64,000 nucleotides of DNA from Nitrospirales bacterium LBB_01. GTDB taxonomy: Bacteria > Nitrospirota > Thermodesulfovibrionia > Thermodesulfovibrionales > Magnetobacteriaceae. The stretch spans positions 992,001 to 1,056,000 of the forward strand of contig CP049016.1 of the NCBI GenBank assembly GCA_004376055.2, in the 5' to 3' direction. Made by a program: the position numbers and the translations under genes. Positions 1-64,000 of this stretch are shown in pieces. Under the pieces are notes generated by a model. It was given only the letters and a program-made list of their open reading frames with translations, did no database searches and was not told where the DNA came from. Within the stretch, counting starts at the first letter, position 1; every line of letters starts with the position of its first letter.

Positions 1-191
1 TTACCGCACTTTATTTCCACCTGTGAATCAAGTTTTTGAATGAAGTTTTCCAGCTCCTCACAAGGTTTTAAATCAAAAACAGTAACCTTTGCCCCCAGTC
101 TTACACAGAGGTTTGCAGCTCCCACTCCGCTTCTGGCCAATCCCACAACCGCAACAGCCTTATCTTTGAAGTTCTTATACATTGTTGTCAC
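1..191 (-). CDS. murD: UDP-N-acetylmuramoylalanine--D-glutamate ligase MurD, N-terminal part (cut by window edge)
   Basis: The minus strand encodes the N-terminal Rossmann-like domain of MurD, the cytoplasmic ligase that adds D-glutamate to UDP-MurNAc-L-Ala. About 63 residues are present, including the nucleotide-binding stretch VAVVGLARSGVGAANL followed by the second strand KVTVFDL. The gene runs off the left edge, so the catalytic and C-terminal domains are not visible. I prefer the GTG start at 191, because a GGGGG stretch lies about 8 bases upstream of it. An in-frame ATG at 182 is the alternative. It follows dacF by 27 bases as the last visible gene of the dcw operon. Confidence 0.85.
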   Translation of the reverse strand, partial: MTTMYKNFKDKAVAVVGLARSGVGAANLCVRLGAKVTVFDLKPCEELENFIQKLDSQVEIKCG

Positions 192-218
192 TTGTGCATC
201 CCCCGCTCAATCTATTTG

Positions 219-1514
219 TCAGTAAGCAACAGGCTTGCATTTAGGGTCATAAGAGGCTATCTCAAACCCCCTGCCTTTTATCAGCTTACAGACTTTAGTT
301 TTATTTGCTTTTTTAGCCGCTATATAACGCTTTGATTTTGAAGAGGCATATTTATGCGCTGCCTTTTTGTTCTCAGTCCTTAACGCCTTTGCTTTGTTGT
401 GTTTCAAGGAAGCCTTTGCAGTAAATTTTCCTCTTCTGTGAGCAATCCTTGATTTATGAGTGCTGGCATAGAGTGTATGTTTAGATTTTGATACTGTGTC
501 ATTACTCTTATCTGCGGAGTAGTTCTTAGCAACATTAGCTAGCTTACTTTTCTTACTGGTTTTTTGGGCGGCATAGTGTTTGGTTTTTGACGCCTTTGAA
601 TAATTGCGATGATGCTTTCCTTGTAATTTTTTTAATTTTGCCTCGTTTTTACCGTCACTGAAATGTATCTCAGGTTTTGTGTGTGATTCGGATATATTGT
701 AACCCTTATTAAGAACGGTTTCGGCACTTCTCCAAAGGTTTGACCTCTGAGAGTCCCCAAGCACGGCGGCAACAAAGGTGTTTTCCCCGTGTTCTGCTGC
801 AAAAGCCAGACAATGCCGCGCAGCCTTTGTGTAGCCGGTTTTCCCGCCAAGTAAATCATCATCTTTCCACAGGAGTTTGTTTGTATTTGTCAGTGAGGCA
901 GTTGAGCCGTCTATAGAAGAAACAGTTTTAGTTTTTTTGATAATTATGTTTTTTATTACAGGGTACTGAAGTGATTCTCTCATAACAATAGCAAGGTCGT
1001 ATGCGGTTATGTACTGTCCGCCACCGGGAAGACCATGTGAGTTTATATATCTTGTATTATTAGCGCCTACTCTTTTAGCCTTTTTGTTCATGAGATTAAC
1101 AAAAGCTCCCTCAGAGCCGCTTACCGCCTCGGCTAATGCAACCGCTGCACCATTTACAGATTTCATAAGCATAATGTGCAGCAAATCGCCTATGTAGTAT
1201 CTGTCTCCCTCTCTCAACTCCACGCTTCCGCTGCTAAGCTCAGCCGCATTAGCGGATATAGTCGTAACATCCATTGTATCTAGATTATCCAAAACAACCA
1301 TAGCGGTTACAAGCTTTGCTGTGCTTGCAGGGGGCTGCTTAAGAAGCGGATTTTTGGCATATAATACCTGGTCAGAATCTGTGTCCATTATAACTGCGCT
1401 TCTTGCCGTTATATCGGCTGCACCGGCACCTGTGCAAATTAAAAAAATAATTAAAAAAGCCGTTACAAATTTGATAAAACACAAACTGCGTAAAAACTTT
1501 TCACTTTTTCTCAT
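219..1514 (-). CDS. dacF: D-alanyl-D-alanine carboxypeptidase (PBP5/DacF family, S11) with long lysine-rich tail
   Basis: This is a serine DD-carboxypeptidase that trims the terminal D-Ala from peptidoglycan pentapeptides in the periplasm. An N-terminal hydrophobic segment (about residues 11-32, ending AGA-AD) looks like a cleavable signal peptide. The three family motifs are present: STAK at 64-67 (nucleophile Ser64), SVN at 119-121 and KTG at 225-227. After about residue 285 the usual beta-sandwich domain and amphipathic anchor are not evident. Instead there are roughly 145 residues of low-complexity sequence rich in Lys, Ser, Ala and His, ending with two Cys. The gene lies 3 bases after mraY and 27 before murD, in the operon. 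A carboxypeptidase at this position is unusual for a dcw cluster. Confidence 0.88.
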   Translation of the reverse strand: MRKSEKFLRSLCFIKFVTAFLIIFLICTGAGAADITARSAVIMDTDSDQVLYAKNPLLKQPPASTAKLVTAMVVLDNLDTMDVTTISANAAELSSGSVELREGDRYYIGDLLHIMLMKSVNGAAVALAEAVSGSEGAFVNLMNKKAKRVGANNTRYINSHGLPGGGQYITAYDLAIVMRESLQYPVIKNIIIKKTKTVSSIDGSTASLTNTNKLLWKDDDLLGGKTGYTKAARHCLAFAAEHGENTFVAAVLGDSQRSNLWRSAETVLNKGYNISESHTKPEIHFSDGKNEAKLKKLQGKHHRNYSKASKTKHYAAQKTSKKSKLANVAKNYSADKSNDTVSKSKHTLYASTHKSRIAHRRGKFTAKASLKHNKAKALRTENKKAAHKYASSKSKRYIAAKKANKTKVCKLIKGRGFEIASYDPKCKPVAY

Positions 1515-1517
1515 TTG

Positions 1518-2600
1518 TCACCTCAATTTAATAGTCGCTAAGCTTAGCAATGCAAGCATAAAACCAATAATCCAAAACCTTACAACCGTTTTAGGCTCTA
1601 ACCATCCCTTTAGTTCAAAATGGTGGTGTATTGGAGCCATCCTGAAGATTCTCTTGCCGGTTAACTTAAATGACCCTACCTGCAGGATTACAGATATTGT
1701 CTCTATCACAAAAATCCCGCCAACAACCACTAACACAATCTCATGCTTTGTTAGGGTTGCCAAAGTGCCAAGAGCGCCTCCCAGACCAAGCGAGCCAACA
1801 TCTCCCATAAAAACCTCAGCCGGGTGAGTGTTGTACCATAAAAAACCCAGTGATGCCCCAAATATAGCGCCGCAACAGACCGTTAGTTCGCCAATTCCGT
1901 TTATATAAATCACTTGCAGGTACTGTGCAAGGCCTGCGTGCCCTGATATATAGACAAGCACGCCTGTTGCAAAAACCGCTATCGCAACAAGCCCAGAGGC
2001 AAGACCATCTAAGCCGTCTGTCAGATTTACTGCATTAGATGACCCCACAATTACAAACACACTGAAAGGTACATAGAATATCCCAAAATCAAAAAGCCAT
2101 TTCTTGAAAAACGGTACTATCAGACTGGTGCTGTACGGGTCTGACACATTTAAGTACTGAGCGACAGCAATAGCTAACGCAACGCCTATCTGAAGACCAA
2201 ACTTGTACTTTGCCCTTAGCCCCTTTGTGTTACGCTTTGATACCTTTAGGAAATCATCCCAAAAACCAATTGCACTGAAGCAAATCGTGGAAATCAATAA
2301 AATCCAAACGTGCCTGTTTGACAAATTACCCCAAAGCAGTATAGATACTGCGGTGGATATTACTATCAACACGCCTCCCATAGTTGGGGTGCCTGCCTTA
2401 GTCAAGTGAGTTTGTGGACCATCGGAGCGTATCTGCTGAGTAAGACTAATTCGCTTAAGGAATTTTATCGTCTCAGGAGCAAGCAAAAAAGTTATACCCA
2501 TTGCCGTGATGATTGCCACAGCCGTTCTGAAAGTTATGTAGCGAAATACGTTAAAAGGCGATATGTAATCACGAAGCGCATATAACACGTAATAAAGCAT
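1518..2600 (-). CDS. mraY: Phospho-N-acetylmuramoyl-pentapeptide-transferase
   Basis: This integral membrane enzyme transfers phospho-MurNAc-pentapeptide from UDP to undecaprenyl phosphate, forming lipid I. At 360 residues it has the same length as the E. coli enzyme. Family motifs are clear: GTPTMGG near residue 70, the aspartate pair DD at 115-116 followed by FLK, NLTDGLDGLA, and the histidine motif HHHFE near the C-terminus. About ten hydrophobic segments fit the known topology. Its ATG overlaps the murF stop by one base (TAATG), which suggests translational coupling within the dcw operon. Confidence 0.97.
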   Translation of the reverse strand: MLYYVLYALRDYISPFNVFRYITFRTAVAIITAMGITFLLAPETIKFLKRISLTQQIRSDGPQTHLTKAGTPTMGGVLIVISTAVSILLWGNLSNRHVWILLISTICFSAIGFWDDFLKVSKRNTKGLRAKYKFGLQIGVALAIAVAQYLNVSDPYSTSLIVPFFKKWLFDFGIFYVPFSVFVIVGSSNAVNLTDGLDGLASGLVAIAVFATGVLVYISGHAGLAQYLQVIYINGIGELTVCCGAIFGASLGFLWYNTHPAEVFMGDVGSLGLGGALGTLATLTKHEIVLVVVGGIFVIETISVILQVGSFKLTGKRIFRMAPIHHHFELKGWLEPKTVVRFWIIGFMLALLSLATIKLR

Positions 2601-3961
2601 TAGCTTATAACTCCCTCCATTTTTAACCCTCTTGAGCCCTTAATCAGCACGGTATCTCCTGAGGTGACAAGTGTGTTCAAAATTCCTGCCGCAGTAACGG
2701 CATTATCTGCTATATAGGCATCCCGTGTGTCTGCACTCTTAAGGTACTCCTCACAGGCTAATAACATAAGCGGGCCTACTGCAATAAAGACGTCAACTCC
2801 CTTAGCGCTCAATAACTGACCTATCTCTCTGTGAAACTTTTCGCTCTCAGTACCTAGCTCAAGCATATCACCAAGCACCGCCACTGTGCGTTTGTCTTTT
2901 AATCGGCATAGCTCCTCTACCGCAGCTTTAGTTGATGCCGGGTTTGAGTTATAGAGGTCTTTTATCAAAAGCATCCCGTCTCTTTTCTCTATTTCAAGAC
3001 GCATCGGAACTCCCGAAAACTCACTTACGGCTGCAATCATATTGTCTTTGTTTAGACCCAGTTTAAAACCCGCAGAAAGAGCGGACAGAGCATTATGAAC
3101 ATTAAAAACTCCCGGGATGTTTGTTACCATAGCTTTAATATCGCCATCAGGGAATACCACTCTTGCTGAAAACCCTGTGCCATCGGGGAGAGCCTCTACA
3201 TTGTCTGCCCGCATCATACAGTGATTACCAAAACCATACGTTATCAGCTCCCTGTTAAGCGCAGCATTTCTCCTTAAAACCTCTTCCATAAGATAGTTGT
3301 CATCACCGTTTACAATCAGTACTGAGGCAAAATCCATAAGCTCAAGCTTAGTCCTTCTTAGAGACTCCATATCTCCAAATCCTTCAAGATGAGCGGCCCC
3401 CAGATTTGTCACAATTCCAATGTCTGGGTGCGCTATGTTACACAGAAACTCAATATCTCCAGGCACACTTGCTCCCATCTCAAGCACCGCAGCGGTTTCG
3501 TCATTCAGTTTGCTTAAAGACATTGGAAGCCCGATGTGATTATTGAAATTCCCCATGGTTTTAAACACACTGTAACCTGTTGAAAGCACTTGGAACGTGA
3601 ATTCTTTTGTTGTGGTCTTACCGTTTGTGCCTGTTACGGCTATAACCGGAATATTTCTCTTCGCTCTTATATATGCTCCCAGTGACTGAAGTGCTTTAAG
3701 GGTATCATCCACAAAAACTATTGCGGTTCCTTTTGGCGGCTTAATGTGTTCCCGTAAACTTAGACAACAGCAGGTTTTACCGAGAGCTGTTTCAATAAAG
3801 TCGTGGCCGTCAACGTTGTTACCCTTAAGGGGCACAAAAAGCTCATCGGCTTTAAGAGTGCGAGAGTCTATTGAAGTGCCGCTTAAGCGCATCTCTTTAG
3901 ATGGTTCATTAGATAAAACCTTACCGCCTGTGGCTTTAACTATGTCGTCAACTGTAAACAT
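2600..3961 (-). CDS. murF: UDP-N-acetylmuramoyl-tripeptide--D-alanyl-D-alanine ligase
   Basis: MurF adds D-Ala-D-Ala to UDP-MurNAc-tripeptide, the last cytoplasmic step of peptidoglycan precursor synthesis. The ATP-binding P-loop GTNGKTTTKE is near residue 110. It is followed by the Mur ligase central-domain signatures (LEMGAS, NLGAAHLEGFG) and the C-terminal domain with NSNPAS and VLGDMLELG. At 453 residues it has normal length. It lies 3 bases after murE and overlaps mraY by one base. Confidence 0.97.
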   Translation of the reverse strand: MFTVDDIVKATGGKVLSNEPSKEMRLSGTSIDSRTLKADELFVPLKGNNVDGHDFIETALGKTCCCLSLREHIKPPKGTAIVFVDDTLKALQSLGAYIRAKRNIPVIAVTGTNGKTTTKEFTFQVLSTGYSVFKTMGNFNNHIGLPMSLSKLNDETAAVLEMGASVPGDIEFLCNIAHPDIGIVTNLGAAHLEGFGDMESLRRTKLELMDFASVLIVNGDDNYLMEEVLRRNAALNRELITYGFGNHCMMRADNVEALPDGTGFSARVVFPDGDIKAMVTNIPGVFNVHNALSALSAGFKLGLNKDNMIAAVSEFSGVPMRLEIEKRDGMLLIKDLYNSNPASTKAAVEELCRLKDKRTVAVLGDMLELGTESEKFHREIGQLLSAKGVDVFIAVGPLMLLACEEYLKSADTRDAYIADNAVTAAGILNTLVTSGDTVLIKGSRGLKMEGVIS

Positions 3962-3964
3962 CTG

Positions 3965-5440
3965 TTAATCTTTTTCCTTTAATAATTTCTTTAGGATTTT
4001 TATAGCCGTCTCTTTATCACTAAACGGATGCTGAACACCCTTTATTTCTTGATAACTTTCGTGACCTTTTCCTGCAATAATAACTGCATCCCCGTCGCTT
4101 GCCATATAGATAGCCTCCCGTATGGCCTTTGCCCTGTCTGGCTCTACACTATAGGCTTGTCCTGCTCCCTTCTCTATTTGATTGATTATGTCCAGCGGGT
4201 CCTCAAACCTGGGATTGTCCGATGTGATAATTGCAAAGTCACTGAGCGATGTGGCAACAGCGCCCATAATCGGACGCTTCCCCTTGTCACGATTACCGCC
4301 GCAGCCAAATACCGTTATAATTTTCCCATGAACCATTTTCCTGACGTTTTCAAGCAGATTTTTTAAAGCGTCATCCGTATGCGCATAGTCAACAATGACG
4401 CTAAAGTCCTGCCCCTCTTCGATGGGTTCAAATCTGCCGGTAACAATCTTCAGGTTGTAAATGCCTGCAAGGATGTCATTGAATGGGATACCAAGAGAGA
4501 GAGCTGTGGAAAATGCGGCAAGTATATTATAGACGTTGATGAGACCTCTTAGGTTTGAAGCAGTCTTGTAATACTTTCCATCTGAGGATACTGTAAATTC
4601 AAGTCCTGACATGGAGAGATTTATATCTGTTGCCCTGACGTCGGCATCGGCGTTAAAGCCATAAGTGAGAATCTGCCCAGTGTGCTGCGTAAATAACCGT
4701 CTGCCGTAGGAATCATCTGTGTTTATAATGGCCGTACCGTTTGGTTTAAGCAGCTCTGTAAAGAGTCTCATTTTAGCATTAAAATAGTCCTCCATGTCTT
4801 TGTGGTAATCAAGGTGGTCTCTGGTCAGGTTTGTAAACACTACCCTGTCAAACTCAGCCCCGTCAACCCGGCACTGTGACAGTGCATGAGAGGAGACCTC
4901 GGTAACTACATGCGAGCATCCGGCTTTAGACATTTCACTTAAGTACATCTGAAACTCAGGAGACTCAGGAGTTGTGTGTCCTGCCGTATAGATTCTATCT
5001 TTAATCGTGTATGCTACAGTGCCGATAAGTCCCACATCTTTTGCATTAGCCTCAAGGATAGATTTCAAAATGTAAGCTGTTGAGGTCTTGCCGTTTGTGC
5101 CTGTGATTCCTGTTAGATTAAGGTTTGTGGAGGGGTCGCCGTAGTAATTGGCCGAGATATAACCCAGTGCAAGCCTTACATCCTCAACTCTTACAAAGAG
5201 GACATCCTTGCCGCTATATGGCTCTATGTTTACATCGTCTTCGTAGATAACACAGCTGGCTCCGTTTTTTACAGCATCGGCTATAAAATTGTGACCATCG
5301 GAGTGTTCACCCTTTATTGCAAAAAACATATTTCCAGGCTGTACTTTTCTTGAATCATAGGTGACACCGTTAGCAATCCTCGTAAGACTGCCGTCTATCT
5401 CACGTACCTGTATCCTGCCAAGCACCTCACTGATATTCAT
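3965..5440 (-). CDS. murE: UDP-N-acetylmuramoyl-L-alanyl-D-glutamate--2,6-diaminopimelate ligase
   Basis: MurE adds the third residue of the peptidoglycan stem peptide. The P-loop GITGTNGKTSTAY and the Mur ligase signatures (VTEVSSHAL, NLTRDHLDYH) are present. The C-terminal domain holds TSDNPRFEDP. In this family DNPR marks specificity for meso-diaminopimelate rather than lysine, so the cell wall is inferred to be the mDAP type usual in Gram-negatives. I chose the ATG at 5440; a TTG immediately upstream (5443) would add one residue. The gene sits about 20 bases after ftsI. Confidence 0.96.
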   Translation of the reverse strand: MNISEVLGRIQVREIDGSLTRIANGVTYDSRKVQPGNMFFAIKGEHSDGHNFIADAVKNGASCVIYEDDVNIEPYSGKDVLFVRVEDVRLALGYISANYYGDPSTNLNLTGITGTNGKTSTAYILKSILEANAKDVGLIGTVAYTIKDRIYTAGHTTPESPEFQMYLSEMSKAGCSHVVTEVSSHALSQCRVDGAEFDRVVFTNLTRDHLDYHKDMEDYFNAKMRLFTELLKPNGTAIINTDDSYGRRLFTQHTGQILTYGFNADADVRATDINLSMSGLEFTVSSDGKYYKTASNLRGLINVYNILAAFSTALSLGIPFNDILAGIYNLKIVTGRFEPIEEGQDFSVIVDYAHTDDALKNLLENVRKMVHGKIITVFGCGGNRDKGKRPIMGAVATSLSDFAIITSDNPRFEDPLDIINQIEKGAGQAYSVEPDRAKAIREAIYMASDGDAVIIAGKGHESYQEIKGVQHPFSDKETAIKILKKLLKEKD

Positions 5441-5463
5441 CAAATGTGTCCTCTTTCCTCAGT

Positions 5464-7188
5464 TTAATTTAAAACACCTATCGTCCTGCTGTCTCTTTCC
5501 ACAACAAGTACATTATTTTTAATCATATCCTCACGCGGCACATTTAAGTATGTAAGAGCCTTCTCTGCAATATTTTTAAACACTGGAGCGGCAACAAGTC
5601 CGCCATAGATTTCACCCCTTGGTTTCCACACAACCACCACCATCGCAAAGGCCGGTTTTTCTGCCGGTACAAAACCGACAAATGAGCTTATGAAATCTGT
5701 AGATGAGTAGCGTCCAATGTTTCTGTCATACATCTGGGCGGTGCCTGTTTTACCTGCCACGCGGTTACCGACAACTTCCGCATATTTAGCCGTACCGCCC
5801 TGTTGGGTAACCATCATAAGCGCACGAGTTACTATATCAACCACACGTTTTGACAGTATTTGCTCGCCAGGCTCAGCCTTATTAATTTCTGAAAACACAC
5901 CATCCCCTCTTATCACGCCTTTTACCACATGCGGGTGTACTTTATACCCGCCATTGGCTATTGTGGAGTAGGCGCTCACTATCTGAAGTGGAGTCACAGC
6001 CACCTCCTGCCCTATCGGCATCGCTCCTATTGAAACCCCTGACCACCTTTCAGGGCTCTTAATCAGTCCTGAAACTTCACCGGGTAAATCTATTCCGCTT
6101 TTATCTCCAAAACCGAATTTCTTTATGTACTTATAAAGCCGTTGCTTGCCAAGTCGTTGAGCAAGTTTTATGGTTCCTACGTTAGATGATTTCTGGATAA
6201 CCTCCATAAAGGTTAAAACCCCGTGCGGATGGGCGTCTTTTATGATTTTTCCTCCAACTTCAATCCCGCCTCCGCTGCAATCTATTCTATCATCCTCGCG
6301 GGCAAGCCTTTCTTCAAGCACTCCGGAGGCCGTTACAACTTTAAAGGTTGACCCCGGCTCATAGACGTCTGTTACGGCACGGTTTCTTCTGGCTGCAGGG
6401 CTGGTTTTGGCTGGGTTATTAGGGTCATACGTAGGTCTGTTGGACATAGCGAGAATTTCTCCGGTAAACGGATTCAGCATAATTGCCGTTGCTGCCACAG
6501 CCCGCCACTTTTTGATTGCCTCATCCAATTCCTTTTCCACTATGTACTGAAGCCCCTCATCCACTGTTAGCACTAAGCTGTTGCCAGAATTTTCAGCGTC
6601 ATTTTCGGAGTAAAACCTGTTGCCGCGTGCGTCTCTTTGAACTGAGTATGTCCCGCCCTCGCCGGTAAGCTCCTTGTCATACTTTGACTCAACGCCCTCA
6701 AGCCCTTTATTGTCAAGATTGACAAAGCCAATTATGTGGGAGGCAAAGGAGCCAAGCGTGTAGTATCGCTTTGCCTCTGGAGTTATCCCTATGCCGCCAA
6801 TTTTCAGGCTTTCCACCTTTGCTGTGTCCTCAAGTGAGATTTTCCTTTTAATCCATAAAAAATTCTTGCTGCTCTTAAGCTGCTCAGACAAGTCATTGAC
6901 ATTAACATCAATCATCTTAGCAAGCTTAAACAGTCTTTCATTGTCGCCGCCAAAGTTGGCTCTGTCCAGATACACTGAACCCTGCTCAAGGTTTGCAACA
7001 AGCCGTCTTCCTTTTCTGTCAAATATCATACCCCTTCTTACCTGAATGTCAACCTCAGCAATCCGCTGATTTGCCGACTTTTTGACAAACTTATCGTGAT
7101 TTAACACCATAAGATCAAATAGCCGCCCCACGACAGCTAAAAACCCCAGTGCTATCAACACAAATACGAAATATACTCTCTTACCCAT
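5464..7188 (-). CDS. ftsI: Penicillin-binding protein 3 / FtsI-type septal peptidoglycan transpeptidase
   Basis: This is a class B high-molecular-weight penicillin-binding protein that cross-links septal peptidoglycan. A single N-terminal transmembrane helix (residues 5-22) anchors it. A dimerisation domain follows (RRGMIFDRKGR near 51-61). The transpeptidase domain has STFK at 280-283 (nucleophile Ser280), SSN at 334-336 and KTGT at 480-483. At 574 residues it has typical length. No C-terminal PASTA domains are seen, which argues against the SpoVD/Pbp2x subtype. Its place between ftsL and murE is the classical ftsI position. Confidence 0.95.
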   Translation of the reverse strand: MGKRVYFVFVLIALGFLAVVGRLFDLMVLNHDKFVKKSANQRIAEVDIQVRRGMIFDRKGRRLVANLEQGSVYLDRANFGGDNERLFKLAKMIDVNVNDLSEQLKSSKNFLWIKRKISLEDTAKVESLKIGGIGITPEAKRYYTLGSFASHIIGFVNLDNKGLEGVESKYDKELTGEGGTYSVQRDARGNRFYSENDAENSGNSLVLTVDEGLQYIVEKELDEAIKKWRAVAATAIMLNPFTGEILAMSNRPTYDPNNPAKTSPAARRNRAVTDVYEPGSTFKVVTASGVLEERLAREDDRIDCSGGGIEVGGKIIKDAHPHGVLTFMEVIQKSSNVGTIKLAQRLGKQRLYKYIKKFGFGDKSGIDLPGEVSGLIKSPERWSGVSIGAMPIGQEVAVTPLQIVSAYSTIANGGYKVHPHVVKGVIRGDGVFSEINKAEPGEQILSKRVVDIVTRALMMVTQQGGTAKYAEVVGNRVAGKTGTAQMYDRNIGRYSSTDFISSFVGFVPAEKPAFAMVVVVWKPRGEIYGGLVAAPVFKNIAEKALTYLNVPREDMIKNNVLVVERDSRTIGVLN

Positions 7189-7213
7189 GGAGAGAGTTCC
7201 TCTTAAAAGAGGA

Positions 7214-7510
7214 CTAAATCCTTTCTTTTACGTAAAAAACCTTGTTTCTGTCTGGAAAATTAAACCCCATCTTTTTTATAGCCACGTTGTCTATTGAGGC
7301 AATAGAAAGAAGATTATCTCTTGCAGCAATGAGATTTCTCTGCTCTTTGACAAGCACTGCTTTCCTGTGTTGAAGCACACCCAGTTTGTACTCAAGAGAT
7401 TTAATGCTGGAGCGCAGCCACACCATGTAAAAAACACTGATGACTATCAAACTTATTGCCGCTGCTGACAGAAAATGTCTAAAAACCGAACCTCTAATTT
7501 CAGATATCAT
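7214..7510 (-). CDS. ftsL: FtsL-like cell division protein
   Basis: This is a small bitopic membrane protein of 98 residues. It has a short cytoplasmic head, one transmembrane helix at about 13-33, and a heptad-like coiled-coil region (about 35-65) in the periplasm. The sequence matches no strict motif, as expected for the poorly conserved FtsL family, which bridges FtsB/FtsQ and FtsW/FtsI. The call rests on size, topology and position between rsmH and ftsI. Its start overlaps the rsmH stop by 4 bases, so the two are probably translationally coupled. Confidence 0.8.
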   Translation of the reverse strand: MISEIRGSVFRHFLSAAAISLIVISVFYMVWLRSSIKSLEYKLGVLQHRKAVLVKEQRNLIAARDNLLSIASIDNVAIKKMGFNFPDRNKVFYVKERI

Positions 7511-8376
7511 AGTTTGATTCCTCCTCTTAGTTTGCCTGACCTTGCAGCAGGATTTTCCACGATTTCCTGAGCTTGTGCCATTACCGGTTTTTTCGTTATA
7601 AGAGCCATAAGTCCCTCTGTTTTACTCTCTGCCAAAAATCGTTTAACTATGCGGTCCTCAAGTGAATGGTAAGAAATCACACAGAGCGCTCCGCCTGGGT
7701 TTAACACATCACGTGCCCCTAAAAGTCCCTTTCTTAAAGAACCAAGCTCATCGTTTACGTAAATCCTGAGAGCCTGAAACGTTCTTGTGGCTGGATGGAC
7801 TTTTCCGCGTCCGCCATAGACGTCTAAAACAATTTGTGAAAGTTCACGGCAAGTCCGGATTTTCTTGATGCGTCTTGTTTTAACAATTGCATCGGCGATT
7901 TTCACACAGGATGGTTCCTCGCCAAAATCCCTGAAAATCTCTTCAAGCTCTTTCTTGTTCAGAGTGTTTACCACCTCTTGTGCGCTTTTGCCCTGCGTTC
8001 TATCCATTCTCATGTCAAGCGGATAGTCAGAGTCAAAACTAAAACCCCGCTCATGGTTTTTCACCTGAAACATTGACATTCCTAAGTCAAAGAGCACCCC
8101 GTCAACACCTTTTAGACCAAGACTCTCAACGACTTCACGGATACGGGAAAAATTTTCCTTTACAAATTGTACCGGTTTCCCAGTTAGCCTCTCGGCTGCC
8201 TGCTTTTGAGCCTCACCGTCCCTGTCAAGGGCTATTAATCTGCCGTCTGTCAGTGCATTTACTATTTCCAAAGCGTGTCCTCCGGTTCCAACAGTTCCGT
8301 CAACGTACACCCCATTTCTTTGTACGTTTAGCATCCCCATAACCTCTTTAGCCATAACCGGCCTGTGAATAACCAT
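7507..8376 (-). CDS. rsmH: 16S rRNA m4C1402 methyltransferase
   Basis: RsmH (MraW) N4-methylates C1402 of 16S rRNA in the decoding centre using S-adenosylmethionine. The SAM-binding motif DGTVGTGGHA follows an N-terminal HRPVMAKEV. Other family signatures are GVLFDLGMSMFQ, RGFSF, TRTFQALRIYVNDEL and ISYHSLEDRIVK. I chose the ATG at 8376, which gives a normal N-terminus of 289 residues. An upstream in-frame TTG at 8403 would overlap mraZ. An AAGGA lies about 13 bases before the ATG, a little far for an ideal ribosome-binding site. Confidence 0.95.
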   Translation of the reverse strand: MVIHRPVMAKEVMGMLNVQRNGVYVDGTVGTGGHALEIVNALTDGRLIALDRDGEAQKQAAERLTGKPVQFVKENFSRIREVVESLGLKGVDGVLFDLGMSMFQVKNHERGFSFDSDYPLDMRMDRTQGKSAQEVVNTLNKKELEEIFRDFGEEPSCVKIADAIVKTRRIKKIRTCRELSQIVLDVYGGRGKVHPATRTFQALRIYVNDELGSLRKGLLGARDVLNPGGALCVISYHSLEDRIVKRFLAESKTEGLMALITKKPVMAQAQEIVENPAARSGKLRGGIKL

Positions 8377-8392
8377 TGTTTGTTCATCATCC

Positions 8393-8851
8393 TTACACGC
8401 CAAGGCCTGACAACTCGGCCTCTATCTGTTTAATTTCGTCGCTGCCTCGTTTTATCACCTGCGACCACCGGTCTTTATCCCACACCTCTATAATGTTTTC
8501 AAGCCCTGCGACCACAATCTCCGCATTAAGCTCTATCTTGACGTCTTCTCTCAGTGACGGCGGAATTAACACCCTGCCTTGCTTGTCCACTTCACACTCT
8601 ACGGCTGAACCTATGACTTTTCTCTTAAAAAACTTCACAGCCTCGTTTGTCTTGGGAAGGGTTTTCACTTTTTCCATTAATCCCTTCCATTCCTCCTCGG
8701 GAAATATCTGCAGACATTCGTCATTTAAAGTTGCCGTTATATATAAGTTATTACCGTAATTGCCCTTTAAAACGTCGCGAAAGGTGGCAGGTACTATCAT
8801 CCTGCCCTTTTCGTCCAGTCTCTGGTTATGTCTGCCAAAAAACCCTATCAT
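8393..8851 (-). CDS. mraZ: Transcriptional regulator MraZ
   Basis: MraZ is an AbrB-like DNA-binding protein that autoregulates the dcw operon. At 152 residues it carries two SpoVT/AbrB repeats with the diagnostic DxxGR motif: DEKGRMIVP near 13-20 and DKQGRVLIP near 89-97. AAGGA sits 8 bases before the ATG. It is the first gene of the operon, and three GTGG repeats at exact 10-base spacing lie just upstream (see the promoter entry), matching the known MraZ target. Confidence 0.96.
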   Translation of the reverse strand: MIGFFGRHNQRLDEKGRMIVPATFRDVLKGNYGNNLYITATLNDECLQIFPEEEWKGLMEKVKTLPKTNEAVKFFKRKVIGSAVECEVDKQGRVLIPPSLREDVKIELNAEIVVAGLENIIEVWDKDRWSQVIKRGSDEIKQIEAELSGLGV

Positions 8852-8864
8852 CTACCATTTCCTT

Positions 8865-8906
8865 CCACAGTCATCCACTTTATACCACTTTATCGGTAAT
8901 TGTCAA
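8865..8906 (-). promoter_or_regulatory. dcw operon promoter with triple MraZ box
   Basis: On the minus strand there is a -35 TTGACA (8906-8901), a 16-base spacer and a -10 TATAAA (8884-8879). Three direct repeats of GTGG lie at 8888-8885, 8878-8875 and 8868-8865, each exactly 10 bases from the next. The first abuts the -10 on its upstream side, the second abuts it downstream, and the third is downstream again. MraZ oligomers are known to bind such one-turn-spaced repeats, so repression by occlusion of RNA polymerase is the likely mechanism. Confidence 0.85.
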
Positions 8907-9025
8907 GAAAAAAATTAGTAAAAATAAAAAATTTTTTTGTTTTTTTATTTTTTAGGCTAAGTTGCTGGTTTTATTGGAAAATAATTTACATGAAATCTCC
9001 TATTAAGATAAGGTAAAATAGGTGA

Positions 9026-9895
9026 GTGAATAAGTTATGGAGCAAAGATACTGAGCAGAAGTTTTTTAATGAAGCTCAAAATTTTGTAACGCCGGAGCAG
9101 TTATTTTATGTTGCAGATGATGGCAAATATGTAGCATATTGGCCAAAAAGTTATGTGGGCAAGAAAAGTACTCTACAAAGCAGGAATGCACTTATTGGAA
9201 CATACACAGAGAAATGGTCAACCTGTTTAATTCAGGAGATTGTACAAGATAAGGGTTTATTTGCAGTACAAGGTGCGATATGCGATGAGGTTGCCTTATC
9301 AAATATGTCTCCTGCCGATGTGGTTATCTCAAAAAGCAAGAATATTACTCAAACGGCAGAAGAAATAATTGAAATAATTGAAGTTAAAATGTCTATCGTC
9401 TGGAACTGGGAACTTTTTCAGAATAAAAACCTTGTATGTGTTGGTGACTATAAAACTCATCAAGGAAATCCTGGGCTCTTACGCTCTGATTCAATGCTCA
9501 AAGCAATCGGTAAGAGCATAAATATCAGAATATCCAGTTGTAAGGCGTCTAAAATACCAATTATTATAATGGGTAATACTCCGATCACAAACAGCTACTA
9601 TTCCAAAGTGGATCATCTAAAAGCTGCTGGCATTGTACAAGGATTTTGGTCTGTTAATCCTGCTCCATTAGATGATGACGGCCAGAGTATCAAAAATACT
9701 GACAAACAAGGATTCTGCAGGTTTGATAGCTTTGTAGAGTTAAAAAACGCCTTTAGTGCTCTGTTGACTGAAGAGAGGAATTACTTTTCGAGCATGAAAA
9801 GCAAAAAGGAATTGGGACAAATCATAGAGAAAGCAAACAAAGAACAAACCTATGAGAAGAAAGCAGAGGTTTTTCTAAAACTAATCAATGAGTAA
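9026..9895 (+). CDS. Probable type II restriction endonuclease (PD-(D/E)xK)
   Basis: This is a 289-residue protein directly upstream of, and overlapping, a DNA methyltransferase gene. A PD-(D/E)xK nuclease signature is visible: PAD with Asp98, then the pair in IIEVKMS, Glu119 and Lys121. The rest looks like a compact alpha/beta endonuclease (ICDEVALSNMSPADVVIS). Its recognition site cannot be read from the sequence. The start is GTG at 9026. A -10-like TAAAAT ends only 6 bases before it, and AGGTGA lies between. The type II call rests on the catalytic motif and the partner methylase. It lies divergent from the dcw operon. Confidence 0.8.
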   Translation: MNKLWSKDTEQKFFNEAQNFVTPEQLFYVADDGKYVAYWPKSYVGKKSTLQSRNALIGTYTEKWSTCLIQEIVQDKGLFAVQGAICDEVALSNMSPADVVISKSKNITQTAEEIIEIIEVKMSIVWNWELFQNKNLVCVGDYKTHQGNPGLLRSDSMLKAIGKSINIRISSCKASKIPIIIMGNTPITNSYYSKVDHLKAAGIVQGFWSVNPAPLDDDGQSIKNTDKQGFCRFDSFVELKNAFSALLTEERNYFSSMKSKKELGQIIEKANKEQTYEKKAEVFLKLINE

Positions 9896-10841
9896 TCAAA
9901 CCGAGACTTTAAAGAAATACAAACGTAATGGCACCAAAACGAGCGCCTTTGGAACTCCGGGCAGGGTAAACCATGATTCCTCAGAGTTTTATGACAGTAA
10001 ACTGTATGGGGACAAAAAAGTTCCTGAGTTCGTTAAAATTATTGAAAATGCGATTCCACCTGAGAATCTCAATGTAATATATTGTAAATCCAGCGAACTG
10101 ATGGATGAGATTCCTGATTACAGCGTTCACCTAATGGTTACCTCACCGCCGTACAATGTTAAAAAGGAATATGACGAGGATTTGTCTCTTAAAGAGTACA
10201 GAGATTTGCTAAAAAAAGTCTTCAATGAAACGTATAAAAAACTTGTAACAGGCGGCAGAGCATGTATTAATATAGCCAACCTTGGGAGAAAACCTTACAT
10301 CCCCTTACACAGCTATATAATAGAGGATATGGCTGATATTGGTTTTTTTATGAGAGGCGAAATAATCTGGAATAAAGCATCAAGCGCAAGTTCGTCAACA
10401 GCATGGGGCAGTTGGTTGTCTGCCGGCAATCCGGTACTAAGGGACATCCACGAATATATTTTGATTTTTTCTAAGGAGTCTTTTTCAAGGAAAAAAGGGA
10501 GCAAGAAAAACACAATTGCAAAAGAAAATTTTCTTGAATGGACAAAAAGTGTCTGGACATTTCCAGCGGTCTCAGCACGGAGCATTGGACATCCTGCTCC
10601 TTTCCCAGAGGAGTTACCTAATAGATTGATTCAACTTTATACTTTTAAAGACGATGTTGTTTTAGACCCATTTTGTGGCAGCGGCACAGCTTGTCTAAGC
10701 GCTCTGAAAAACGAAAGGCATTATGTCGGCTATGATATTGAACCAGCTTATGTAACATTAGCAAATCAAAGAATAGAGTCTTTACGTAAAACAATAGATT
10801 CCCAACATAGAGAGGAGAAAACGAGTGGAAATAAAAATTAA
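9888..10841 (+). CDS. Type II DNA methyltransferase (beta-class, m4C or m6A)
   Basis: This is the modification partner of the preceding endonuclease, protecting host DNA by methylating an exocyclic amino group. Catalytic motif IV, TSPPYN, is at 85-90. The SAM-binding motif I, DPFCGSGTA, comes later, near 260. The catalytic-before-SAM order defines the beta class. SPPY is compatible with N4-cytosine or N6-adenine methylation, and I cannot decide which. The gene overlaps the endonuclease stop by 8 bases, and its own stop overlaps the pepA start. The cassette is therefore tightly packed against pepA. Confidence 0.92.
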   Translation: MSNQTETLKKYKRNGTKTSAFGTPGRVNHDSSEFYDSKLYGDKKVPEFVKIIENAIPPENLNVIYCKSSELMDEIPDYSVHLMVTSPPYNVKKEYDEDLSLKEYRDLLKKVFNETYKKLVTGGRACINIANLGRKPYIPLHSYIIEDMADIGFFMRGEIIWNKASSASSSTAWGSWLSAGNPVLRDIHEYILIFSKESFSRKKGSKKNTIAKENFLEWTKSVWTFPAVSARSIGHPAPFPEELPNRLIQLYTFKDDVVLDPFCGSGTACLSALKNERHYVGYDIEPAYVTLANQRIESLRKTIDSQHREEKTSGNKN

Positions 10842-12309
10842 GGATGCTTATGAACTGGACTATAAGTCGGATTGCTTGATTCTGCCATTTTTTGAACCTG
10901 CCGACATGGAGCTTTGTGCTGATATAGACGCTAAAACGGGCGGCCTAATTCAAAAAGTGATAACATCAGGAGAGTTTAAGGCAAAAGAGGGTCAGTGTGT
11001 AGTTCTTTATGTCTCAGGAGCAAGTTTTGACAGACTGTTATTGGTTGGGTTAGGGAAAAAGCAAGATGTAACTGCTGAGAAATTAAGAAGAGCCGGCTCT
11101 AAGGCTTTTGTGCGGGCAAGGGAGTTAAAGGCTGAGATTTTAACAGTATCGGTAAGAGCATTAAATGAGACTGAGAAATCAATCGGCGCATTCAGCCCGT
11201 CATATTACTTTACCGAGGGAGCACTGCTTGGTCTCTATCGGTACATTAAATATAAAAAGGTTGATGAAGATGAAAAAGAGATAAAAGAAGCAGTGCTATT
11301 GTCTAATGAGAAAGATTTCCCTGTTCAGTGGCTTACGGTTAACACAATTGCAAGCACGTTTGCCCGTGACTTGGTAAATTCGCCCTCAAAAGATATGACT
11401 CCAACGTCGCTTGCCGATGTGGCGAAATCATTGGCAGGGAAAAACCTGAAAGTAAAAATTTTAGAGCAGAAGGATTCTGAAAAAGAGGGGATGTGGTCGT
11501 ATCTTGCTGTGGCAAAGGGCTCGGACGAGCCTCCGAAGTTTATAGTGCTTGAGTACACCGGAGCCGGGAAAAGTGTGCCTCTTGCAATAGTGGGAAAGGC
11601 GATAACTTTTGACAGCGGTGGACTCTCTCTTAAACCCGCCGACTCCATGGAGGATATGAAACAGGATATGGCAGGAGGTGCTGCAACCCTTGCCATCTTT
11701 AAAGCGGTATCTTCTTTAAAACTTCCGATTAACCTTATAGGAATATTACCGGCAACAGAAAACATGCCGGGGGGTCATGCTATTAGGCCGGGTGATGTTG
11801 TAACAGCAATAACCGGAAAGACAATTGAGATTTTAAACACAGACGCAGAGGGCAGGCTTGCTCTTGTAGATGCCATAGGCTATGTTATAAAACATTATAA
11901 ACCTGAGGCCGTAATAGATATGGCAACACTGACCGGCGCCTGCTCCATAGCGCTTGGCAACGAGGCTGTTGCAATGATGGGTAATGACGATAAAATTATG
12001 GCTGAGATAAAAGATGCCTCAGATGAGACCTTTGAACGTGTGTGGCAGATGCCGCTATTTGAAGAGTTTAAAGAGTATTTAAAAAGTGAAGTAGCTGATA
12101 TTAAAAACATAGGCGGACGCACAGGCGGTCTTATCACGGCAGCTTACTTTATAAAGGAATTTGTCGGAGAGACCCCGTGGGTTCATCTTGATATAGCTTC
12201 AACAGCTTTTTTAGCCAAACCAAAACCGTACTTTGTTAAAGGAGCAACGGCAGTCGGTGTTAGATTGCTTTTAGAGCTAATCAGGAGGAGAATCGCTAAG
12301 AAATCCTAA
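10825..12309 (+). CDS. pepA: Leucyl aminopeptidase (M17)
   Basis: This cytosolic metallo-aminopeptidase removes N-terminal residues from peptides using two metal ions. The M17 signature NTDAEGRLAL is near residue 340. The upstream metal-ligand region GKAITFDSGGLSLK and the stretch DMKQDMAGGAA are also present. At 494 residues it has normal length for PepA/AmpA. The start is GTG at 10825, preceded by GAGGAG at about 7 bases, and it overlaps the methyltransferase stop. Confidence 0.96.
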   Translation: MEIKIKDAYELDYKSDCLILPFFEPADMELCADIDAKTGGLIQKVITSGEFKAKEGQCVVLYVSGASFDRLLLVGLGKKQDVTAEKLRRAGSKAFVRARELKAEILTVSVRALNETEKSIGAFSPSYYFTEGALLGLYRYIKYKKVDEDEKEIKEAVLLSNEKDFPVQWLTVNTIASTFARDLVNSPSKDMTPTSLADVAKSLAGKNLKVKILEQKDSEKEGMWSYLAVAKGSDEPPKFIVLEYTGAGKSVPLAIVGKAITFDSGGLSLKPADSMEDMKQDMAGGAATLAIFKAVSSLKLPINLIGILPATENMPGGHAIRPGDVVTAITGKTIEILNTDAEGRLALVDAIGYVIKHYKPEAVIDMATLTGACSIALGNEAVAMMGNDDKIMAEIKDASDETFERVWQMPLFEEFKEYLKSEVADIKNIGGRTGGLITAAYFIKEFVGETPWVHLDIASTAFLAKPKPYFVKGATAVGVRLLLELIRRRIAKKS

Positions 12310-12320
12310 GAGAATTAATA

Positions 12321-12396
12321 AACCACAGATAAACACGGATGAACACAGATTATGGTTAGTGTATTTATCTGTGTGTATCAGCGTCCATCTGTGGTT
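12321..12396. repeat. Large imperfect inverted repeat between convergent genes
   Basis: This 76-base palindrome has an outer arm AACCACAGAT (12321-12330) mirrored by ATCTGTGGTT (12387-12396). Inside the arms are further direct repeats of the ACA(C/G)(A/G)GAT type. It sits between convergent pepA and fliC, so the transcript could fold into a long hairpin and act as a two-way terminator. The word resembles CCACAGATGAACACAGAT repeats that I recall from intergenic regions of diverse bacteria. A dispersed element is therefore likely but unproven here. Confidence 0.7.
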
Positions 12397-12421
12397 AAAG
12401 TTCTTTTTATCAATCTATAAC

Positions 12422-13441
12422 CTACTGAAGCAACTTCAGAACATTTTGCGGTATAGTGTTTGCTTGAGCTAAGACAGAAATGCCGGCCTGCTGTAATATC
12501 ATATATTTGGTGAGAGCAGCAGTTTCAACAGCATAGTCTGCATCAAGAATTCTTGACTTAGACGCCATTGTGGTCTCAATGACTGTATCCAGATTTCTGA
12601 CTGTCGCCTCAAACTGGTTTTGTTTAGCGCCCATTTTGGCTTTCTCTGCAATGACAACATTCAAGGCGCCATCAACAACGGCTATCGTGTTAGAGGCCTG
12701 TGAGATATACCCGTCAACAGTGGTGGGGTCGGCAACTCTAAGAGCTGCAATTCCTGTATATGCGATGGTAGAGGAGGCTATATCACTCCAGTTAGGCGGA
12801 AACGGCGTATTGTTACCGGTAAAGCTTCTGTTGGAAATACCTGGAGTATATGCCGTACCACTTGCCGTGTGTATGTCTTTCAAAAACATGATGGGGCCGT
12901 CTTTTCCACCTGGTCCAAATGTTTTACCGTGAAGTGAATCAGTGTTTAATGAGTCTATAACAACGCTAATGGAGGGATCAGAGGCAGCATAGCTGGCATA
13001 AATCCTTGATCTGAACGTACCTGAGAGAAGTTTGGTATCGTTAAATTTAGTCTGTTCCGCAATACGGCCTATTTCCTCAGTTAAGGCATCAACCTCGTTT
13101 TGCATATATGAGATGTCGGTAACACCGTACTGACCGCTCATCGCCTGCACCGCAAGTTCTCTAATCCTTTGCAGGTTTTGAGTTATCTCATCCATAGCAC
13201 CCTCTGCCGTCTCTGCCATAGAAAGACCGTCTGAGGCATTTCTGACGCCAATAGTAAGACCGCGAATCTGAGTCTCCTGTCTTGTAACTATTGCAAGACC
13301 GGCGGCATCGTCTTTTGACGAGTTTATCCTCAAACCGGATGACAATCTCTTCATTGTCTCAGAAAGGGGCAGCATAGTCTTTCTCAAGTTTCGCTGTCCG
13401 TTTATGGACATCATATTTGTGTTAATCGTTAGACCAGCCAT
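12422..13441 (-). CDS. fliC: Flagellin
   Basis: This is the structural subunit of the flagellar filament. The conserved N-terminal D0/D1 region is clear (INTNMMSINGQRNL, LSSGLRINSSKDDAAGLAI, RIRELAVQAMSGQY). So is the C-terminal D1/D0 region (GAKQNQFEATVRNL, ADYAVETAALTKYMILQQAG, NVLKLLQ). The central variable part is short, giving 339 residues, so the outer D2/D3 domains are probably minimal. A strong GGAGGTGA precedes the ATG. It is monocistronic. A sigma-28 -10-like GCCGATAA lies about 58 bases upstream. Confidence 0.97.
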   Translation of the reverse strand: MAGLTINTNMMSINGQRNLRKTMLPLSETMKRLSSGLRINSSKDDAAGLAIVTRQETQIRGLTIGVRNASDGLSMAETAEGAMDEITQNLQRIRELAVQAMSGQYGVTDISYMQNEVDALTEEIGRIAEQTKFNDTKLLSGTFRSRIYASYAASDPSISVVIDSLNTDSLHGKTFGPGGKDGPIMFLKDIHTASGTAYTPGISNRSFTGNNTPFPPNWSDIASSTIAYTGIAALRVADPTTVDGYISQASNTIAVVDGALNVVIAEKAKMGAKQNQFEATVRNLDTVIETTMASKSRILDADYAVETAALTKYMILQQAGISVLAQANTIPQNVLKLLQ

Positions 13442-13498
13442 GTGTCACCTCCATTCATTTGTGTCCCGCACATCCTTGTTAGTTTTTTTTTCATGTCC

Positions 13499-13506
13499 TT
13501 ATCGGC
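13499..13506 (-). promoter_or_regulatory. Sigma-28-like -10 element of the flagellin gene
   Basis: GCCGATAA on the minus strand (13506-13499) is a perfect match to the flagellar sigma-28 (FliA) -10 consensus, at a sensible distance from fliC. The expected TAAA -35 core at a 15-base spacing is not there. The nearest TAAA words sit about 8 and 20 bases upstream. I therefore regard the -10 as well supported and the -35 as undefined. Confidence 0.55.
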
Positions 13507-13770
13507 CATTTTAGTTTAACTCCCTGTTTACCTTTCATCTCCTTAGTTACCTTTTAGCTCCACTTATGCCTTATTTATTAAGCCAATCTAAATATAATCA
13601 CGATACCATATATGCAATGTGTGTGCCAAATAATATAACCAATTGATTTATAAGGGTATTTTGTTTATATTGGATTTTAAAGCAAATTTAGAGCTTTTTG
13701 ACTTGCGGTACAAATTGCCCGCAGGTAGGAAATTTTTTCACTCTTAGAGTTGTTTTCAAAGACTAAATAT

Positions 13771-13865
13771 GGATTCCTGCCTTCGCAGGAATGACAAAGA
13801 GAGGGCGTCATAGGGGAATCACCTTTAGGGGAGGTCATTCCCGCCTACGAGCGGGAATCCAGTCC
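13771..13865. repeat. Palindromic intergenic element, copy 1 (two hairpins plus core)
   Basis: This lies in the 528-base gene-free stretch between fliC and the histidine kinase gene. It has one hairpin, TTCCTGC-CTTC-GCAGGAA (13774-13791), and a second, TTCCCGC-CTACGA-GCGGGAA (13838-13857), bounded by GGATTCC and GGAATCCAGTCC. Between them is a core containing AGGGGAATCACCTTTAGGGG. A second copy in reverse orientation lies at 44196-44285, and the core recurs alone at 49340-49361. Apart from this and the flagellin promoter, I see nothing in the stretch. Confidence 0.8.
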
Positions 13866-13969
13866 TTTTTCTCAATTATTAGATTACCTTTTTGGAAGCT
13901 ACTTGGTATTACTGCTCTTTTATCGTGTTTGACTGAAACTGCTTGAGATCGGGTGGAGAGTTGCTTACT

Positions 13970-15562
13970 TTAAGAATGCCCCATGGCGGACTCCGAGTTT
14001 CTCCCTATATCGGCCGGAATGGTTGTAATAGGGAGTTTGACTGTAAACGTAGTTCCTCTTTTTTGTTTTGTGCTGACAGTTATCTGTCCGCCGTGTTTGG
14101 CAATAATCCCCTGAGAGACGGAAAGACCAAGCCCTGTGCCTTTACCTTTGGATTTAGTCGTAAAGAAGGGGTCAAATATGTGATGTAAAATGTGATCGGG
14201 AATCCCTTGTCCAAAGTCCGCCACCTTAACAGCCACAAAGTTAGGTTCCTCGCCTCGCTCTACCTCAAGGCGAATCTGACCGCCTTTCATGGTTACATCG
14301 AGCGCATTTAGTATAAGGTTCAGAAACACCTGTTCGAGCTGTTGTCTGTCGCCATGTATTCTGGGCAGGTTAGGAGCTATTGATAAATCAGCGTGAACGC
14401 CGTTTAATTTCAACTGATTACCAGCCAGCTTAAGTGTTTCAGTGACAACGTCGGAAATGCAAATAGGCTCCATGATGCTTTCGCTCTCACGGGCAAAGTC
14501 CAGAAGGTTTCTCACTATGGTGCGTGATCTATCGGCCTCATCTATCAGGTCTTTTATCATATCGAGGCGTTCCTCCTCCTCTAAGTCATGGTAGTCCTCA
14601 AGGAGCATGTGTGCCGTCAGGGTTATGTTGTTTATGGGATTATTCAGCTCATGCGCAACGCCTGCTGTAAGGGTGCCGACGGCTCTTAACTTATGCGACT
14701 GCGATATTATGTTTTGCTGTCTGTCAAACTCTCTCATCATCTGCTCAAGGGCTGAGGCAAGGTCTGAAAACTCATCCTGATACACTTTTCCCGGCATAAA
14801 CTTAATCTGCTGTCCGGTTGAAAGATGCTTTGCGTACTGCACTATCCGGCTCATAGTTCTTAACACTCGGTAGATAAGCAGATGTACAATAAAGAGCATA
14901 AACAGAAACAAAGAAAACGTAGCTACGGCAAACACTATTTTAAACAGCCACATGTCTTTCCTCATAGTGTGACCGGTTTTTTCTGAAAACACTTTCCCGT
15001 AGTCACTTATTTCGTTGCTCAGTTTGTGTAACTCATCACGAATTCTTACCACCTTCGCATTGGTCTGCTCAGAGGGTGGGAAAGAATTAATTTCTGTCAA
15101 ATCATCCAGCAGCTTACCGTATTTTTCTATATTTGAAATCAGCCTTGAGTTGTCAAAAAATTTTCCGAACTCATTATAACGTTCAAACACAAGCATTTCA
15201 AAAGATTTTATGCTCTCCTTGCTTTCTTTAATATCCTCCCAGCCGGCAACAAAGTTCCTTTCATGAAACATAGCTTTGTTTGAAAGCAGGATATAACTGT
15301 TGGCAAGATTGACGTATTTCATGTCTCTGGTAATAAAATAGACTGTGATACCTAAAGCTGCAGTTATAGTGCACGAGAGTATTACAGAGATTACAAAAAC
15401 CGTGTAGATGTGGGTTCTGACAGTAAAGCGCTGACTTAGTGTGGTACCGTCAGCATTGATATTATTTTGAGCCTCTATCTTTTCAATTTTCTTATCAAGT
15501 AAGTTTTTTAGTTTTTTAAGTACACAGTTGTACCATTTATCGAGACAATTTTGAAAAAACAT
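13970..15562 (-). CDS. Membrane sensor histidine kinase
   Basis: This is a two-component sensor of 530 residues. A first transmembrane helix lies near 50-75 and a second near 205-230, framing a helical periplasmic sensing region. A HAMP linker follows (about 232-285). The HisKA box AHELNNPINNI carries the phospho-acceptor His near 304. The HATPase domain shows NLILNALDVT (N box), FGQGIPDHI (G1), DPFFTTK and GTGLGLSVSQG (G2). It lies 2 bases downstream of the receiver gene, so the two form one operon and a likely signalling pair. The input signal is unknown. Confidence 0.92.
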   Translation of the reverse strand: MFFQNCLDKWYNCVLKKLKNLLDKKIEKIEAQNNINADGTTLSQRFTVRTHIYTVFVISVILSCTITAALGITVYFITRDMKYVNLANSYILLSNKAMFHERNFVAGWEDIKESKESIKSFEMLVFERYNEFGKFFDNSRLISNIEKYGKLLDDLTEINSFPPSEQTNAKVVRIRDELHKLSNEISDYGKVFSEKTGHTMRKDMWLFKIVFAVATFSLFLFMLFIVHLLIYRVLRTMSRIVQYAKHLSTGQQIKFMPGKVYQDEFSDLASALEQMMREFDRQQNIISQSHKLRAVGTLTAGVAHELNNPINNITLTAHMLLEDYHDLEEEERLDMIKDLIDEADRSRTIVRNLLDFARESESIMEPICISDVVTETLKLAGNQLKLNGVHADLSIAPNLPRIHGDRQQLEQVFLNLILNALDVTMKGGQIRLEVERGEEPNFVAVKVADFGQGIPDHILHHIFDPFFTTKSKGKGTGLGLSVSQGIIAKHGGQITVSTKQKRGTTFTVKLPITTIPADIGRNSESAMGHS

Positions 15563-15564
15563 TG

Positions 15565-15969
15565 CTATTTGGTTACACCTTTTAAAACATCTGTTCTGCC
15601 CAGTACCTCAGCAGCCTTTATAATAACGTTGCGGAGGTCGTCAGGTTTAAACGGTTTAGCTATAAAATCAAATGCGCCCTTAGCCAGAGCCTGTTGAGCC
15701 AACTCCATCATAGCATAGCCGGTTATCATAATAACCTTTGTCGTGGACGATTTACTCATAACAGTCTCAAGCACCTCAAGCCCGTCAACATCCTCCATCC
15801 TTATATCAGTTACCACAACATCAAAATTTTTTTCGCATATTCTTTTCAAGGCATTTTTAGGGTCAGTGAATACCTCGACCTCACAGCCAAGCTTTTCCAG
15901 TGCAGGCTTTAAACGCTTACCTACAATCGGCTCATCATCCAGTAAAAGCACATTCAACTCTCCGCCCAT
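15565..15969 (-). CDS. Single-domain response regulator (receiver only)
   Basis: This is a CheY/NtrC-type receiver with no output domain. The acidic pocket LLLDDEP, the phospho-acceptor Asp in VVVTDIRM, the Thr in MITGYA and the Lys in AKPFKPDD are all visible. It is the first gene of the operon with the histidine kinase at 13970-15562. I give the ATG at 15969. In-frame GTG codons at 15978 (directly against the -10) and just inside the gene, after a GGAGAG, are alternatives. The output could be protein-protein interaction or phosphorelay. Confidence 0.9.
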   Translation of the reverse strand: MGGELNVLLLDDEPIVGKRLKPALEKLGCEVEVFTDPKNALKRICEKNFDVVVTDIRMEDVDGLEVLETVMSKSSTTKVIMITGYAMMELAQQALAKGAFDFIAKPFKPDDLRNVIIKAAEVLGRTDVLKGVTK

Positions 15970-15978
15970 AATATACAC

Positions 15979-16006
15979 GTTATACGAAAATATCAGAGGT
16001 TGTCAA
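15979..16006 (-). promoter_or_regulatory. Promoter of the receiver-kinase operon, abutting the start codon
   Basis: On the minus strand there is a -35 TTGACA (16006-16001), a 16-base spacer and a -10 TATAAC (15984-15979). Only 9 bases separate the -10 from the ATG at 15969, so the transcript should begin within a few bases of the codon. No Shine-Dalgarno fits before this ATG. Confidence 0.65.
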
Positions 16007-16021
16007 TAGTACAAAGCTATT

Positions 16022-16495
16022 TCATTCAGCTTTAACTTGTTCCGCAAGAAATATGCCTATGCCCATTTGACTTATTTGATCAAGTTGAGCCTCAATGTGG
16101 TCAATGTGGTCCTCCTCGTCTTTCAGTATATCCTCAAGCATTTCTCTTGTGCCGTGGTCGCCGAGTTCGTAGCAAAGCTTTATAGCAGCACGATATGCTA
16201 AAATTGCCCCCTCCTCGGAATTGCGGTCATTTTTAAGCTGCTTTTCCACGTCAGCGCCTATGTGGATTTTGTTTAAGTTACTGACTATTGGGATACCTTC
16301 AACAAAAAGAATCCTTGCTATCAGTTTTTCGGCGTGTTTCATCTCATCAATTGCTCGTTTTTCAGTGCGCTTGTGCAGACGCTCATAGTCCCAGTTGCTG
16401 CACATTTCTGAATGAACCATATACTGGCTTATTGCTGACAGCTCATGGGCAAGCAGGGTATTTAACACCTCTGCAATTTTTTCGTCACCTTTCAT
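16022..16495 (-). CDS. bfr: Bacterioferritin
   Basis: This is a 24-mer iron-storage ferritin with inter-subunit heme b. At 157 residues it keeps the heme-ligand methionine exactly at position 52 (DEMKHAEKL). All six ferroxidase ligands are in register: Glu18, Glu51, His54, Glu94, Glu127 and His130. It should therefore be active in Fe(II) oxidation. AAGGAGAG lies just before the ATG. It sits near redox-related genes, which suggests iron or oxygen stress handling. No Fur-box match was established. Confidence 0.96.
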   Translation of the reverse strand: MKGDEKIAEVLNTLLAHELSAISQYMVHSEMCSNWDYERLHKRTEKRAIDEMKHAEKLIARILFVEGIPIVSNLNKIHIGADVEKQLKNDRNSEEGAILAYRAAIKLCYELGDHGTREMLEDILKDEEDHIDHIEAQLDQISQMGIGIFLAEQVKAE

Positions 16496-16551
16496 TTTCT
16501 CTCCTTTTAAAAATTAATTACGGTCAAACCCTTCAATTGGAGTCTGCTTTC

Positions 16552-17166
16552 CTATACGTTTATTTGAAACAATGGGGATCTTAAAATATCACCACGGGTG
16601 ATTATCCCCACGAGTTTTCCGTCTTTAGAAGTTACCGGTATTCGATTAACTTTTTTAGACATAAAAACAGAAACAGCTTGATGCATTGGAGCGTTTTCGC
16701 TAATACAAATAGGAGGTGTTGTCATTATGTCTTTGGCAGTAAGATTTGCTATTTTCATAACCTCGCAGCCCTTATGTTTTAAACATTGAGTAACTACCGA
16801 CATAAAAGTTAAAGTGTGGTCAGCTCCCATCCGGGAAAGTAAATCCTTTTCTGATATGACCCCAACAGGTTTGCCACTGTCATCAACAACTGGCATTCCT
16901 GAAATTGAATGTTCAGAAAGTTTATCAGAAACCTCAATAATTGGAGTATCTACAATAACTGTCACGACGTCTTTGGTCATAACTTCTTTGATTTCCACAG
17001 ATTTTGTTACTCTGTTTAAGGCATGTTTGTATGCGACTTGATAAACCTCTTTAAAATCTTTAGATGTTATATCAAGATAACCGTCTATGGATTTCATTGC
17101 CTCATAAATGTCATCGTCACTTATTGTTACGCAAAAGGATATTTTATCGCTGTGTCTGTCTGTCAT
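16552..17166 (-). CDS. CBS-domain protein
   Basis: This is a soluble protein of 204 residues. An N-terminal helical region (about 1-60, ISDDDIYEAMKSIDGYLDI) resembles a small dimerisation module. A tandem CBS pair then forms one Bateman module, shown by VKEVMTKDV-type starts (EIKEVMTKDVVTV, LTAKDIMTTPPI) and the GMPVVD/RIPVTSKDGKLVGIITRGD strands. CBS pairs bind adenosine nucleotides or SAM and sense energy state. No effector domain is attached. A TATAAT lies some 30 bases upstream of the start with an AAGGCGG, so it has a normal leader. Its target is unknown. Confidence 0.85.
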   Translation of the reverse strand: MTDRHSDKISFCVTISDDDIYEAMKSIDGYLDITSKDFKEVYQVAYKHALNRVTKSVEIKEVMTKDVVTVIVDTPIIEVSDKLSEHSISGMPVVDDSGKPVGVISEKDLLSRMGADHTLTFMSVVTQCLKHKGCEVMKIANLTAKDIMTTPPICISENAPMHQAVSVFMSKKVNRIPVTSKDGKLVGIITRGDILRSPLFQINV

Positions 17167-17229
17167 CTTACACCGCCTTGTCTGTTTTGTAATATTATAT
17201 CACATATCATGAATTATTTTAGCTGATAT

Positions 17230-18147
17230 TTAAGCCCATCGCCACAGAGAAATGACAAAAAGAACTGCTATAACCAAAAACAAATTCAAGTACACAAAGA
17301 AGTAAAACAGCCTTTTGTGAAAGGGTTCCTTTGACTCAGCTTGTTTTTCAACCAACTTACCGACTTTAGGGTATCTTGCAAGTTTATCCTCACCGTGAGG
17401 CGCTTGTTTTAGCGATTCCGTGTGGTCAAAACCTGCAAGGTGTTTACCGGCATGTTTTCCATCTTTCCACATTTTGCTTGCAGTAAAATCATACACATCG
17501 CCATTATATAGAACAAATGCCGGTCTGCCTTCTTTGCCGTCACACTCTGCAATTTCCTCTAAGGTAAAAACACCTTTTTTTATGTCAATTTTAGCTTCGT
17601 GTTTCAGTTTTAGTTTTTTGCCGATAAAAAAAGTAACTATTGTTGCCGTTGATACCATGATTATGTAGATTGATACTTTTATAGTTAGAAGAATACCAAA
17701 TTTTGTATGAAACAGAGTTTGCATGTCATTGATACGAGCTAATGTTAAAAAAATTCCTGTAATGCCGACAACACAGATAGATATCCATCCAAGAGTCAGC
17801 TCTCCTTTGGGAAGCCCTCTTGAGGCATAAGCAGGTTTAAGCAAAATATGTACATATAGTATAGCCCCAAACCAGGCTACAGCGCCTGTTATGTGTAAAA
17901 AACCAACAAGAAACCTGATGATTTTCTGACTGATTGAAAACTTTAATCCTTTGCCGGTGGTAATGATTTCTCGTTTATATGCTTCACCGGCGGTTGTCAG
18001 CTTCCCTCCGCCTGAGGTATCCACATGGCAGTAGCTGCAATCTTTTTTAGTTTTTTCTGAGTACTCACTGTAAGCATATACTTTCCCGCAGAAAATAAAT
18101 ACAGACAACACTATAAACACAACTGTCACACAATATCTATTTGCCAT
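17230..18147 (-). CDS. Membrane heme protein: CxxCH segment + CopD-like membrane domain + cytochrome b5 domain
   Basis: Three modules are joined in 305 residues. A signal peptide or anchor (about 7-25) is followed by a c-type heme motif, CSYCH, at 37-41. A four-helix membrane part (about 75-180) with His residues (GFLHITGAVAWFG, YVHILLKPAY) resembles CopD/DUF2231-type membrane heme proteins. A soluble cytochrome-b5-like domain (about 193-270) shows FTLEEIAECDG, VYDFTASKMW and HLAGFDHTESL. A final transmembrane helix closes the protein. This reads as an electron-transfer protein linking periplasmic c heme, membrane and a b5-type heme. The partner oxidoreductase is not adjacent, so the role is open. 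Confidence 0.75.
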   Translation of the reverse strand: MANRYCVTVVFIVLSVFIFCGKVYAYSEYSEKTKKDCSYCHVDTSGGGKLTTAGEAYKREIITTGKGLKFSISQKIIRFLVGFLHITGAVAWFGAILYVHILLKPAYASRGLPKGELTLGWISICVVGITGIFLTLARINDMQTLFHTKFGILLTIKVSIYIIMVSTATIVTFFIGKKLKLKHEAKIDIKKGVFTLEEIAECDGKEGRPAFVLYNGDVYDFTASKMWKDGKHAGKHLAGFDHTESLKQAPHGEDKLARYPKVGKLVEKQAESKEPFHKRLFYFFVYLNLFLVIAVLFVISLWRWA

Positions 18148-18152
18148 ACAGA

Positions 18153-18181
18153 ATTTTACAAAAAAAATAAGAAATAAGCAA
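18153..18181 (-). promoter_or_regulatory. Promoter abutting the heme-fusion gene
   Basis: On the minus strand there is a -35-like TTGCTT (18181-18176), a 17-base T-rich spacer and a -10 TAAAAT (18158-18153). Only 5 bases then precede the ATG at 18147. No Shine-Dalgarno is present, so a leaderless message is expected. Confidence 0.5.
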
Positions 18182-18203
18182 GATGATGAATAATCTAAAA
18201 AAC

Positions 18204-18524
18204 TCAGCGTGTTTTATTTTTATGTCCCTGCGCTTCTACAAACGCCCGCAGCACGGCATTAATACGGGTTTGATAGCCCCTGCCATCATGTTTGAACCAT
18301 TCCACAATGTCAGGATCTAAACGCAGTGTCACCGTTTCTTTGGGTTTAGGCAAGTTAATCCGAGCCTTATCGAACCATTTGGCGTTGGGAATAAACGTGT
18401 CGGGGTCACTTGCAACGGCGTGTTCGATTTCCGTATCGGTCATTGCCCGAACCCGTGCCCAATCTGTCTTATCACTCATTGGCTGCGCTTCCTTTGATAC
18501 GTGCGTAGTACGCTTTTTGCTCAT
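18204..18524 (-). CDS. brnA: BrnA family antitoxin
   Basis: This is the antitoxin and autorepressor of the BrnT ribonuclease. The C-terminal ribbon-helix-helix region is plain (KETVTLRLDPDIVEWFK, then YQTRINAVLRAFVEAQ). The N-terminal part should wrap BrnT. I chose the ATG at 18524 (MSKKRTTHVS). An ORF-extending start at 18545 exists. The gene overlaps the 3' end of brnT by about 50 bases, which couples their translation. BrnTA complexes usually repress their own promoter. Confidence 0.9.
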   Translation of the reverse strand: MSKKRTTHVSKEAQPMSDKTDWARVRAMTDTEIEHAVASDPDTFIPNAKWFDKARINLPKPKETVTLRLDPDIVEWFKHDGRGYQTRINAVLRAFVEAQGHKNKTR

Positions 18525-18759
18525 GGGTTCCTGCCTTTCTTGCACTGATTAACCTGCGGGTATTCCCGCGTTGTGTGTAAACGACAAAAAGCAAAACGCC
18601 GTTAACCTCGCCATAGGCGCCTATGCGCTGCTCACCATAATCATAGCGAGTATCCGGCATCTCAATAGTCTGTCCATCGAAAATGAGCTTTGCTCCCTCG
18701 AAGTCTATCCCGTGCTTCATAAGGTTCACAGTGCGCTTTTGTTCATCCCATTCAAACAA
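18472..18759 (-). CDS. brnT: BrnT family toxin (ribonuclease)
   Basis: This small RelE-fold ribonuclease of about 95 residues inhibits translation. Family signatures are FEWDEQKRTVNLMKHGIDFE at the start, then VVYTQRGNTRRLISARKA with the catalytic-region RLISARKA. The start is TTG at 18759, since the conserved N-terminus FEWD follows directly. No ribosome-binding site is visible and the -10 lies 7 bases upstream. It is the first gene of the pair, in the usual toxin-first BrnTA order. Confidence 0.9.
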   Translation of the reverse strand: MFEWDEQKRTVNLMKHGIDFEGAKLIFDGQTIEMPDTRYDYGEQRIGAYGEVNGVLLFVVYTQRGNTRRLISARKAGTHEQKAYYARIKGSAANE

Positions 18760-18766
18760 TATAATT

Positions 18767-18795
18767 ATTTTACATTATGTCATTACAATTGTCAA
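18767..18795 (-). promoter_or_regulatory. brnTA promoter
   Basis: On the minus strand there is a consensus -35 TTGACA (18795-18790), a 17-base spacer and a -10 TAAAAT (18772-18767). The TTG start of brnT is 7 bases further on, so +1 should fall at or next to the start codon. The spacer contains ACATAATGT, a small palindrome that could be a BrnA operator half. Confidence 0.7.
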
Positions 18796-18798
18796 TAC

Positions 18799-19638
18799 TT
18801 AGCTGCCTGTGGTCATTTGAATACCTATTAATTGCAATGCTGGCATTACAATTAATAAACGTTTCAGAGCAGTCAAGATGACTGCTCCAACGCGGGTTAA
18901 GTACTTGAGTAATTTATCATTAGCTAATTTTTTTCTATGCTCTTTACATTGATTACACATCTCAGCGTGAAATCGCTCGGTATTCCGGATTTTCTCCTCT
19001 GCAGCATCAGAATCAATATTTTCTCTTGACAACCATCCGTATTCTTTGTCTTCCAGTGGATGTGTATTAAGTGTCCAGTTGATGACGTTATGCCGTTCTT
19101 TTTTCCCATTCTTTATCGGTACATCATATGGAGACAAAATGCTCTTGGCAGCTGGATAGTTTTTGATTTTTGTATAAGCAGCCTCGGTCAATGCAGCGCC
19201 GCACCAGTTTTGTTTCTGTTCAAGTTCATAAGCCTCAATAAGCGCCTTGCCGACATAAATGTTATTCTCAGGGTTACAATAAAATTCACCATAAGAAATG
19301 CCGATTCTGAACCTGAGCGCTGGGAATTGTATTGGTCTTGATAGAATCTCATTTGCACGAGCTATAACTGCATAATAACCCTCTCTTGTATCTTGTAGTG
19401 AATAGAGAATAACCGTATCTGAAAAAAGGGTATGTCCTACAAGCCATTCACGTATAATCTGTTCATTTGTTGGTGATTCAGGCAGTTCCTGAGAGCTGGG
19501 AATCGACGAAAGGAGGTTATTAAGATTCTTTATATGATAGTTGACAATCTTACTGAGGGGCTCTTGCTTTACAAGAGAACTGAACCCCAAAATATCTGCA
19601 ACGGCAACCATTGCCATATTCTCGGTGCTTTTATTCAT
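18799..19638 (-). CDS. Class III nucleotide-cyclase-like protein with C-terminal hydrophobic segment
   Basis: This is a 279-residue protein whose first ~170 residues look like a class III adenylate/guanylate cyclase homology domain. The first metal Asp is in VADILGFSSLV (Asp15), the second in FSDTVILYS (Asp74), followed by FRIGISYGEFY and VGKALIEAYELE. Both metal-binding aspartates are kept. The substrate-base and transition-state residues cannot be assigned confidently, and GKALIEAYELE departs from the usual GxxVNxAxRL pattern. The C-terminal part holds a CxxC-x2-H cluster (CNQCKEH) and a hydrophobic segment near 250-275. It sits among toxin-antitoxin genes. It could be a signalling cyclase or a defence cyclase, and no effector is adjacent. 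Confidence 0.6.
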   Translation of the reverse strand: MNKSTENMAMVAVADILGFSSLVKQEPLSKIVNYHIKNLNNLLSSIPSSQELPESPTNEQIIREWLVGHTLFSDTVILYSLQDTREGYYAVIARANEILSRPIQFPALRFRIGISYGEFYCNPENNIYVGKALIEAYELEQKQNWCGAALTEAAYTKIKNYPAAKSILSPYDVPIKNGKKERHNVINWTLNTHPLEDKEYGWLSRENIDSDAAEEKIRNTERFHAEMCNQCKEHRKKLANDKLLKYLTRVGAVILTALKRLLIVMPALQLIGIQMTTGS

Positions 19639-19640
19639 AA

Positions 19641-19669
19641 GCTATACTAAATATAGTATAACATTTCAA
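19641..19669 (-). promoter_or_regulatory. Promoter and perfect palindromic operator of the cyclase-like gene
   Basis: A perfect 7-base inverted repeat, TATACTA-AATA-TAGTATA (19643-19660), lies between a -35-like TTGAAA (19669-19664 on the minus strand) and the ATG at 19638. Candidate -10s are TATAGC (19646-19641, 17-base spacer) or TATACT (19660-19655). Either leaves a very short or absent leader, and no Shine-Dalgarno exists. The palindrome overlaps the promoter, so repression by a dimeric regulator is likely. Confidence 0.6.
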
Positions 19670-19775
19670 GTGATTTTCTTTCGTATATTAATAATTTCTA
19701 TGTCATTCTCTTTATATAATTCAAAGTGTTCGTCTTTAGTATAATGTGACTAAGTTATTTTCATTCCAAATTATA

Positions 19776-20036
19776 TCAACTCCTGCAAAAACCGGCATTA
19801 GTTCTTTCTCTGTGTGTTTCCCCCCATGAGGCGATTCCACCAAGAGGTTTTTCGTTTATTAGAAACAGAAGAGTACGTTTTTTAGCTTCCATAATCTGAC
19901 TGTCAGTTTTTTCGTTAATAAGTGGTTGTGCTGATGTCTCTTCTGAATTTAATTCATGCCACTTCTCTATAGGAACTATTACAGCTGTAACATTCCCCTC
20001 ATCATCGGACACATATTGTATATAGTTAGTTTTCAT
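19776..20036 (-). CDS. Small antitoxin-like protein (Phd/YefM-type N-terminus), possibly frameshifted
   Basis: This 86-residue protein has a good GGAG ribosome-binding site. The N-terminus (YIQYVSDDEGNVTAVIVPIE then KWHEL) resembles the fold start of Phd/YefM-like antitoxins and related solitary proteins. No toxin gene is adjacent. The last ~20 residues look unlike protein (ETHRERTNAGFCRS). The frame shifted by one reads plausible sequence (KELMPVFAGVDIIWNENN) to a stop at 19736, so a recent frameshift near 19815 is possible. Function is uncertain. Confidence 0.5.
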   Translation of the reverse strand: MKTNYIQYVSDDEGNVTAVIVPIEKWHELNSEETSAQPLINEKTDSQIMEAKKRTLLFLINEKPLGGIASWGETHRERTNAGFCRS

Positions 20037-20181
20037 CCGTTTGCTCCTTCATAGTATATAATTATAATAACATAAAACTGTTCATGTATAACGTAAACTG
20101 AAATTACCACTGCAGGAATTTACAAAATCAAGGACTCTGAGTTAGACTAACAGCTGTGACCGCAAGGAGAAGTGAAAAAAA

Positions 20182-21078
20182 GTGATTAAAATTAAAGAGA
20201 GATGTGTTTTGGTTATAGTGGCAGTGGTAATGTCAATGTTTTTTGCATCAGAGACTTATGCAGAGACTAAAACAAAAATAGCCGCAAGTTTCTATCCGCT
20301 TGCATTTATCGCTGAAAGTGTTGGCGGCAGCAATACGCAGGTAATAAACATGACCCCGACCGGAGTTGAACCACACGAGTTTGAGCCAAAGCTAAGCACT
20401 CTCAAGGAGCTTTACTCATCCCGCCTGTTTATATATAACGGAGCTGGGGTTGACCACTGGGCTGAGAAACTATCAGCAGATTTGAAGAAAAAGGGCGTAG
20501 AGACTGTTAATATGTCATCATATATTTCACTGTTAAAAACAGACGGCAATTCGTCTGACCCACATTTTTGGTTAGACCCGCTTATGGTAAAAAAAGAGGT
20601 TGAGGTTGTTCGTGACGCATTAATTAAAATAAATCCGGCTGACAGAGCAGTTTATGAAAAAAACGCAGCCGATATAAGCGCCAAACTTGACGCACTCAAC
20701 AGTAAGTACGCTGCTGGGCTAAAAAGCTGCAAACACCGGGATATTATCGTAACTCACTCTGCATTTCAGTACATGTCAGTGCGTTACGGTTTAAATATGT
20801 TTTCCATACTTGGGCTTTCCACTTTAGAGGAGGCGTCTCCTAAAAAACTTGTCGAACTGTCAAAAATCGTCAGGGATAAGAAAATGAAATATGTGTTTTA
20901 TGAATCCCTCGTAAGCCCCAAACTTGCCGAGACATTGGCTAATGAAGCCGGAGTAAAAACTCTCACACTAAATCCCATTGAGGGGCTTACCGATGACGAT
21001 GTAAAAGCCGGCAAAAACTACCTGTCACTTATGGAGGATAACCTCAAAAACTTAAAAACAGCATTGGAGTGTAACTAA
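20182..21078 (+). CDS. znuA: Zinc/manganese ABC transporter substrate-binding protein (ZnuA-like)
   Basis: This is a periplasmic metal-binding protein of the cluster A-I type, 298 residues with a signal peptide (cleavage near SETYA). Metal ligands are in family positions: the His in TGVEPHEFEP, the His in SDPHFWLDP, the His in VTHSAFQY and a late acidic residue. The His/Asp-rich loop typical of many zinc ZnuA proteins is missing, so manganese or iron cannot be excluded. GTG at 20182 is preceded by AAGGAG. It is first in the operon with the ATPase and permease genes. Confidence 0.88.
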   Translation: MIKIKERCVLVIVAVVMSMFFASETYAETKTKIAASFYPLAFIAESVGGSNTQVINMTPTGVEPHEFEPKLSTLKELYSSRLFIYNGAGVDHWAEKLSADLKKKGVETVNMSSYISLLKTDGNSSDPHFWLDPLMVKKEVEVVRDALIKINPADRAVYEKNAADISAKLDALNSKYAAGLKSCKHRDIIVTHSAFQYMSVRYGLNMFSILGLSTLEEASPKKLVELSKIVRDKKMKYVFYESLVSPKLAETLANEAGVKTLTLNPIEGLTDDDVKAGKNYLSLMEDNLKNLKTALECN

Positions 21079-21087
21079 AACCCTAAA

Positions 21088-21837
21088 ATGGAACAGTTTT
21101 GTTTAGAAGCACGCGGGATAGAGTATAGTTATGGCAGGGAAAAGGTTCTTGAAAGTATTACCTTTTCAATCGCTGCCGGAAGCTATGTTGGGCTAATTGG
21201 CCCAAATGGCGGCGGTAAAACTACTTTGATTAAAATTTTGCTTGGGCTTACTAAACCTGATGCCGGTGAGATTTATGTTTTTGGGGAGAGGATTTGTAAT
21301 TATAAAAAGAAATACCATTTAGGATATGTTCCGCAGCAGGTGTCTCAGCTTGAAAATTCGTTTCCAGCAACCGTATCAGAAATAGTGAAAACCGGACGCA
21401 CGGCACGTGTTGGTCTCTACAGAAGTTTTACAAGTAAAGACAAAGAGGCAATCAACACGGCTATGGAGATAGCCGGTGTTTCAGAGTATAAAGACAGGCT
21501 GATAGGAAAACTTTCCGGTGGACAAAAACAGAAGGTTTTTATTGCAAGGGCGTTAGCCGGAGAACCCAAAGTCCTCTTTCTTGATGAGCCTATGGTTGGA
21601 ATAGATATTGTTTCAAGGGAGTCATTCTATACATTTTTAAGGCAGCTTAATAAAGAAAAAGGTATAACCATTGTGTTTATCTCGCATGACCTTGGGGTAA
21701 TATCCGAGGAGGTTGAGACAATTCTATGTTTAAATAAAAAACTGTTTTGCCACGGCAAATCCGGTGAGACAAGCATTAACCAACTGATAGAGGACTCCTA
21801 CGGTAAGAAAGTTTCTGCCGTAAGGCATATTCATTAA
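21088..21837 (+). CDS. znuC: Metal ABC transporter ATP-binding protein (ZnuC-like)
   Basis: This is the ATPase of the metal importer, 249 residues. Walker A is GPNGGGKTTLIK, the signature is LSGGQKQKV, Walker B is VLFLDEPMVGID, and the switch His is in FISHD. It lies 9 bases after znuA and 5 before znuB, which clearly makes a three-gene operon. Confidence 0.92.
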   Translation: MEQFCLEARGIEYSYGREKVLESITFSIAAGSYVGLIGPNGGGKTTLIKILLGLTKPDAGEIYVFGERICNYKKKYHLGYVPQQVSQLENSFPATVSEIVKTGRTARVGLYRSFTSKDKEAINTAMEIAGVSEYKDRLIGKLSGGQKQKVFIARALAGEPKVLFLDEPMVGIDIVSRESFYTFLRQLNKEKGITIVFISHDLGVISEEVETILCLNKKLFCHGKSGETSINQLIEDSYGKKVSAVRHIH

Positions 21838-21842
21838 AACTG

Positions 21843-22643
21843 ATGTTTGAGATATTTGATCACATCTTTATGATGCGGGCCTTTACGGCGGGGATACTTA
21901 TTGCCGTCACAGCGCCGGTTATAGGCATATTTTTAGTTGTCAGGCGGTATTCTCTGATAGCCGACACACTTGCCCACGTATCTTTGGCAGGTGTTGCGAT
22001 TGGACTATTAACAAAAACGTATCCTCTGATTTGGGCAACAGTGGTCTCAGCAGCTACGGCCGTAGGGATAGAGACACTCCGTAAGTCAAAACGAGTCTAT
22101 GGCGAAGCTTCGGTAGCCTTATTTTTACAAGGTGGTATGGCCGTTGCCGTAACTTTGATAAGCATAGCAAAGGGGTTTAATGCCGAGTTGTTTGGCTTTC
22201 TGTTTGGGGCAATAGCTACGGTGTCTCAAACGGATTTGTATTTCATTGGGATTTTAGCCCTTGTAATAGTTTTGTCGGTGTTTTTTCATTTTAAAGAGCT
22301 ATTTGCAGTGGCCTTTGATGAGGAGCTGGCACAAGTGAGCGGGATGCGTGTTAAAGCCTTTAACACAACGCTTGTCGTACTTGCCGCAATAGCTATCACT
22401 GTTGCTACACGGATAGTTGGGATACTGCTTATTGGCGCTCTGATGGTTATACCGGTGCTTGCAGCGATGCAGTTTTCACGCAGTTTTAAAGAGACTTTAG
22501 GTATTTCCATTGTGATGTCTCTTGTATCAGTTATAGTGGGTCTCTACGCCTCCTACTACCTTGATATAGCAAGCGGAGGCGCCATTGTCCTATGTGCTTT
22601 AGCGCTCTTTTTTGTATCTACTGTCGTTAATAAAAGTAGTTAA
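21843..22643 (+). CDS. znuB: Metal ABC transporter permease (ZnuB-like)
   Basis: This is the inner-membrane channel of the importer, 266 residues with about eight hydrophobic helices. Family signatures include RRYSLIADTLAHVSLAGVAI near the N-terminus and RIVGILLIGALMVIPVLAA in the second half. Its stop overlaps the stop of the convergent FtsX-like permease gene by a few bases, so no separate terminator fits between them. Confidence 0.92.
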   Translation: MFEIFDHIFMMRAFTAGILIAVTAPVIGIFLVVRRYSLIADTLAHVSLAGVAIGLLTKTYPLIWATVVSAATAVGIETLRKSKRVYGEASVALFLQGGMAVAVTLISIAKGFNAELFGFLFGAIATVSQTDLYFIGILALVIVLSVFFHFKELFAVAFDEELAQVSGMRVKAFNTTLVVLAAIAITVATRIVGILLIGALMVIPVLAAMQFSRSFKETLGISIVMSLVSVIVGLYASYYLDIASGGAIVLCALALFFVSTVVNKSS

Positions 22644-24385
22644 CTGTTTCCCTCCCTGATAGCAGCATATGGTTCTATCCTGGATGCCAATAGGGCTGGG
22701 TACAGGGCAGCACACAGCGTTAACGGGATATTTATGGCAAAGGTTAGCGCAAAAACAAAAATCATTGTGGCAGGTGACGGCCAGATGTAAAGAAGCTCTA
22801 TTGTTTCCATAATAGAGTTTTTTATAGCAAAAAAAACAGCATTTCCAAATATGATACCCAAACACCAGCCAAATGCGGTGATTAGAAGGGCTTCTATGAT
22901 TATTCCATAGAAAACGTTTCTACGCGTTGCGCCGACTGCTCTAAGCATACCTATTTCGCTTCTTCTTTCGTTTACAATCATGGAAAAGGCTATAAATAGT
23001 ATTATCGCTCCAAACGCTATAATTATTAAAACTGGAATAATAAGCGGTCTGATTTTAGCCATTAGGAGCTTTTTTTCCTCTTTAGATGTGACGTTTATGT
23101 CTATAACCGATACGCCTTTAACATTGTCGTAGATATTTTGAGTTAAACTCTTAGCCGATATTCCATTTTCTGCTTTTATGAAAACAGCGGAGAAAGTATC
23201 CTGATTCATTTGATTAATATCAGGCTCTGAGTTAAAAGTATTAACCATAAAATCCATACCCGGCAGTCGTTTCTTAGGAGTTTTAACAGCAGGCGCTTTT
23301 TTAAATTCTGAGATAAACACCCTTGCCTCAGAAAGTGGAATGAACACAGCATGGTCAAGATAACCGATTCCAGTGGGGGCTAAGCTGGAAAGAATCCTGC
23401 GTTTTTTCCCAAATAATTTAATTTCCTGTCCGGGATAATATTTAATCTTATAGCCGACTGTAAGCCCTGATGTTTCATTTTTCCGTCCAATTGAGTACTC
23501 AACCCATGGGTTTACAATGAAATCAGAAGCTGGATCAAAGGCTATAACCAGCACTTTTTCAATCGTGGATTCAATATCGTAAGAAATGGGCTGGAGGTAT
23601 AGCTGAGGGGATATCTCACCAATACCATGCACTTTCAGGAGTTTTTCATAAACTCCTTCGGAAAAATAAAATAGAGACGGTTGTCCTTTAGTGATAAAAT
23701 TAAAGGCTTCGGTTTCCTTTCCCTGTGGTACAACCACAATATCGGCCTTTAACCTTTGATAGGAAAGGGTGATGTTTTTTTTCACAGTTTCAAAGACAAA
23801 AAATGATACCAGTGTTACTATCGTAACTGTGGCTGTGGCTGCAATTAGAGCGCTTGTGCGAAACCTCCGCATTTTAAGGTTAGCCCACGCATACAGAAAG
23901 ATGCTGATTTGCGGGGCTGCCGGTTTTTGTTTTATCAGAGCTGCATAAAGTGATAAGATGAGCATGTTTAACGCCAACACTAAGAGCATATATTTAATCC
24001 CAGCATGTGACCTTATGGATTCAGTGTTGGCTGCTATCATCATTTTATCTCCAAATGTGTAGTAACTTACAGGGTTTAAGGTAAGAGCGTGGAATAAGGA
24101 GACAATGGAAATTAAAATAGAAATTAACTGTGCTTTTTTGTACTTAAATGATACAATGGCGGCTGCCATAGCAGCGATTCCAAGGTATAACTCCGGATGG
24201 TAGTGGATAAAGCAGATAGTTTGCACATTTGCATCAGTTTTAGTTACCAAGTTTCTAAGCCGCAGCAAAAAGTGCGGATATGCAGCAAGCATAAAGCTAG
24301 TAAGAAAAAATATCATGGATGCAAAAAACTTGTTCATGGGGCATCCACTTGAACTTTCCTTAGCGTGTTTGGGGCTTTTTCCCAA
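22640..24385 (-). CDS. FtsX/MacB-type ABC transporter permease with extra N-terminal membrane module
   Basis: This is a 581-residue membrane protein. Residues about 20-165 hold four or five hydrophobic helices that may be a separate DUF4418-like module (low confidence). From about 175 the sequence is a MacB/FtsX permease: a first helix (RFRTSALIAATATVTIVTLV), a large periplasmic MacB-like domain, and three C-terminal helices with the typical NERRSEIGMLRAVGATRRNV. No ATP-binding partner is next to it, since the nearest LolD-type ATPase is 34 kb away. It may work with a distant ATPase, and the substrate is unknown. It lies downstream of the chemoreceptor with a 3-base gap. Confidence 0.75.
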   Translation of the reverse strand: MGKSPKHAKESSSGCPMNKFFASMIFFLTSFMLAAYPHFLLRLRNLVTKTDANVQTICFIHYHPELYLGIAAMAAAIVSFKYKKAQLISILISIVSLFHALTLNPVSYYTFGDKMMIAANTESIRSHAGIKYMLLVLALNMLILSLYAALIKQKPAAPQISIFLYAWANLKMRRFRTSALIAATATVTIVTLVSFFVFETVKKNITLSYQRLKADIVVVPQGKETEAFNFITKGQPSLFYFSEGVYEKLLKVHGIGEISPQLYLQPISYDIESTIEKVLVIAFDPASDFIVNPWVEYSIGRKNETSGLTVGYKIKYYPGQEIKLFGKKRRILSSLAPTGIGYLDHAVFIPLSEARVFISEFKKAPAVKTPKKRLPGMDFMVNTFNSEPDINQMNQDTFSAVFIKAENGISAKSLTQNIYDNVKGVSVIDINVTSKEEKKLLMAKIRPLIIPVLIIIAFGAIILFIAFSMIVNERRSEIGMLRAVGATRRNVFYGIIIEALLITAFGWCLGIIFGNAVFFAIKNSIMETIELLYIWPSPATMIFVFALTFAINIPLTLCAALYPALLASRIEPYAAIREGNS

Positions 24386-24388
24386 AGG

Positions 24389-26035
24389 TCAATGTGACAG
24401 AGTCAGCTGTTTGCTGTGTCCATCTCCAGCCAAACCAGAGTCATCGGATGTTTTAAACTGAGACGCTATTTTTCTTAAATGCTCCGATACGCTTACAAGC
24501 TGAGCAGATGCGTCTGATATAATGGTTGAGCACACTGATGTGTCTCTTGAGTTTTTAGCAAGCGTATCAATGTCTTCAGTAATCTGCCCTGAGACAGTGG
24601 ACATTTCCTCGGTAGCTGATGCGATACTCTGAACCATAGATTGAAGCTCGGTTACGCTGTGCACTATTGAACTAAGTGAGTCTCCAGCCTTTGTGGAGTA
24701 ATCCACTCCGGCTTCTACTCTGTTAAGGCTTTCTTTCATTGAAGATATTGCTTTGCCGGTTTCACCCTGAATGGCTCGAATCATTTCGCTTATCTCAGTT
24801 GTAGCCTTGCCGGTTTTCTCTGCCAGTTTTCTTACCTCATCGGCAACCACTGCAAATCCGCGTCCCTGCTCTCCGGCTCTTGCCGCTTCTATTGCCGCAT
24901 TTAGTGCCAGAAGGTTTGTCTGGTCAGCTATGTCGTTTATAACATTTACAATTTCCCCTATCTGACTTGAGCGGTGCCCCAGCGACTCTATCATAGCGGC
25001 GGAGTCCTTAACGGTTGCTTCAATTTTCTTTACCTCATCGCGGGTTTTGTCCACAACGCTTGAGCCGTCTTTTGCCACAGCCATAGTTGAGGCGGCTGAG
25101 GAGGCTATTGTTGACGAATTCCTTGCTATGTCAACAATGGTTTGAGTCATTTCCTCTACTGCGGTTGCCACCTGAGTGGTTTTCTCAGCTTGACTGTTTG
25201 TGTCAAAAGACATTTTGCTTGATGTAGCATTCAGTCCAGTACATGACTCTGAGGTGACATTGGCCAGGTCTTTCAAGCTATGCACTATTTCCCTTAATCT
25301 TGCAGTCATCTTGTTAAATCCAACAGAGAGCTTTCCTATTTCATCCTTTGCGTGGTAATCAAATCTGCAGCTAATATCGCCCTCAGCCATGCACTCAAAA
25401 GAATCCGATAAATCTTTCAACGGTCTGTGCGTTTTCTTAAAAACAACTATGAATATCACGGATATACCAACTAATAGCAGCAAACCAACAATAATAAACA
25501 TGAGTTCAAGACGCTGTAATTTAGCCATTTTTTCTGCAAGCGGCACCTTTATACTGATAACTCCTATAACCGTACCATCTGCTACGCTGTGGCACTCAAG
25601 ACAGTTTTTACCCATAAAATCCTTTTTCGCAATGTATGGGTACACCCCCCTTAAGTAATCACCGGTTATGACTACAACCTCTTTACCGGTGCTTACCACC
25701 TGCTTTTCAACCTCATCAGTCGGGTGCTCATCAGAGGCATTTGTTCCGAAATCTTTATCAATAGATTCGGTTCTTAGCACTTTCAAATCAATCAGATTTT
25801 TCATTTGATCAAGGAAAGGTTTTTTTGAAGCGTTTATCGAGCCGGTTAACATCATTGCAGTAAGGCTGTTTAACACAGACTCCCTATAGCCTTTTATCGC
25901 TCCGTTTTTAATCTCGTCAATTATCATATCTCTTGATATTTTAACAGCAAAGAAGACGTTAAAAATCATACCAATAGCAGTAAAGACAAGTATTGGTACC
26001 AGTGTTTTTGAAGTTATAGACCAGTTCTTAAACAT
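24389..26035 (-). CDS. Methyl-accepting chemotaxis protein with periplasmic CxxCH motif
   Basis: This is a transmembrane chemoreceptor. A first helix at about 10-34 and a second near 181-205 enclose a periplasmic domain with a c-type heme motif, CLECH (Cys148, Cys151, His152 counted from the longer start). A HAMP linker and a full signalling domain follow. The hairpin tip is conserved ([20 protein letters not shown] then ADEVRKLAE). GGAGG spaced 10 bases selects the ATG at 26035; an ATG at 26044 is too close to it. A heme would make it a redox or gas (O2, NO, CO) sensor. The heme call is by motif and precedent in Geobacter. Confidence 0.9.
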
Positions 26036-26102
26036 CGTTTGCATTCCTCCATACTTTTATTTATGTAAATATCTAATACGCCTACTACAATTTGCATATT
26101 AT

Positions 26103-26137
26103 ACAACAAATTATTTTATTTTATTAACATTTGTTGT
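26103..26137. promoter_or_regulatory. Inverted repeat in the divergent chemoreceptor/glycosyltransferase promoter region
   Basis: ACAACAAAT (26103-26111) and ATTTGTTGT (26129-26137) form a perfect 9-base inverted repeat with a 17-base A/T-rich centre, between divergently transcribed genes. It could be an operator for either gene. A possible promoter for the glycosyltransferase lies downstream (TTGACA at about 26171, weak -10 about 18 bases on). Confidence 0.4.
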
Positions 26138-26229
26138 TAAAAAATTTTACAAGTGTGGCGATACATGTGTTTGACAACTAAGCACTGAGAATATTATTCT
26201 TACTTTGTGATAAGGGAGAGATTTAAAAC

Positions 26230-27375
26230 TTGAAAATATTGTTTATTGCTCAACGGTTAAGCCCCTACATTGTGGATACCCGGCGCGTACTGACTGAGGC
26301 CGGGCACGTGGTAGATGTTCTTGATGTGTTTGATGCCGTGTATTGCACAGCAGGCAGAGAGGTTTCTGTTTTTACAAACGAAACAGTTCAAAAAATCACA
26401 TGGAGCATAAAGAAAGTACGGGGACTTTCAACTCTTTTGGCAGTAAAATCATTTCTTAAAAAATTAGCCGGTAAGTATGACATATGCCACGTGCATTATA
26501 ATGAACCACTCTATAGCGCATTTTTCCCAGAGGAGTTATCCAAAACTGCACAGAAACTCATTGTCAGCATCTGGGGATGGGATTTTCACAAGGCAAATAA
26601 TTTTAAAAGAAAACTCCAGCAGAGAATTTATAAACGTGCTGATACAATCACTTTTAACAATGAGGATGTGCGGGATGATTTCACTGCGTACTATAATCGC
26701 AGATATTTGAAAAAATCTGAAATTCTCAGATTTGGTTTGACTACTGTTTCTGACATAAAACAGTTACAGGACAGAAACGATGCTGCTCAGTATTGCCGTA
26801 GTATTTTAGACCTTCCTCCGGATGCTTTTATTGTTGCCTTTGGTCATAATGGAGTTGTAGAACAGCAGCATGAAAAAATGGCGTTAGCTATAAAAGAAAA
26901 TCATAGTGAGTTTCCTGATGAGACCTATGTTGTATTTCCCATGAACTATGGGGCAACATCGGATTATATAGAAAGGGTGAAAACTGTTGTTAAAGATTGC
27001 GGCTTCAGTTACAGAGTAATGGATAAAATGATATATGGAGAAGAGTTGGCAGCATTAAGGACAGCGGCTGATGTGATGGTGCATGTGCAGGTTACGGATT
27101 CATTTTCTGCCGCTATGCAGGAACATCTGTATGGAGGAAGTATCGTGATTAACGGCTCATGGCTTCCCTACAAGTTTTTGAAAGACAGGAGCGTTTTCTT
27201 TCTTGAGGTTAACTCGGTATCGGAAATTGTGGAAAAAATCATTTACGCTTATAAAAATATGAGGCATCTGAAAGAGTTATGCTTTAACAACCGCCATATA
27301 ATGTGGGATTTAAGCAGTTGGGAACGAAACCTTCCCCGTTGGGAAGCCATTTACAAAAAAGACCCGAACCCTTAA
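26230..27375 (+). CDS. Glycosyltransferase (GT4-like, GT-B fold)
   Basis: This is a soluble or peripheral sugar transferase of 381 residues. The N-terminus MKILFIAQRLSPYIVDTRR and a DVLDVFDAV strand suit the acceptor half of a GT-B enzyme. The C-terminal half has AFGHNGVVEQQHEKMALAI, ADVMVHVQVTDSFSAAMQEH and SIVINGSWLPYKFL, like GT4 donor-binding domains, with a Glu in MQEHLYGG. The start is TTG at 26230 with AAGGGAGAG upstream. Donor and acceptor are unknown. Its stop overlaps the convergent membrane glycosyltransferase gene, so the two may not be co-regulated. Confidence 0.8.
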   Translation: MKILFIAQRLSPYIVDTRRVLTEAGHVVDVLDVFDAVYCTAGREVSVFTNETVQKITWSIKKVRGLSTLLAVKSFLKKLAGKYDICHVHYNEPLYSAFFPEELSKTAQKLIVSIWGWDFHKANNFKRKLQQRIYKRADTITFNNEDVRDDFTAYYNRRYLKKSEILRFGLTTVSDIKQLQDRNDAAQYCRSILDLPPDAFIVAFGHNGVVEQQHEKMALAIKENHSEFPDETYVVFPMNYGATSDYIERVKTVVKDCGFSYRVMDKMIYGEELAALRTAADVMVHVQVTDSFSAAMQEHLYGGSIVINGSWLPYKFLKDRSVFFLEVNSVSEIVEKIIYAYKNMRHLKELCFNNRHIMWDLSSWERNLPRWEAIYKKDPNP

Positions 27376-28904
27376 GGATTTTTTTGTAAAATCACGCATC
27401 TTTGCAGTCTTATTTTAAAACTGTAGTTATCAGAAATCCAGCGGTTGACCGCTTCTGGAACCTGTTCTTTAAGGTATTGAATGTCTCCAGCCACGATAAA
27501 CTTAGGCGGATTTTGTTTTAACTCTTTAAGGAGATTTTCCACCTTTTCTGTCCCTGTACTCATAAACGTGTCTAAAAAAAGATGATTTAACACATATACG
27601 TATGATGTCGGACTCAGCCTGCCGCTTTCTATGTATGTGTATTTGTTGTAGGATGGAACCCATATATAGTCTGTGCTTGTAGTGTTGTTTTTAATGTAGT
27701 ATGAGCAGACGTCCTCTTGCCTTTTCTCATACGGCTTTGTAATTCTTTCATAAAACTGATAAGTCATGGCGCTGTCAAAAACAAAGAGAGACAACGCAAA
27801 GGCAGCAATAACCGCAGATATTGATAGACGGTCAGTGAAATTAAAAGACCGTTTTAGGGTATACACCAAAAAGACAGCGCCAGCAGCGGCTACTGCAGTA
27901 AATGGCGCAACAAGTTGAAGATAGTAGTGGGAAAATTGAGTGCTGGAAAGGTTTACGCTAAGTGTGCCCATAATGAACCATATTAATAAGAGCATAGGTA
28001 TGTGGCTATACTCTTTGTTGAATCTCTTTGAAAAAGCGCTTACCACTCCTACAACGAAAAATATGTCTGTTGTGATTATAAATAAAATACTTTTTTTCAT
28101 ATTGCCAATGCCGCCTGTCAGTGCTCCTTCAAGCCCTGTATTACCCGATTTGTATTTTGCATAAGCAAGATTGTTTGAAATGACCTCTATAAGGTACTGA
28201 AAGAGGCCTGCTTTCAAAAAATACACTATAATTATCAGCGCCGGTAATAGTAGAGCCAACGCAAAAATTGCTCCTAACCTTAGCCTTGCCTTAAAGTTAA
28301 CGTTTAATTTTAAAAACAGATAGGCTATCCAAGGCATGACAAGAAAAACGAAAGGCTCTTTTGTTAATGCTGCAAGGGACAGAAAGATTCCTGATACTAT
28401 TAGCAGCGCAGTTTGTTTATAACCTATAGAGTCAATTGAATAAAGTGAAGCCAAAATCCCAATAAGTAAAAACGCAGAGCCATACTCTTCGGTATAATTA
28501 CCGGATGAAAACAGAAATGGGGTGTAAAAATGCCGTAAAAATACGAAAGTAAAAATCAGTGCAATAGAAAAGTTGCCACGGAATAATTTTAATAAGACTG
28601 CAAGAAATGTAATCGTCATAACTACGGCAAATATTCTTTCCATAGCAAATATGCTGTTAACAGAGGGTCCTGCAAGTTTAAAAGCAAGGAGATTTAGAAA
28701 AAATATCGGCGGCAGTTTATGATCGTAAGCTGCCTTGTACAGCGCCTTACCTTTAAACATATGAAAGGCAATGTTTTCAAAGATTGCAGAGTCGTTAACA
28801 AAAGCAATAGTCGTATAAAAATTAATGGCTCTATACGAAACCCATACCAAAGCCAACATCAGCAACGCTTTGACTGCGGCATAAAACACACCCTCGGATT
28901 TCAC
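27372..28904 (-). CDS. Membrane glycosyltransferase (ArnT/PMT-like, GT-C)
   Basis: This is a polytopic protein of 510 residues with about ten to twelve hydrophobic helices and a C-terminal soluble domain. An early aspartate sits in the first extramembrane loop (VNDSAIFENIAFHM). KAAYDHKLPPIFFLNLL matches the PMT/ArnT dolichyl- or undecaprenyl-phosphate-sugar transferase pattern. The acceptor is unknown; lipid A, exopolysaccharide or protein are all possible. It sits 3 bases after the deacetylase-like gene, so they probably share a transcript. Confidence 0.75.
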   Translation of the reverse strand: MKSEGVFYAAVKALLMLALVWVSYRAINFYTTIAFVNDSAIFENIAFHMFKGKALYKAAYDHKLPPIFFLNLLAFKLAGPSVNSIFAMERIFAVVMTITFLAVLLKLFRGNFSIALIFTFVFLRHFYTPFLFSSGNYTEEYGSAFLLIGILASLYSIDSIGYKQTALLIVSGIFLSLAALTKEPFVFLVMPWIAYLFLKLNVNFKARLRLGAIFALALLLPALIIIVYFLKAGLFQYLIEVISNNLAYAKYKSGNTGLEGALTGGIGNMKKSILFIITTDIFFVVGVVSAFSKRFNKEYSHIPMLLLIWFIMGTLSVNLSSTQFSHYYLQLVAPFTAVAAAGAVFLVYTLKRSFNFTDRLSISAVIAAFALSLFVFDSAMTYQFYERITKPYEKRQEDVCSYYIKNNTTSTDYIWVPSYNKYTYIESGRLSPTSYVYVLNHLFLDTFMSTGTEKVENLLKELKQNPPKFIVAGDIQYLKEQVPEAVNRWISDNYSFKIRLQRCVILQKNP

Positions 28905-28907
28905 TAC

Positions 28908-29831
28908 CTATTCGTAACTTAAGAGTTCCTGCATCGTGATTTTAACAGATGAGGCAAGAGCCTCAAGGCTGTAACCGCCTTCAAGGGTAAATATGACGGG
29001 GATGTCCTTCTTAGCGCTTAGAATTCCTCTTACAATGTCTCTAATACCGTCATCGGTTACGGCAAAACCAGCCAGAGGGTCTTTTTTGTGTATGTCAAAC
29101 CCGGAGGAAACAAGCATTATATCAGGTGAAAACGATTTAACCAGTTTGTGAAGCGTAACGTTATAGGTCTCGTGCATTTCCTTATCCCCAGCGCCATAAC
29201 TTAAAGGTACGTTATAGGTAAATCCTTTTCCCTTGCCCGAGCCGGTCTCTGATGCGGCTCCTGTGCCTGGATAATGCGGATACTGATGAGAGCTAAAGTA
29301 AAACACCGTGTCATCGTTATAGAAACTGTGCTGTGTGCCGTTACCGTGGTGAACGTCAAAGTCAACAATGAACACTTTTTTGTAGCCCTGTTTTTGGGCA
29401 AAGCGTGCTCCTACAGCTACATTATTAAAAATACAAAATCCCATAGCTCTGCTGTCCTCGGCATGATGGCCGGGAGGTCTGACGGCACAAAAGGCACGTT
29501 CAATGTCGCCTGACACAGTGTTTCTTATTGCGGTAATGATAGCGCCTGCCGCATACAGAGCTGCTTCAAGAGTGTATTCAGACATGAAAGTATCAGGGTC
29601 AAGGTACCCTCTGGTCATCTGCTGGAGGCGGGATACATAAGAGTCCGTGTGTATTGCCTCTATATCGCTTATTGAGGATTTCTCAGGGCTTAGGTGAACT
29701 AATGAGTTCCATATATCTGAGCTCTTTAGCGCATCCACTATTGACACCAATCGTTCACTTGACTCAGGATGAAACTCCGGCATCTCATGTTTTAAAAAAA
29801 TATCGTCATAAATAAATGCTGTCTTTTTCAT
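28908..29831 (-). CDS. Histone deacetylase / AcuC / acetylpolyamine amidohydrolase family protein
   Basis: This is a zinc-dependent deacetylase-fold protein of 307 residues. Active-site motifs are clear: RPPGHHAEDS (catalytic His pair), GFCIFNNVAVGA, and DFDVHHGNGTQ (Zn-binding Asp and His). The third metal Asp lies in the late DPLAGF region, and the Tyr region in EGGYSLEAL. Bacterial members deacetylate acetyl-CoA synthetase, polyamines or unknown substrates. GGAG precedes the ATG. It is first in a transcript with the membrane glycosyltransferase gene. Confidence 0.9.
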   Translation of the reverse strand: MKKTAFIYDDIFLKHEMPEFHPESSERLVSIVDALKSSDIWNSLVHLSPEKSSISDIEAIHTDSYVSRLQQMTRGYLDPDTFMSEYTLEAALYAAGAIITAIRNTVSGDIERAFCAVRPPGHHAEDSRAMGFCIFNNVAVGARFAQKQGYKKVFIVDFDVHHGNGTQHSFYNDDTVFYFSSHQYPHYPGTGAASETGSGKGKGFTYNVPLSYGAGDKEMHETYNVTLHKLVKSFSPDIMLVSSGFDIHKKDPLAGFAVTDDGIRDIVRGILSAKKDIPVIFTLEGGYSLEALASSVKITMQELLSYE

Positions 29832-29913
29832 TGACCGGTCTCCTATTGTTTTTTCACTTCCGTTACATAACAGTATAACACAACTGATTGCAGAATATTA
29901 CCGGTACTCTATT

Positions 29914-30789
29914 CTAACGGCCTCTGTTCATATCATAAATATGATAGACAAAGCGTCCTTTTACAGTAAACGAATCCTTTTGCCAATCATCCGGAAGGGG
30001 CCAAAACGGGGAGGCATCCCTGACAGACTGCATGGCTGCCTCATCAAGACTCCGATTGCCTGATGTTCTCATAACATAAACTTGAGCAAGCGTCCCGTTT
30101 TTGTTGATAGTAAAACTTACCTGCAAATCACCTGTTATCCCGCGTTTAACAGCGTCAGGCGGATATACCCATGCAGCTTCAATCATTTGCTTTAGTTTTC
30201 TCATATATCCCTCATATCGGATATCTTCGGTTTCCAAAGACACCGCCGTGTCCCTTTCTGCGCCATCTATGCGCCCTGTGCCCTGAGATCCGCTCCGGGC
30301 GTGTTTGGCTATTATGTCTTTATCAAACAGGTTTGAAACGGAGGGAGGCTGCTCCTTTAACAGCTTCACAGGCCTTGACTCTGTTGGAGTTTCAGAGTGT
30401 GCGGTTTGTGTTTTTGCGCTGGAGGATTTTTGAGGCGTGGTTACTCCGGGCGACTTTTCAGCTTTCTCTACAGGGCGTGTTTGTGCTTGCGTTCTGGGTT
30501 TAACGGGGTGAGGCGGCACTTGCCCCTTTTTAGGTTCTGCCGCCTTATGCGGAGCGCTCTTAGAGGCGTCAGGCGAGCTTTTCAGCTGCTGCCCCTCGCT
30601 TTCTTTCTTTCCCTCACGTGCAGGCTTGTGGGCTATGTCTGGAATGTCCGGCTCCTTTGTTACTACCTTAGCCGTTATAGTTTCTTTGGGCGGCTGCCAC
30701 GGTTGTTTTACTTTTTTATAAATTAGGATAAAAATTAAAAGTAAAATTAGATGGAAAATGGCTGAAAGGATTATATATCGTTTAAACAT
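29914..30789 (-). CDS. TonB-family energy transducer
   Basis: This is a 291-residue protein with an N-terminal helix (about 5-26) and a long Pro/Lys/Thr-rich periplasmic linker (about 30-170). The TonB C-terminal domain shows WVYPPDAVKRGITGDLQVSF, then INKNGTLAQVYVMRTSGN and SLDEAAMQSVRDASPFWPLP. It would couple inner-membrane proton motive force to outer-membrane receptors. No ExbB/ExbD or TonB-dependent receptor is next to it. It follows the geranylgeranyl-reductase-like gene by 32 bases and has no clear ribosome-binding site. Confidence 0.85.
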   Translation of the reverse strand: MFKRYIILSAIFHLILLLIFILIYKKVKQPWQPPKETITAKVVTKEPDIPDIAHKPAREGKKESEGQQLKSSPDASKSAPHKAAEPKKGQVPPHPVKPRTQAQTRPVEKAEKSPGVTTPQKSSSAKTQTAHSETPTESRPVKLLKEQPPSVSNLFDKDIIAKHARSGSQGTGRIDGAERDTAVSLETEDIRYEGYMRKLKQMIEAAWVYPPDAVKRGITGDLQVSFTINKNGTLAQVYVMRTSGNRSLDEAAMQSVRDASPFWPLPDDWQKDSFTVKGRFVYHIYDMNRGR

Positions 30790-30821
30790 AGTTTGGCTGC
30801 AATTTTCTCAAATCCTCAATC

Positions 30822-31925
30822 TTAGGAGAAAAGATACCTTTTCAATAATTTTGTTGTTAAAGTTGTAAGTTCTTTTAGTTTCATGTTTTTTTGAGTCCAC
30901 AGACCGAGTGAGGCCTCTCTTACGTCAGCCCTGTTATGAAGTGATACGAGCTTTTCTGCTGTCTCATCAGTTTTTAAAAAATAATTCTGAAGCGCTCTCA
31001 TCAGTATAAAGTGTTTTTTATACTTAGACTGCCAGTGCTTTTTATAATTATTGGGTTTATTATGAATTATGGCATCAGCTGCTAATTTTGCCGATTTCAT
31101 GGCATAGTATATCCCCTCATAGGTCATAGGGAGCACCTGACCTGCGGAATCGCCAACAAAGAAAACCCCGCTTTTGTAATAAATCCCGCCATCCCAGACC
31201 GGAATAAAATAGCCGCGTCTTTTGCTGGTTTTTTCAAATCCGCTGTCTTTTATAAAATTATCCAGATACCGGTTTACAGAGGTTGTATCCTTTGTGCCGG
31301 TACCAACCGATATGCCGTCACTGTGCGGAAAAACCCATGCGTAAAATTCAGGCGCATACTGTCCTCCAAACTGAAAACGGCACGCTGGTACGCTCCCCCC
31401 CTGTATAATCTCATGCGCCGTAAAAACACGCTTAGGAAATGTGCCAGTTACGGCTTTCCGCATGAAGGAGTTCACACCGTCTGCCGCTATTACATATTTT
31501 GCCCGTAAAATAGTCTCATTCCCATTGTGACTAATTTTAAGTAAAATAACTCCTTTGTTAAAACTAACTCCGGTTACCTGCCCTGTAATCACTGAGGCTC
31601 CTGTACTTTGTGCCTCAAGTCTAAGTGTCTTATCAAATTCCCTGCGGTTAATTATAGACAGAAATGTGCCGTCAAGATCTATCTCTTGCACTACACCATT
31701 TGGGGATACGATTTCAAGGGAATGTACTTTATGTTTGATTAATGATTTCGGTATGTCAAAGTCCTTAAAAGCCGTAGATATTAACCCTCCGCCACAGGGC
31801 TTGTCATTGTCAGGGTTTCTTTCAATTAACACTGTCTCAACAGATGCAAGCCCTAAAATCCTTGCTGCTGTAGCACCTGCCGGGCCCCCTCCAACTATTG
31901 CCGCATGTACATCGTATCTGTTCAT
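30822..31925 (-). CDS. Geranylgeranyl reductase family FAD-dependent oxidoreductase
   Basis: This is a 367-residue flavoprotein with an N-terminal FAD-binding Rossmann motif, VGGGPAGATAARIL. The FAD motif GDSAGQVLPMTYEGIYYAM is near 275, and PCGGGLIS holds the family PxxCGG-like signature. Members hydrogenate isoprenoid chains (quinone or lipid side chains) or act as general oxidoreductases. The stop side overlaps none of its downstream genes. The start overlaps coaX by 4 bases, so it lies in the birA-coaX transcript. Confidence 0.85.
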   Translation of the reverse strand: MNRYDVHAAIVGGGPAGATAARILGLASVETVLIERNPDNDKPCGGGLISTAFKDFDIPKSLIKHKVHSLEIVSPNGVVQEIDLDGTFLSIINRREFDKTLRLEAQSTGASVITGQVTGVSFNKGVILLKISHNGNETILRAKYVIAADGVNSFMRKAVTGTFPKRVFTAHEIIQGGSVPACRFQFGGQYAPEFYAWVFPHSDGISVGTGTKDTTSVNRYLDNFIKDSGFEKTSKRRGYFIPVWDGGIYYKSGVFFVGDSAGQVLPMTYEGIYYAMKSAKLAADAIIHNKPNNYKKHWQSKYKKHFILMRALQNYFLKTDETAEKLVSLHNRADVREASLGLWTQKNMKLKELTTLTTKLLKRYLFS

Positions 31926-32674
31926 TTGCTTAATCGGTCGTAAAGAAGCCCTAGCCCCTTTAGCGATAGGTTATCATCAACTAAATCCACCCGTTTTAAA
32001 AATGGCTCCATTATTTGTGCACCACCGCCCGTTATCACAACTCTGATATTATAACCTAATTCTCTCTCTGTTTCACGCATAATGTTATCAATAGCACCGG
32101 CAGTGCCATAAAAAATTCCGGAAAGAATCGCCTCCTCGGTGTGTTTCCCCAGTGCTGAGGGGTTTTTTGTGCTGCCATCAATGTTTAAAAGAGGAAGCAA
32201 CGCCGTGCGGCTATGGAGGCTCTCTGAGATGAGACTCACTCCCGGGAAAAGCGCACCGCCTGAAAACACTCCGTCTTTATCCATTACACTCATTGACGTT
32301 ACCGTGCCAAAATCAACAGTCAGTGTAGGCCCTTTAAGTGCCGTATAAGAGGCCAGCGCTGAAGCAACCCTGTCAATTCCAACGCGATCAGGATATCTGA
32401 CATTAAATTTTACGCCTGAGCCCATTGCGTTTGTAATTAATATCGGTTCAAGTTCAAAACGCTCCCTTGCTGCCGCTGCAACATGCTCTGAAATGCCAGG
32501 AACAACCGACATAATGGCTATTGCACTTATATTAATGTCTGAAAAAAGCTCGGCAAAAGGATTTTTATTGCCATCAAACTGTCCTTTTGGTATAGATGAC
32601 TTTTGTAAAACAGATTGCTGACTGATTACACCAGCCTTTACATTTGTGTTACCTATGTCAACAGTTAACAGCAT
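31922..32674 (-). CDS. coaX: Type III pantothenate kinase
   Basis: CoaX phosphorylates pantothenate, the first step of coenzyme A synthesis. At 250 residues it has the ASKHA-fold motifs: LLTVDIGNTNVKAGV at the N-terminus, VGIDRVASALASY, LTVDFGTVTSMSV and VITGGGAQIM. Type III enzymes need a monovalent cation and resist feedback. It overlaps birA by 17 bases, a very common neighbour pair. Confidence 0.95.
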   Translation of the reverse strand: MLLTVDIGNTNVKAGVISQQSVLQKSSIPKGQFDGNKNPFAELFSDINISAIAIMSVVPGISEHVAAAARERFELEPILITNAMGSGVKFNVRYPDRVGIDRVASALASYTALKGPTLTVDFGTVTSMSVMDKDGVFSGGALFPGVSLISESLHSRTALLPLLNIDGSTKNPSALGKHTEEAILSGIFYGTAGAIDNIMRETERELGYNIRVVITGGGAQIMEPFLKRVDLVDDNLSLKGLGLLYDRLSK

Positions 32675-33398
32675 GGGTAATATCGCCGCTTATGAGCAGC
32701 ACTTTTGATCCCTCCGGTTTTTCAACTATGAGAAACCCGTTATCGTTTATGCCAAGTGCTTTTCCACAAATTGCTCCCGCATCTGTTGAAACCGACACTG
32801 TGGAATTTATCGTCTTACTGAGTAACTCCCACGTCTTAATGAGGGTTTGTTTTTCAAACTTTAATTTATCATAAAATGCGGCAAAGTGTTTTAACAGAGA
32901 CTCTACGATTTGTCCTCTATCAAACAGTTTCCCTGTCTCCAAAAAAATACTCGTGGCAGTGTCTTTCAGCGAATATGGAAACTCTTTAGTGTTAACATTT
33001 AGACCAATTCCGGTAACTATGTAAGTAACAAGGCTGCCTGCCGATGATGACTCTGAAAGAATCCCTCCGAGTTTTTTACCGCAGCAGTATATATCGTTTG
33101 GCCACTTTGGCCACACGGTTAGATTACAGGTATCTTTGATAGCGTAAACTAAAGAAAGAGAGCTTATAACATTAATAAGCGTACATGGGAAATCCGGCTC
33201 AGGTCTAAATATGACAGACATGTAGATGTTTACGCCGGAGGGTGAAAACCATTCGCTTTGACCCTTTCCACGCCCCTTATGTTGGCTGTCAGCTATAATT
33301 ACAGTCCCATGAGGGGCATTTTGCTTAGCCAGCGTTTTTGCAAGATCATTGGTGGAGGCGGTTTCAGTTACATACTGGATATTATAACTAAAATCCAT
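32658..33398 (-). CDS. birA: Biotin--[acetyl-CoA-carboxylase] ligase (no DNA-binding domain)
   Basis: This enzyme attaches biotin to the carboxyl-carrier protein. At 246 residues it is monofunctional and lacks the N-terminal helix-turn-helix of the E. coli repressor form. The biotinoyl-AMP loop GRGKGQSEWFSPSGVNIYMS, the pocket KWPNDIYCCGKKLGGIL and GIGLNVN are present. It lies 3 bases after nth. Confidence 0.94.
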   Translation of the reverse strand: MDFSYNIQYVTETASTNDLAKTLAKQNAPHGTVIIADSQHKGRGKGQSEWFSPSGVNIYMSVIFRPEPDFPCTLINVISSLSLVYAIKDTCNLTVWPKWPNDIYCCGKKLGGILSESSSAGSLVTYIVTGIGLNVNTKEFPYSLKDTATSIFLETGKLFDRGQIVESLLKHFAAFYDKLKFEKQTLIKTWELLSKTINSTVSVSTDAGAICGKALGINDNGFLIVEKPEGSKVLLISGDITHAVNC

Positions 33399-33400
33399 AC

Positions 33401-34045
33401 TCAGATGTTTTTATCCGGCGACGAACACAATGAGTTCAGAAAGCACTTAGAGCAGAGTGGTTTTATTGCCTTGCATATAGAGCGGCCAAAAAGAACAGTG
33501 CTAAGAGAAAATGCAATCCATTCAGTTTCAGGGATTAACTCTCTCAGAGTCATTTCCACTTTCTCGGGGTTTTTAGAATTAACCAGTTTAAGCCGGTTAG
33601 TAATTCTTAGCACATGTGTATCCACCGCAATAGCTGGAATTGAAAATGCCACAGCTAAAATAACACTTGCCGTTTTTCTCCCAACTCCGGGCAGCTTAGT
33701 TAACTCATCCATTGTCTTTGGAACAGATCCGGCATGGTTTGCAATAATTAATCCTGCGCACTTTTTGATTGCCTCGGCTTTGTTTTTAAAAAACCCTGTA
33801 GTTTTTATATCCTCCTCTAATATGCTTAAGTCAGCATTTGCAAAGTCCATAACAGTCGGATATTTCTTAAATAGGGTTTTTGTCACGATGTTTACTCTGA
33901 CATCGGTGCACTGGGCGGAGAGAATAGTGGCTGCAAGGAGTTCAAACTCGGTTGTGAAATTAAGGGCGCATTGAGCGTTAGGGAAATTTTGCTTAAGTTT
34001 TGAAACTATCTCGCTTACCGTACTATTGGAATCCTTAAACAGCAT
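33401..34045 (-). CDS. nth: Endonuclease III (DNA glycosylase/AP lyase)
   Basis: This is a base-excision repair enzyme for oxidised pyrimidines. The helix-hairpin-helix LPGVGRKTASVI with the catalytic Lys is present, and the catalytic Asp is in IAVDTHV. The four-cysteine [4Fe-4S] motif C-x6-C-x2-C-x5-C occurs in CKAIKPLCSKCFLNSLC. I chose the ATG at 34045, which gives a normal N-terminus of 214 residues. The upstream extension to 34183 belongs to the overlapping metallo-beta-lactamase gene in another frame. The two genes overlap by 11 bases. Confidence 0.95.
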   Translation of the reverse strand: MLFKDSNSTVSEIVSKLKQNFPNAQCALNFTTEFELLAATILSAQCTDVRVNIVTKTLFKKYPTVMDFANADLSILEEDIKTTGFFKNKAEAIKKCAGLIIANHAGSVPKTMDELTKLPGVGRKTASVILAVAFSIPAIAVDTHVLRITNRLKLVNSKNPEKVEMTLRELIPETEWIAFSLSTVLFGRSICKAIKPLCSKCFLNSLCSSPDKNI

Positions 34046-34652
34046 TTGGAATATGTACCTTAATTTTGCCGTCAAGCACTGCGGCAAATCGTTTGGCATC
34101 TTCTTTAGTTCCCACAATAGTGCCATAGTGCATGGGGATAGCAATCTTAGGTTTAATGATAAGAGCTGCAGCAGCGGCCTCATCGGCAGTCATAACGTAT
34201 GTGCCGCTTACGGGAAGGAGCGCTATGTCAATGTTTGTGAGTGAGCTCATCTCAGGGATGTGGTCGGTGTCTCCAGCCATATAGATTCTTATGCCGTTTA
34301 CTTTAAAAACGAATCCCAACCAGTTGTTGTCCTTAGGGTGGAAATTTTTGTTAGTGTTGTAGGCTGGTACTGCTTCTACTTCAATGCCTGAAACTGTAAA
34401 CTTATCACCGGGCATAGCAACTTTAACGTTGCCGGTCAGTTTAAAGGCACAATCGTGGGTAACAACAAAAGTCGTATCTTTGGAGCTAATTTTTCTTATG
34501 TCCTCCGGTGAAAAGTGGTCAAAGTGAGTGTGGCTTATAAAAATCAAATCCGCCTTATCGGTATGTTTGATGTTGTACGGATCAGTGTAAATGGTTTTTT
34601 CTCCGGTTATCTTAAAGCAATCATGACAAATCCAATTGACGTTTTCTATCAT
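34035..34652 (-). CDS. Metallo-beta-lactamase superfamily hydrolase (UlaG-like)
   Basis: This is a 205-residue metal-dependent hydrolase fold. The signature HTHFDHFSPEDI is present, as are the later ligands VVTHDCAF, AGDTDHIPEM and IPMHYGTI. Relatives include UlaG-like L-ascorbate-6-phosphate lactonases and many uncharacterised proteins, so the substrate is not determined. GGAGG precedes the ATG by about 9 bases. It heads a run that continues to nth, birA and coaX. Confidence 0.88.
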   Translation of the reverse strand: MIENVNWICHDCFKITGEKTIYTDPYNIKHTDKADLIFISHTHFDHFSPEDIRKISSKDTTFVVTHDCAFKLTGNVKVAMPGDKFTVSGIEVEAVPAYNTNKNFHPKDNNWLGFVFKVNGIRIYMAGDTDHIPEMSSLTNIDIALLPVSGTYVMTADEAAAAALIIKPKIAIPMHYGTIVGTKEDAKRFAAVLDGKIKVHIPNAV

Positions 34653-34741
34653 AAGTTACGACCTCCTCCATTTAGTTTATCATAAGTCAGTCCCAATGCT
34701 GCATTTTATCATATTTGGGGAATTCAATACCAATCAGTTTC

Positions 34742-34770
34742 TTGACAATGTTTTGCTGCTTTAGTATTAT
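34742..34770 (+). promoter_or_regulatory. Promoter abutting lipM
   Basis: There is a -35 TTGACA (34742-34747), a 17-base spacer and a -10 TATTAT (34765-34770). The lipM ATG follows after only 6 bases (GCTTCA) with no Shine-Dalgarno. Transcription should start at or next to the A of ATG, giving a leaderless message. Confidence 0.7.
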
Positions 34771-34776
34771 GCTTCA

Positions 34777-35592
34777 ATGAAAAACAATCTCTGGAGATTA
34801 ATACCATACAGCACACACAGTGCCGGACTTAACATGGCGTTAGATGAGGCGATAGCGGAAAGTGTTGTTGCCGGGGTTGCAGTACCAACTCTTAGATTTT
34901 ATGGCTGGACAAAACCATCAATAACTATCGGTGCATTTCAGAAAATCAGCGACATCAACTTAAGCAGATGTAATGAGCTTGAAATTGCTGTTGTAAGAAG
35001 ACCAACCGGCGGCAGGGCTATTCTTCACGGCAATGAACTAACCTACAGTTTTTCCTCAGTTGCGGGCAAATTCGGGCGGACTCACGCAAGTGTTCCATTT
35101 ACCGACAATCTTTTAAACAACTATAGGCTGATAAGCACTGCTTTCCTTCGTGCTGTTAAAAGTTTTGGGATAGATGCTGTTCTTAGTCAAAGGAGACTAA
35201 AAAGAAAAACACTCTCTTTAGGTAATCCGCTATGTTTTGCATCAACGTCTTTCAGCGAACTTACTGTGTCAACGGGAGGCGGTGGCTATAAGGTAATGGG
35301 AGCAGCCCAAAAACGCTATGACGGCGGGTTTCTTGAACAGGGATCTATTCCTCTTTCGACTGAAAATGGTTTACTAAAAGAACTGTTTACCGAAGCAGAC
35401 GGGTTATTGCTAGGACTCAACTACTTTAACAGCAGTATTACGATTGAGCTTCTGATGTCAGGCGTTATAAGCGCTTTTGAAGAGACTTTTGACATTACCC
35501 TTAAAGAGGGGCATCTTACAAATGAGGAACAGGAGAGCGCTGAATTACATGAAAAAAAATATCACTCCGACAACTGGACTTTAAGAAGATAG
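34777..35592 (+). CDS. lipM: Octanoyltransferase LipM / lipoate-protein ligase family
   Basis: This is a cofactor-transferase-fold enzyme of 271 residues. PTGGRAILHGNELTYS is the family's RRxxGGxxxxH motif and carries the substrate-binding residues. The cysteine in PLCFASTSFSELT lines up with the catalytic Cys of LipM octanoyltransferases rather than with lipoate ligases, and GGGYKVMGAAQKR follows. I therefore favour octanoyl transfer from ACP to GcvH or dehydrogenases. LplA-type activity is the alternative. Confidence 0.82.
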   Translation: MKNNLWRLIPYSTHSAGLNMALDEAIAESVVAGVAVPTLRFYGWTKPSITIGAFQKISDINLSRCNELEIAVVRRPTGGRAILHGNELTYSFSSVAGKFGRTHASVPFTDNLLNNYRLISTAFLRAVKSFGIDAVLSQRRLKRKTLSLGNPLCFASTSFSELTVSTGGGGYKVMGAAQKRYDGGFLEQGSIPLSTENGLLKELFTEADGLLLGLNYFNSSITIELLMSGVISAFEETFDITLKEGHLTNEEQESAELHEKKYHSDNWTLRR

Positions 35593-35618
35593 ATTTTCCA
35601 GTACGACAAAAATAATAG

Positions 35619-37118
35619 CTAAACGTCTGGTCTTGTTCGTCTTTTTTGTGCAAATTCATTTCTTGCCGCATCCATGTTTTTCCTTTTTTTGACGTTTAGA
35701 TTCATATGTGTCATCAATTCCGAGGAGGGAGGGATTTTATTGTCATTACTGGTTGTTACCATTTTATAGAAATCACAATCATGGCAGATTATTTTTATTT
35801 TTTCCTCCCACGATTTATACCTTCTGCCGCCTCCGCACATATCCGTAGTTGCGTTTATGTACATACAGGCACGTCCTGCATTGACTCCTTCAAGGAATCC
35901 ATCGGCGTCAACATTTACAAAAGCAGGACACTCTTCAAAGCCGTTGCACTTTTTATATTCCCAGCAGTTGATGAACTTATAAGAGTCCTCGTGCACCTTT
36001 ATTTTTGAAATATTGTGCTTTATCAGATCCAAAATGTGGGCATCTCCGAGCACTACGCCGCACTCTATCAACGGTTCATCTTTACCGGGGAGATAGACGT
36101 TTTCCGCTAATATCATACCGCTTTTGATTTGAACGTCTGTAATCTGTTTCACTCCTGTTATCACTGCTCTTTTCAAACCGAACGCTTTCTCTACATACCC
36201 ATACATTCGCTTCAGCGTAAAGGGTCTTACCAGAATATCCACTATTACGTCGCACTTCTTCAGAAGTCTTTGCACTTGTTCTAAGTCAGTCTGGGAACTC
36301 ATTATGGCCAGAATCTTGAACTTGGCATTAGAGTATTGAATCGTATAGATAAATTCACAAAAAGCTTCGAGACCATCAAAATAGCATTCGTCAATAATTA
36401 AGAGGTCACAACGCATCGTAAAAAGAAATATCTCAAGACGCCTAAAGCTGTTGCATCCGTTTGCCACAACCACACCCTTATAGAACTCCATCAAACTCCA
36501 TATTACAGAAGAGAAAATATCCTCACGTATATATATAAGAAATTCCTTCTTACTTACAGCATGTTTGTTAAGAAGTTGTTTTAAGACTATGGATTTTTCT
36601 CTTTCTTTTTTCAACTCTTTTGCTGCTGGCAGTAGGGCGTCAAGGCTAAAGAGAGGTTTTAAAAATCTGCTTAGTGTATCAATAGAGGACTCGGTTGTCT
36701 CCATAACATTTAGTTCAAAAAATGGGATTGCATCCATTTTGCCGTACTTATCGGAGTCGGTGTAAAAACGGTAAATCACGCCGTTTGTGAGTATTGCTAT
36801 TCTTGCCGTAGTCAGCGGGAAAATTTCATGAAGCGGATTTTTTTCCTTGTCAAGGTTAGTGCCCCAGTGTGCACACTCTACGAGCATCGACGGTGTCCCC
36901 TTCTGCATAATTACATAGTCAACCGTATATGGGGCCTGGTGCTCAACCGTTATCATATAATCCGGAACTACCTCTGCCGGGTCAAAGACATCGTACCCAA
37001 GCGCCTGCAAAAGCGGCATTGTTAAAGCAACTTTTGTGGATTCTTTGCTTTTTATGTTTTCATACTTCTTGCGGATTTCACTGGCAAGTTTCTGTATTTT
37101 TCTTTCTAATTCAATCAT
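35619..37118 (-). CDS. HsdR-N-like / receiver-like / cysteine-cluster multidomain protein
   Basis: This is a 499-residue protein of unusual build. Residues 1-155 resemble the type I restriction HsdR N-terminal nuclease domain (MPLLQALGYDVFDPAEVVPD, TVDYVIMQKG with Asp67, then LVECAHWG with Glu81). The catalytic Lys expected two residues after Glu81 is Ala, so it is probably not a nuclease. Residues about 190-310 look like a degenerate CheY receiver (CDLLIIDECYFDGLEAF, then VRPFTLKRMYGYV with Arg for Lys). The C-terminal part has NCWEYKKCNGFEECPAF and further cysteines (RACMYI, DMCGGG, ICHDCDF) like 'two-CW' metal-binding modules. GGGAGAGGA at 9 bases supports the ATG at 37118. Function unknown. 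Confidence 0.65.
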   Translation of the reverse strand: MIELERKIQKLASEIRKKYENIKSKESTKVALTMPLLQALGYDVFDPAEVVPDYMITVEHQAPYTVDYVIMQKGTPSMLVECAHWGTNLDKEKNPLHEIFPLTTARIAILTNGVIYRFYTDSDKYGKMDAIPFFELNVMETTESSIDTLSRFLKPLFSLDALLPAAKELKKEREKSIVLKQLLNKHAVSKKEFLIYIREDIFSSVIWSLMEFYKGVVVANGCNSFRRLEIFLFTMRCDLLIIDECYFDGLEAFCEFIYTIQYSNAKFKILAIMSSQTDLEQVQRLLKKCDVIVDILVRPFTLKRMYGYVEKAFGLKRAVITGVKQITDVQIKSGMILAENVYLPGKDEPLIECGVVLGDAHILDLIKHNISKIKVHEDSYKFINCWEYKKCNGFEECPAFVNVDADGFLEGVNAGRACMYINATTDMCGGGRRYKSWEEKIKIICHDCDFYKMVTTSNDNKIPPSSELMTHMNLNVKKRKNMDAARNEFAQKRRTRPDV

Positions 37119-37239
37119 GTAAAAAAATCCTCTCCCGTTCGTTAAATCACATTCTAACATGAAGCGGATTTAGTTGTCCATAAACTATCTTTACAGTTAA
37201 ATAGTTTAATGGGGAAAACTTGACTTTGCAAAAGACGGA

Positions 37240-37854
37240 ATGTTAGCTTATGAACCAATGAGTGGATTGTTTTATGTTAAATCGCTGATTAAATGTCATG
37301 TAACCATCGGACTGTTATTCTTTAGTGCATTAGCATTATCGCTTTGCTGCAACAGTGTTTTTGCAAAAGATTTAAATGATTACAAGAAAATTATAAGGTT
37401 AAAGTGCGGTTATCCACAGGATGAGATATATGTTTTACCGGTAAAGCTCCCTGTGAGAAAGGCTGATGCTAAGCTAAATGACGAATATTTGAAAGCGGCC
37501 CGGGTTTTAGAATCAACGAATGATGTAAAAATAGAAAGTAATGCAACAGGTACTGTAATTACGCCATTAGGCGATAACCACGATGTGCTTCTGCGGACAC
37601 TTGATTTAAGTTACAAGTTGGATAGTCTTGGTGTCATTTTAGGCTCCTATGATTTCCATGCGTTAAAGATGTCTGAAAAAAACGATGAGACAATTGTAAC
37701 AGGTGAGAAAATATTTACACCCAGCAGACTTTATAAAAATATCATTAAAGTATTAACCTCAGTTGATATTACTAAATATAAGAAACATGATGTACAGTGG
37801 AGAATAGTCAAAAACGGCACAAAATACAGTGTCAGTGAAACGGTTATTAAGTAG
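37240..37854 (+). CDS. Exported protein of unknown function
   Basis: This is a 204-residue protein with a hydrophobic segment at about 22-40 followed by FAKDL, which looks like a signal peptide if translation starts at the second ATG (37258). The mature part is mixed alpha/beta with repeated basic and acidic stretches and no motif I recognise. No clear ribosome-binding site is present. It precedes the SGNH-MBOAT-SGNH genes by about 50 bases, and the next gene has its own promoter. It may or may not belong to that system. Confidence 0.6.
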   Translation: MLAYEPMSGLFYVKSLIKCHVTIGLLFFSALALSLCCNSVFAKDLNDYKKIIRLKCGYPQDEIYVLPVKLPVRKADAKLNDEYLKAARVLESTNDVKIESNATGTVITPLGDNHDVLLRTLDLSYKLDSLGVILGSYDFHALKMSEKNDETIVTGEKIFTPSRLYKNIIKVLTSVDITKYKKHDVQWRIVKNGTKYSVSETVIK

Positions 37855-37870
37855 TGTCCTTCAAAAGATA

Positions 37871-37899
37871 TTGTAAATCTCGTTAAAGTCCATTATAAT
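37871..37899 (+). promoter_or_regulatory. Promoter abutting the SGNH gene
   Basis: There is a -35 TTGTAA (37871-37876), a 17-base spacer and a perfect -10 TATAAT (37894-37899). The ATG at 37908 lies 8 bases further, with no Shine-Dalgarno. This predicts a leader of zero to two bases. Confidence 0.65.
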
Positions 37900-37907
37900 G
37901 AAGTGAT

Positions 37908-39134
37908 ATGAGAATTAAGAAGATTTTTATTGCCCTATTTTGTATTGTCTTGAGTCTAATGATAATGGAATTTATCGCTGGACGTATTCCATTCAAAAGA
38001 TATGACGGTACTCTGCATGATATGTTTCACCTCGTGGACAAGGACCTGCTGTTGCACCATAAATGGCATAAAAATGTGATGTGGCCGGATAATTACCGGA
38101 GCATTCCATATTTTCTATACATTAACAGCCAGTCATTTCTTGCACAATATGAAGTCACCGTAAAAAAGCCTAAAAATTTTTACAGGATATTTTACCTTGG
38201 GGACTCCACAACCCAGGGCGTGGTGGCTCCTATGTATAAAATGACTACGTTAGTTGAAAATGAACTCAATGCTAAATACAAAGACCTTGGAAAGAAAATT
38301 GAAGTAATAAACACAGGGACGTCTTCATTTGCAGTGTCACAATACATGTTGCTTATAGAAAATACATTGTTGGAGTATTCACCGGATTTGATTGTTATTG
38401 ATGTAGATATGTCCGATGTCGGCAATGATGCGTTTTACAAGACTTTAAGTACACTTGACAGTGACGGGTTTCCAATTATGATAAACAAAAGCTATCGGGC
38501 ATATATAAATTCTCCTGAGGGTTTTAAGAGGGTTCCTGTTTTGTTAGAAATTGCTCGTATTTTGGTAAACCACTCTAACCTTGCAGCTTACATTGAAACA
38601 TTAGTCAGTAAGTTAATAGTTAAATACACTGAAGGAGGAGGTTTGTTGGAGCAACAAGAAACAGCAGAACAAAAAGCATGGTCACAAAATAACCCGGATA
38701 ATAAAACATGGAAACATAAAATTAGTGAACCTGAAACATTTGACTGTCCACTGGGTGGTGTAAACTGGGGATCCGACCATCCTACGGATAAAGACAAAGA
38801 AGCTGTGGCTTATTCAATGAAACTTCTTGGCAGAGCGATTGATATTTGTAGAAAACACAATATAAAAGTAATTATAACCGGAGCGCCAATCCACTGTCAG
38901 TTTACAGACAAATGCAGCGCACTTCAACATAAAGACATTGAAAAGACAGCTCTTTTACATAAGGCGTATTATTTGGACTCTGTTGAGTCATTAAGACCGT
39001 TTATAGAAGATGCCCCAGCGGACAAATATTACTGGAAATCAGACACATCACATTTCAATATTGAGGGCAATGCACTATGGGCAAAAGCACAGGTCAATTT
39101 CATTGTTAAAAACAATATTATAACTGGAAAATAA
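37908..39134 (+). CDS. Membrane-anchored SGNH-hydrolase-like protein (AlgX/AlgJ-type)
   Basis: This 408-residue protein has an N-terminal helix (about 5-24) and a periplasmic SGNH-type domain. The nucleophile block FYLGDSTTQGVV (Ser in GDST), the mid block INTGTSSFAVSQY and the late DTSHFNIEGNALWA (D-x-x-H) fit the SGNH triad. Such proteins often accompany MBOAT acyltransferases and add or move acetyl groups on surface polysaccharides. The MBOAT gene follows after 14 bases, so this is probably the acyl acceptor-side partner. Confidence 0.75.
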   Translation: MRIKKIFIALFCIVLSLMIMEFIAGRIPFKRYDGTLHDMFHLVDKDLLLHHKWHKNVMWPDNYRSIPYFLYINSQSFLAQYEVTVKKPKNFYRIFYLGDSTTQGVVAPMYKMTTLVENELNAKYKDLGKKIEVINTGTSSFAVSQYMLLIENTLLEYSPDLIVIDVDMSDVGNDAFYKTLSTLDSDGFPIMINKSYRAYINSPEGFKRVPVLLEIARILVNHSNLAAYIETLVSKLIVKYTEGGGLLEQQETAEQKAWSQNNPDNKTWKHKISEPETFDCPLGGVNWGSDHPTDKDKEAVAYSMKLLGRAIDICRKHNIKVIITGAPIHCQFTDKCSALQHKDIEKTALLHKAYYLDSVESLRPFIEDAPADKYYWKSDTSHFNIEGNALWAKAQVNFIVKNNIITGK

Positions 39135-39148
39135 TGATATAATTCTTC

Positions 39149-40636
39149 ATGCTTTTTAACTCATACGTCTATTTGTTTGTCTTTTTACCGGCAACGACCG
39201 GTATCTATTTTTTTCTTAATAAGTTAAAGAAAACCTTCGCTGCAAGAGTATTTCTTGTCTTAGCCTCTCTTATATTCTATTCATGGTGGAGTATAAGAGA
39301 TTTGCCTGTAATAATTATAAGTATAATCTTCAATTACACTATCGGGCTCAAGCTCGGAAAAACAAAAGATTCCAGCTACAGGAAACGGTTGTTCATAACC
39401 GGTATAACGTTTAATGTTTTACTGCTGATTTTTTATAAATATACCGATTTTTTAATTTTTAACGCAAATGCCATATTTAACACTAACATCAACATGCTTA
39501 AACTTACCCTGCCTCTTGGCATCAGTTTTTTCACCATAACTCAGATTGCCTACCTATCCGACGCATATAGGCAGACGGTTAAGGAGTATAATGGTACTAA
39601 TTATTCGCTTTTTGTGACTTTTTTCCCCCACCTGCTTGCCGGCCCCATACTACACCACAGAGAGATGATGCCGCAGTTTGACAGGATGAGAAATAAGGTT
39701 TTCAGTTCAAAAAACACCGTAAGAGCTCTTGTTCTTATTGTAATCGGATTGATAAAAAAAGTTGCCATAGCCGATTATCTCTCTGCGTGGGCAGATTTTG
39801 GATTTGACACTGCAGGAACTCTCACAATGCTGCAAGCATGGATAACCAGTTTGGCTTATACGCTTCAGATTTACTTTGATTTTTCAGGCTACACCGATAT
39901 GGCGCTTGGCTCTGCGCTGCTGCTAAACATTCACCTTCCCCTGAATTTTAATTCGCCCTATAAATCGTTAAATATCCGAGAGTTCTGGAGAGCATGGCAT
40001 ATGACTCTCAGCAGATTTCTGCGTGATTATCTCTACATCCCACTGGGCGGAAACAGATGCGGCACGGCACGGATTAATCTAAATATCATACTCACTTTTA
40101 TTATAGGAGGGATATGGCATGGGGCAGGGTGGGGATTTCTTATTTGGGGAGCCCTTCATGGTCTTGCTTACGCTTTGTATCGCCTCTGGCAAAGTTTTGG
40201 TCTTAGATTAACAAGACCTCTTGCATGGTTTTTGACTTTCAACTTTATAAACATAACATGGATTTTCTTTAGAGCAAAATCATTTGCAGATGCTGTTAAG
40301 GTTATTAAGGGAATGGTTAACTTTGGCAGTGTAGAGGTTAAAACATTTCTTAATACAGCGCTTTTGTTTACTATGGATTTTATAAATCTGTTTCAGGATG
40401 GGGAAAAATTTCAGGCGCTTGGCACTTTATTTAACTATTTCTCTGCAGATGCCGCCAAACTCCTATGTTTAGCGTTACTCATAACAGTGTGTGTTTCCTG
40501 TCGTAATTCTAATGATATTTCAAAGGATTTTTCCCCAAACTGGAAAAATGCTCTTTTGTTTGGCTTTTTAGGAGCAGTTGCTCTCATGTTGGTCCACAAA
40601 GAGAAACTCTCAAAATTTCTGTATTTTAATTTCTGA
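39149..40636 (+). CDS. MBOAT-family O-acyltransferase (AlgI/DltB-like)
   Basis: This is a polytopic membrane enzyme of 495 residues that moves acetyl groups across the inner membrane for polysaccharide O-acetylation. The DltB/AlgI signatures FREFWRAWHMTLSRFLRDYL-like (REFWRAWHMTLSRFLRDY), YIPLGGNR and the catalytic His in GGIWHGAGWGFLIWG are present. PHLLAGPILHHREMMPQF is also typical. It is flanked by two SGNH-like genes. TATAAT lies 5 bases before its ATG, so a secondary internal promoter is conceivable but lacks a good -35. Confidence 0.92.
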   Translation: MLFNSYVYLFVFLPATTGIYFFLNKLKKTFAARVFLVLASLIFYSWWSIRDLPVIIISIIFNYTIGLKLGKTKDSSYRKRLFITGITFNVLLLIFYKYTDFLIFNANAIFNTNINMLKLTLPLGISFFTITQIAYLSDAYRQTVKEYNGTNYSLFVTFFPHLLAGPILHHREMMPQFDRMRNKVFSSKNTVRALVLIVIGLIKKVAIADYLSAWADFGFDTAGTLTMLQAWITSLAYTLQIYFDFSGYTDMALGSALLLNIHLPLNFNSPYKSLNIREFWRAWHMTLSRFLRDYLYIPLGGNRCGTARINLNIILTFIIGGIWHGAGWGFLIWGALHGLAYALYRLWQSFGLRLTRPLAWFLTFNFINITWIFFRAKSFADAVKVIKGMVNFGSVEVKTFLNTALLFTMDFINLFQDGEKFQALGTLFNYFSADAAKLLCLALLITVCVSCRNSNDISKDFSPNWKNALLFGFLGAVALMLVHKEKLSKFLYFNF

Positions 40637-40650
40637 GCGATGAGACTTGT

Positions 40651-41775
40651 ATGAAGATAAATATTTATAAAAAATGGATACTTATATTCTTTTTGGTATC
40701 AACATCTTTGATACTTTTCAATTTCATTATTGATTCAAACGGGTATTTCCAACTTATAAAAATTAATGGGATAAATGCCAACAAATATGAAATCATATCA
40801 GAGTATGCAACAAAGCTGTATTATGCAAGGTGTGCGAAACCTGCGGCTTTAATGCTGGGAACGTCTCGTATGATGGTCTTTAAGCCCTCTGACGTGGAGC
40901 ATTATATAAATATGAAAACCTATAACTTATCTCTTTCCGGCTCAAATGTATATGAACAGTTCAACTACTTTAACTATATGGTAAAAAACTATGATATAAA
41001 ATATGTGATATTAAGTTTGGATTTTTTCTCCTATAGTCCTGAAAATAAAGACAAAATCGGGTTTAACGAAAGGCGGTTTAAGCACGGGTTTTTACTCAGT
41101 GACTTTAAAGATGCGCTTTTTGGGCTGCAGAGCCTGAAATCAAGTGTTGACGCTGTAAGAAACAACATTGCCGGAAAATGTGCGCAGATAAATTGGACAG
41201 AGGGCTACAGCACGTGGTGTGAAAAGGAAAAGGCAGTGCAAGAGTACGGAGATGTCATCATTGAGCGAGATATGAAAAATTCACTCAAAGTATTTTCCAC
41301 AGACCCGCTGGGTTACAATTCAGAGGCTTTTAAAAATCCAGATTCAATTAATGATAATCTGCTGCTCTTAAAACGCATCGTTAATACTTGTAAGGAGCGC
41401 GGCATTACCCTGAAACTCTATATCAGTCCAATATATAAGAATCAGTTTGACCTAATATATGCAATGGGATTAGGTGACACCTATGAAAAGTGGAAATATG
41501 AAATAGCACAAATTGCTGACTATTATGACTTTACAGGACGAAACTCTGTAACCTCAGACAAAAGCCTCTGGTGGGACACCTCACACCTTAAAGCTCAATA
41601 CGGTAAATACATCTTTGCCCGTATCTTTGGAGATAACAAGACCACAGTTCCAGAGGACTTCGGCATACTTATTACAAAAGAAAATGCTGCTGAAAATATT
41701 ACTAAACTTAACACCCAGGTTAAATCTACTGATGTAAAGGAGATTCTACTTCTAAATGACGATTATGATAATTAA
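40651..41775 (+). CDS. Membrane-anchored SGNH-like protein, MBOAT partner
   Basis: This 374-residue protein has an N-terminal helix (about 9-27). The motif MLGTSRMMVFKPSD (GTSR in place of GDS) and the late WWDTSHLKAQYGKYI (D-x-x-H) suggest a diverged SGNH/DUF1574-type fold. It follows the MBOAT gene by 14 bases. With the upstream SGNH gene this gives two periplasmic partners around one acyltransferase, as in alginate-type acetylation systems. Confidence 0.7.
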   Translation: MKINIYKKWILIFFLVSTSLILFNFIIDSNGYFQLIKINGINANKYEIISEYATKLYYARCAKPAALMLGTSRMMVFKPSDVEHYINMKTYNLSLSGSNVYEQFNYFNYMVKNYDIKYVILSLDFFSYSPENKDKIGFNERRFKHGFLLSDFKDALFGLQSLKSSVDAVRNNIAGKCAQINWTEGYSTWCEKEKAVQEYGDVIIERDMKNSLKVFSTDPLGYNSEAFKNPDSINDNLLLLKRIVNTCKERGITLKLYISPIYKNQFDLIYAMGLGDTYEKWKYEIAQIADYYDFTGRNSVTSDKSLWWDTSHLKAQYGKYIFARIFGDNKTTVPEDFGILITKENAAENITKLNTQVKSTDVKEILLLNDDYDN

Positions 41776-41807
41776 ACACACCTCTCTTGACTTTCCACTA
41801 CCTTCAA

Positions 41808-41827
41808 GCGTTAAAATATAGTAACGC
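41808..41827. other. Short hairpin upstream of the cobalamin genes
   Basis: GCGTTA-AAATATAG-TAACGC forms a perfect 6-base stem with an 8-base loop between the SGNH operon and cbiG-cobK. It has no following T-run, so it is a weak terminator candidate, or an operator. No cobalamin riboswitch features are visible in the 110 bases before the coding region. Confidence 0.35.
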
Positions 41828-41888
41828 GATTGCTTCTTAGTAATCCTCTTAATTAGAAAGTTTGGAAAGGAATAAATCAACTCTCAGT

Positions 41889-43421
41889 ATGGAAACAGCT
41901 CTGATAGCGCTCAATCAGGAGGGGGCTAATGTTGCTCGTGCGATTGCCGAAGAAATTCCGGCGCAGATTTTTGTTAAGAATGAAGCGCTTCACTTTTTAA
42001 GCGGCATGACTGATGTTGAGGGATTTAGCAAGTTATCGGAGTGTGTTGCTACGGCTTTTAATAAGTACAGACGGCTGATTTTTATCATGTCTCTGGGTAT
42101 TGTTAACCGAACCATCGCTCCTCACATTAAAGATAAGCATACAGACCCTGCCGTGGTGACTCTTGATGAGTCCTGCAGGTTTGCTATCAGCACACTTTCA
42201 GGGCATGAGGGAGGAGCAAACGATCTCACCTTTATCATAAGTTCCATAACCGGTGCTGAGCCTGTTGTAACAACAAAGACGGAGTCAGACCGCATCTACA
42301 TTGTAGGGGTCGGGACAAAAAAGGGTGCTCTTAAAGAAGACATCATATATGCCATAACAGAAGGCTGTAAGATGGCAGGAATTACGACAGACAAACTCCG
42401 CTGTATTGCCACTGCATGGGCCAAAAAAAATGAAGAGGGACTTTTACAGGCGGCAGAGGAGCTATCGCTTCATATCAGATATATACCAAAATGGATGATT
42501 GAGCATTATTATAATATAACTCCGCAGGCAGCACGTTCTGAAACTGCTTTTAGGTCAATCGGTGTGCATGGAGTGTCTGAGTCTTCGGCAGTTCTTTCGG
42601 GCAAAAATGCTCAACTTGTACTCCCAAAAACCATCTTTAAAAAAGTCACAATAGCTGTTGCCAGAGAGAAACTCTTATTTAGCCGCAAGTCCGGCTACGG
42701 CCCAAGGGATATGGTATTGATTCTGGGTGGAACAACAGAGGGCGTATGTGAGGCGCAAAGGCTTGAGGCTGAGGGTGTGCCGTTTTATATATCTACCGCT
42801 ACAGAGTATGGCCACAACCTGTTTAAAGAGAAATTTGGCGACAGAGCGGTTTTAGCAAATTTTAATCACAATTCATTAAAGAAATTTATAATTGAACGAA
42901 ACATCAGAAGAATAATAGACTGCACACACCCGTATGCACAGATTATAACGCCGCTTGCTAAGCGTGTATCGGCAGAGCTTGATATTGAATACATTCAGAA
43001 ATCCCGGAGCACGGATGTGACCGATGATCTTGGGTATGACAAACTGATATTTGTTAAATCACTTGATGAGTGTGTAAAGAAAATTTTAGAACTAAAAATA
43101 CGAAAGCCGCTTTTCACTACGGGCAGTAAAGAGCTTGGGTTTATAAAACAATTAGCAGCTCATGGTATAAGTGATGTTTTTGTGCGGGTGTTACCGTTTG
43201 AAAACTCAATCTCAAGCTGTATAACTAATGGGGTGAAACCTCAAAATATAATTGGTATGCACGGGCCATTTGGTGCGGAGCTAAACACAGCTATAATCCG
43301 GCAATATGGCGTGGATTGCCTCATAACAAAAAAGACCGGTAAAGAGGGCGGGTTTTTTGAAAAAGCATCGGCCGCTATGGAGTGCGGGATTTTCATATTT
43401 GTCGTAGAAAGGGAGGGCTGA
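41889..43421 (+). CDS. cbiG: Fused cobalt-precorrin-5A hydrolase (CbiG) and precorrin-6A reductase (CobK/CbiJ)
   Basis: Two corrin-pathway enzymes are in one chain. The N-terminal ~265 residues are CbiG, which opens the delta-lactone of cobalt-precorrin-5A (LGIVNRTIAPHIKDKH, STLSGHEGGANDL, GVGTKKGALKEDI). From about 280 the chain is CobK/CbiJ, the NAD(P)H reductase of (cobalt-)precorrin-6A (LILGGTTEGVCEAQRL, DCTHPYAQIITPLAK, KTGKEGGFFEK). The presence of CbiG indicates the early-cobalt, oxygen-independent route. I chose the ATG at 41889 by homology. A TTG at 41862 would add nine residues, and neither has a good ribosome-binding site. The stop is followed 3 bases later by cobM. Confidence 0.9.
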   Translation: METALIALNQEGANVARAIAEEIPAQIFVKNEALHFLSGMTDVEGFSKLSECVATAFNKYRRLIFIMSLGIVNRTIAPHIKDKHTDPAVVTLDESCRFAISTLSGHEGGANDLTFIISSITGAEPVVTTKTESDRIYIVGVGTKKGALKEDIIYAITEGCKMAGITTDKLRCIATAWAKKNEEGLLQAAEELSLHIRYIPKWMIEHYYNITPQAARSETAFRSIGVHGVSESSAVLSGKNAQLVLPKTIFKKVTIAVAREKLLFSRKSGYGPRDMVLILGGTTEGVCEAQRLEAEGVPFYISTATEYGHNLFKEKFGDRAVLANFNHNSLKKFIIERNIRRIIDCTHPYAQIITPLAKRVSAELDIEYIQKSRSTDVTDDLGYDKLIFVKSLDECVKKILELKIRKPLFTTGSKELGFIKQLAAHGISDVFVRVLPFENSISSCITNGVKPQNIIGMHGPFGAELNTAIIRQYGVDCLITKKTGKEGGFFEKASAAMECGIFIFVVEREG

Positions 43422-43424
43422 GAG

Positions 43425-44195
43425 GTGGCGGGTATAGTATTTTTTGTGGGAGCTGGCCCTGGAGACCCAGAGCTTATCACAATTAAAGGAAAGAAACTAA
43501 TAGACCGGGCAGACTTAATTATCTATGCCGGCAGTTTGGTTAATCCTGAAATTTTTAACGGCACAACAGCCGAGACGGTTGACTCCTCAGCGCTGACGCT
43601 TGATGAGTTAACGGCATTAATAAAGAAATGGACGGCTAATGATAAAATCGTAGTGCGTCTGCATACCGGTGACTTGTCATTTTACAGCGCCATATCGGAG
43701 CAAATTGAGCGATTGACGGAGCTGCAAATAAAATACGAGGTAGTGCCGGGTGTGTCATCGCTGGGGGCGGCATCTGCTGCGCTAAGACAGGAGCTGACAA
43801 TACCTGAGATAAGCCAAACCGTGATAATAACTCGCCTTGAGGGTAACACTCCTGTTCCTGAGCGTGAGAGTCTTTCCTCTCTTTCGTCTCACAATGCGAC
43901 CCTTGTGATTTTTCTAAGCATTTCAATGATAGAGAAGGTGACAGATGAGCTAAGAAGGGGCGGGTATAAGGACTCAACTCCGGTAGTTGTGGTGGAGAGA
44001 GCCTCGTGGCCCACAGAGAGGATAATCAGAGGGACGTTGAGTGATATTGCTTCAAAGGTAACAGAGGTTGGAATAAGAAAGACTGCGCTGATATTGGTTG
44101 GCGAGGCGCTGAGTGCCTCAGACAGCCCAACCGGTAAGAAGTCTAAACTGTATGATGCCGGTTTTAGTCATGGCTGTAGGAAGGATAATAAGTAA
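43425..44195 (+). CDS. cobM: (Cobalt-)precorrin-4 C11-methyltransferase
   Basis: This SAM-dependent methyltransferase (CobM/CbiF) methylates C11 of the corrin ring. FFVGAGPGDPELITIKGKKL is the tetrapyrrole methylase signature. YAGSLVNPEIF and VPGVSSLGAASAALRQELT fit the CobM subgroup. The length of 256 residues is normal. The start is GTG at 43425 with GGGAGGG upstream, packed against the cbiG-cobK stop. Confidence 0.93.
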   Translation: MAGIVFFVGAGPGDPELITIKGKKLIDRADLIIYAGSLVNPEIFNGTTAETVDSSALTLDELTALIKKWTANDKIVVRLHTGDLSFYSAISEQIERLTELQIKYEVVPGVSSLGAASAALRQELTIPEISQTVIITRLEGNTPVPERESLSSLSSHNATLVIFLSISMIEKVTDELRRGGYKDSTPVVVVERASWPTERIIRGTLSDIASKVTEVGIRKTALILVGEALSASDSPTGKKSKLYDAGFSHGCRKDNK

Positions 44196-44285
44196 GGACT
44201 GGATTCCCGCTCGGAGGCGGGAATGACAGAGGAGATGATATTTTTTGCAGTTTTTTTTGTCATTCCTGCGGAAGCAGGAATCCAG
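44196..44285. repeat. Palindromic intergenic element, copy 2 (inverted orientation)
   Basis: This element has the same outer design as 13771-13865 but reversed: GGACTGGATTCCCGC...GCGGGAATGACA, then TGTCATTCCTGC...GCAGGAATCCAG. Both hairpins, TTCCCGC-N6-GCGGGAA and TTCCTGC-N4-GCAGGAA, are perfect. The inner core differs and is T-rich. It lies between cobM and cobJ inside an otherwise tight operon and may attenuate downstream expression. Confidence 0.8.
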
Positions 44286-44343
44286 TTTTTTATTAGCAGA
44301 GCTAAGGGCATAAGTATTATAAATTTAAATACAGGGGTTATGA

Positions 44344-45135
44344 ATGAAAAAAGGTAAGATATTTGTGGTTGGAACGGGTCCCGGCAAGCGGCAGCACATG
44401 ACGACAGAGGCCCAAAAAGCTATCCTTGAATCTGATGTAATTGTTGGGTACGGGATTTATGTGGATTTGATACGTGACATGTTAACTGGCAAAGAGCTGG
44501 TGACAACCGGTATGACGCATGAGGCGAAGCGGTGTGCAGCAGGGATAGAGCTGGCATCCCGTGGTAAGGTGGTTTCAATAGTCAGCAGCGGCGATCCCGG
44601 CGTGTATGCTATGGCAGGTCTTGTGCTTGAGCTTATGAAGCAGTACTCGTTAGAAACGGAACCGCTATGGGGAACTGACATCAGAAATCGTCCTGACGTT
44701 AAAATAATCTCAGGAGTTCCTGCCCATTGCTCATGTGCATCACTTCTTGGTGCTCCTCTCATGCACGACTTTGCTGCAATCAGCCTCTCAGACAGACTGA
44801 CGCCGTGGGAACTAATAGAAAAACGCCTTCACAATGCCTCAGACGCCGATTTCGTTATAGTCATATATAACCCTAAAAGTAAGGGGCGCACGCATCATAT
44901 AAATAAAGCGCGTGACATCATGCTCAAATATAGAAAACATGACACACCGGTTGGTATTGTAAAGGCTGCCATGCGGGATGATGAGACGGTAACACTGACA
45001 ACCCTGGGTGATATGCTAAGTCATGAGATAGATATGCAAACCACTGTAATTGTAGGCAACTCTCAGACATTTTGCTGGGAAAACTGGATGGTTACTCCGC
45101 GTGGATATAAAATTACCCCGCAAGCGGCAGTTTAA
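44344..45135 (+). CDS. cobJ: (Cobalt-)precorrin-3B C17-methyltransferase
   Basis: This is the ring-contraction methyltransferase (CobJ/CbiH). The tetrapyrrole methylase start FVVGTGPGKRQHMTTEAQ, then VGYGIYVDLI, SSGDPGVYAMAGLV, and the late VIYNPKSKGRTHHINKAR with TPVGIVKAAMRDDE are diagnostic. At 263 residues it has normal length. It is separated from cobM by the repeat element and followed by cobU after 13 bases. Confidence 0.94.
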   Translation: MKKGKIFVVGTGPGKRQHMTTEAQKAILESDVIVGYGIYVDLIRDMLTGKELVTTGMTHEAKRCAAGIELASRGKVVSIVSSGDPGVYAMAGLVLELMKQYSLETEPLWGTDIRNRPDVKIISGVPAHCSCASLLGAPLMHDFAAISLSDRLTPWELIEKRLHNASDADFVIVIYNPKSKGRTHHINKARDIMLKYRKHDTPVGIVKAAMRDDETVTLTTLGDMLSHEIDMQTTVIVGNSQTFCWENWMVTPRGYKITPQAAV

Positions 45136-45148
45136 CACAGCTCAAAAC

Positions 45149-45688
45149 ATGCGAATAGTGTTTATAACCGGAGGCGCCAAAAGCGGCAAGAGTACGTTTG
45201 CTCTTAAAACCGCAGACGGTTATAGCGGCAAAAGAGCGTATATTGCAACGGCACAGGCTCTTGATGACGAGATGACAAAGCGCATAGAGGCACACCGAAA
45301 GGAACGTGCCGGTAAATGGGATACGGTTGAAGAACCGATTAATATCCACCAAAGTATCGCAGCATTAGCCGTCAGTCATGACGTCATCGTAGTGGATTGT
45401 TTGACACTGTGGCTTACAAATATGCTGCTTAAGGAACCTGAACCTGCCGAGGACGTAATCTATAACGCTTTTTCAAAGTTGACAGACTCGCTTACAACTG
45501 CAAAACAATTGAAATCAGACGGATCACTCATTCTTGTCTCAAATGAGGTTGGACTTTCCATAGTGCCTGATAACCGTCTTGCGCGGCTGTTTAGGGACTA
45601 TGCCGGAGTGCTCAACCAACAAGTTGCGGCAGTTTCCGATGAGGCGTATTTAGTTGTAAGCGGCTTACCGCTTAGGTTAAATCCATAG
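45149..45688 (+). CDS. cobU: Adenosylcobinamide kinase / guanylyltransferase
   Basis: This bifunctional enzyme phosphorylates adenosylcobinamide and adds GMP for lower-ligand assembly. The P-loop FITGGAKSGKSTFA, the motif RIEAHRKERAGKWDTVEEP with the GMP-accepting His, and DCLTLWLTNML are present. I chose the ATG at 45149 (MRIVFITGG), since an extension to 45101 would overlap cobJ. No Shine-Dalgarno is obvious, so coupling to cobJ is likely. Confidence 0.94.
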   Translation: MRIVFITGGAKSGKSTFALKTADGYSGKRAYIATAQALDDEMTKRIEAHRKERAGKWDTVEEPINIHQSIAALAVSHDVIVVDCLTLWLTNMLLKEPEPAEDVIYNAFSKLTDSLTTAKQLKSDGSLILVSNEVGLSIVPDNRLARLFRDYAGVLNQQVAAVSDEAYLVVSGLPLRLNP

Positions 45689-45694
45689 ATTACT

Positions 45695-45949
45695 ATGAAG
45701 AGCCGATTAAACTTAAAAACGGTGGTTTTTATTTTCATAATCCTGTTCCAAATCAACTTAGCAATTGCTTCAGACAATAGCACAGGAGTTACTATAAAGC
45801 AAACAGTGCCGTCCTCAAAGACAAGTTTTGGTGAGATGGAAAAGACAGAAACCCCTCCGGCTGATACACAGCATCGGATGATACACAAACATGGTCGTCC
45901 GGCCCCGATTAAGGCATCTGATAATCAAACCGGAATACAAAGAAAATGA
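45695..45949 (+). CDS. Small secreted protein of unknown function
   Basis: This is an 84-residue protein with a clear signal peptide (about 8-25, ending IASD). The mature part is polar and probably disordered (PSSKTSFGEMEKTETPPADT). It lies 6 bases after cobU, and its stop overlaps the tag start by 4 bases, so it is translated within the run. I recognise no family. Confidence 0.5.
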   Translation: MKSRLNLKTVVFIFIILFQINLAIASDNSTGVTIKQTVPSSKTSFGEMEKTETPPADTQHRMIHKHGRPAPIKASDNQTGIQRK

Positions 45950-46533
45950 CAGACGTTGTTAGAAAAATATGCAGTTGGGCTGCTAACGACAATGGTCTGT
46001 ATCTTAGATACCATAACGAGCAGTGGGGAGTGCCCGTTTTTGACGACACGACGCTGTTTGAGATGATTACTCTTGAAGGCGCTCAGGCAGGGCTTAGCTG
46101 GATTACCATTCTTAAGAGACGTGACTCTTATAGAGCGGCTTTTGATGGCTTTGTTCCGGCTGTTGTAGCAAATTATTCTGAGGAAAAGGTAAAAACCCTG
46201 CTTAATGATTCCGGTATTATCAGAAACCGGCTGAAAATCCGTTCGGCAATTAATAATGCCTCTCAATTTTTGAAAATTCAAGATGAGTTTGGCAGTTTCA
46301 GCTCATATCTGTGGAAATTCGTAAACGGTGAGCCAATAGTGAATACATTTAAGACATTCAGCGAAATTCCGGCCTCCACTGAGCTTTCCGACGCTATCAG
46401 CCGTGATATGAAAAAACGCGGATTTACATTTTTCGGAACCACTATCTGCTACGCCTTTATGCAGGCCGTAGGAATTGTTAACGACCACACTATTGACTGC
46501 TTCAGACACAAAGAGATAGCAGAGAGATATTAG
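45946..46533 (+). CDS. tag: DNA-3-methyladenine glycosylase I
   Basis: Tag removes 3-methyladenine from DNA. The zinc snap residues are visible: the N-terminal Cys in KICSWAANDN and His in RYHNEQWGVP, and the C-terminal His and Cys in NDHTIDCFRH. The catalytic-region FEMITLEGAQAGLSWITIL is strongly conserved. The length of 195 residues is normal. It overlaps the small secreted gene (ATGA). Confidence 0.95.
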   Translation: MTDVVRKICSWAANDNGLYLRYHNEQWGVPVFDDTTLFEMITLEGAQAGLSWITILKRRDSYRAAFDGFVPAVVANYSEEKVKTLLNDSGIIRNRLKIRSAINNASQFLKIQDEFGSFSSYLWKFVNGEPIVNTFKTFSEIPASTELSDAISRDMKKRGFTFFGTTICYAFMQAVGIVNDHTIDCFRHKEIAERY

Positions 46534-46547
46534 TGTTATTGTAAAAT

Positions 46548-47474
46548 CTACACACTCTTACCCAAAAACTCCTTCAATTCATCCACTGAACTGGCTTTCT
46601 TGATAAGATTTTTAAACTCCTCCAGCTTATCAACAGTATTTATAGCCCTAACTATATTCATTATTTCAAGTCCGGCTAAACCAAATTTGAGTTCAAGCAT
46701 ACCATCGATTCCTTCAAGTAACCCTTCTCTCTTACCCTCAAACAACCCTCTCTCAATCCCTCTCTCAATCCCTCTCTCAATCCCTTCCTCAATCCCTCTC
46801 TCAATCCCCTTTTCCATTCCCTGCTTGTACCTGACATCTCTTTCTATATCATACACCAAAGCCATTTTGCTTACCTCCTTACATACGCTTTCCTGTAAAT
46901 CCCTGAGCTGGGACAGAACCTCCAACTGTCTTATGTACTTTAAACGCCCCACCTCCTCTTTTACGGTTTCCATTATTTTCTTTAACAGTTTCTTTATTAC
47001 TATTGTACCATCTTCTGAGCCGAAATTGCACAAAATCCCAAGTATTACCTCTGCTGGTGTATTGGAACTCATGAATTTTTCACAATCTATGCTCCTAAAA
47101 TCTATTATGTCATATCTAAAGGTCAAATTTTCGTCTTTGATATGATTTTTCATTCTAAGCGGTTCTTTGCCAACATAAAACAGCACCTGTTTTACTGGTT
47201 TTCCATGCGTCTGACTGATGTAAATCCTGTACCGGAGCATTCTATACGGCATGTTGTTGTCATTTGTGGCTTGAAATTCTATATGTAAAATGTATGTGCT
47301 GCCATCGTGTAACGTAACCTCAAGTAAAAAATCGGCTTCTCTTTCGTCTGTGATTTGAAGTTTAGTTTTTAACGGCTTTATTGATATGGCTTTTATGCCC
47401 AGCACCTCTGACATTAACACATGCAGCACACTACGCAGGCTCTCTTTTAATATTTTATCGTAACGTCCCGACAT
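46548..47474 (-). CDS. Rpn/PD-(D/E)xK transposase-like nuclease with tandem GIER repeat
   Basis: This is a 308-residue protein of the Rpn (recombination-promoting nuclease, PDDEXK_2) group. The N-terminal domain has READFLLEVTLHDG and ILHIEFQATND, matching the D...ExQ active-site pattern. HGKPVKQVLFYVGKEPLRM follows. The C-terminal part contains a charged helix with five units of GIER or GIEE (about 222-241), encoded by a 12-base tandem repeat at 46753-46812. It converges on tag. Such genes are frequently horizontally spread and variable. Confidence 0.8.
   Translation of the reverse strand: MSGRYDKILKESLRSVLHVLMSEVLGIKAISIKPLKTKLQITDEREADFLLEVTLHDGSTYILHIEFQATNDNNMPYRMLRYRIYISQTHGKPVKQVLFYVGKEPLRMKNHIKDENLTFRYDIIDFRSIDCEKFMSSNTPAEVILGILCNFGSEDGTIVIKKLLKKIMETVKEEVGRLKYIRQLEVLSQLRDLQESVCKEVSKMALVYDIERDVRYKQGMEKGIERGIEEGIERGIERGIERGLFEGKREGLLEGIDGMLELKFGLAGLEIMNIVRAINTVDKLEEFKNLIKKASSVDELKEFLGKSV
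46753..46812. repeat. In-frame 12-base tandem repeat inside the Rpn-like gene
   Basis: There are five consecutive units of TCAATCCCTCTC on the plus strand (variants at units 3 and 5). Each encodes four residues (GIER/GIEE) of the nuclease's C-terminal helix. Unit length is a multiple of three, so copy-number change keeps the frame. Confidence 0.85.
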
Positions 47475-47480
47475 TTAATC

Positions 47481-47502
47481 TCACAGTAACACAATTCTGT
47501 GA
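47481..47502. promoter_or_regulatory. Inverted repeat upstream of the Rpn-like gene
   Basis: TCACAG-N10-CTGTGA is a perfect 6-base inverted repeat just before the ATG at 47474. A TTGAAC lies 17 bases upstream of a weak -10-like TTACTG overlapping one arm. It could be an operator of the Rpn-like gene. The arms have the opposite order to a classical CRP site. Confidence 0.4.
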
Positions 47503-47590
47503 TAGCGTTCAAGTTGTTTTGCATAGACTACAATCAGATTTTTACATGTAACAAATTTTTTATTTTGGTCAAACAAATGTTGGATTATGG

Positions 47591-47620
47591 TTGAATCTTA
47601 AAGACCAAATAAGTTATTAT
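47591..47620 (+). promoter_or_regulatory. Promoter just upstream of the core-MetE-like gene
   Basis: There is a -35 TTGAAT (47591-47596), an 18-base spacer and a -10 TATTAT (47615-47620). The ATG at 47631 is 10 bases on, so the leader would be about three bases. No Shine-Dalgarno is present. Confidence 0.55.
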
Positions 47621-47630
47621 CTATGACACA

Positions 47631-48653
47631 ATGCTATCAAGGTTTTTAACAACAGGAATAGGGAGTTTACCTCATAATAATGCTACTGATGGGTGCTCGT
47701 TAGTATTGGACAGCTTTGACATACCGTTTTGGCCGCAGCTGCCTCAGACATCGTTTATGGAGACTATGGTTGCTCAGTATTCCGAGGGGCTTCCCTGTCT
47801 TGAAATTGACTCAGTCAGGGAACAATACACCATAAAGAGAAAGTCGCAGGATGAGTTAAATAATTTTTACGAAAAATACTCGGAAAACCCATCAATTGCT
47901 ATCTCTGAGGGCAACGCCGCCGGTTTTCACAAGATGATTAGTCTATTAAAAACAAAAGAGCGTTTTGACACTCTGAAAGGGCATGTGACAGGCCCCCTTA
48001 CGTTTACTCTGGGAATAAAAGACGAGGCGGGCAGGTTTCTGTTTTTTGACGAGGAGTTACGAGAGATAGCCCTCATGCTGCTAATTGGGAAAGTCAAGTG
48101 GCAGGTGGAGGCTTTAAAAAAATATGCGGATAACGTAGTGATATTTATAGATGAGCCTATTTTTACGGCAATAGGCAGCAGCTCCTACCTTGGCGTCTCA
48201 AGGGAGGAGTCAGGCAGACTTATAACAGAAATAGTAAATGGAATTCAGTCTTCAGGCGCAATAGCAGGGATTCACACCTGCGGCAAATGCGATTGGGATA
48301 TTGTTTTTGATGCAAAGCCGGATATTGTAAATTTTGACTCTTATGCCTTCTTTGACACTATTGCAATGTATCATGAAAGAATTACAAAATATCTTTCAGA
48401 GGGCGGCACTCTTGCATGGGGCATGGTACCCACTACAAACTTTATCAACTACGAGGACGAAAGCAGTATAATCAAGAAATTTGACGAAAGATTAAACTCT
48501 TTGGCTAAAAATGTGGACAGAGACCTCATTTTGTCACACCTGATGCTGACGCCATCGTGTGGCGCTGGCGCTCTAACTGTCCCAGAGGCTGAGAAGGTAT
48601 TTAGGCTGCTTAAGGCCTTAAAGGGGTATCTTGTTGAAACTTATGGAAACTAA
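47631..48653 (+). CDS. Core-MetE-like / UROD-MetE superfamily protein
   Basis: This is a 340-residue TIM-barrel protein like the C-terminal half of cobalamin-independent methionine synthase. It opens with TTGIGSLPHNNATDG. The probable zinc site is the His and Cys of GIHTCGKCDW plus the later Cys in LTPSCGAG. VIFIDEPIFTA and VTGPLTFTLGI also match the family. It lacks the folate-binding N-terminal half of MetE, as do the folate-independent core-MetE methionine synthases that take methyl from a corrinoid protein. The cobalamin genes nearby fit this, but a UROD-type methyltransferase role is also possible. Confidence 0.7.
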   Translation: MLSRFLTTGIGSLPHNNATDGCSLVLDSFDIPFWPQLPQTSFMETMVAQYSEGLPCLEIDSVREQYTIKRKSQDELNNFYEKYSENPSIAISEGNAAGFHKMISLLKTKERFDTLKGHVTGPLTFTLGIKDEAGRFLFFDEELREIALMLLIGKVKWQVEALKKYADNVVIFIDEPIFTAIGSSSYLGVSREESGRLITEIVNGIQSSGAIAGIHTCGKCDWDIVFDAKPDIVNFDSYAFFDTIAMYHERITKYLSEGGTLAWGMVPTTNFINYEDESSIIKKFDERLNSLAKNVDRDLILSHLMLTPSCGAGALTVPEAEKVFRLLKALKGYLVETYGN

Positions 48654-48654
48654 T

Positions 48655-49284
48655 ATGGAGGGCGTGTTTATTTCAATTGAGGGCACTGACGGCTCCGGTA
48701 AATCAACGCAGGTTAGGTTGGTCGCTGAGGCTCTGAGGATAGAAAGCGGTTTGGATGTCGTTGAGACGTTTGAGCCCGGTGGAACTGAAATCGGCATGAA
48801 AATACGGGAAATCCTCATTGACCCAAAAACTGTCAACATGTCGCCAATTACAGAGCTGATGCTCTTTTATGCGGCACGCGCTCAACACGCGGCTGAGGTG
48901 ATTCATCCTGCCTTGAGGCGTGGTGCTTACGTTATTACCGATAGATTTAGTGATTCTACCATTGCATATCAGGCCTACGGCCGCGGGATAAACCCTGAAC
49001 TTATTAAACAGCTTGATGCGCTCGTACTAAAAGGTTTCAAACCCGACCTCACTATCGTTATTGACCTTGACGTTACCACAGGGCTTAGCAGAAAGAAGTC
49101 GGCGTCAAAGGCTGACAGGCTTGAAATGGAGGAGTTATTGTTTCATGAAAGAGTACGGGAGGGGTTCCTGGATTTATCCAAAACAGAACCGCTCAGGTTT
49201 AAAGTCATAGACGGCTCATATCCTGTTGAAACACTTACCAAACGAATTGTGGAGACCATAAAAGAGAGGTTCAATTGCCTTTAG
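48655..49284 (+). CDS. tmk: Thymidylate kinase
   Basis: Tmk phosphorylates dTMP. The P-loop FISIEGTDGSGKSTQ, the substrate motif ETFEPGGTEIG and DRFSDSTIAYQAYGRG are present. I chose the ATG at 48655, which has GGAAA 6 bases upstream and overlaps nothing. Earlier in-frame codons (48631, 48643) lie inside the core-MetE-like gene. It begins the conserved tmk-holB-ricT-metG block. Confidence 0.95.
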   Translation: MEGVFISIEGTDGSGKSTQVRLVAEALRIESGLDVVETFEPGGTEIGMKIREILIDPKTVNMSPITELMLFYAARAQHAAEVIHPALRRGAYVITDRFSDSTIAYQAYGRGINPELIKQLDALVLKGFKPDLTIVIDLDVTTGLSRKKSASKADRLEMEELLFHERVREGFLDLSKTEPLRFKVIDGSYPVETLTKRIVETIKERFNCL

Positions 49285-49330
49285 GATATTTTATACCAAG
49301 TCGCAGTCTGAAGGATAACAAGGCGACGCC

Positions 49331-49361
49331 TCCCCTTACAGGGGAATCCCCTTTAGGGGAG
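49331..49361. repeat. Stand-alone copy of the repeat core
   Basis: AGGGGAATCCCCTTTAGGGGAG (49340-49361) matches the core of element copy 1 (13812-13833) at 21 of 22 positions. It is preceded by CTCCCCT, which can pair with AGGGG to form alternate hairpins. It lies between tmk and holB. The outer TTCC(C/T)GC hairpins are absent here. Confidence 0.7.
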
Positions 49362-49385
49362 AGTACGTTGAGGAGCTTTTGACGC

Positions 49386-50396
49386 ATGCCAACGAAGTTA
49401 GGCGATAGAATGCCGCTTGGTATTATTGGGCACGAAAGAGCCGTGTATATGCTCACATCTATGCTAAAAAGCGCAAAGGTGGCGTCATCGTTTCTCTTTT
49501 ACGGACCACCCGGCACCGGGAAAACATTTACAGCGTTTGCTTTTTTAAAGTCAATGAATTGTAAAGTAAAAGGCTCTGAGGATTTCTGCGGCAGCTGTCC
49601 CTCTTGTGTTAATGTGGATAAGCGGGTTCATCCCGATTTAAAAGTAACGGCTTTTAACGAAAGTATTATAAAAATTGAGGAGATAAGGGAAATAGAGAAT
49701 TTCTTAGCTACAACTCCGATGCAATGGGCTCAGAAGTGTCTTATAATGGAAAACGCCGATATGATGAATGAGGCATCGGCTAACGCTTTCTTAAAAACCC
49801 TTGAAGAGCCGCCCTCAGGCTCTGTGATTGTGCTTATAACCTCAAAAGAGGAGGCACTGCCCGATACCATACGCTCAAGGTGTCTGAAAATCCCGTTTAG
49901 TCCACTAAACACTGCTGATATGTTAAAGGTTGCCTCAAACGCTGGTAAGCACCCTGATGACATCCAGCTAAGGCTCTCTCAGGGAGACATGGGTAAAGCC
50001 ATTGACTCTGAAATCGTGCCAAAAAGAAACAACGATTATGCAATTTTCTCAAAGATATTTACCGGTATCCAAAAGCCTATATCAAAGCACGAAACCCTCA
50101 AGTCCAGAGACGACATGCTTAAGTGGCTGCACTCTGCAATGGTTTTTCTCAGAGATATATCCATTCTGAAAATTGATGTGAACTCTCCTTATGTGGTTAA
50201 CACAGATATGAGAGAACAGCTCGTTAAGCTTACGGCCCAGGTGGATATAGACAGCGTGTTGGACAGTTTCAAAAAACTTATCGAGTTGTCTAATTCTTTT
50301 GTGCTGAATCTTAATGTTGGCGTTACCTTTAACTATGTGTGCTCGGTTTTAGGTGCTTTATCGAAACAGAAACAGGTCTATAAGGAGTTGATATAA
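49386..50396 (+). CDS. holB: DNA polymerase III delta-prime subunit
   Basis: This is a clamp-loader subunit of 336 residues. The AAA+ P-loop FYGPPGTGKTFTAF, the zinc cluster DFCGSCPSC (with an upstream Cys) and SRC in TIRSRCLKIPF are present. The catalytic DEAD-like Walker B is degenerate (LIMENADMM), as in delta-prime. GAGGAG lies 11 bases before the ATG at 49386. A second ATG at 49410 is possible. Confidence 0.92.
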   Translation: MPTKLGDRMPLGIIGHERAVYMLTSMLKSAKVASSFLFYGPPGTGKTFTAFAFLKSMNCKVKGSEDFCGSCPSCVNVDKRVHPDLKVTAFNESIIKIEEIREIENFLATTPMQWAQKCLIMENADMMNEASANAFLKTLEEPPSGSVIVLITSKEEALPDTIRSRCLKIPFSPLNTADMLKVASNAGKHPDDIQLRLSQGDMGKAIDSEIVPKRNNDYAIFSKIFTGIQKPISKHETLKSRDDMLKWLHSAMVFLRDISILKIDVNSPYVVNTDMREQLVKLTAQVDIDSVLDSFKKLIELSNSFVLNLNVGVTFNYVCSVLGALSKQKQVYKELI

Positions 50397-50397
50397 A

Positions 50398-51477
50398 ATG
50401 CCTGATGTGATAGGAATACGTTTTAAAAAGTGTGGAAAGATTTATGACTATGAATTAGATACAATGCCGCTTTCTAAAGGTGATATTGTTGTGGTGGAGT
50501 CAAACTTTGGTCTTGCGATAGGACATGTGGTGACAGAGGCAAAGAGCGTGGAAATCCCTCATAAGGAACTCAAAAAAGTGCTGAGAACTGCTACGGAGGA
50601 GGATATACAGGCAAAAGTCGACAATGACAGTGTTGAGAAAGAGGCAAGGGAGTACTGTCAAGAGCGTATAATAGCGCGTGAGCTTCAGATGAAGCTTGTG
50701 CTTACTGAGTCAACCCTTGACAGAAAACGCATAGTGTTTTATTTTACGGCTGACGGGCGGATTGATTTCAGGGAGTTGGTAAAGGATTTAGCGTCACGCT
50801 TTAGAACCCGTATAGAGATGCGCCAGATTGGGGTCAGGGATGAGACAAAGGTGATAGGCGGTCTTGGCATCTGCGGTCGTGAGGTCTGCTGTAACTGTTT
50901 TCTGTCCAGTTTTGCGCCTATTTCCATACGAATGGCTAAGAGCCAGGATCTTGTACTGAACCCGGGAAAACTCTCCGGTCTTTGCGGACGTTTGATGTGC
51001 TGTCTGGGATTTGAGGTGGATTACGGCGCAGAGCCATCAGGGGATGTTATCGAGCTTAGGGATGACGGAACGAGTGCGATAACGGCAGTGATTGATGGAA
51101 AAAGTCTTACAACAGAAACCATCGAGGATGTTTCGATACTTATTTTAGAAAAAGACATAAAAACTGAAAAGCCAATAAATCAATACGATAAAGACAGCTC
51201 ACTGGATACCGCCAGAGAGCCTCAGATGCCGGAGCGGGCATCACCATCTGAGGGGTCGTCTCCTGCACAAGAAAAACGATTTGACCCTCATAAAAGGAGA
51301 TTTCATAAAAAGTTTCCACACCCAAAACCTGCCGGAGCAAGTGCCGCTGAGACAGGTTCTTCTCAGGACGGAGTTGCTGCAGCTCCAACATCTGGCAGCA
51401 ATCAGGCGGAACAGGCAGATAGAAAAAAGAGATTTCACTTTAAAAAACACAAAAAAACTCCGCCAAAACCTGAGTGA
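50398..51477 (+). CDS. ricT: PSP1-domain protein RicT (YaaT)
   Basis: RicT belongs to the Fe-S-carrying RicAFT complex that in Bacillus adjusts RNA processing. The PSP1 core is clear (FYFTADGRIDFRELVKDLA, then CGREVCCNCFL, GKLSGLCGRLMCCLGFE), with the conserved cysteines kept. The last ~110 residues form a basic, disordered tail with RFHKKF and RFHFKKHKK-type stretches, longer than usual. It directly follows holB. Confidence 0.92.
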   Translation: MPDVIGIRFKKCGKIYDYELDTMPLSKGDIVVVESNFGLAIGHVVTEAKSVEIPHKELKKVLRTATEEDIQAKVDNDSVEKEAREYCQERIIARELQMKLVLTESTLDRKRIVFYFTADGRIDFRELVKDLASRFRTRIEMRQIGVRDETKVIGGLGICGREVCCNCFLSSFAPISIRMAKSQDLVLNPGKLSGLCGRLMCCLGFEVDYGAEPSGDVIELRDDGTSAITAVIDGKSLTTETIEDVSILILEKDIKTEKPINQYDKDSSLDTAREPQMPERASPSEGSSPAQEKRFDPHKRRFHKKFPHPKPAGASAAETGSSQDGVAAAPTSGSNQAEQADRKKRFHFKKHKKTPPKPE

Positions 51478-51500
51478 TTATAAATTGAAGATAAAGTCTA

Positions 51501-53408
51501 ATGCCAGATAGATTTTACATAACGACACCCATCTACTACGTAAACGACATCCCGCACATAGGACATGCCTACACAACTGTGGCAGCAGACATTGCGGCAA
51601 GATTCCACCGTATGAGAGGAGCTGATGTGTTTTTTCTGACCGGTACTGACGAACATGGTCAAAAAGTGCTTCAGGCGGCAGAACTCCGCTGCGTCTCTCC
51701 AAAAGACCACACAGACACGATGTGCACTAATTTCAAAAAACTTTGGGCGGCTCTGGATATTACTAATAATGCTTTTATTAGGACCACAGACAAAGAGCAC
51801 ATAGATACGGTTAGAGAGATGCTTCAGAAACTTTACGATAGCGGCGAGATCGTAAAACGCACCTATGAGGGTTCATACTGCACACACGATGAGCGCTTCT
51901 GGACTGATAAAGAGGTGATAGACGGCAACTGTCCTGAGTGCTCACGACCGGTTGAAACAATTAAAGAGGACAATTATTTTTTCCTTATGTCTAAGTATCA
52001 GGACAGACTGATTGAGCACATCAATAAAAATTCCGGCTTCATAAGACCTGAGACACGAAAAAATGAGGTGCTGGGATTTTTGAAATCTAATCCGCTTGGG
52101 GATTTATGTATCTCAAGACCAAAGAAGAGACTCTCATGGGGCATTCCGCTGCCATTTGACGACAATTATGTAACGTATGTGTGGTTTGACGCCCTGCTTA
52201 ACTATTATTCGGCAACATGTTATTTAACTAAAGAGTGCAATCAGACCTACTGGTGGCCTGCTGACTGTCATATCGTAGGGAAAGACATCGTCACAACTCA
52301 TGCAGTTTATTGGCCCTCCATGCTGATGGCTTTAAAACTTCCGCTTCCTGAGATGATTTTTGCTCACGGCTGGTGGACAATTGACGGCAAAAAAATGTCC
52401 AAGTCTGTCGGCAACGTGGTTGACCCGCACAAAGTCACAGAAACTTACGGCGTAGATGCTTTCAGGTATTTTCTGATGCGAGAGGTAACGTTTGGGCTTG
52501 ACGGCGATTACTCCGAAGCCGCCCTCATAAAGAGATTTGACACCGACCTTGCAAACGATCTGGGAAACCTTGTAAACAGGTCATTTGCCATGTTGAGTAA
52601 GTATTTTGATGGCAAAGTGCCCGAGCCTCCAGATATTGATATTGAGCTAAAGGAGCTTGCCGAGGGAATTTCAGAACGTCTGAAAGAACACTTAAAAGTG
52701 CTTTCATTTAGTAAAGCCCTTGATGCGGTGTGGGAGCTTGTTTCGTTTTTAAATAAGTACATTGACTCAAATAAGCCGTGGGTGCTTGCTAAAGACAGCA
52801 GCTCGGCACAGAGGCTTGCCGTTGTAATGTATTCTTTGGTTGAGGGAATAAGGTTTATATCGGTATATTTGTACCCGTTTATGCCAAAGTTTGGGGAGCG
52901 TCTTTACAGCCACATAACCTGTGAGCCGCTCAGCACAGAAAGAAATATTAATGCGAAATTAAAATGGGGAACGCTTAAATCGGGGTCGGTTGTAACTACG
53001 ATAGAGCAATTGTTTCCTAAAATGGAAAGGAAAGATAAAGTGGATGAAAAGGACACAACAACAGAGGTTCCAGAAAAAACGGATGAGCTTATAAGCATAG
53101 AGGATTTTGCAAAGGTTAAACTAAAAGTCGGTAAGATTTTATCAGCTGAGCCTGTGCCAAAATCCAACAAACTGATAAAACTGAGTGTGGATACCGGCAG
53201 CGAAATACGGCAGGTTGTAGCAGGTATTGGCAAGCACTACAAGGCCGATGAGCTTATCGGAAAAACCGTTATAGTCGTAGCCAATCTAAAGCCCGCAAAA
53301 CTAATGGGCGTGGAATCTCACGGGATGGTTCTTGCCGCCTCAGAGGGCGATGTGCTGAAACTTGTAACACCGGATGGCGACCTGCCCGCAGGGTCAGTTG
53401 TAAAATAA
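51501..53408 (+). CDS. metG: Methionyl-tRNA synthetase with C-terminal tRNA-binding domain
   Basis: MetG charges tRNA-Met. The class I motifs HIGHAYT and GKKMSKSVGN are present, along with a zinc finger with Cys in SYCTHDERF and NCPEC. At 635 residues the final ~110 (VKLKVGKILSAEPVPKSNKL...) form an EMAP/Trbp111-like OB-fold that improves tRNA binding and dimerises. The gene starts about 24 bases after ricT. Confidence 0.97.
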   Translation: MPDRFYITTPIYYVNDIPHIGHAYTTVAADIAARFHRMRGADVFFLTGTDEHGQKVLQAAELRCVSPKDHTDTMCTNFKKLWAALDITNNAFIRTTDKEHIDTVREMLQKLYDSGEIVKRTYEGSYCTHDERFWTDKEVIDGNCPECSRPVETIKEDNYFFLMSKYQDRLIEHINKNSGFIRPETRKNEVLGFLKSNPLGDLCISRPKKRLSWGIPLPFDDNYVTYVWFDALLNYYSATCYLTKECNQTYWWPADCHIVGKDIVTTHAVYWPSMLMALKLPLPEMIFAHGWWTIDGKKMSKSVGNVVDPHKVTETYGVDAFRYFLMREVTFGLDGDYSEAALIKRFDTDLANDLGNLVNRSFAMLSKYFDGKVPEPPDIDIELKELAEGISERLKEHLKVLSFSKALDAVWELVSFLNKYIDSNKPWVLAKDSSSAQRLAVVMYSLVEGIRFISVYLYPFMPKFGERLYSHITCEPLSTERNINAKLKWGTLKSGSVVTTIEQLFPKMERKDKVDEKDTTTEVPEKTDELISIEDFAKVKLKVGKILSAEPVPKSNKLIKLSVDTGSEIRQVVAGIGKHYKADELIGKTVIVVANLKPAKLMGVESHGMVLAASEGDVLKLVTPDGDLPAGSVVK

Positions 53409-53432
53409 GTAAGGGGAAAGTAGTATTGCTAG

Positions 53433-53951
53433 TTACTCAAAAATATCATTAACGTTAACTGCAAGCCCTTCAATGATTTTAGATTTAACAACGCCTTCAA
53501 GCGCTGCAAAGGAATGCAGCTTATACTTATCGCCTTCAATGGTTAATATCTCAATCGTTTGCAGCTCCGGCATCACTATCCAATACTCCGGCACCTTGTA
53601 TTTTTCATAAATAGCTTTCTTAACCTCGGTATCCTTTTCGTAACTGCCTGAAGATATTACCTCACAAACCATGTCAGGTACACCTCGTACCCAATCCTGC
53701 CCAATATGTGAATTTTCTTTTTTTATAAACAATATATCGGGTTGAAGCCTGTTAACCCCTTCCTCAAAAATTACATCAAGTGGAGATATATGTAATCTGC
53801 CAAGGTCATTCTTTTTAACATAATGATGTATGATATATGTTAAATTAAGAACAACATATTGATGTCTCAAAAAAGGACTAGGCCCCAAAATTTCCTCACC
53901 GTTAATGATTTCCGTTAAGTCTAAATCTCTTTCTATCGTCTCAACTGCCAT
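53433..53951 (-). CDS. Uma2-family (DUF820) PD-(D/E)xK nuclease-like protein
   Basis: This is a 172-residue protein with the Uma2 core LQPDILFIKKENS, GVPDMVCEVISSGS (Asp and the E-V-x catalytic strand) and KKAIYEKYKVPEYWIVMPE. The catalytic Lys is not in the usual E-x-K place, but DTEVKKAIY supplies lysines as in many family members. Uma2 proteins are abundant in bacteria and their role is unproven. It is monocistronic, convergent with metG, and has no Shine-Dalgarno. Confidence 0.8.
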   Translation of the reverse strand: MAVETIERDLDLTEIINGEEILGPSPFLRHQYVVLNLTYIIHHYVKKNDLGRLHISPLDVIFEEGVNRLQPDILFIKKENSHIGQDWVRGVPDMVCEVISSGSYEKDTEVKKAIYEKYKVPEYWIVMPELQTIEILTIEGDKYKLHSFAALEGVVKSKIIEGLAVNVNDIFE

Positions 53952-53956
53952 AATTT

Positions 53957-53986
53957 AATGTAGTGCCAAACCAACGGTTTTGTCAA
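53957..53986 (-). promoter_or_regulatory. Promoter abutting the Uma2 gene
   Basis: On the minus strand there is a -35 TTGACA (53986-53981), an 18-base spacer and a -10-like TACATT (53962-53957). The ATG at 53951 follows 5 bases later with no Shine-Dalgarno. A leaderless start is expected. Confidence 0.55.
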
Positions 53987-54051
53987 TATGCTGCGGCAAC
54001 TATTGATTTTTTACCTGACAAAACCAACATTTGCCGCAGTTTATTGTTTAC

Positions 54052-54279
54052 CTATACTGCCTCAACTGCCTTTACTTCAGGAATGTCCGCTTTTAGCTTA
54101 GCCTCAATTCCGCCCTTTAAAGTCATCATAGACATCGGGCAGCTGCCGCAAGCGCCCATAAGTTTAACTTTCACTATCCCATCGCTTGTCACATCAATAA
54201 GCTGTACATCGCCTCCGTCTCTGTTTAGCATCGGCCTTATCAGATTCAACGAATTTTCTACCTGTGTCCTGTCTAACAT
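54052..54279 (-). CDS. NifU-like C-terminal (Nfu) Fe-S carrier
   Basis: This is a 75-residue stand-alone NifU C-terminal domain. NLIRPMLNRDGGDVQLIDV and the CxxC in GACGSCPMSMMTLKGGIE are the family signature. It should hold or deliver [4Fe-4S] clusters to apoproteins. The CxxC is intact. It is monocistronic and divergent from uvrB. Confidence 0.93.
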   Translation of the reverse strand: MLDRTQVENSLNLIRPMLNRDGGDVQLIDVTSDGIVKVKLMGACGSCPMSMMTLKGGIEAKLKADIPEVKAVEAV

Positions 54280-54409
54280 CTCAAACCCTCCTCATACTCT
54301 TTATTTATCAGAGTTTTCACTCATCGGTGCTCTTAAAGGATACACCAATATATTATAATAGATAACGCCGTAAAAAATCTAATACAGTAATGGATGAAAC
54401 CTAAACACT

Positions 54410-56386
54410 ATGGAATTTAAATTAATAAGCGAATTTGAGCCAAGGGGAGACCAACCGGAGGCGATAGAAAAACTTGCAGATGGCGTTGGTAAGCACCCTC
54501 ATCAGGTACTTTTAGGAGTAACCGGCTCAGGCAAAACCTTTACAATAGCCAATGTCATAGCCGCCGTACAAAAGCCGACTCTTGTTATTGCCCACAATAA
54601 AACACTTGCTGCCCAGCTTTACGGGGAGTTTAAGGAGCTTTTTCCGGAAAACGCTGTGGAGTATTTTGTCAGCTACTACGATTACTACCAGCCGGAGGCA
54701 TATCTCCCCAAAACCGACACCTATATAGCTAAAGATGCGATGATTAACGAAGACATTGACAGACTCCGGCACAGTGCCACGATGTCGGTGCTTGAGCGCA
54801 GAGACACCATAGTTGTAGCCTCAGTTTCCTGCATATACGGCATAGGGTCACCGGAGGACTACCTTGGAATGCACATAATAGTCACTGAGGGGGCGTCGCT
54901 CTCAAGACGGGAATTTTTACGGCGGCTTTCCGAACTTCAGTATAACCGCGTGGAGGTGGATTTTAAACGCGGCACATACCGCGTCAGAGGAGACACGGTT
55001 GAAGTCTATCCGGCATTTTCACTTGATAAGGGAATTCGTGTTGAGTACTTTGGCAGCGACATTGACGCTATATATGAATTTGACCCGCTAACTGGTCAAA
55101 AAAGCAGACGGCTGAGAAGTGCTGCCATTTATCCCCGTTCTCACTGGATAACTCCCGGTTATAGGATTGAGCCTGCCCTTAAAGCCATAAAAGTTGAGAT
55201 GCAGCAGAGGGTGGACTATTTTCTGAAAGAGGCTAAAATCATTGAGGCAAGACGCATTGAGCAGCGAACCCTGTTTGATCTTGAGATGCTGAAAGAGTTC
55301 GGGTTTTGTAACGGTATAGAGAACTACTCAAGGCATCTTAGCGGAAGAGCTCCAGGAGAGCCAGCCTACTCATTGATAGATTATTTCCCACAGGATTTGC
55401 TAATTGTTGTAGATGAATCGCATGTCACAATTCCTCAGATAGGCGGCATGTATGAGGGAGACAGGTCACGCAAACAGACACTGATTGACTATGGGTTTAG
55501 ACTGCCGTCAGCGCTGGATAACAGACCGCTAAAGTTTAACGAATTCCAAAAACGTATAGATAACATCATATATGTCTCAGCCACACCAGCAAATTACGAG
55601 ATGAAGAAATCCGAGGGACGTGTGGTAGAGCAAATCATCAGACCCACCGGACTGATTGACCCCCCTATGGTGGTGCGGCCTGTGGCAGGACAGGTCGATG
55701 ACCTTGTGGAGGAGATTCGGGCTGCAACCTCTCGTAATGAGCGCGTACTTGTCACTACATTGACTAAAAAAATGGCCGAGGACCTTTCCGAATACTACAA
55801 CGATATACAAATCCGTACTCGCTATTTGCACTCAGACATTGACACGCTGGAGAGGATAAAAATCCTGCAAGACCTGCGGATGGGAGTTTTTGACTGCCTG
55901 ATAGGAGTAAATTTGTTAAGAGAAGGACTTGATCTACCAGAGGTATCGCTTGTTGCCATCTTTGACGCCGATAAGGAGGGTTTTTTAAGATCAGAAAAAT
56001 CTCTGATTCAGACCTCCGGCAGGGCAGCCAGAAACGTTAACGGTAAAGTGGTTTTGTATGCTGACAGGATAACGGGTTCTATGAGCCGTGCTATGGAGGA
56101 AACTAACCGGCGCAGGGAAAAACAGCTTAAATACAATGAGGAGATGGGAATTACGCCAACCACAATTAAAAACAATATAAAAAACATCCTTGCCTCAGTC
56201 TATGAGTCCGATTACTGGACAGTGCCTACAAGCGATGCCTCTGATGTGATGGCAGGGGAGGGTGGAGTGGTCAATGAGGAAACTATAAAAAAACTTGAAA
56301 CTCAGATGAAAGAAGCCGCTAAAATACTTGATTTTGAACGAGCTGCACTTTTAAGGGATAAAATAAAAAATCTCAGGTCAATGTAG
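54410..56386 (+). CDS. uvrB: Excinuclease ABC subunit B
   Basis: UvrB is the damage-verifying helicase-like subunit of nucleotide-excision repair. The Walker [14 protein letters not shown], the beta-hairpin [26 protein letters not shown] (Walker B region) and QTSGRAARN are present. A C-terminal UVR motif ([15 protein letters not shown]) binds UvrC. The length of 658 residues is normal. A TATAAT about 55 bases upstream suggests a normal leader. Confidence 0.97.
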
Positions 56387-56401
56387 TATAATATTGTTGT
56401 C

Positions 56402-57478
56402 TTGGATAAAGTTAGTTTAATGAAAAGGTGTCTTAGGCTAGCGGCAAAGGCAGCTGGTAAGACAAGCCCTAATCCTATGGTTGGTGCCTTGCTTTACAAG
56501 GATGGGGAAATAATATCTGAGGCTTATCATAAAAAAGCAGGCACTCCTCATGCTGAACCTCTTGCCATAGACAAGGCTGGTGCGCTTGCAAATGGCTCTA
56601 CACTTTTTGTGACTCTTGAGCCATGCTGCCACACCGGAAAACGAACTCCCCCCTGTACGGAGCGTATAATATCGGCAGGAATCAAGGACGTCTGCATTGC
56701 CATGCTTGACCCAAACCCTCAGGTGGCTGGAAACGGTGTCAGAATTTTAAACAATCATGGCATAAGGACAGAGGTAGGAATTATCAGAGAGCAGGCAGAG
56801 GCGCTCAATGAGTTCTACATAAAATATATAACCACAGGGATGCCGTTTGTGATTTTAAAATCAGCTATGACGCTGGATGGTAAAACGGCAACACCAGATG
56901 GTTTTTCAAAGTGGATAAGTTCTGAAAAGTCACGTCATATTGTGCATAAATTGAGAAGTACAGTTGATGCGGTTGTAACTGCAATAGGCACCGTAAAGGC
57001 AGACAATCCAAGATTGACAGCCCGTGTCAAACGGGGTAGGAATCCGATAAGAGTTGTAATTGATCCTGAGCTTGAGACCCCGCCGGATTTTAATATTATG
57101 ACTACTCCACCTAAGACAATTTTAGTAACTCGTAAAAAGCCGCTGCATACGAAGCCGCATTCTGATATAGAATACTTGCATTACGAAAGCAGCAAGGTGG
57201 ATATGAAGTGGTTGATGATAGAGCTTGGCAGGCGGGAGATTACGTCGGTTTTAATAGAGGGCGGGTCATCGCTTGCAGGGTATGCGGTAAGAGAGGGAGT
57301 GGTTGATAAGATAATGGTTTTTGTTGCTCCTAAGATAGTTGGCGGCCCTGGTGTTTATACTCCTGTGGGTGGAAAGACCTTTCATCCTCTTGACAGTGCC
57401 CATCAGATTTATGACTTGAAAAGTAAAAAAATCGGGACAGATTTGCTAATAGAAGGATATTTCAATAAAAAATTATAA
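56402..57478 (+). CDS. ribD: Riboflavin biosynthesis deaminase/reductase
   Basis: This bifunctional enzyme deaminates and then reduces the pyrimidine intermediate of riboflavin. The zinc deaminase site is HAEPLAID with PCCHTGKRTPPC. The C-terminal reductase domain starts near 145 (VILKSAMTLDGKTATP, then SVLIEGGSSLAGYAV). I chose TTG at 56402 because E. coli RibD also has six residues before the conserved MxRxLxLA. The ATG at 56420 is the alternative. It follows uvrB by 15 bases. Confidence 0.94.
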   Translation: MDKVSLMKRCLRLAAKAAGKTSPNPMVGALLYKDGEIISEAYHKKAGTPHAEPLAIDKAGALANGSTLFVTLEPCCHTGKRTPPCTERIISAGIKDVCIAMLDPNPQVAGNGVRILNNHGIRTEVGIIREQAEALNEFYIKYITTGMPFVILKSAMTLDGKTATPDGFSKWISSEKSRHIVHKLRSTVDAVVTAIGTVKADNPRLTARVKRGRNPIRVVIDPELETPPDFNIMTTPPKTILVTRKKPLHTKPHSDIEYLHYESSKVDMKWLMIELGRREITSVLIEGGSSLAGYAVREGVVDKIMVFVAPKIVGGPGVYTPVGGKTFHPLDSAHQIYDLKSKKIGTDLLIEGYFNKKL

Positions 57479-57565
57479 GATAAACCTTGAACACCAGTGT
57501 AGCCTCTTTATATTTTATGCGTGTTTTATATAGAATAGACGTACTATGTCAAAATATAGAAGGTT

Positions 57566-58915
57566 ATGAAAAAAGAACTTTTTGCAGATAGCTCTATAGA
57601 TCCTTATTTAAACAGGACGCGTGTGCTTTACGTAGAGGATGAGGACATGATAAGGGAAAGCATGGTCCGAATTTTGAAGCGGCGTATAAAGACTATCTAT
57701 ACAGGCGCTAACGGACGTGAGGGGCTTGAGCTTTTTAAACAGCATAATCCGGATGTAGTGATTACTGATATAAGAATGCCACAGATGAGCGGCATAGAGA
57801 TGGCACAAGGCATCAGAGAGATAGATGAGGATGTGCCTGTTATACTTACCACAGCGTATAATGATGAGGATTTCTTTCTAAAAGCCATAGAGATAGGTGT
57901 TGTGAAATACATAAAAAAACCAATAAACAGCACTGATCTATTCGCTGTGTTAGTAAAGGTCGCAAAAAGTATATCTCAGCAAAAAGAGATAGACGCAAAG
58001 AACGAGTTTATTAAAACAATCCTTGATAACAATCCGGCTTATGTATTGTTAACGGATGAGGAAGACATTTTTTTCATGAATAAATCTTTTTTACATTTTC
58101 TGGGTTACGACACTTTTGATGAGTTTAAAAGCAATGGGCTTAATATAAACAGATTCTTAGTGGTAAAGGATGACGCCTTCTATAAAAATAAATCTTTTAC
58201 GGAGTGGATGACGGAGGTAATTCACAGAAAAGAGAAGCAGCACATAGTATATCTGGCAGGGAAAGAGCAGCTTAAGAGCGAGGCAGGCGCCTATCTGATA
58301 AGCGCAACACAAATACCGGAGATTCAGCACACAGACCGCTACCTGATAACCTTCACCGATATATCTGGCATAGAGAGTGAAAGAAGACGGTTTCAGGACA
58401 TGGCTTGTAAAGACCCGCTAACATCTATTTTCAACAGAAAAAAATTTGAAGACGAACTTGAAAAAGAGATATTACGCACCGAACGTTATAAGACCAGTTT
58501 AACTATGATGATTTTTGATATAGACCACTTTAAATCAATAAACGATACATACGGACATCAGGCAGGGGATGCGGTTTTAATAGAGCTGACGGAAATAGTG
58601 ACGGCAAATGTCAGAAAAACCGACATATTTGCGCGTTATGGAGGCGAAGAGTTTGTTGTGATAACACCTGAGACTACTTTGATAGGCGCAATAGAGCTTG
58701 CGGAAAAGCTTCGGGAACTGATTCAAAACAACAACTTTTCCCATGTCGGACATGTCACATGCAGCTTTGGCGTCTCTGAGTACATGAATTCTGAGTCCTC
58801 ACATACATTTATAAAAAAAGCAGACTATGCCCTCTATATTGCAAAAAACAATGGCAGAAACCGCGTTCAATTTGTAGAAAAGGAACACTCGCTTGTCTTT
58901 AACCTGCCGTTTTAG
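57566..58915 (+). CDS. Response regulator with PAS and GGDEF domains (diguanylate cyclase)
   Basis: This signalling protein of 449 residues makes cyclic di-GMP. The N-terminal receiver has VLYVEDEDMI, the phospho-Asp in VVITDIRMPQMSG and the Lys in YIKKPINS. A PAS domain spans about 148-270. The GGDEF domain has the intact site ARYGGEEFVVI, and FDIDHFKSINDTYGHQAGD binds metal and substrate. No RxxD I-site is obvious. AGAAGG precedes the ATG. It is monocistronic, and no cognate kinase is adjacent. Confidence 0.93.
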   Translation: MKKELFADSSIDPYLNRTRVLYVEDEDMIRESMVRILKRRIKTIYTGANGREGLELFKQHNPDVVITDIRMPQMSGIEMAQGIREIDEDVPVILTTAYNDEDFFLKAIEIGVVKYIKKPINSTDLFAVLVKVAKSISQQKEIDAKNEFIKTILDNNPAYVLLTDEEDIFFMNKSFLHFLGYDTFDEFKSNGLNINRFLVVKDDAFYKNKSFTEWMTEVIHRKEKQHIVYLAGKEQLKSEAGAYLISATQIPEIQHTDRYLITFTDISGIESERRRFQDMACKDPLTSIFNRKKFEDELEKEILRTERYKTSLTMMIFDIDHFKSINDTYGHQAGDAVLIELTEIVTANVRKTDIFARYGGEEFVVITPETTLIGAIELAEKLRELIQNNNFSHVGHVTCSFGVSEYMNSESSHTFIKKADYALYIAKNNGRNRVQFVEKEHSLVFNLPF

Positions 58916-58955
58916 CGTTTAAACACTATTTTGACACTTTCCGTGTCAACCGCGC

Positions 58956-59633
58956 TTAATTCAGCAGTCTGCCGTCTTCCATGTGGTAGATTTTTTGGGT
59001 TTTTTTAGCAAAGGACTCGTTGTGGGTGACGATTATAAAAGTTGTTCCCTTGTTTTGATTCATCTTAAGCATTATCTCAATAAGATGCTCTCCGGTTTTA
59101 GTGTCAAGGTTACCGGTAGGCTCATCGGCAAGGACGACTAGCGGATCAAGGATAAGAGCGCGGGCAACTGCCACTCTTTGCTGTTCACCGCCGGATAATT
59201 CCGCAGGACGGTGAGTCAGGCGCTCTTTTAGGCCAAGCTCGGTTAGCAGTGCGGCTGCCTTTTCTGCGATTTCTTCACGGTTTATGCCTGAGATAAGCGC
59301 CGGCATCATCGTGTTTTCAAGCGTGTTAAATTCCTGTAATAGATTATGAAACTGAAAGATGAACCCGATAGTTTTATTTCTAAATGCGGCCAGTTTCTTG
59401 TCATCAAGTGAAAACACATCCTGTCCGTTAAAGCTAACTATGCCTGAAGTTGGTCTATCCAGTGTGCCCATGACATGAAGGAGAGTGCTTTTACCGGCTC
59501 CTGAGGCTCCCATTATGGAAATCATCTCTCTGTCGCCTATTTCCATGTTTATCCCCTTTAGGACATCAAGGACACCTGCGTCGGTTTTAAACGATTTACT
59601 AAGGTCAGTTATTAGAACCATGTTTTTTTTCAT
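58956..59633 (-). CDS. lolD: LolD-type lipoprotein-export ABC ATPase
   Basis: This is the ATPase of the LolCDE-type machine that extracts lipoproteins from the inner membrane. Walker [19 protein letters not shown], signature [15 protein letters not shown] and Walker [14 protein letters not shown] match the MacB/LolD group. I chose the ATG at 59633. The one at 59621 (MVLITDL) is also possible. The start overlaps the upstream small membrane gene by about 29 bases. The permease gene lolC is 1.1 kb further up, beyond hicAB. Confidence 0.85.
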
Positions 59634-59979
59634 CAACAGGATTTTGGGGGTGTCGTTTGTGGGTTTTATTGGGAGTTGAGTTATCGTCGGTGGTGTTGTC
59701 TTTAATTTCCTCTTTAACGGCTTTCTTTTTAGAATTTATAATGGATTTTATCTTGTTATAAGTGCGGATGACGAGACCTTTAAGAAAACCGTCTGATTTT
59801 CTTACATCATCAGCTTTTTCGGCAGCCTTTTCCGAAAACTCCTTAATGGCCTTACCGGTACGCTCAGTCTCTTTACCAAACCACCGGAAATTTTCGCCGC
59901 CTGAAACATACGATATAACATAAAACCCGACTACAGAAAAAATCGCCAAATATATTATTCTTTTTATAAGCTTAAACAT
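59605..59979 (-). CDS. Small single-helix membrane protein of unknown function
   Basis: This is a 124-residue protein with one N-terminal helix (about 8-25), then a charged, partly coiled stretch and a polar Thr/Asn/His-rich tail. No family is recognised. Its last 29 bases overlap lolD, so it is probably co-translated with it and could be a Lol-locus accessory. The tail may be disordered. Confidence 0.55.
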   Translation of the reverse strand: MFKLIKRIIYLAIFSVVGFYVISYVSGGENFRWFGKETERTGKAIKEFSEKAAEKADDVRKSDGFLKGLVIRTYNKIKSIINSKKKAVKEEIKDNTTDDNSTPNKTHKRHPQNPVDEKKHGSNN

Positions 59980-60076
59980 ATCGGTTCTGCTTTAATTACA
60001 ATATCCACTGGACAAGTTTAACATATCTGAGAGTACTCTGCACAGGATAATTGGATAATAGCTTAAAATATTCTAC

Positions 60077-60105
60077 TTGCACATACACTATATATAGCGT
60101 ATAAT
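60077..60105 (+). promoter_or_regulatory. hicAB promoter and palindromic operator
   Basis: There is a -35-like TTGCAC (60077-60082), a 17-base spacer and a perfect -10 TATAAT (60100-60105). The spacer is a near-palindrome, ACACTATATATAGCGT (60085-60100, one mismatched pair), with the perfect core CTATATATAG. HicB proteins commonly bind such sites over their own promoter. Confidence 0.7.
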
Positions 60106-60111
60106 ATGAGA

Positions 60112-60291
60112 GTGAAGGCTAAAGATTTGGTAAAGCAACTGGAAAAAACAGGATGGGAAATTGAAAGAATAACAGGCAGCCATCATATTCTGAAAAAAGG
60201 CGATGAAATGATTTCAGTACCGGTACATGGTAGTAAAGATTTAAAAGCCGGAACTTTAAATAGACTTTTAAAACTAGGAGGGTTAAAATGA
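60112..60291 (+). CDS. hicA: HicA family mRNA interferase toxin
   Basis: This is a double-stranded-RNA-binding-fold toxin that cleaves mRNA. VKQLEKTGWEIERITGSHHI contains the family catalytic His in GSHH. HGSKDLKAGTLNRLLK completes the fold. I chose GTG at 60112, which would be +1 of the predicted transcript. The ATG at 60106 directly abuts the -10, so it should lie upstream of the mRNA. The stop overlaps hicB by 4 bases. Confidence 0.9.
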   Translation: MKAKDLVKQLEKTGWEIERITGSHHILKKGDEMISVPVHGSKDLKAGTLNRLLKLGGLK

Positions 60292-60722
60292 ACAGCATTA
60301 AATATCCTGCAATTATAGAATATGTCGTCGTTGATGATAACTATATAGTAGAGTTTCCAGACTTGAAGGGCTGCATAACTTATGGCGATACTTTAGAAGA
60401 TGCTAAAAAATATGCTAAAGACGCTTTATCTGCTTTTTTAGCAGCCATGTTTGACAGAGGGTTTAAAATTCCTGAACCATCAGATATTAAAGGTGAGAAC
60501 ATATACCTGATTGAACCGGAACCTTATACGGCAGTACCAATACTTCTTCGGAAATTAAGACATGAATCAGGGTTTAGCCAGAGTGATGTATCAAAAAGAC
60601 TTGGGATTCCTTATCAAGTTTATCAGAAATTAGAAAACCCAAATAAATGCAATCCCACTGTTAAAACTCTTGAGAAAATTGCCAATATTTACAACAAACA
60701 CTTGCATTTAGAAATTGCGTGA
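60288..60722 (+). CDS. hicB: HicB family antitoxin with HTH domain
   Basis: This is a 144-residue antitoxin. The N-terminal partial RNase-H fold (YIVEFPDLKGCITYGDTLED, then YAKDALSAFLAAMFDRG) neutralises HicA. The C-terminal XRE helix-turn-helix (LRHESGFSQSDVSKRLGI, YQKLENPN) binds DNA. The XRE-type C-terminus suggests it recognises the palindrome upstream. Start and stop fit tightly with hicA, and the gene ends 5 bases before the convergent lolC stop. Confidence 0.92.
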   Translation: MNSIKYPAIIEYVVVDDNYIVEFPDLKGCITYGDTLEDAKKYAKDALSAFLAAMFDRGFKIPEPSDIKGENIYLIEPEPYTAVPILLRKLRHESGFSQSDVSKRLGIPYQVYQKLENPNKCNPTVKTLEKIANIYNKHLHLEIA

Positions 60723-60727
60723 CTTAC

Positions 60728-61951
60728 CTACTTAAACCTGAGCGGCTCGATAGGGTCAAGTTTTGCGGCCTGATATGCCGGGTATATTGTTGATAGAAAA
60801 CTAATGGTTAAAGCCGAAACAGATACCAGCACAAAGTCTGATAGTTTCCACTTAACCGGCAGATGGCTTAGGTAATAGACGTCCGGCGGGAGTTTTATAA
60901 GCTCATAGGAATCCAGCAGATAACAAGTTATAGCTCCTCCGGTTACTCCAATCAGTGTGCCGGTCAGGCCTACAAGAAACCCCTGAATCATAAAAATTGC
61001 CATTATGCCGGAATTTGTAGCACCCATGGCTTTAAGAATTGAGATCTCACGCTCCTTTTCCATAACATTCATGATAAGCGTGGAGATGATATTAAATGCC
61101 GCCACTATCACTATCAGAGTTAATATTACAAACATGGCAAATTTCTCAAGTTTAAGCGCCGAAAAAAGATTCCTGTTCATCTGCATCCAGTCCCGTGCCC
61201 TATAGGGAAATCCAAGCGCTGTGTTAAGCGTCTCTCTAACCTCAGAGGCCTTGTAGATGTCGTCAAGTTTGACCTGTACACCGCTTGCCGTATCCCCCAT
61301 ACCAAAGAATTTCTGAGCCGCCGCCATGTTTGTTATGGTAAGACTTGAGTCATACTCATACATACCGATTTCAAAAATAGCCACTACCTTAAATTTTCTT
61401 GCCTTTGGCACCATCCCAAGGGGGCCTATTTCGCCTACCGGAGAGATTATATTTACATAATCGCCGTCGGTAACGCCAAGATTTCCGGCAAGCTCAACGC
61501 CTATAACTATACCGTCTTCTGTCTTATTAAGAGCTTCAAGCGAGCCGTTTTTAATATATTTTTTCAGATCTGTCACATTTTTTTCATGCTCAGGGCTGAC
61601 CCCCCTCATGTAAACCCCCTGCGCTCTTTTGCCCTGAGATACCATCACCTGACCCAGCACAAACGGCGCTGTCGCTTCAACATGGGGAAATTTCTTTATC
61701 TTTGCGGCAAGCTCTTCATAGTCAGGGATTTTACCCTCATGGCTAAGTACCAGAAGGTGAGTGTTAACGCCAAGAATTTTCCTTTGTAAATCCTCATGAA
61801 ATCCGCTCATTACCGATAGCACTATGATTAGTGCCATAACCCCCAGCGCCACTCCGCCCACAGATATGATTGTATTAAAAGAGACACTCTTATGTTTTTT
61901 CTTAGATTTAAGGTATCTAAGCGCTATGGCAAACGAGTACGGGAGTTTCAC
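60728..61951 (-). CDS. lolC: LolC/LolE-type lipoprotein-releasing permease
   Basis: This is a 407-residue inner-membrane subunit of the Lol exporter. It has an N-terminal helix (about 25-50) with SVGGVALGVMALIIVLSVMSG, a large periplasmic domain, and three C-terminal helices with MEKEREISILKAMGATNSGI. Its start overlaps lysS by 4 bases. Usually lolD follows directly; here hicAB on the other strand and a small membrane gene intervene. Confidence 0.9.
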   Translation of the reverse strand: MKLPYSFAIALRYLKSKKKHKSVSFNTIISVGGVALGVMALIIVLSVMSGFHEDLQRKILGVNTHLLVLSHEGKIPDYEELAAKIKKFPHVEATAPFVLGQVMVSQGKRAQGVYMRGVSPEHEKNVTDLKKYIKNGSLEALNKTEDGIVIGVELAGNLGVTDGDYVNIISPVGEIGPLGMVPKARKFKVVAIFEIGMYEYDSSLTITNMAAAQKFFGMGDTASGVQVKLDDIYKASEVRETLNTALGFPYRARDWMQMNRNLFSALKLEKFAMFVILTLIVIVAAFNIISTLIMNVMEKEREISILKAMGATNSGIMAIFMIQGFLVGLTGTLIGVTGGAITCYLLDSYELIKLPPDVYYLSHLPVKWKLSDFVLVSVSALTISFLSTIYPAYQAAKLDPIEPLRFK

Positions 61952-63429
61952 TTTTCCGGTTTAAGCAACGGAAACAGAATGACGTCTCTGATAGAGTGTG
62001 AATCAGTTATCAGCATTGCAAGCCGGTCTATCCCTATACCCTCACCAGCAGCAGGCGGCATTCCGTATTCAAGTGCACGTAAAAAATCCTCATCCATCCA
62101 GTGTGCCTCCTCATCTCCGCTCTCTTTGGCCCGCACTTGCTCCATAAATCTCTGTCTTTGGTCAATTGGGTCGTTTAGCTCTGAAAAGGCATTTGCTATC
62201 TCGCGTCCCATAACAAAAAGCTCAAACCGCTCAACCAACTCCGGTTTATCCAATCGTCTTTTGGATAGCGGCGATATTTCAACCGGATAATCGGTTATAA
62301 AGGTGGGCTGAATTAAATGCGGCTCCACTTTCACTTTAAATATCTCATCTATCACATTTGTATATGAAGCTCCTGTGGGAATATTAAGACTCTCTTTCCT
62401 GCCCCACTCGGTGGCTTTTGCGGTATCTCTTAAAATCTCCTCCGGCACTCCTTTTTCTATGAATGAATCAAAGAAAGACACACGCTTCCATGGCGGCGTA
62501 AAATCAAGCTCAACCTCTCCAAATTTTATCTTAAGAGCACCAACTACTTTATTTAACGCAAACGAAAACATCTCCTCTGTAAATGACATAAGGAAATTGT
62601 AGTCCTTGTATGCGATATAAAACTCAAGCATCGTAAACTCGGGATTGTGCTTTGTAGAGATTCCCTCGTTACGGAAATTCTTGTTTATCTCAAAAATCCG
62701 CTCATACCCGCCGACAAGAAGTCTTTTTAGATATAACTCAGGGGCAATTCTCAGGTATAAATCAGTAGAAAGCGCATTATGGTGGGTCTTAAAGGGTTTT
62801 GCAGCGGCACCACCGGGAATTGGGTGCATCATAGGTGTTTCTACCTCTATAAAGCCGTGACTTTCAAGGAAATCACGTATCGCTTTCACTAACTTGCTGC
62901 GAATAGCAAAGGTTTTTCTTACCTCAGGGTTAACAATTAAATCAACATACCGCTGCCTGTAGCGGATTTCAACGTCTTTGAGCCCATGCCATTTCTCAGG
63001 GAGCGGTCTAAGTGATTTGGAGAGGATTTTAAAATTCAAAACCTCTATGGTCAGCTCATCAGTTTTGGTTTTAAAGAGTCTCCCTGAAACTCCTATAATG
63101 TCGCCAATATCAATTTTTTTGAAAATAAGATAAGTTGTTTCAGATAAAATATTTTTAGCAAAGTATAGTTGAATCTTTTCGTCAGAGCCGTCTTGTAGAT
63201 GTGAAAACGAGACTTTTCCAAAATTTCTTAACGCTATAATGCGTCCGGCAATGCTGCACTCAACACGCTCGGCCTCAAGTTCATCATGTGTTTTTGAGGC
63301 AAACCGCTCAGCAAGCTCCCGTGCCGAATTGACGGGGTTAAAGGTTTCGCTATAAGGCTCAACACCCATAGAGCGAAGCTCCTCCAGCTTTTTCTTTCTT
63401 TGCTCTACAAGTTCGTTTAGCTCTTCCAT
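61948..63429 (-). CDS. lysS: Lysyl-tRNA synthetase (class II)
   Basis: LysS charges tRNA-Lys. It has an N-terminal OB-fold (SIAGRIIALRNFGKVSFSHLQ). Motif 2 is FRNEGISTKHNPEFTMLEFY and motif 3 is GEGIGIDRLAMLITDSHS. The length of 493 residues is normal. It lies immediately upstream of lolC and shares its transcript, a pairing I recall from several deltaproteobacterial and Nitrospirota genomes. Confidence 0.97.
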   Translation of the reverse strand: MEELNELVEQRKKKLEELRSMGVEPYSETFNPVNSARELAERFASKTHDELEAERVECSIAGRIIALRNFGKVSFSHLQDGSDEKIQLYFAKNILSETTYLIFKKIDIGDIIGVSGRLFKTKTDELTIEVLNFKILSKSLRPLPEKWHGLKDVEIRYRQRYVDLIVNPEVRKTFAIRSKLVKAIRDFLESHGFIEVETPMMHPIPGGAAAKPFKTHHNALSTDLYLRIAPELYLKRLLVGGYERIFEINKNFRNEGISTKHNPEFTMLEFYIAYKDYNFLMSFTEEMFSFALNKVVGALKIKFGEVELDFTPPWKRVSFFDSFIEKGVPEEILRDTAKATEWGRKESLNIPTGASYTNVIDEIFKVKVEPHLIQPTFITDYPVEISPLSKRRLDKPELVERFELFVMGREIANAFSELNDPIDQRQRFMEQVRAKESGDEEAHWMDEDFLRALEYGMPPAAGEGIGIDRLAMLITDSHSIRDVILFPLLKPEK

Positions 63430-63502
63430 TCCGTATCAGTTGCCTTTAAGGTTTATTTTTTTATAACTCACAGCTCTATACAGTAACATTTTGCCGTTAA
63501 AC

Positions 63503-63532
63503 TTGACAAGTTTTAATTATTAAAATTATAAT
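63503..63532 (+). promoter_or_regulatory. Promoter of the yceD-like gene
   Basis: There is a -35 TTGACA (63503-63508), an 18-base A/T-rich spacer and a perfect -10 TATAAT (63527-63532). With a start at 63570 this gives a leader of about 30 bases that contains a GGAG, so it is a conventional leadered gene, unlike several others here. Confidence 0.75.
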
Positions 63533-63569
63533 TCCACTCTACACTAAACAAGTACGTGGAGATTTAGGT

Positions 63570-64000
63570 ATGAAAGTGAAAGTGATGGATATACCAGATG
63601 AGGGTGTGGCCGTTGACATAGACATAATGTTGAGGGTGGATGGGATAGAAACGAAAGGCCCAGTAAGGGGGCATCTTGAGTTACAGAGAAGCGGCACCGA
63701 GGTAATAGTAAATGGTAAGGCAAAGGTGGATTTAGGTTTACAGTGTGGTATGTGTCTTAGTGAATTTACAAGCGAATTGCCGCTTGACCTTAATCTTCTG
63801 TACTGCCCAGAGGGAGCTCCTGTATTAGAGGACAGTGTGGAGCTAAGCACGGGTGAGATGGATGTATGCCTTTACAGTGACGAAGAGATTGATATAGCAC
63901 AAATGTTGAGAGAACAGGTAATTTTAAACGTATCAATCAGTGCAGTTTGTTCAGACAGCTGCCGAGGGCTGTGCCCAGTGTGTGGTGTGAATTTAAACAT
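63570..64000 (+). CDS. YceD/DUF177 family protein (cut by right edge)
   Basis: No long ORF is closed here, but the frame from ATG 63570 is open to the window end (about 143 residues). GGAG lies 8 bases upstream. The sequence has the DUF177 signature: a CGMCLSEF pair of cysteines, YSDEEIDIAQMLREQVILN and the four-cysteine SAVCSDSCRGLCPVCGVNLN. DUF177 proteins usually precede rpmF and are implicated in rRNA metabolism. The C-terminal end is missing only because the window stops. Confidence 0.88.
   Translation, partial: MKVKVMDIPDEGVAVDIDIMLRVDGIETKGPVRGHLELQRSGTEVIVNGKAKVDLGLQCGMCLSEFTSELPLDLNLLYCPEGAPVLEDSVELSTGEMDVCLYSDEEIDIAQMLREQVILNVSISAVCSDSCRGLCPVCGVNLN

Follow-up and report, generated by a model that had tools for sequence, protein, structure and literature searches.

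The window analysed here, a stretch of 64,000 nucleotides from the genome of Nitrospirales bacterium LBB_01 (3.27 Mb, a single contig), carries on its minus strand a gene (35619..37118) for a chimeric protein of 499 amino acids plus stop; all parts of the protein described below lie on that strand. The protein consists of an HsdR-N-like fold (residues 1-158), a charged helical linker (159-192; 36543..36644), an atypical receiver (193-315), a segment of about 60 residues without assignment and an NCBIfam two-CW domain (384-455), and it ends in a basic C-terminal helix (456-499; 35622..35753). The linker, helical in the model, is the least conserved part, and the terminal helix spans residues 466-494 in a low-confidence model. 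An in-frame ATG is present upstream at 37160; the ten aligned orthologues start at 37118 instead. They share start and length with the window protein at 58-90% identity, which marks the gene as real and conserved, and with ten full-length sequences this similar, an origin by chance or by frameshift is ruled out. The three-part protein was found only in a few Nitrospirota that are relatives of magnetotactic bacteria. Its architecture falls outside every whole-protein family model used here; the combination of domains is new, while the parts and the general kind of protein are already known. A full-length AlphaFold2 model from nine sequences was unreliable (pLDDT 40, with spurious ribosome-assembly chains as best Foldseek matches) and was discarded.

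The N-terminal third (36645..37118) had been taken in an earlier note, made from the sequence alone, for the N-terminal domain of the restriction subunit HsdR, and a Pfam match to HSDR_N above the curated cut-off bears this out (PF04313, residues 60-124, E = 6e-6, 26.7 bits against 25.1); HSDR_N_2 (PF13588) scored 24.5, slightly below its cut-off of 25. Residues 8-217 are 38% identical to a stand-alone HSDR_N protein of 367 amino acids in the same genome (G000:C1:1863031), and the homology to the stand-alone relative at locus L032 runs on to about residue 187. The order of strands and helices fits a PD-(D/E)xK fold in a model that is of low confidence in this region (pLDDT about 26-63). A PDB profile search with the N domain found no solved relative by sequence. 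A helicase domain is absent from the 499-residue protein in the Pfam scan, and neither hsdM nor hsdS is among the neighbouring genes read in the window. The stand-alone HSDR_N gene at L032 (4496-5599; G000:C1:1862995-1864095), with intact motifs, is flanked by a nuoF-like and a nuoG-like gene within the NADH dehydrogenase operon.

The central domain (36174..36542) displays the acidic pair E199-D200, D243 within an IIDE motif and, in RPFT, R298 in the place of the conserved Lys. It has no Pfam receiver match at the scan threshold used. In a PDB profile search with a profile of 18 relatives, the five best matches were response regulators (best E = 5.7e-4), and an AlphaFold2 model of the domain (pLDDT 77, pTM 0.73) shows a (beta-alpha)5 fold of five alternating strands and helices; each of the 50 best Foldseek matches of this model in the PDB (probability 1.00, TM about 0.55-0.71 by query length) is a receiver or contains one. 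A profile-profile comparison with five ordinary receivers aligned 99 columns with a probability of only 4%, so that the receiver claim rests on the domain model and the PDB profile search. These results confirm the receiver-like fold with PFTL, IIDE and Arg for Lys that had been read from the sequence, but the domain is not "degenerate" through decay: D200 and D243 are invariant in 45 aligned members, and the Lys before Pro after strand 5 is replaced by Arg in 44 of them, which shows the Arg to be a long-standing feature of the family. Multidomain proteins carry Glu immediately ahead of D200, single-domain ones mostly Lys, Arg or Gln. Lys-to-Arg receivers may be phosphorylated, yet fail normal switching; a literature search on the Lys-to-Arg change in CheY returned nothing useful.

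Of 296 genomes of the phylum searched with the receiver profile, 31 have the family; most members are short open frames of about 140-180 amino acids from two other families of the order. Single-domain forms of about 140 amino acids with RPFT or RPFN (L014, L060, L013 and others) are spread over the order and lie downstream of a panB-like gene in the two loci that were read; none of the libraries used gives them a family name.

Between receiver and two-CW domain, residues 323-380 (35979..36152) form a segment without assignment (GM..AENVY..GKDEPLIECGVVL) that is kept in all homologues and paralogues; in the paralogues it resembles the C-terminal part of an HD-GYP-type response regulator model, but only at scores below threshold. 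The two-CW domain (35754..35969) was matched by NCBIfam NF045718 (E = 1.9e-12, 47.4 bits against a cut-off of 35), with CM as its second CW. Eight Cys residues (C353, C385, C391, C397, C418, C428, C445 and C448) are invariant in ten orthologues, the last seven inside this domain and C353 outside it. The C-terminal cysteine module of the earlier note therefore exists, but is a known domain and not a novel one. Nine two-CW matches above cut-off occur in this genome, one of them fused to an ordinary receiver, and in a relative the domain is joined, by reading, to an HDOD-like domain. A literature search found no paper on it.

In the window protein the E-x-K motif reads E81-C82-A83 (36870..36878). 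Residue 83 in ECAHW is indeed Ala (codon GCA), in agreement with the earlier reading that the catalytic Lys after Glu81 is replaced, and D...E-x-K is incomplete, with D67 (36918-36920) and E26 retained. The impression of an inactive nuclease fits this protein and those of two sister species; the other eight of the 11 full-length homologues have an intact D...E-C-K. Intact homologues with a different domain order had been named as evidence against the proposal, and they were found in the first respect only, since the domain order is the same in all eight. The sister species have Thr at position 83 and have also lost the Glu, with Ala at 81 (ACT). In the protein tree the three Lys-less sequences group together (support 98/99), adjoined by the Lys-bearing L004, and a single loss of Lys in that clade is the simplest reading. 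From the fit of the codons AAG, ACA and GCA we infer a possible path from Lys through Thr to Ala. A migrated catalytic Lys was also considered: K91 and K93 lie nearby, but both are found in L004 with its intact ECK as well and are thus no compensation specific to the Lys-less sequences.

With the triad intact and conserved in eight of the 11 homologues, and with a catalytic version of the fold in HsdR itself (PMC2602864), the N domain could be an active nuclease switched by the receiver in the D...E-C-K homologues, the window species being a recent loss-of-activity variant. We consider this unlikely. QxxxY, a motif of RecB-like nucleases that has been considered for EcoR124I (PMC2602864; PMC4454674), occurs in four stand-alone relatives (QLFRY, QLLNY, QLARY, QATNY) and in none of the 11 chimeras, although Type I family IA likewise has no clear QxxxY motif (PMC4454674). 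Moreover, after the loss of the Lys the remainder of the protein stayed under selection, and window and sisters are still 89-90% identical there, which is hard to square with cleavage as the main function, and a defence or toxin context is absent.

Ordinary decay would be another account of the same residues, the N domain losing its function in the window clade and the receiver/two-CW part alone being of importance. It would explain the lost Lys and, in the sisters, the lost Glu; the N domain also evolves somewhat faster than the receiver, and the same genomes still contain homologues that lack it. This, too, is rather improbable, as the reading frame, E26 and D67 are kept and dN/dS of the N domain is 0.14-0.22 in comparisons within the window's genus. 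Between the window and a sister protein, both motif-less, it is 0.18 at 91% identity, which indicates that purifying selection maintains the domain for a role independent of the Lys. The first 400 or so bases of the gene (window 36700-37118 against L003) have a dS of 0.30, compared with about 0.5-1.0 for the remainder; recombination or constraint is a possible cause of this lower value at the gene start.

The co-occurrence of the three domains in Nitrospirota, for which the earlier note had asked, could be counted: the full architecture occurs in seven of 396 genomes of the phylum. Overall, two genera (10 genomes) and MYbin6, a further Nitrospirota bin, yielded it, the matching records in the named collection being Nitrospirae bins and Candidatus Magnetominusculus; the collection scan that gave MYbin6 used two short receiver patterns only and may miss more distant chimeras. 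Homologues without the nuclease domain, 31-44% identical over the rest, turned up in five further searched genomes as well as in this one. Since they share the same genomes, the simplest and, judged from these sequences, the probable history of the fusion is that a receiver/two-CW protein already present acquired an HSDR_N domain. In one genome (G001, L036 9913-12448) the full-length gene is immediately followed, on the same strand, by a nuclease-less paralogue. A literature search on HsdR-N joined to a receiver gave nothing useful.

The neighbouring genes in the window were read as lplA-, nth-, birA- and coaX-like. The same gene order is kept in a sister species, where the gene adjoins cobalamin-synthesis-like genes; in the window, SGNH-like and MBOAT-like acyltransferases (37240-41775) lie between the gene and a cbiG-like gene, which is not so in the sister locus L038. 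In four loci of the Ca. Magnetominusculus type, the gene is followed at 38-225 bases, in the same direction, by one for a REC-HisKA-HATPase-type kinase (domains scanned and confirmed with Pfam in one of them), and in MYbin6 a similar kinase gene comes after two others. The window's genus, in which this kinase gene is not next to the chimera gene, has no close copy of it, for which reason an obligate kinase partner was rejected.

A new signalling or defence-sensing architecture had been proposed in the earlier note. Its signalling half is plausible, and none of the whole-protein family models used here covers the chimera. A defence or anti-phage sensor, by contrast, is highly improbable: the HsdR-like domain is the only feature in favour, PADLOC gave no match for the gene, and the neighbours are housekeeping genes, common to the window and a sister species, or kinase genes. 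Elsewhere in the window (9026-10841, plus strand) an overlapping gene pair encodes an N6/N4 DNA methyltransferase (PF01555, 1e-44; PADLOC MTase_II, 1e-132) and, ahead of it, a protein of 289 amino acids without Pfam or PADLOC match, a candidate for a Type II restriction enzyme not yet described.

With evenly balanced confidence, we propose that the chimera is a soluble, lineage-specific signalling adaptor, whose nuclease fold would act only by binding in the window clade. Motifs, selection and context led us to infer this role, of which the absence of cleavage in the window species, metal binding, the ligand and the direction of the signal are putative parts. An atypical receiver/two-CW protein would have gained the HsdR-N-type PD-(D/E)xK domain in an ancestor of two related genera. 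Most descendants kept D/E-x-K, and binding of metal and nucleic acid by the domain may persist in them; the window species and its two sisters have lost the catalytic Lys (the sisters also the Glu), and there it would bind without cleaving. The receiver, with its phospho-acceptor Asp kept and Arg for Lys, would probably pass on a signal via protein contact or altered phosphorylation, and the cysteine module might be a redox- or metal-responsive input or output. We count in favour of the adaptor the domain calls and motif states, the supported loss clade, the dN/dS of 0.18, the nuclease-less homologues, the fixed-Arg receiver family, the kinase neighbours, the other two-CW fusions and the HsdR mutant K167A of EcoR124I, which does not cleave (PMC2602864). 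Against it we count that in the window's genus the kinase gene is not a neighbour, the full-length pLDDT of 40 and the lack of a solved relative of the N domain.

A further step, to which we assign quite a low probability, would be that catalysis was given up and binding kept within one genus, turning a receiver-regulated nuclease into a nucleic-acid-binding switch wired to a redox/metal module. If true, it would provide, within one conserved architecture, natural steps leading from an intact active site to a dead one. The orthologues form a small, well-defined set in which the nuclease motifs are intact, lost in part or lost altogether while the signalling protein is otherwise conserved; they open the way to testing what HsdR-N-like domains outside restriction enzymes do when they do not cleave. 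The chimera also points to a Lys-to-Arg receiver family with invariant aspartates that is spread through this order of Nitrospirota.

Among known systems, the response regulator receiver (PF00072) shares the (beta-alpha)5 fold, the acidic pair and the phospho-acceptor Asp with the central domain, which differs in the Arg for the conserved Lys, is Pfam-negative at the threshold used and belongs to an atypical family found, within the phylum sample, in this order only. PorX and other receiver-plus-effector proteins in the PDB resemble the chimera in receiver fold and in coupling a receiver to another domain, but their effector domains differ and the likeness is limited to the receiver. HSDR_N proteins (PF04313/PF13588), including stand-alone ones, are similar in the profile match, the D67 and E81 positions and the ExK intact in most homologues, whereas the chimera has neither helicase/translocase nor QxxxY, has lost the Lys in the window clade and is fused to receiver and two-CW domains. 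Compared with the Type I restriction subunit HsdR, it has no SF2 translocase domains and no HsdM/HsdS partners among the neighbours read. Its C-terminal domain resembles the two-CW domain (NF045718) in seven conserved Cys and a score over the curated cut-off, and is set apart by the CM that takes the place of the second CW throughout the chimera family.
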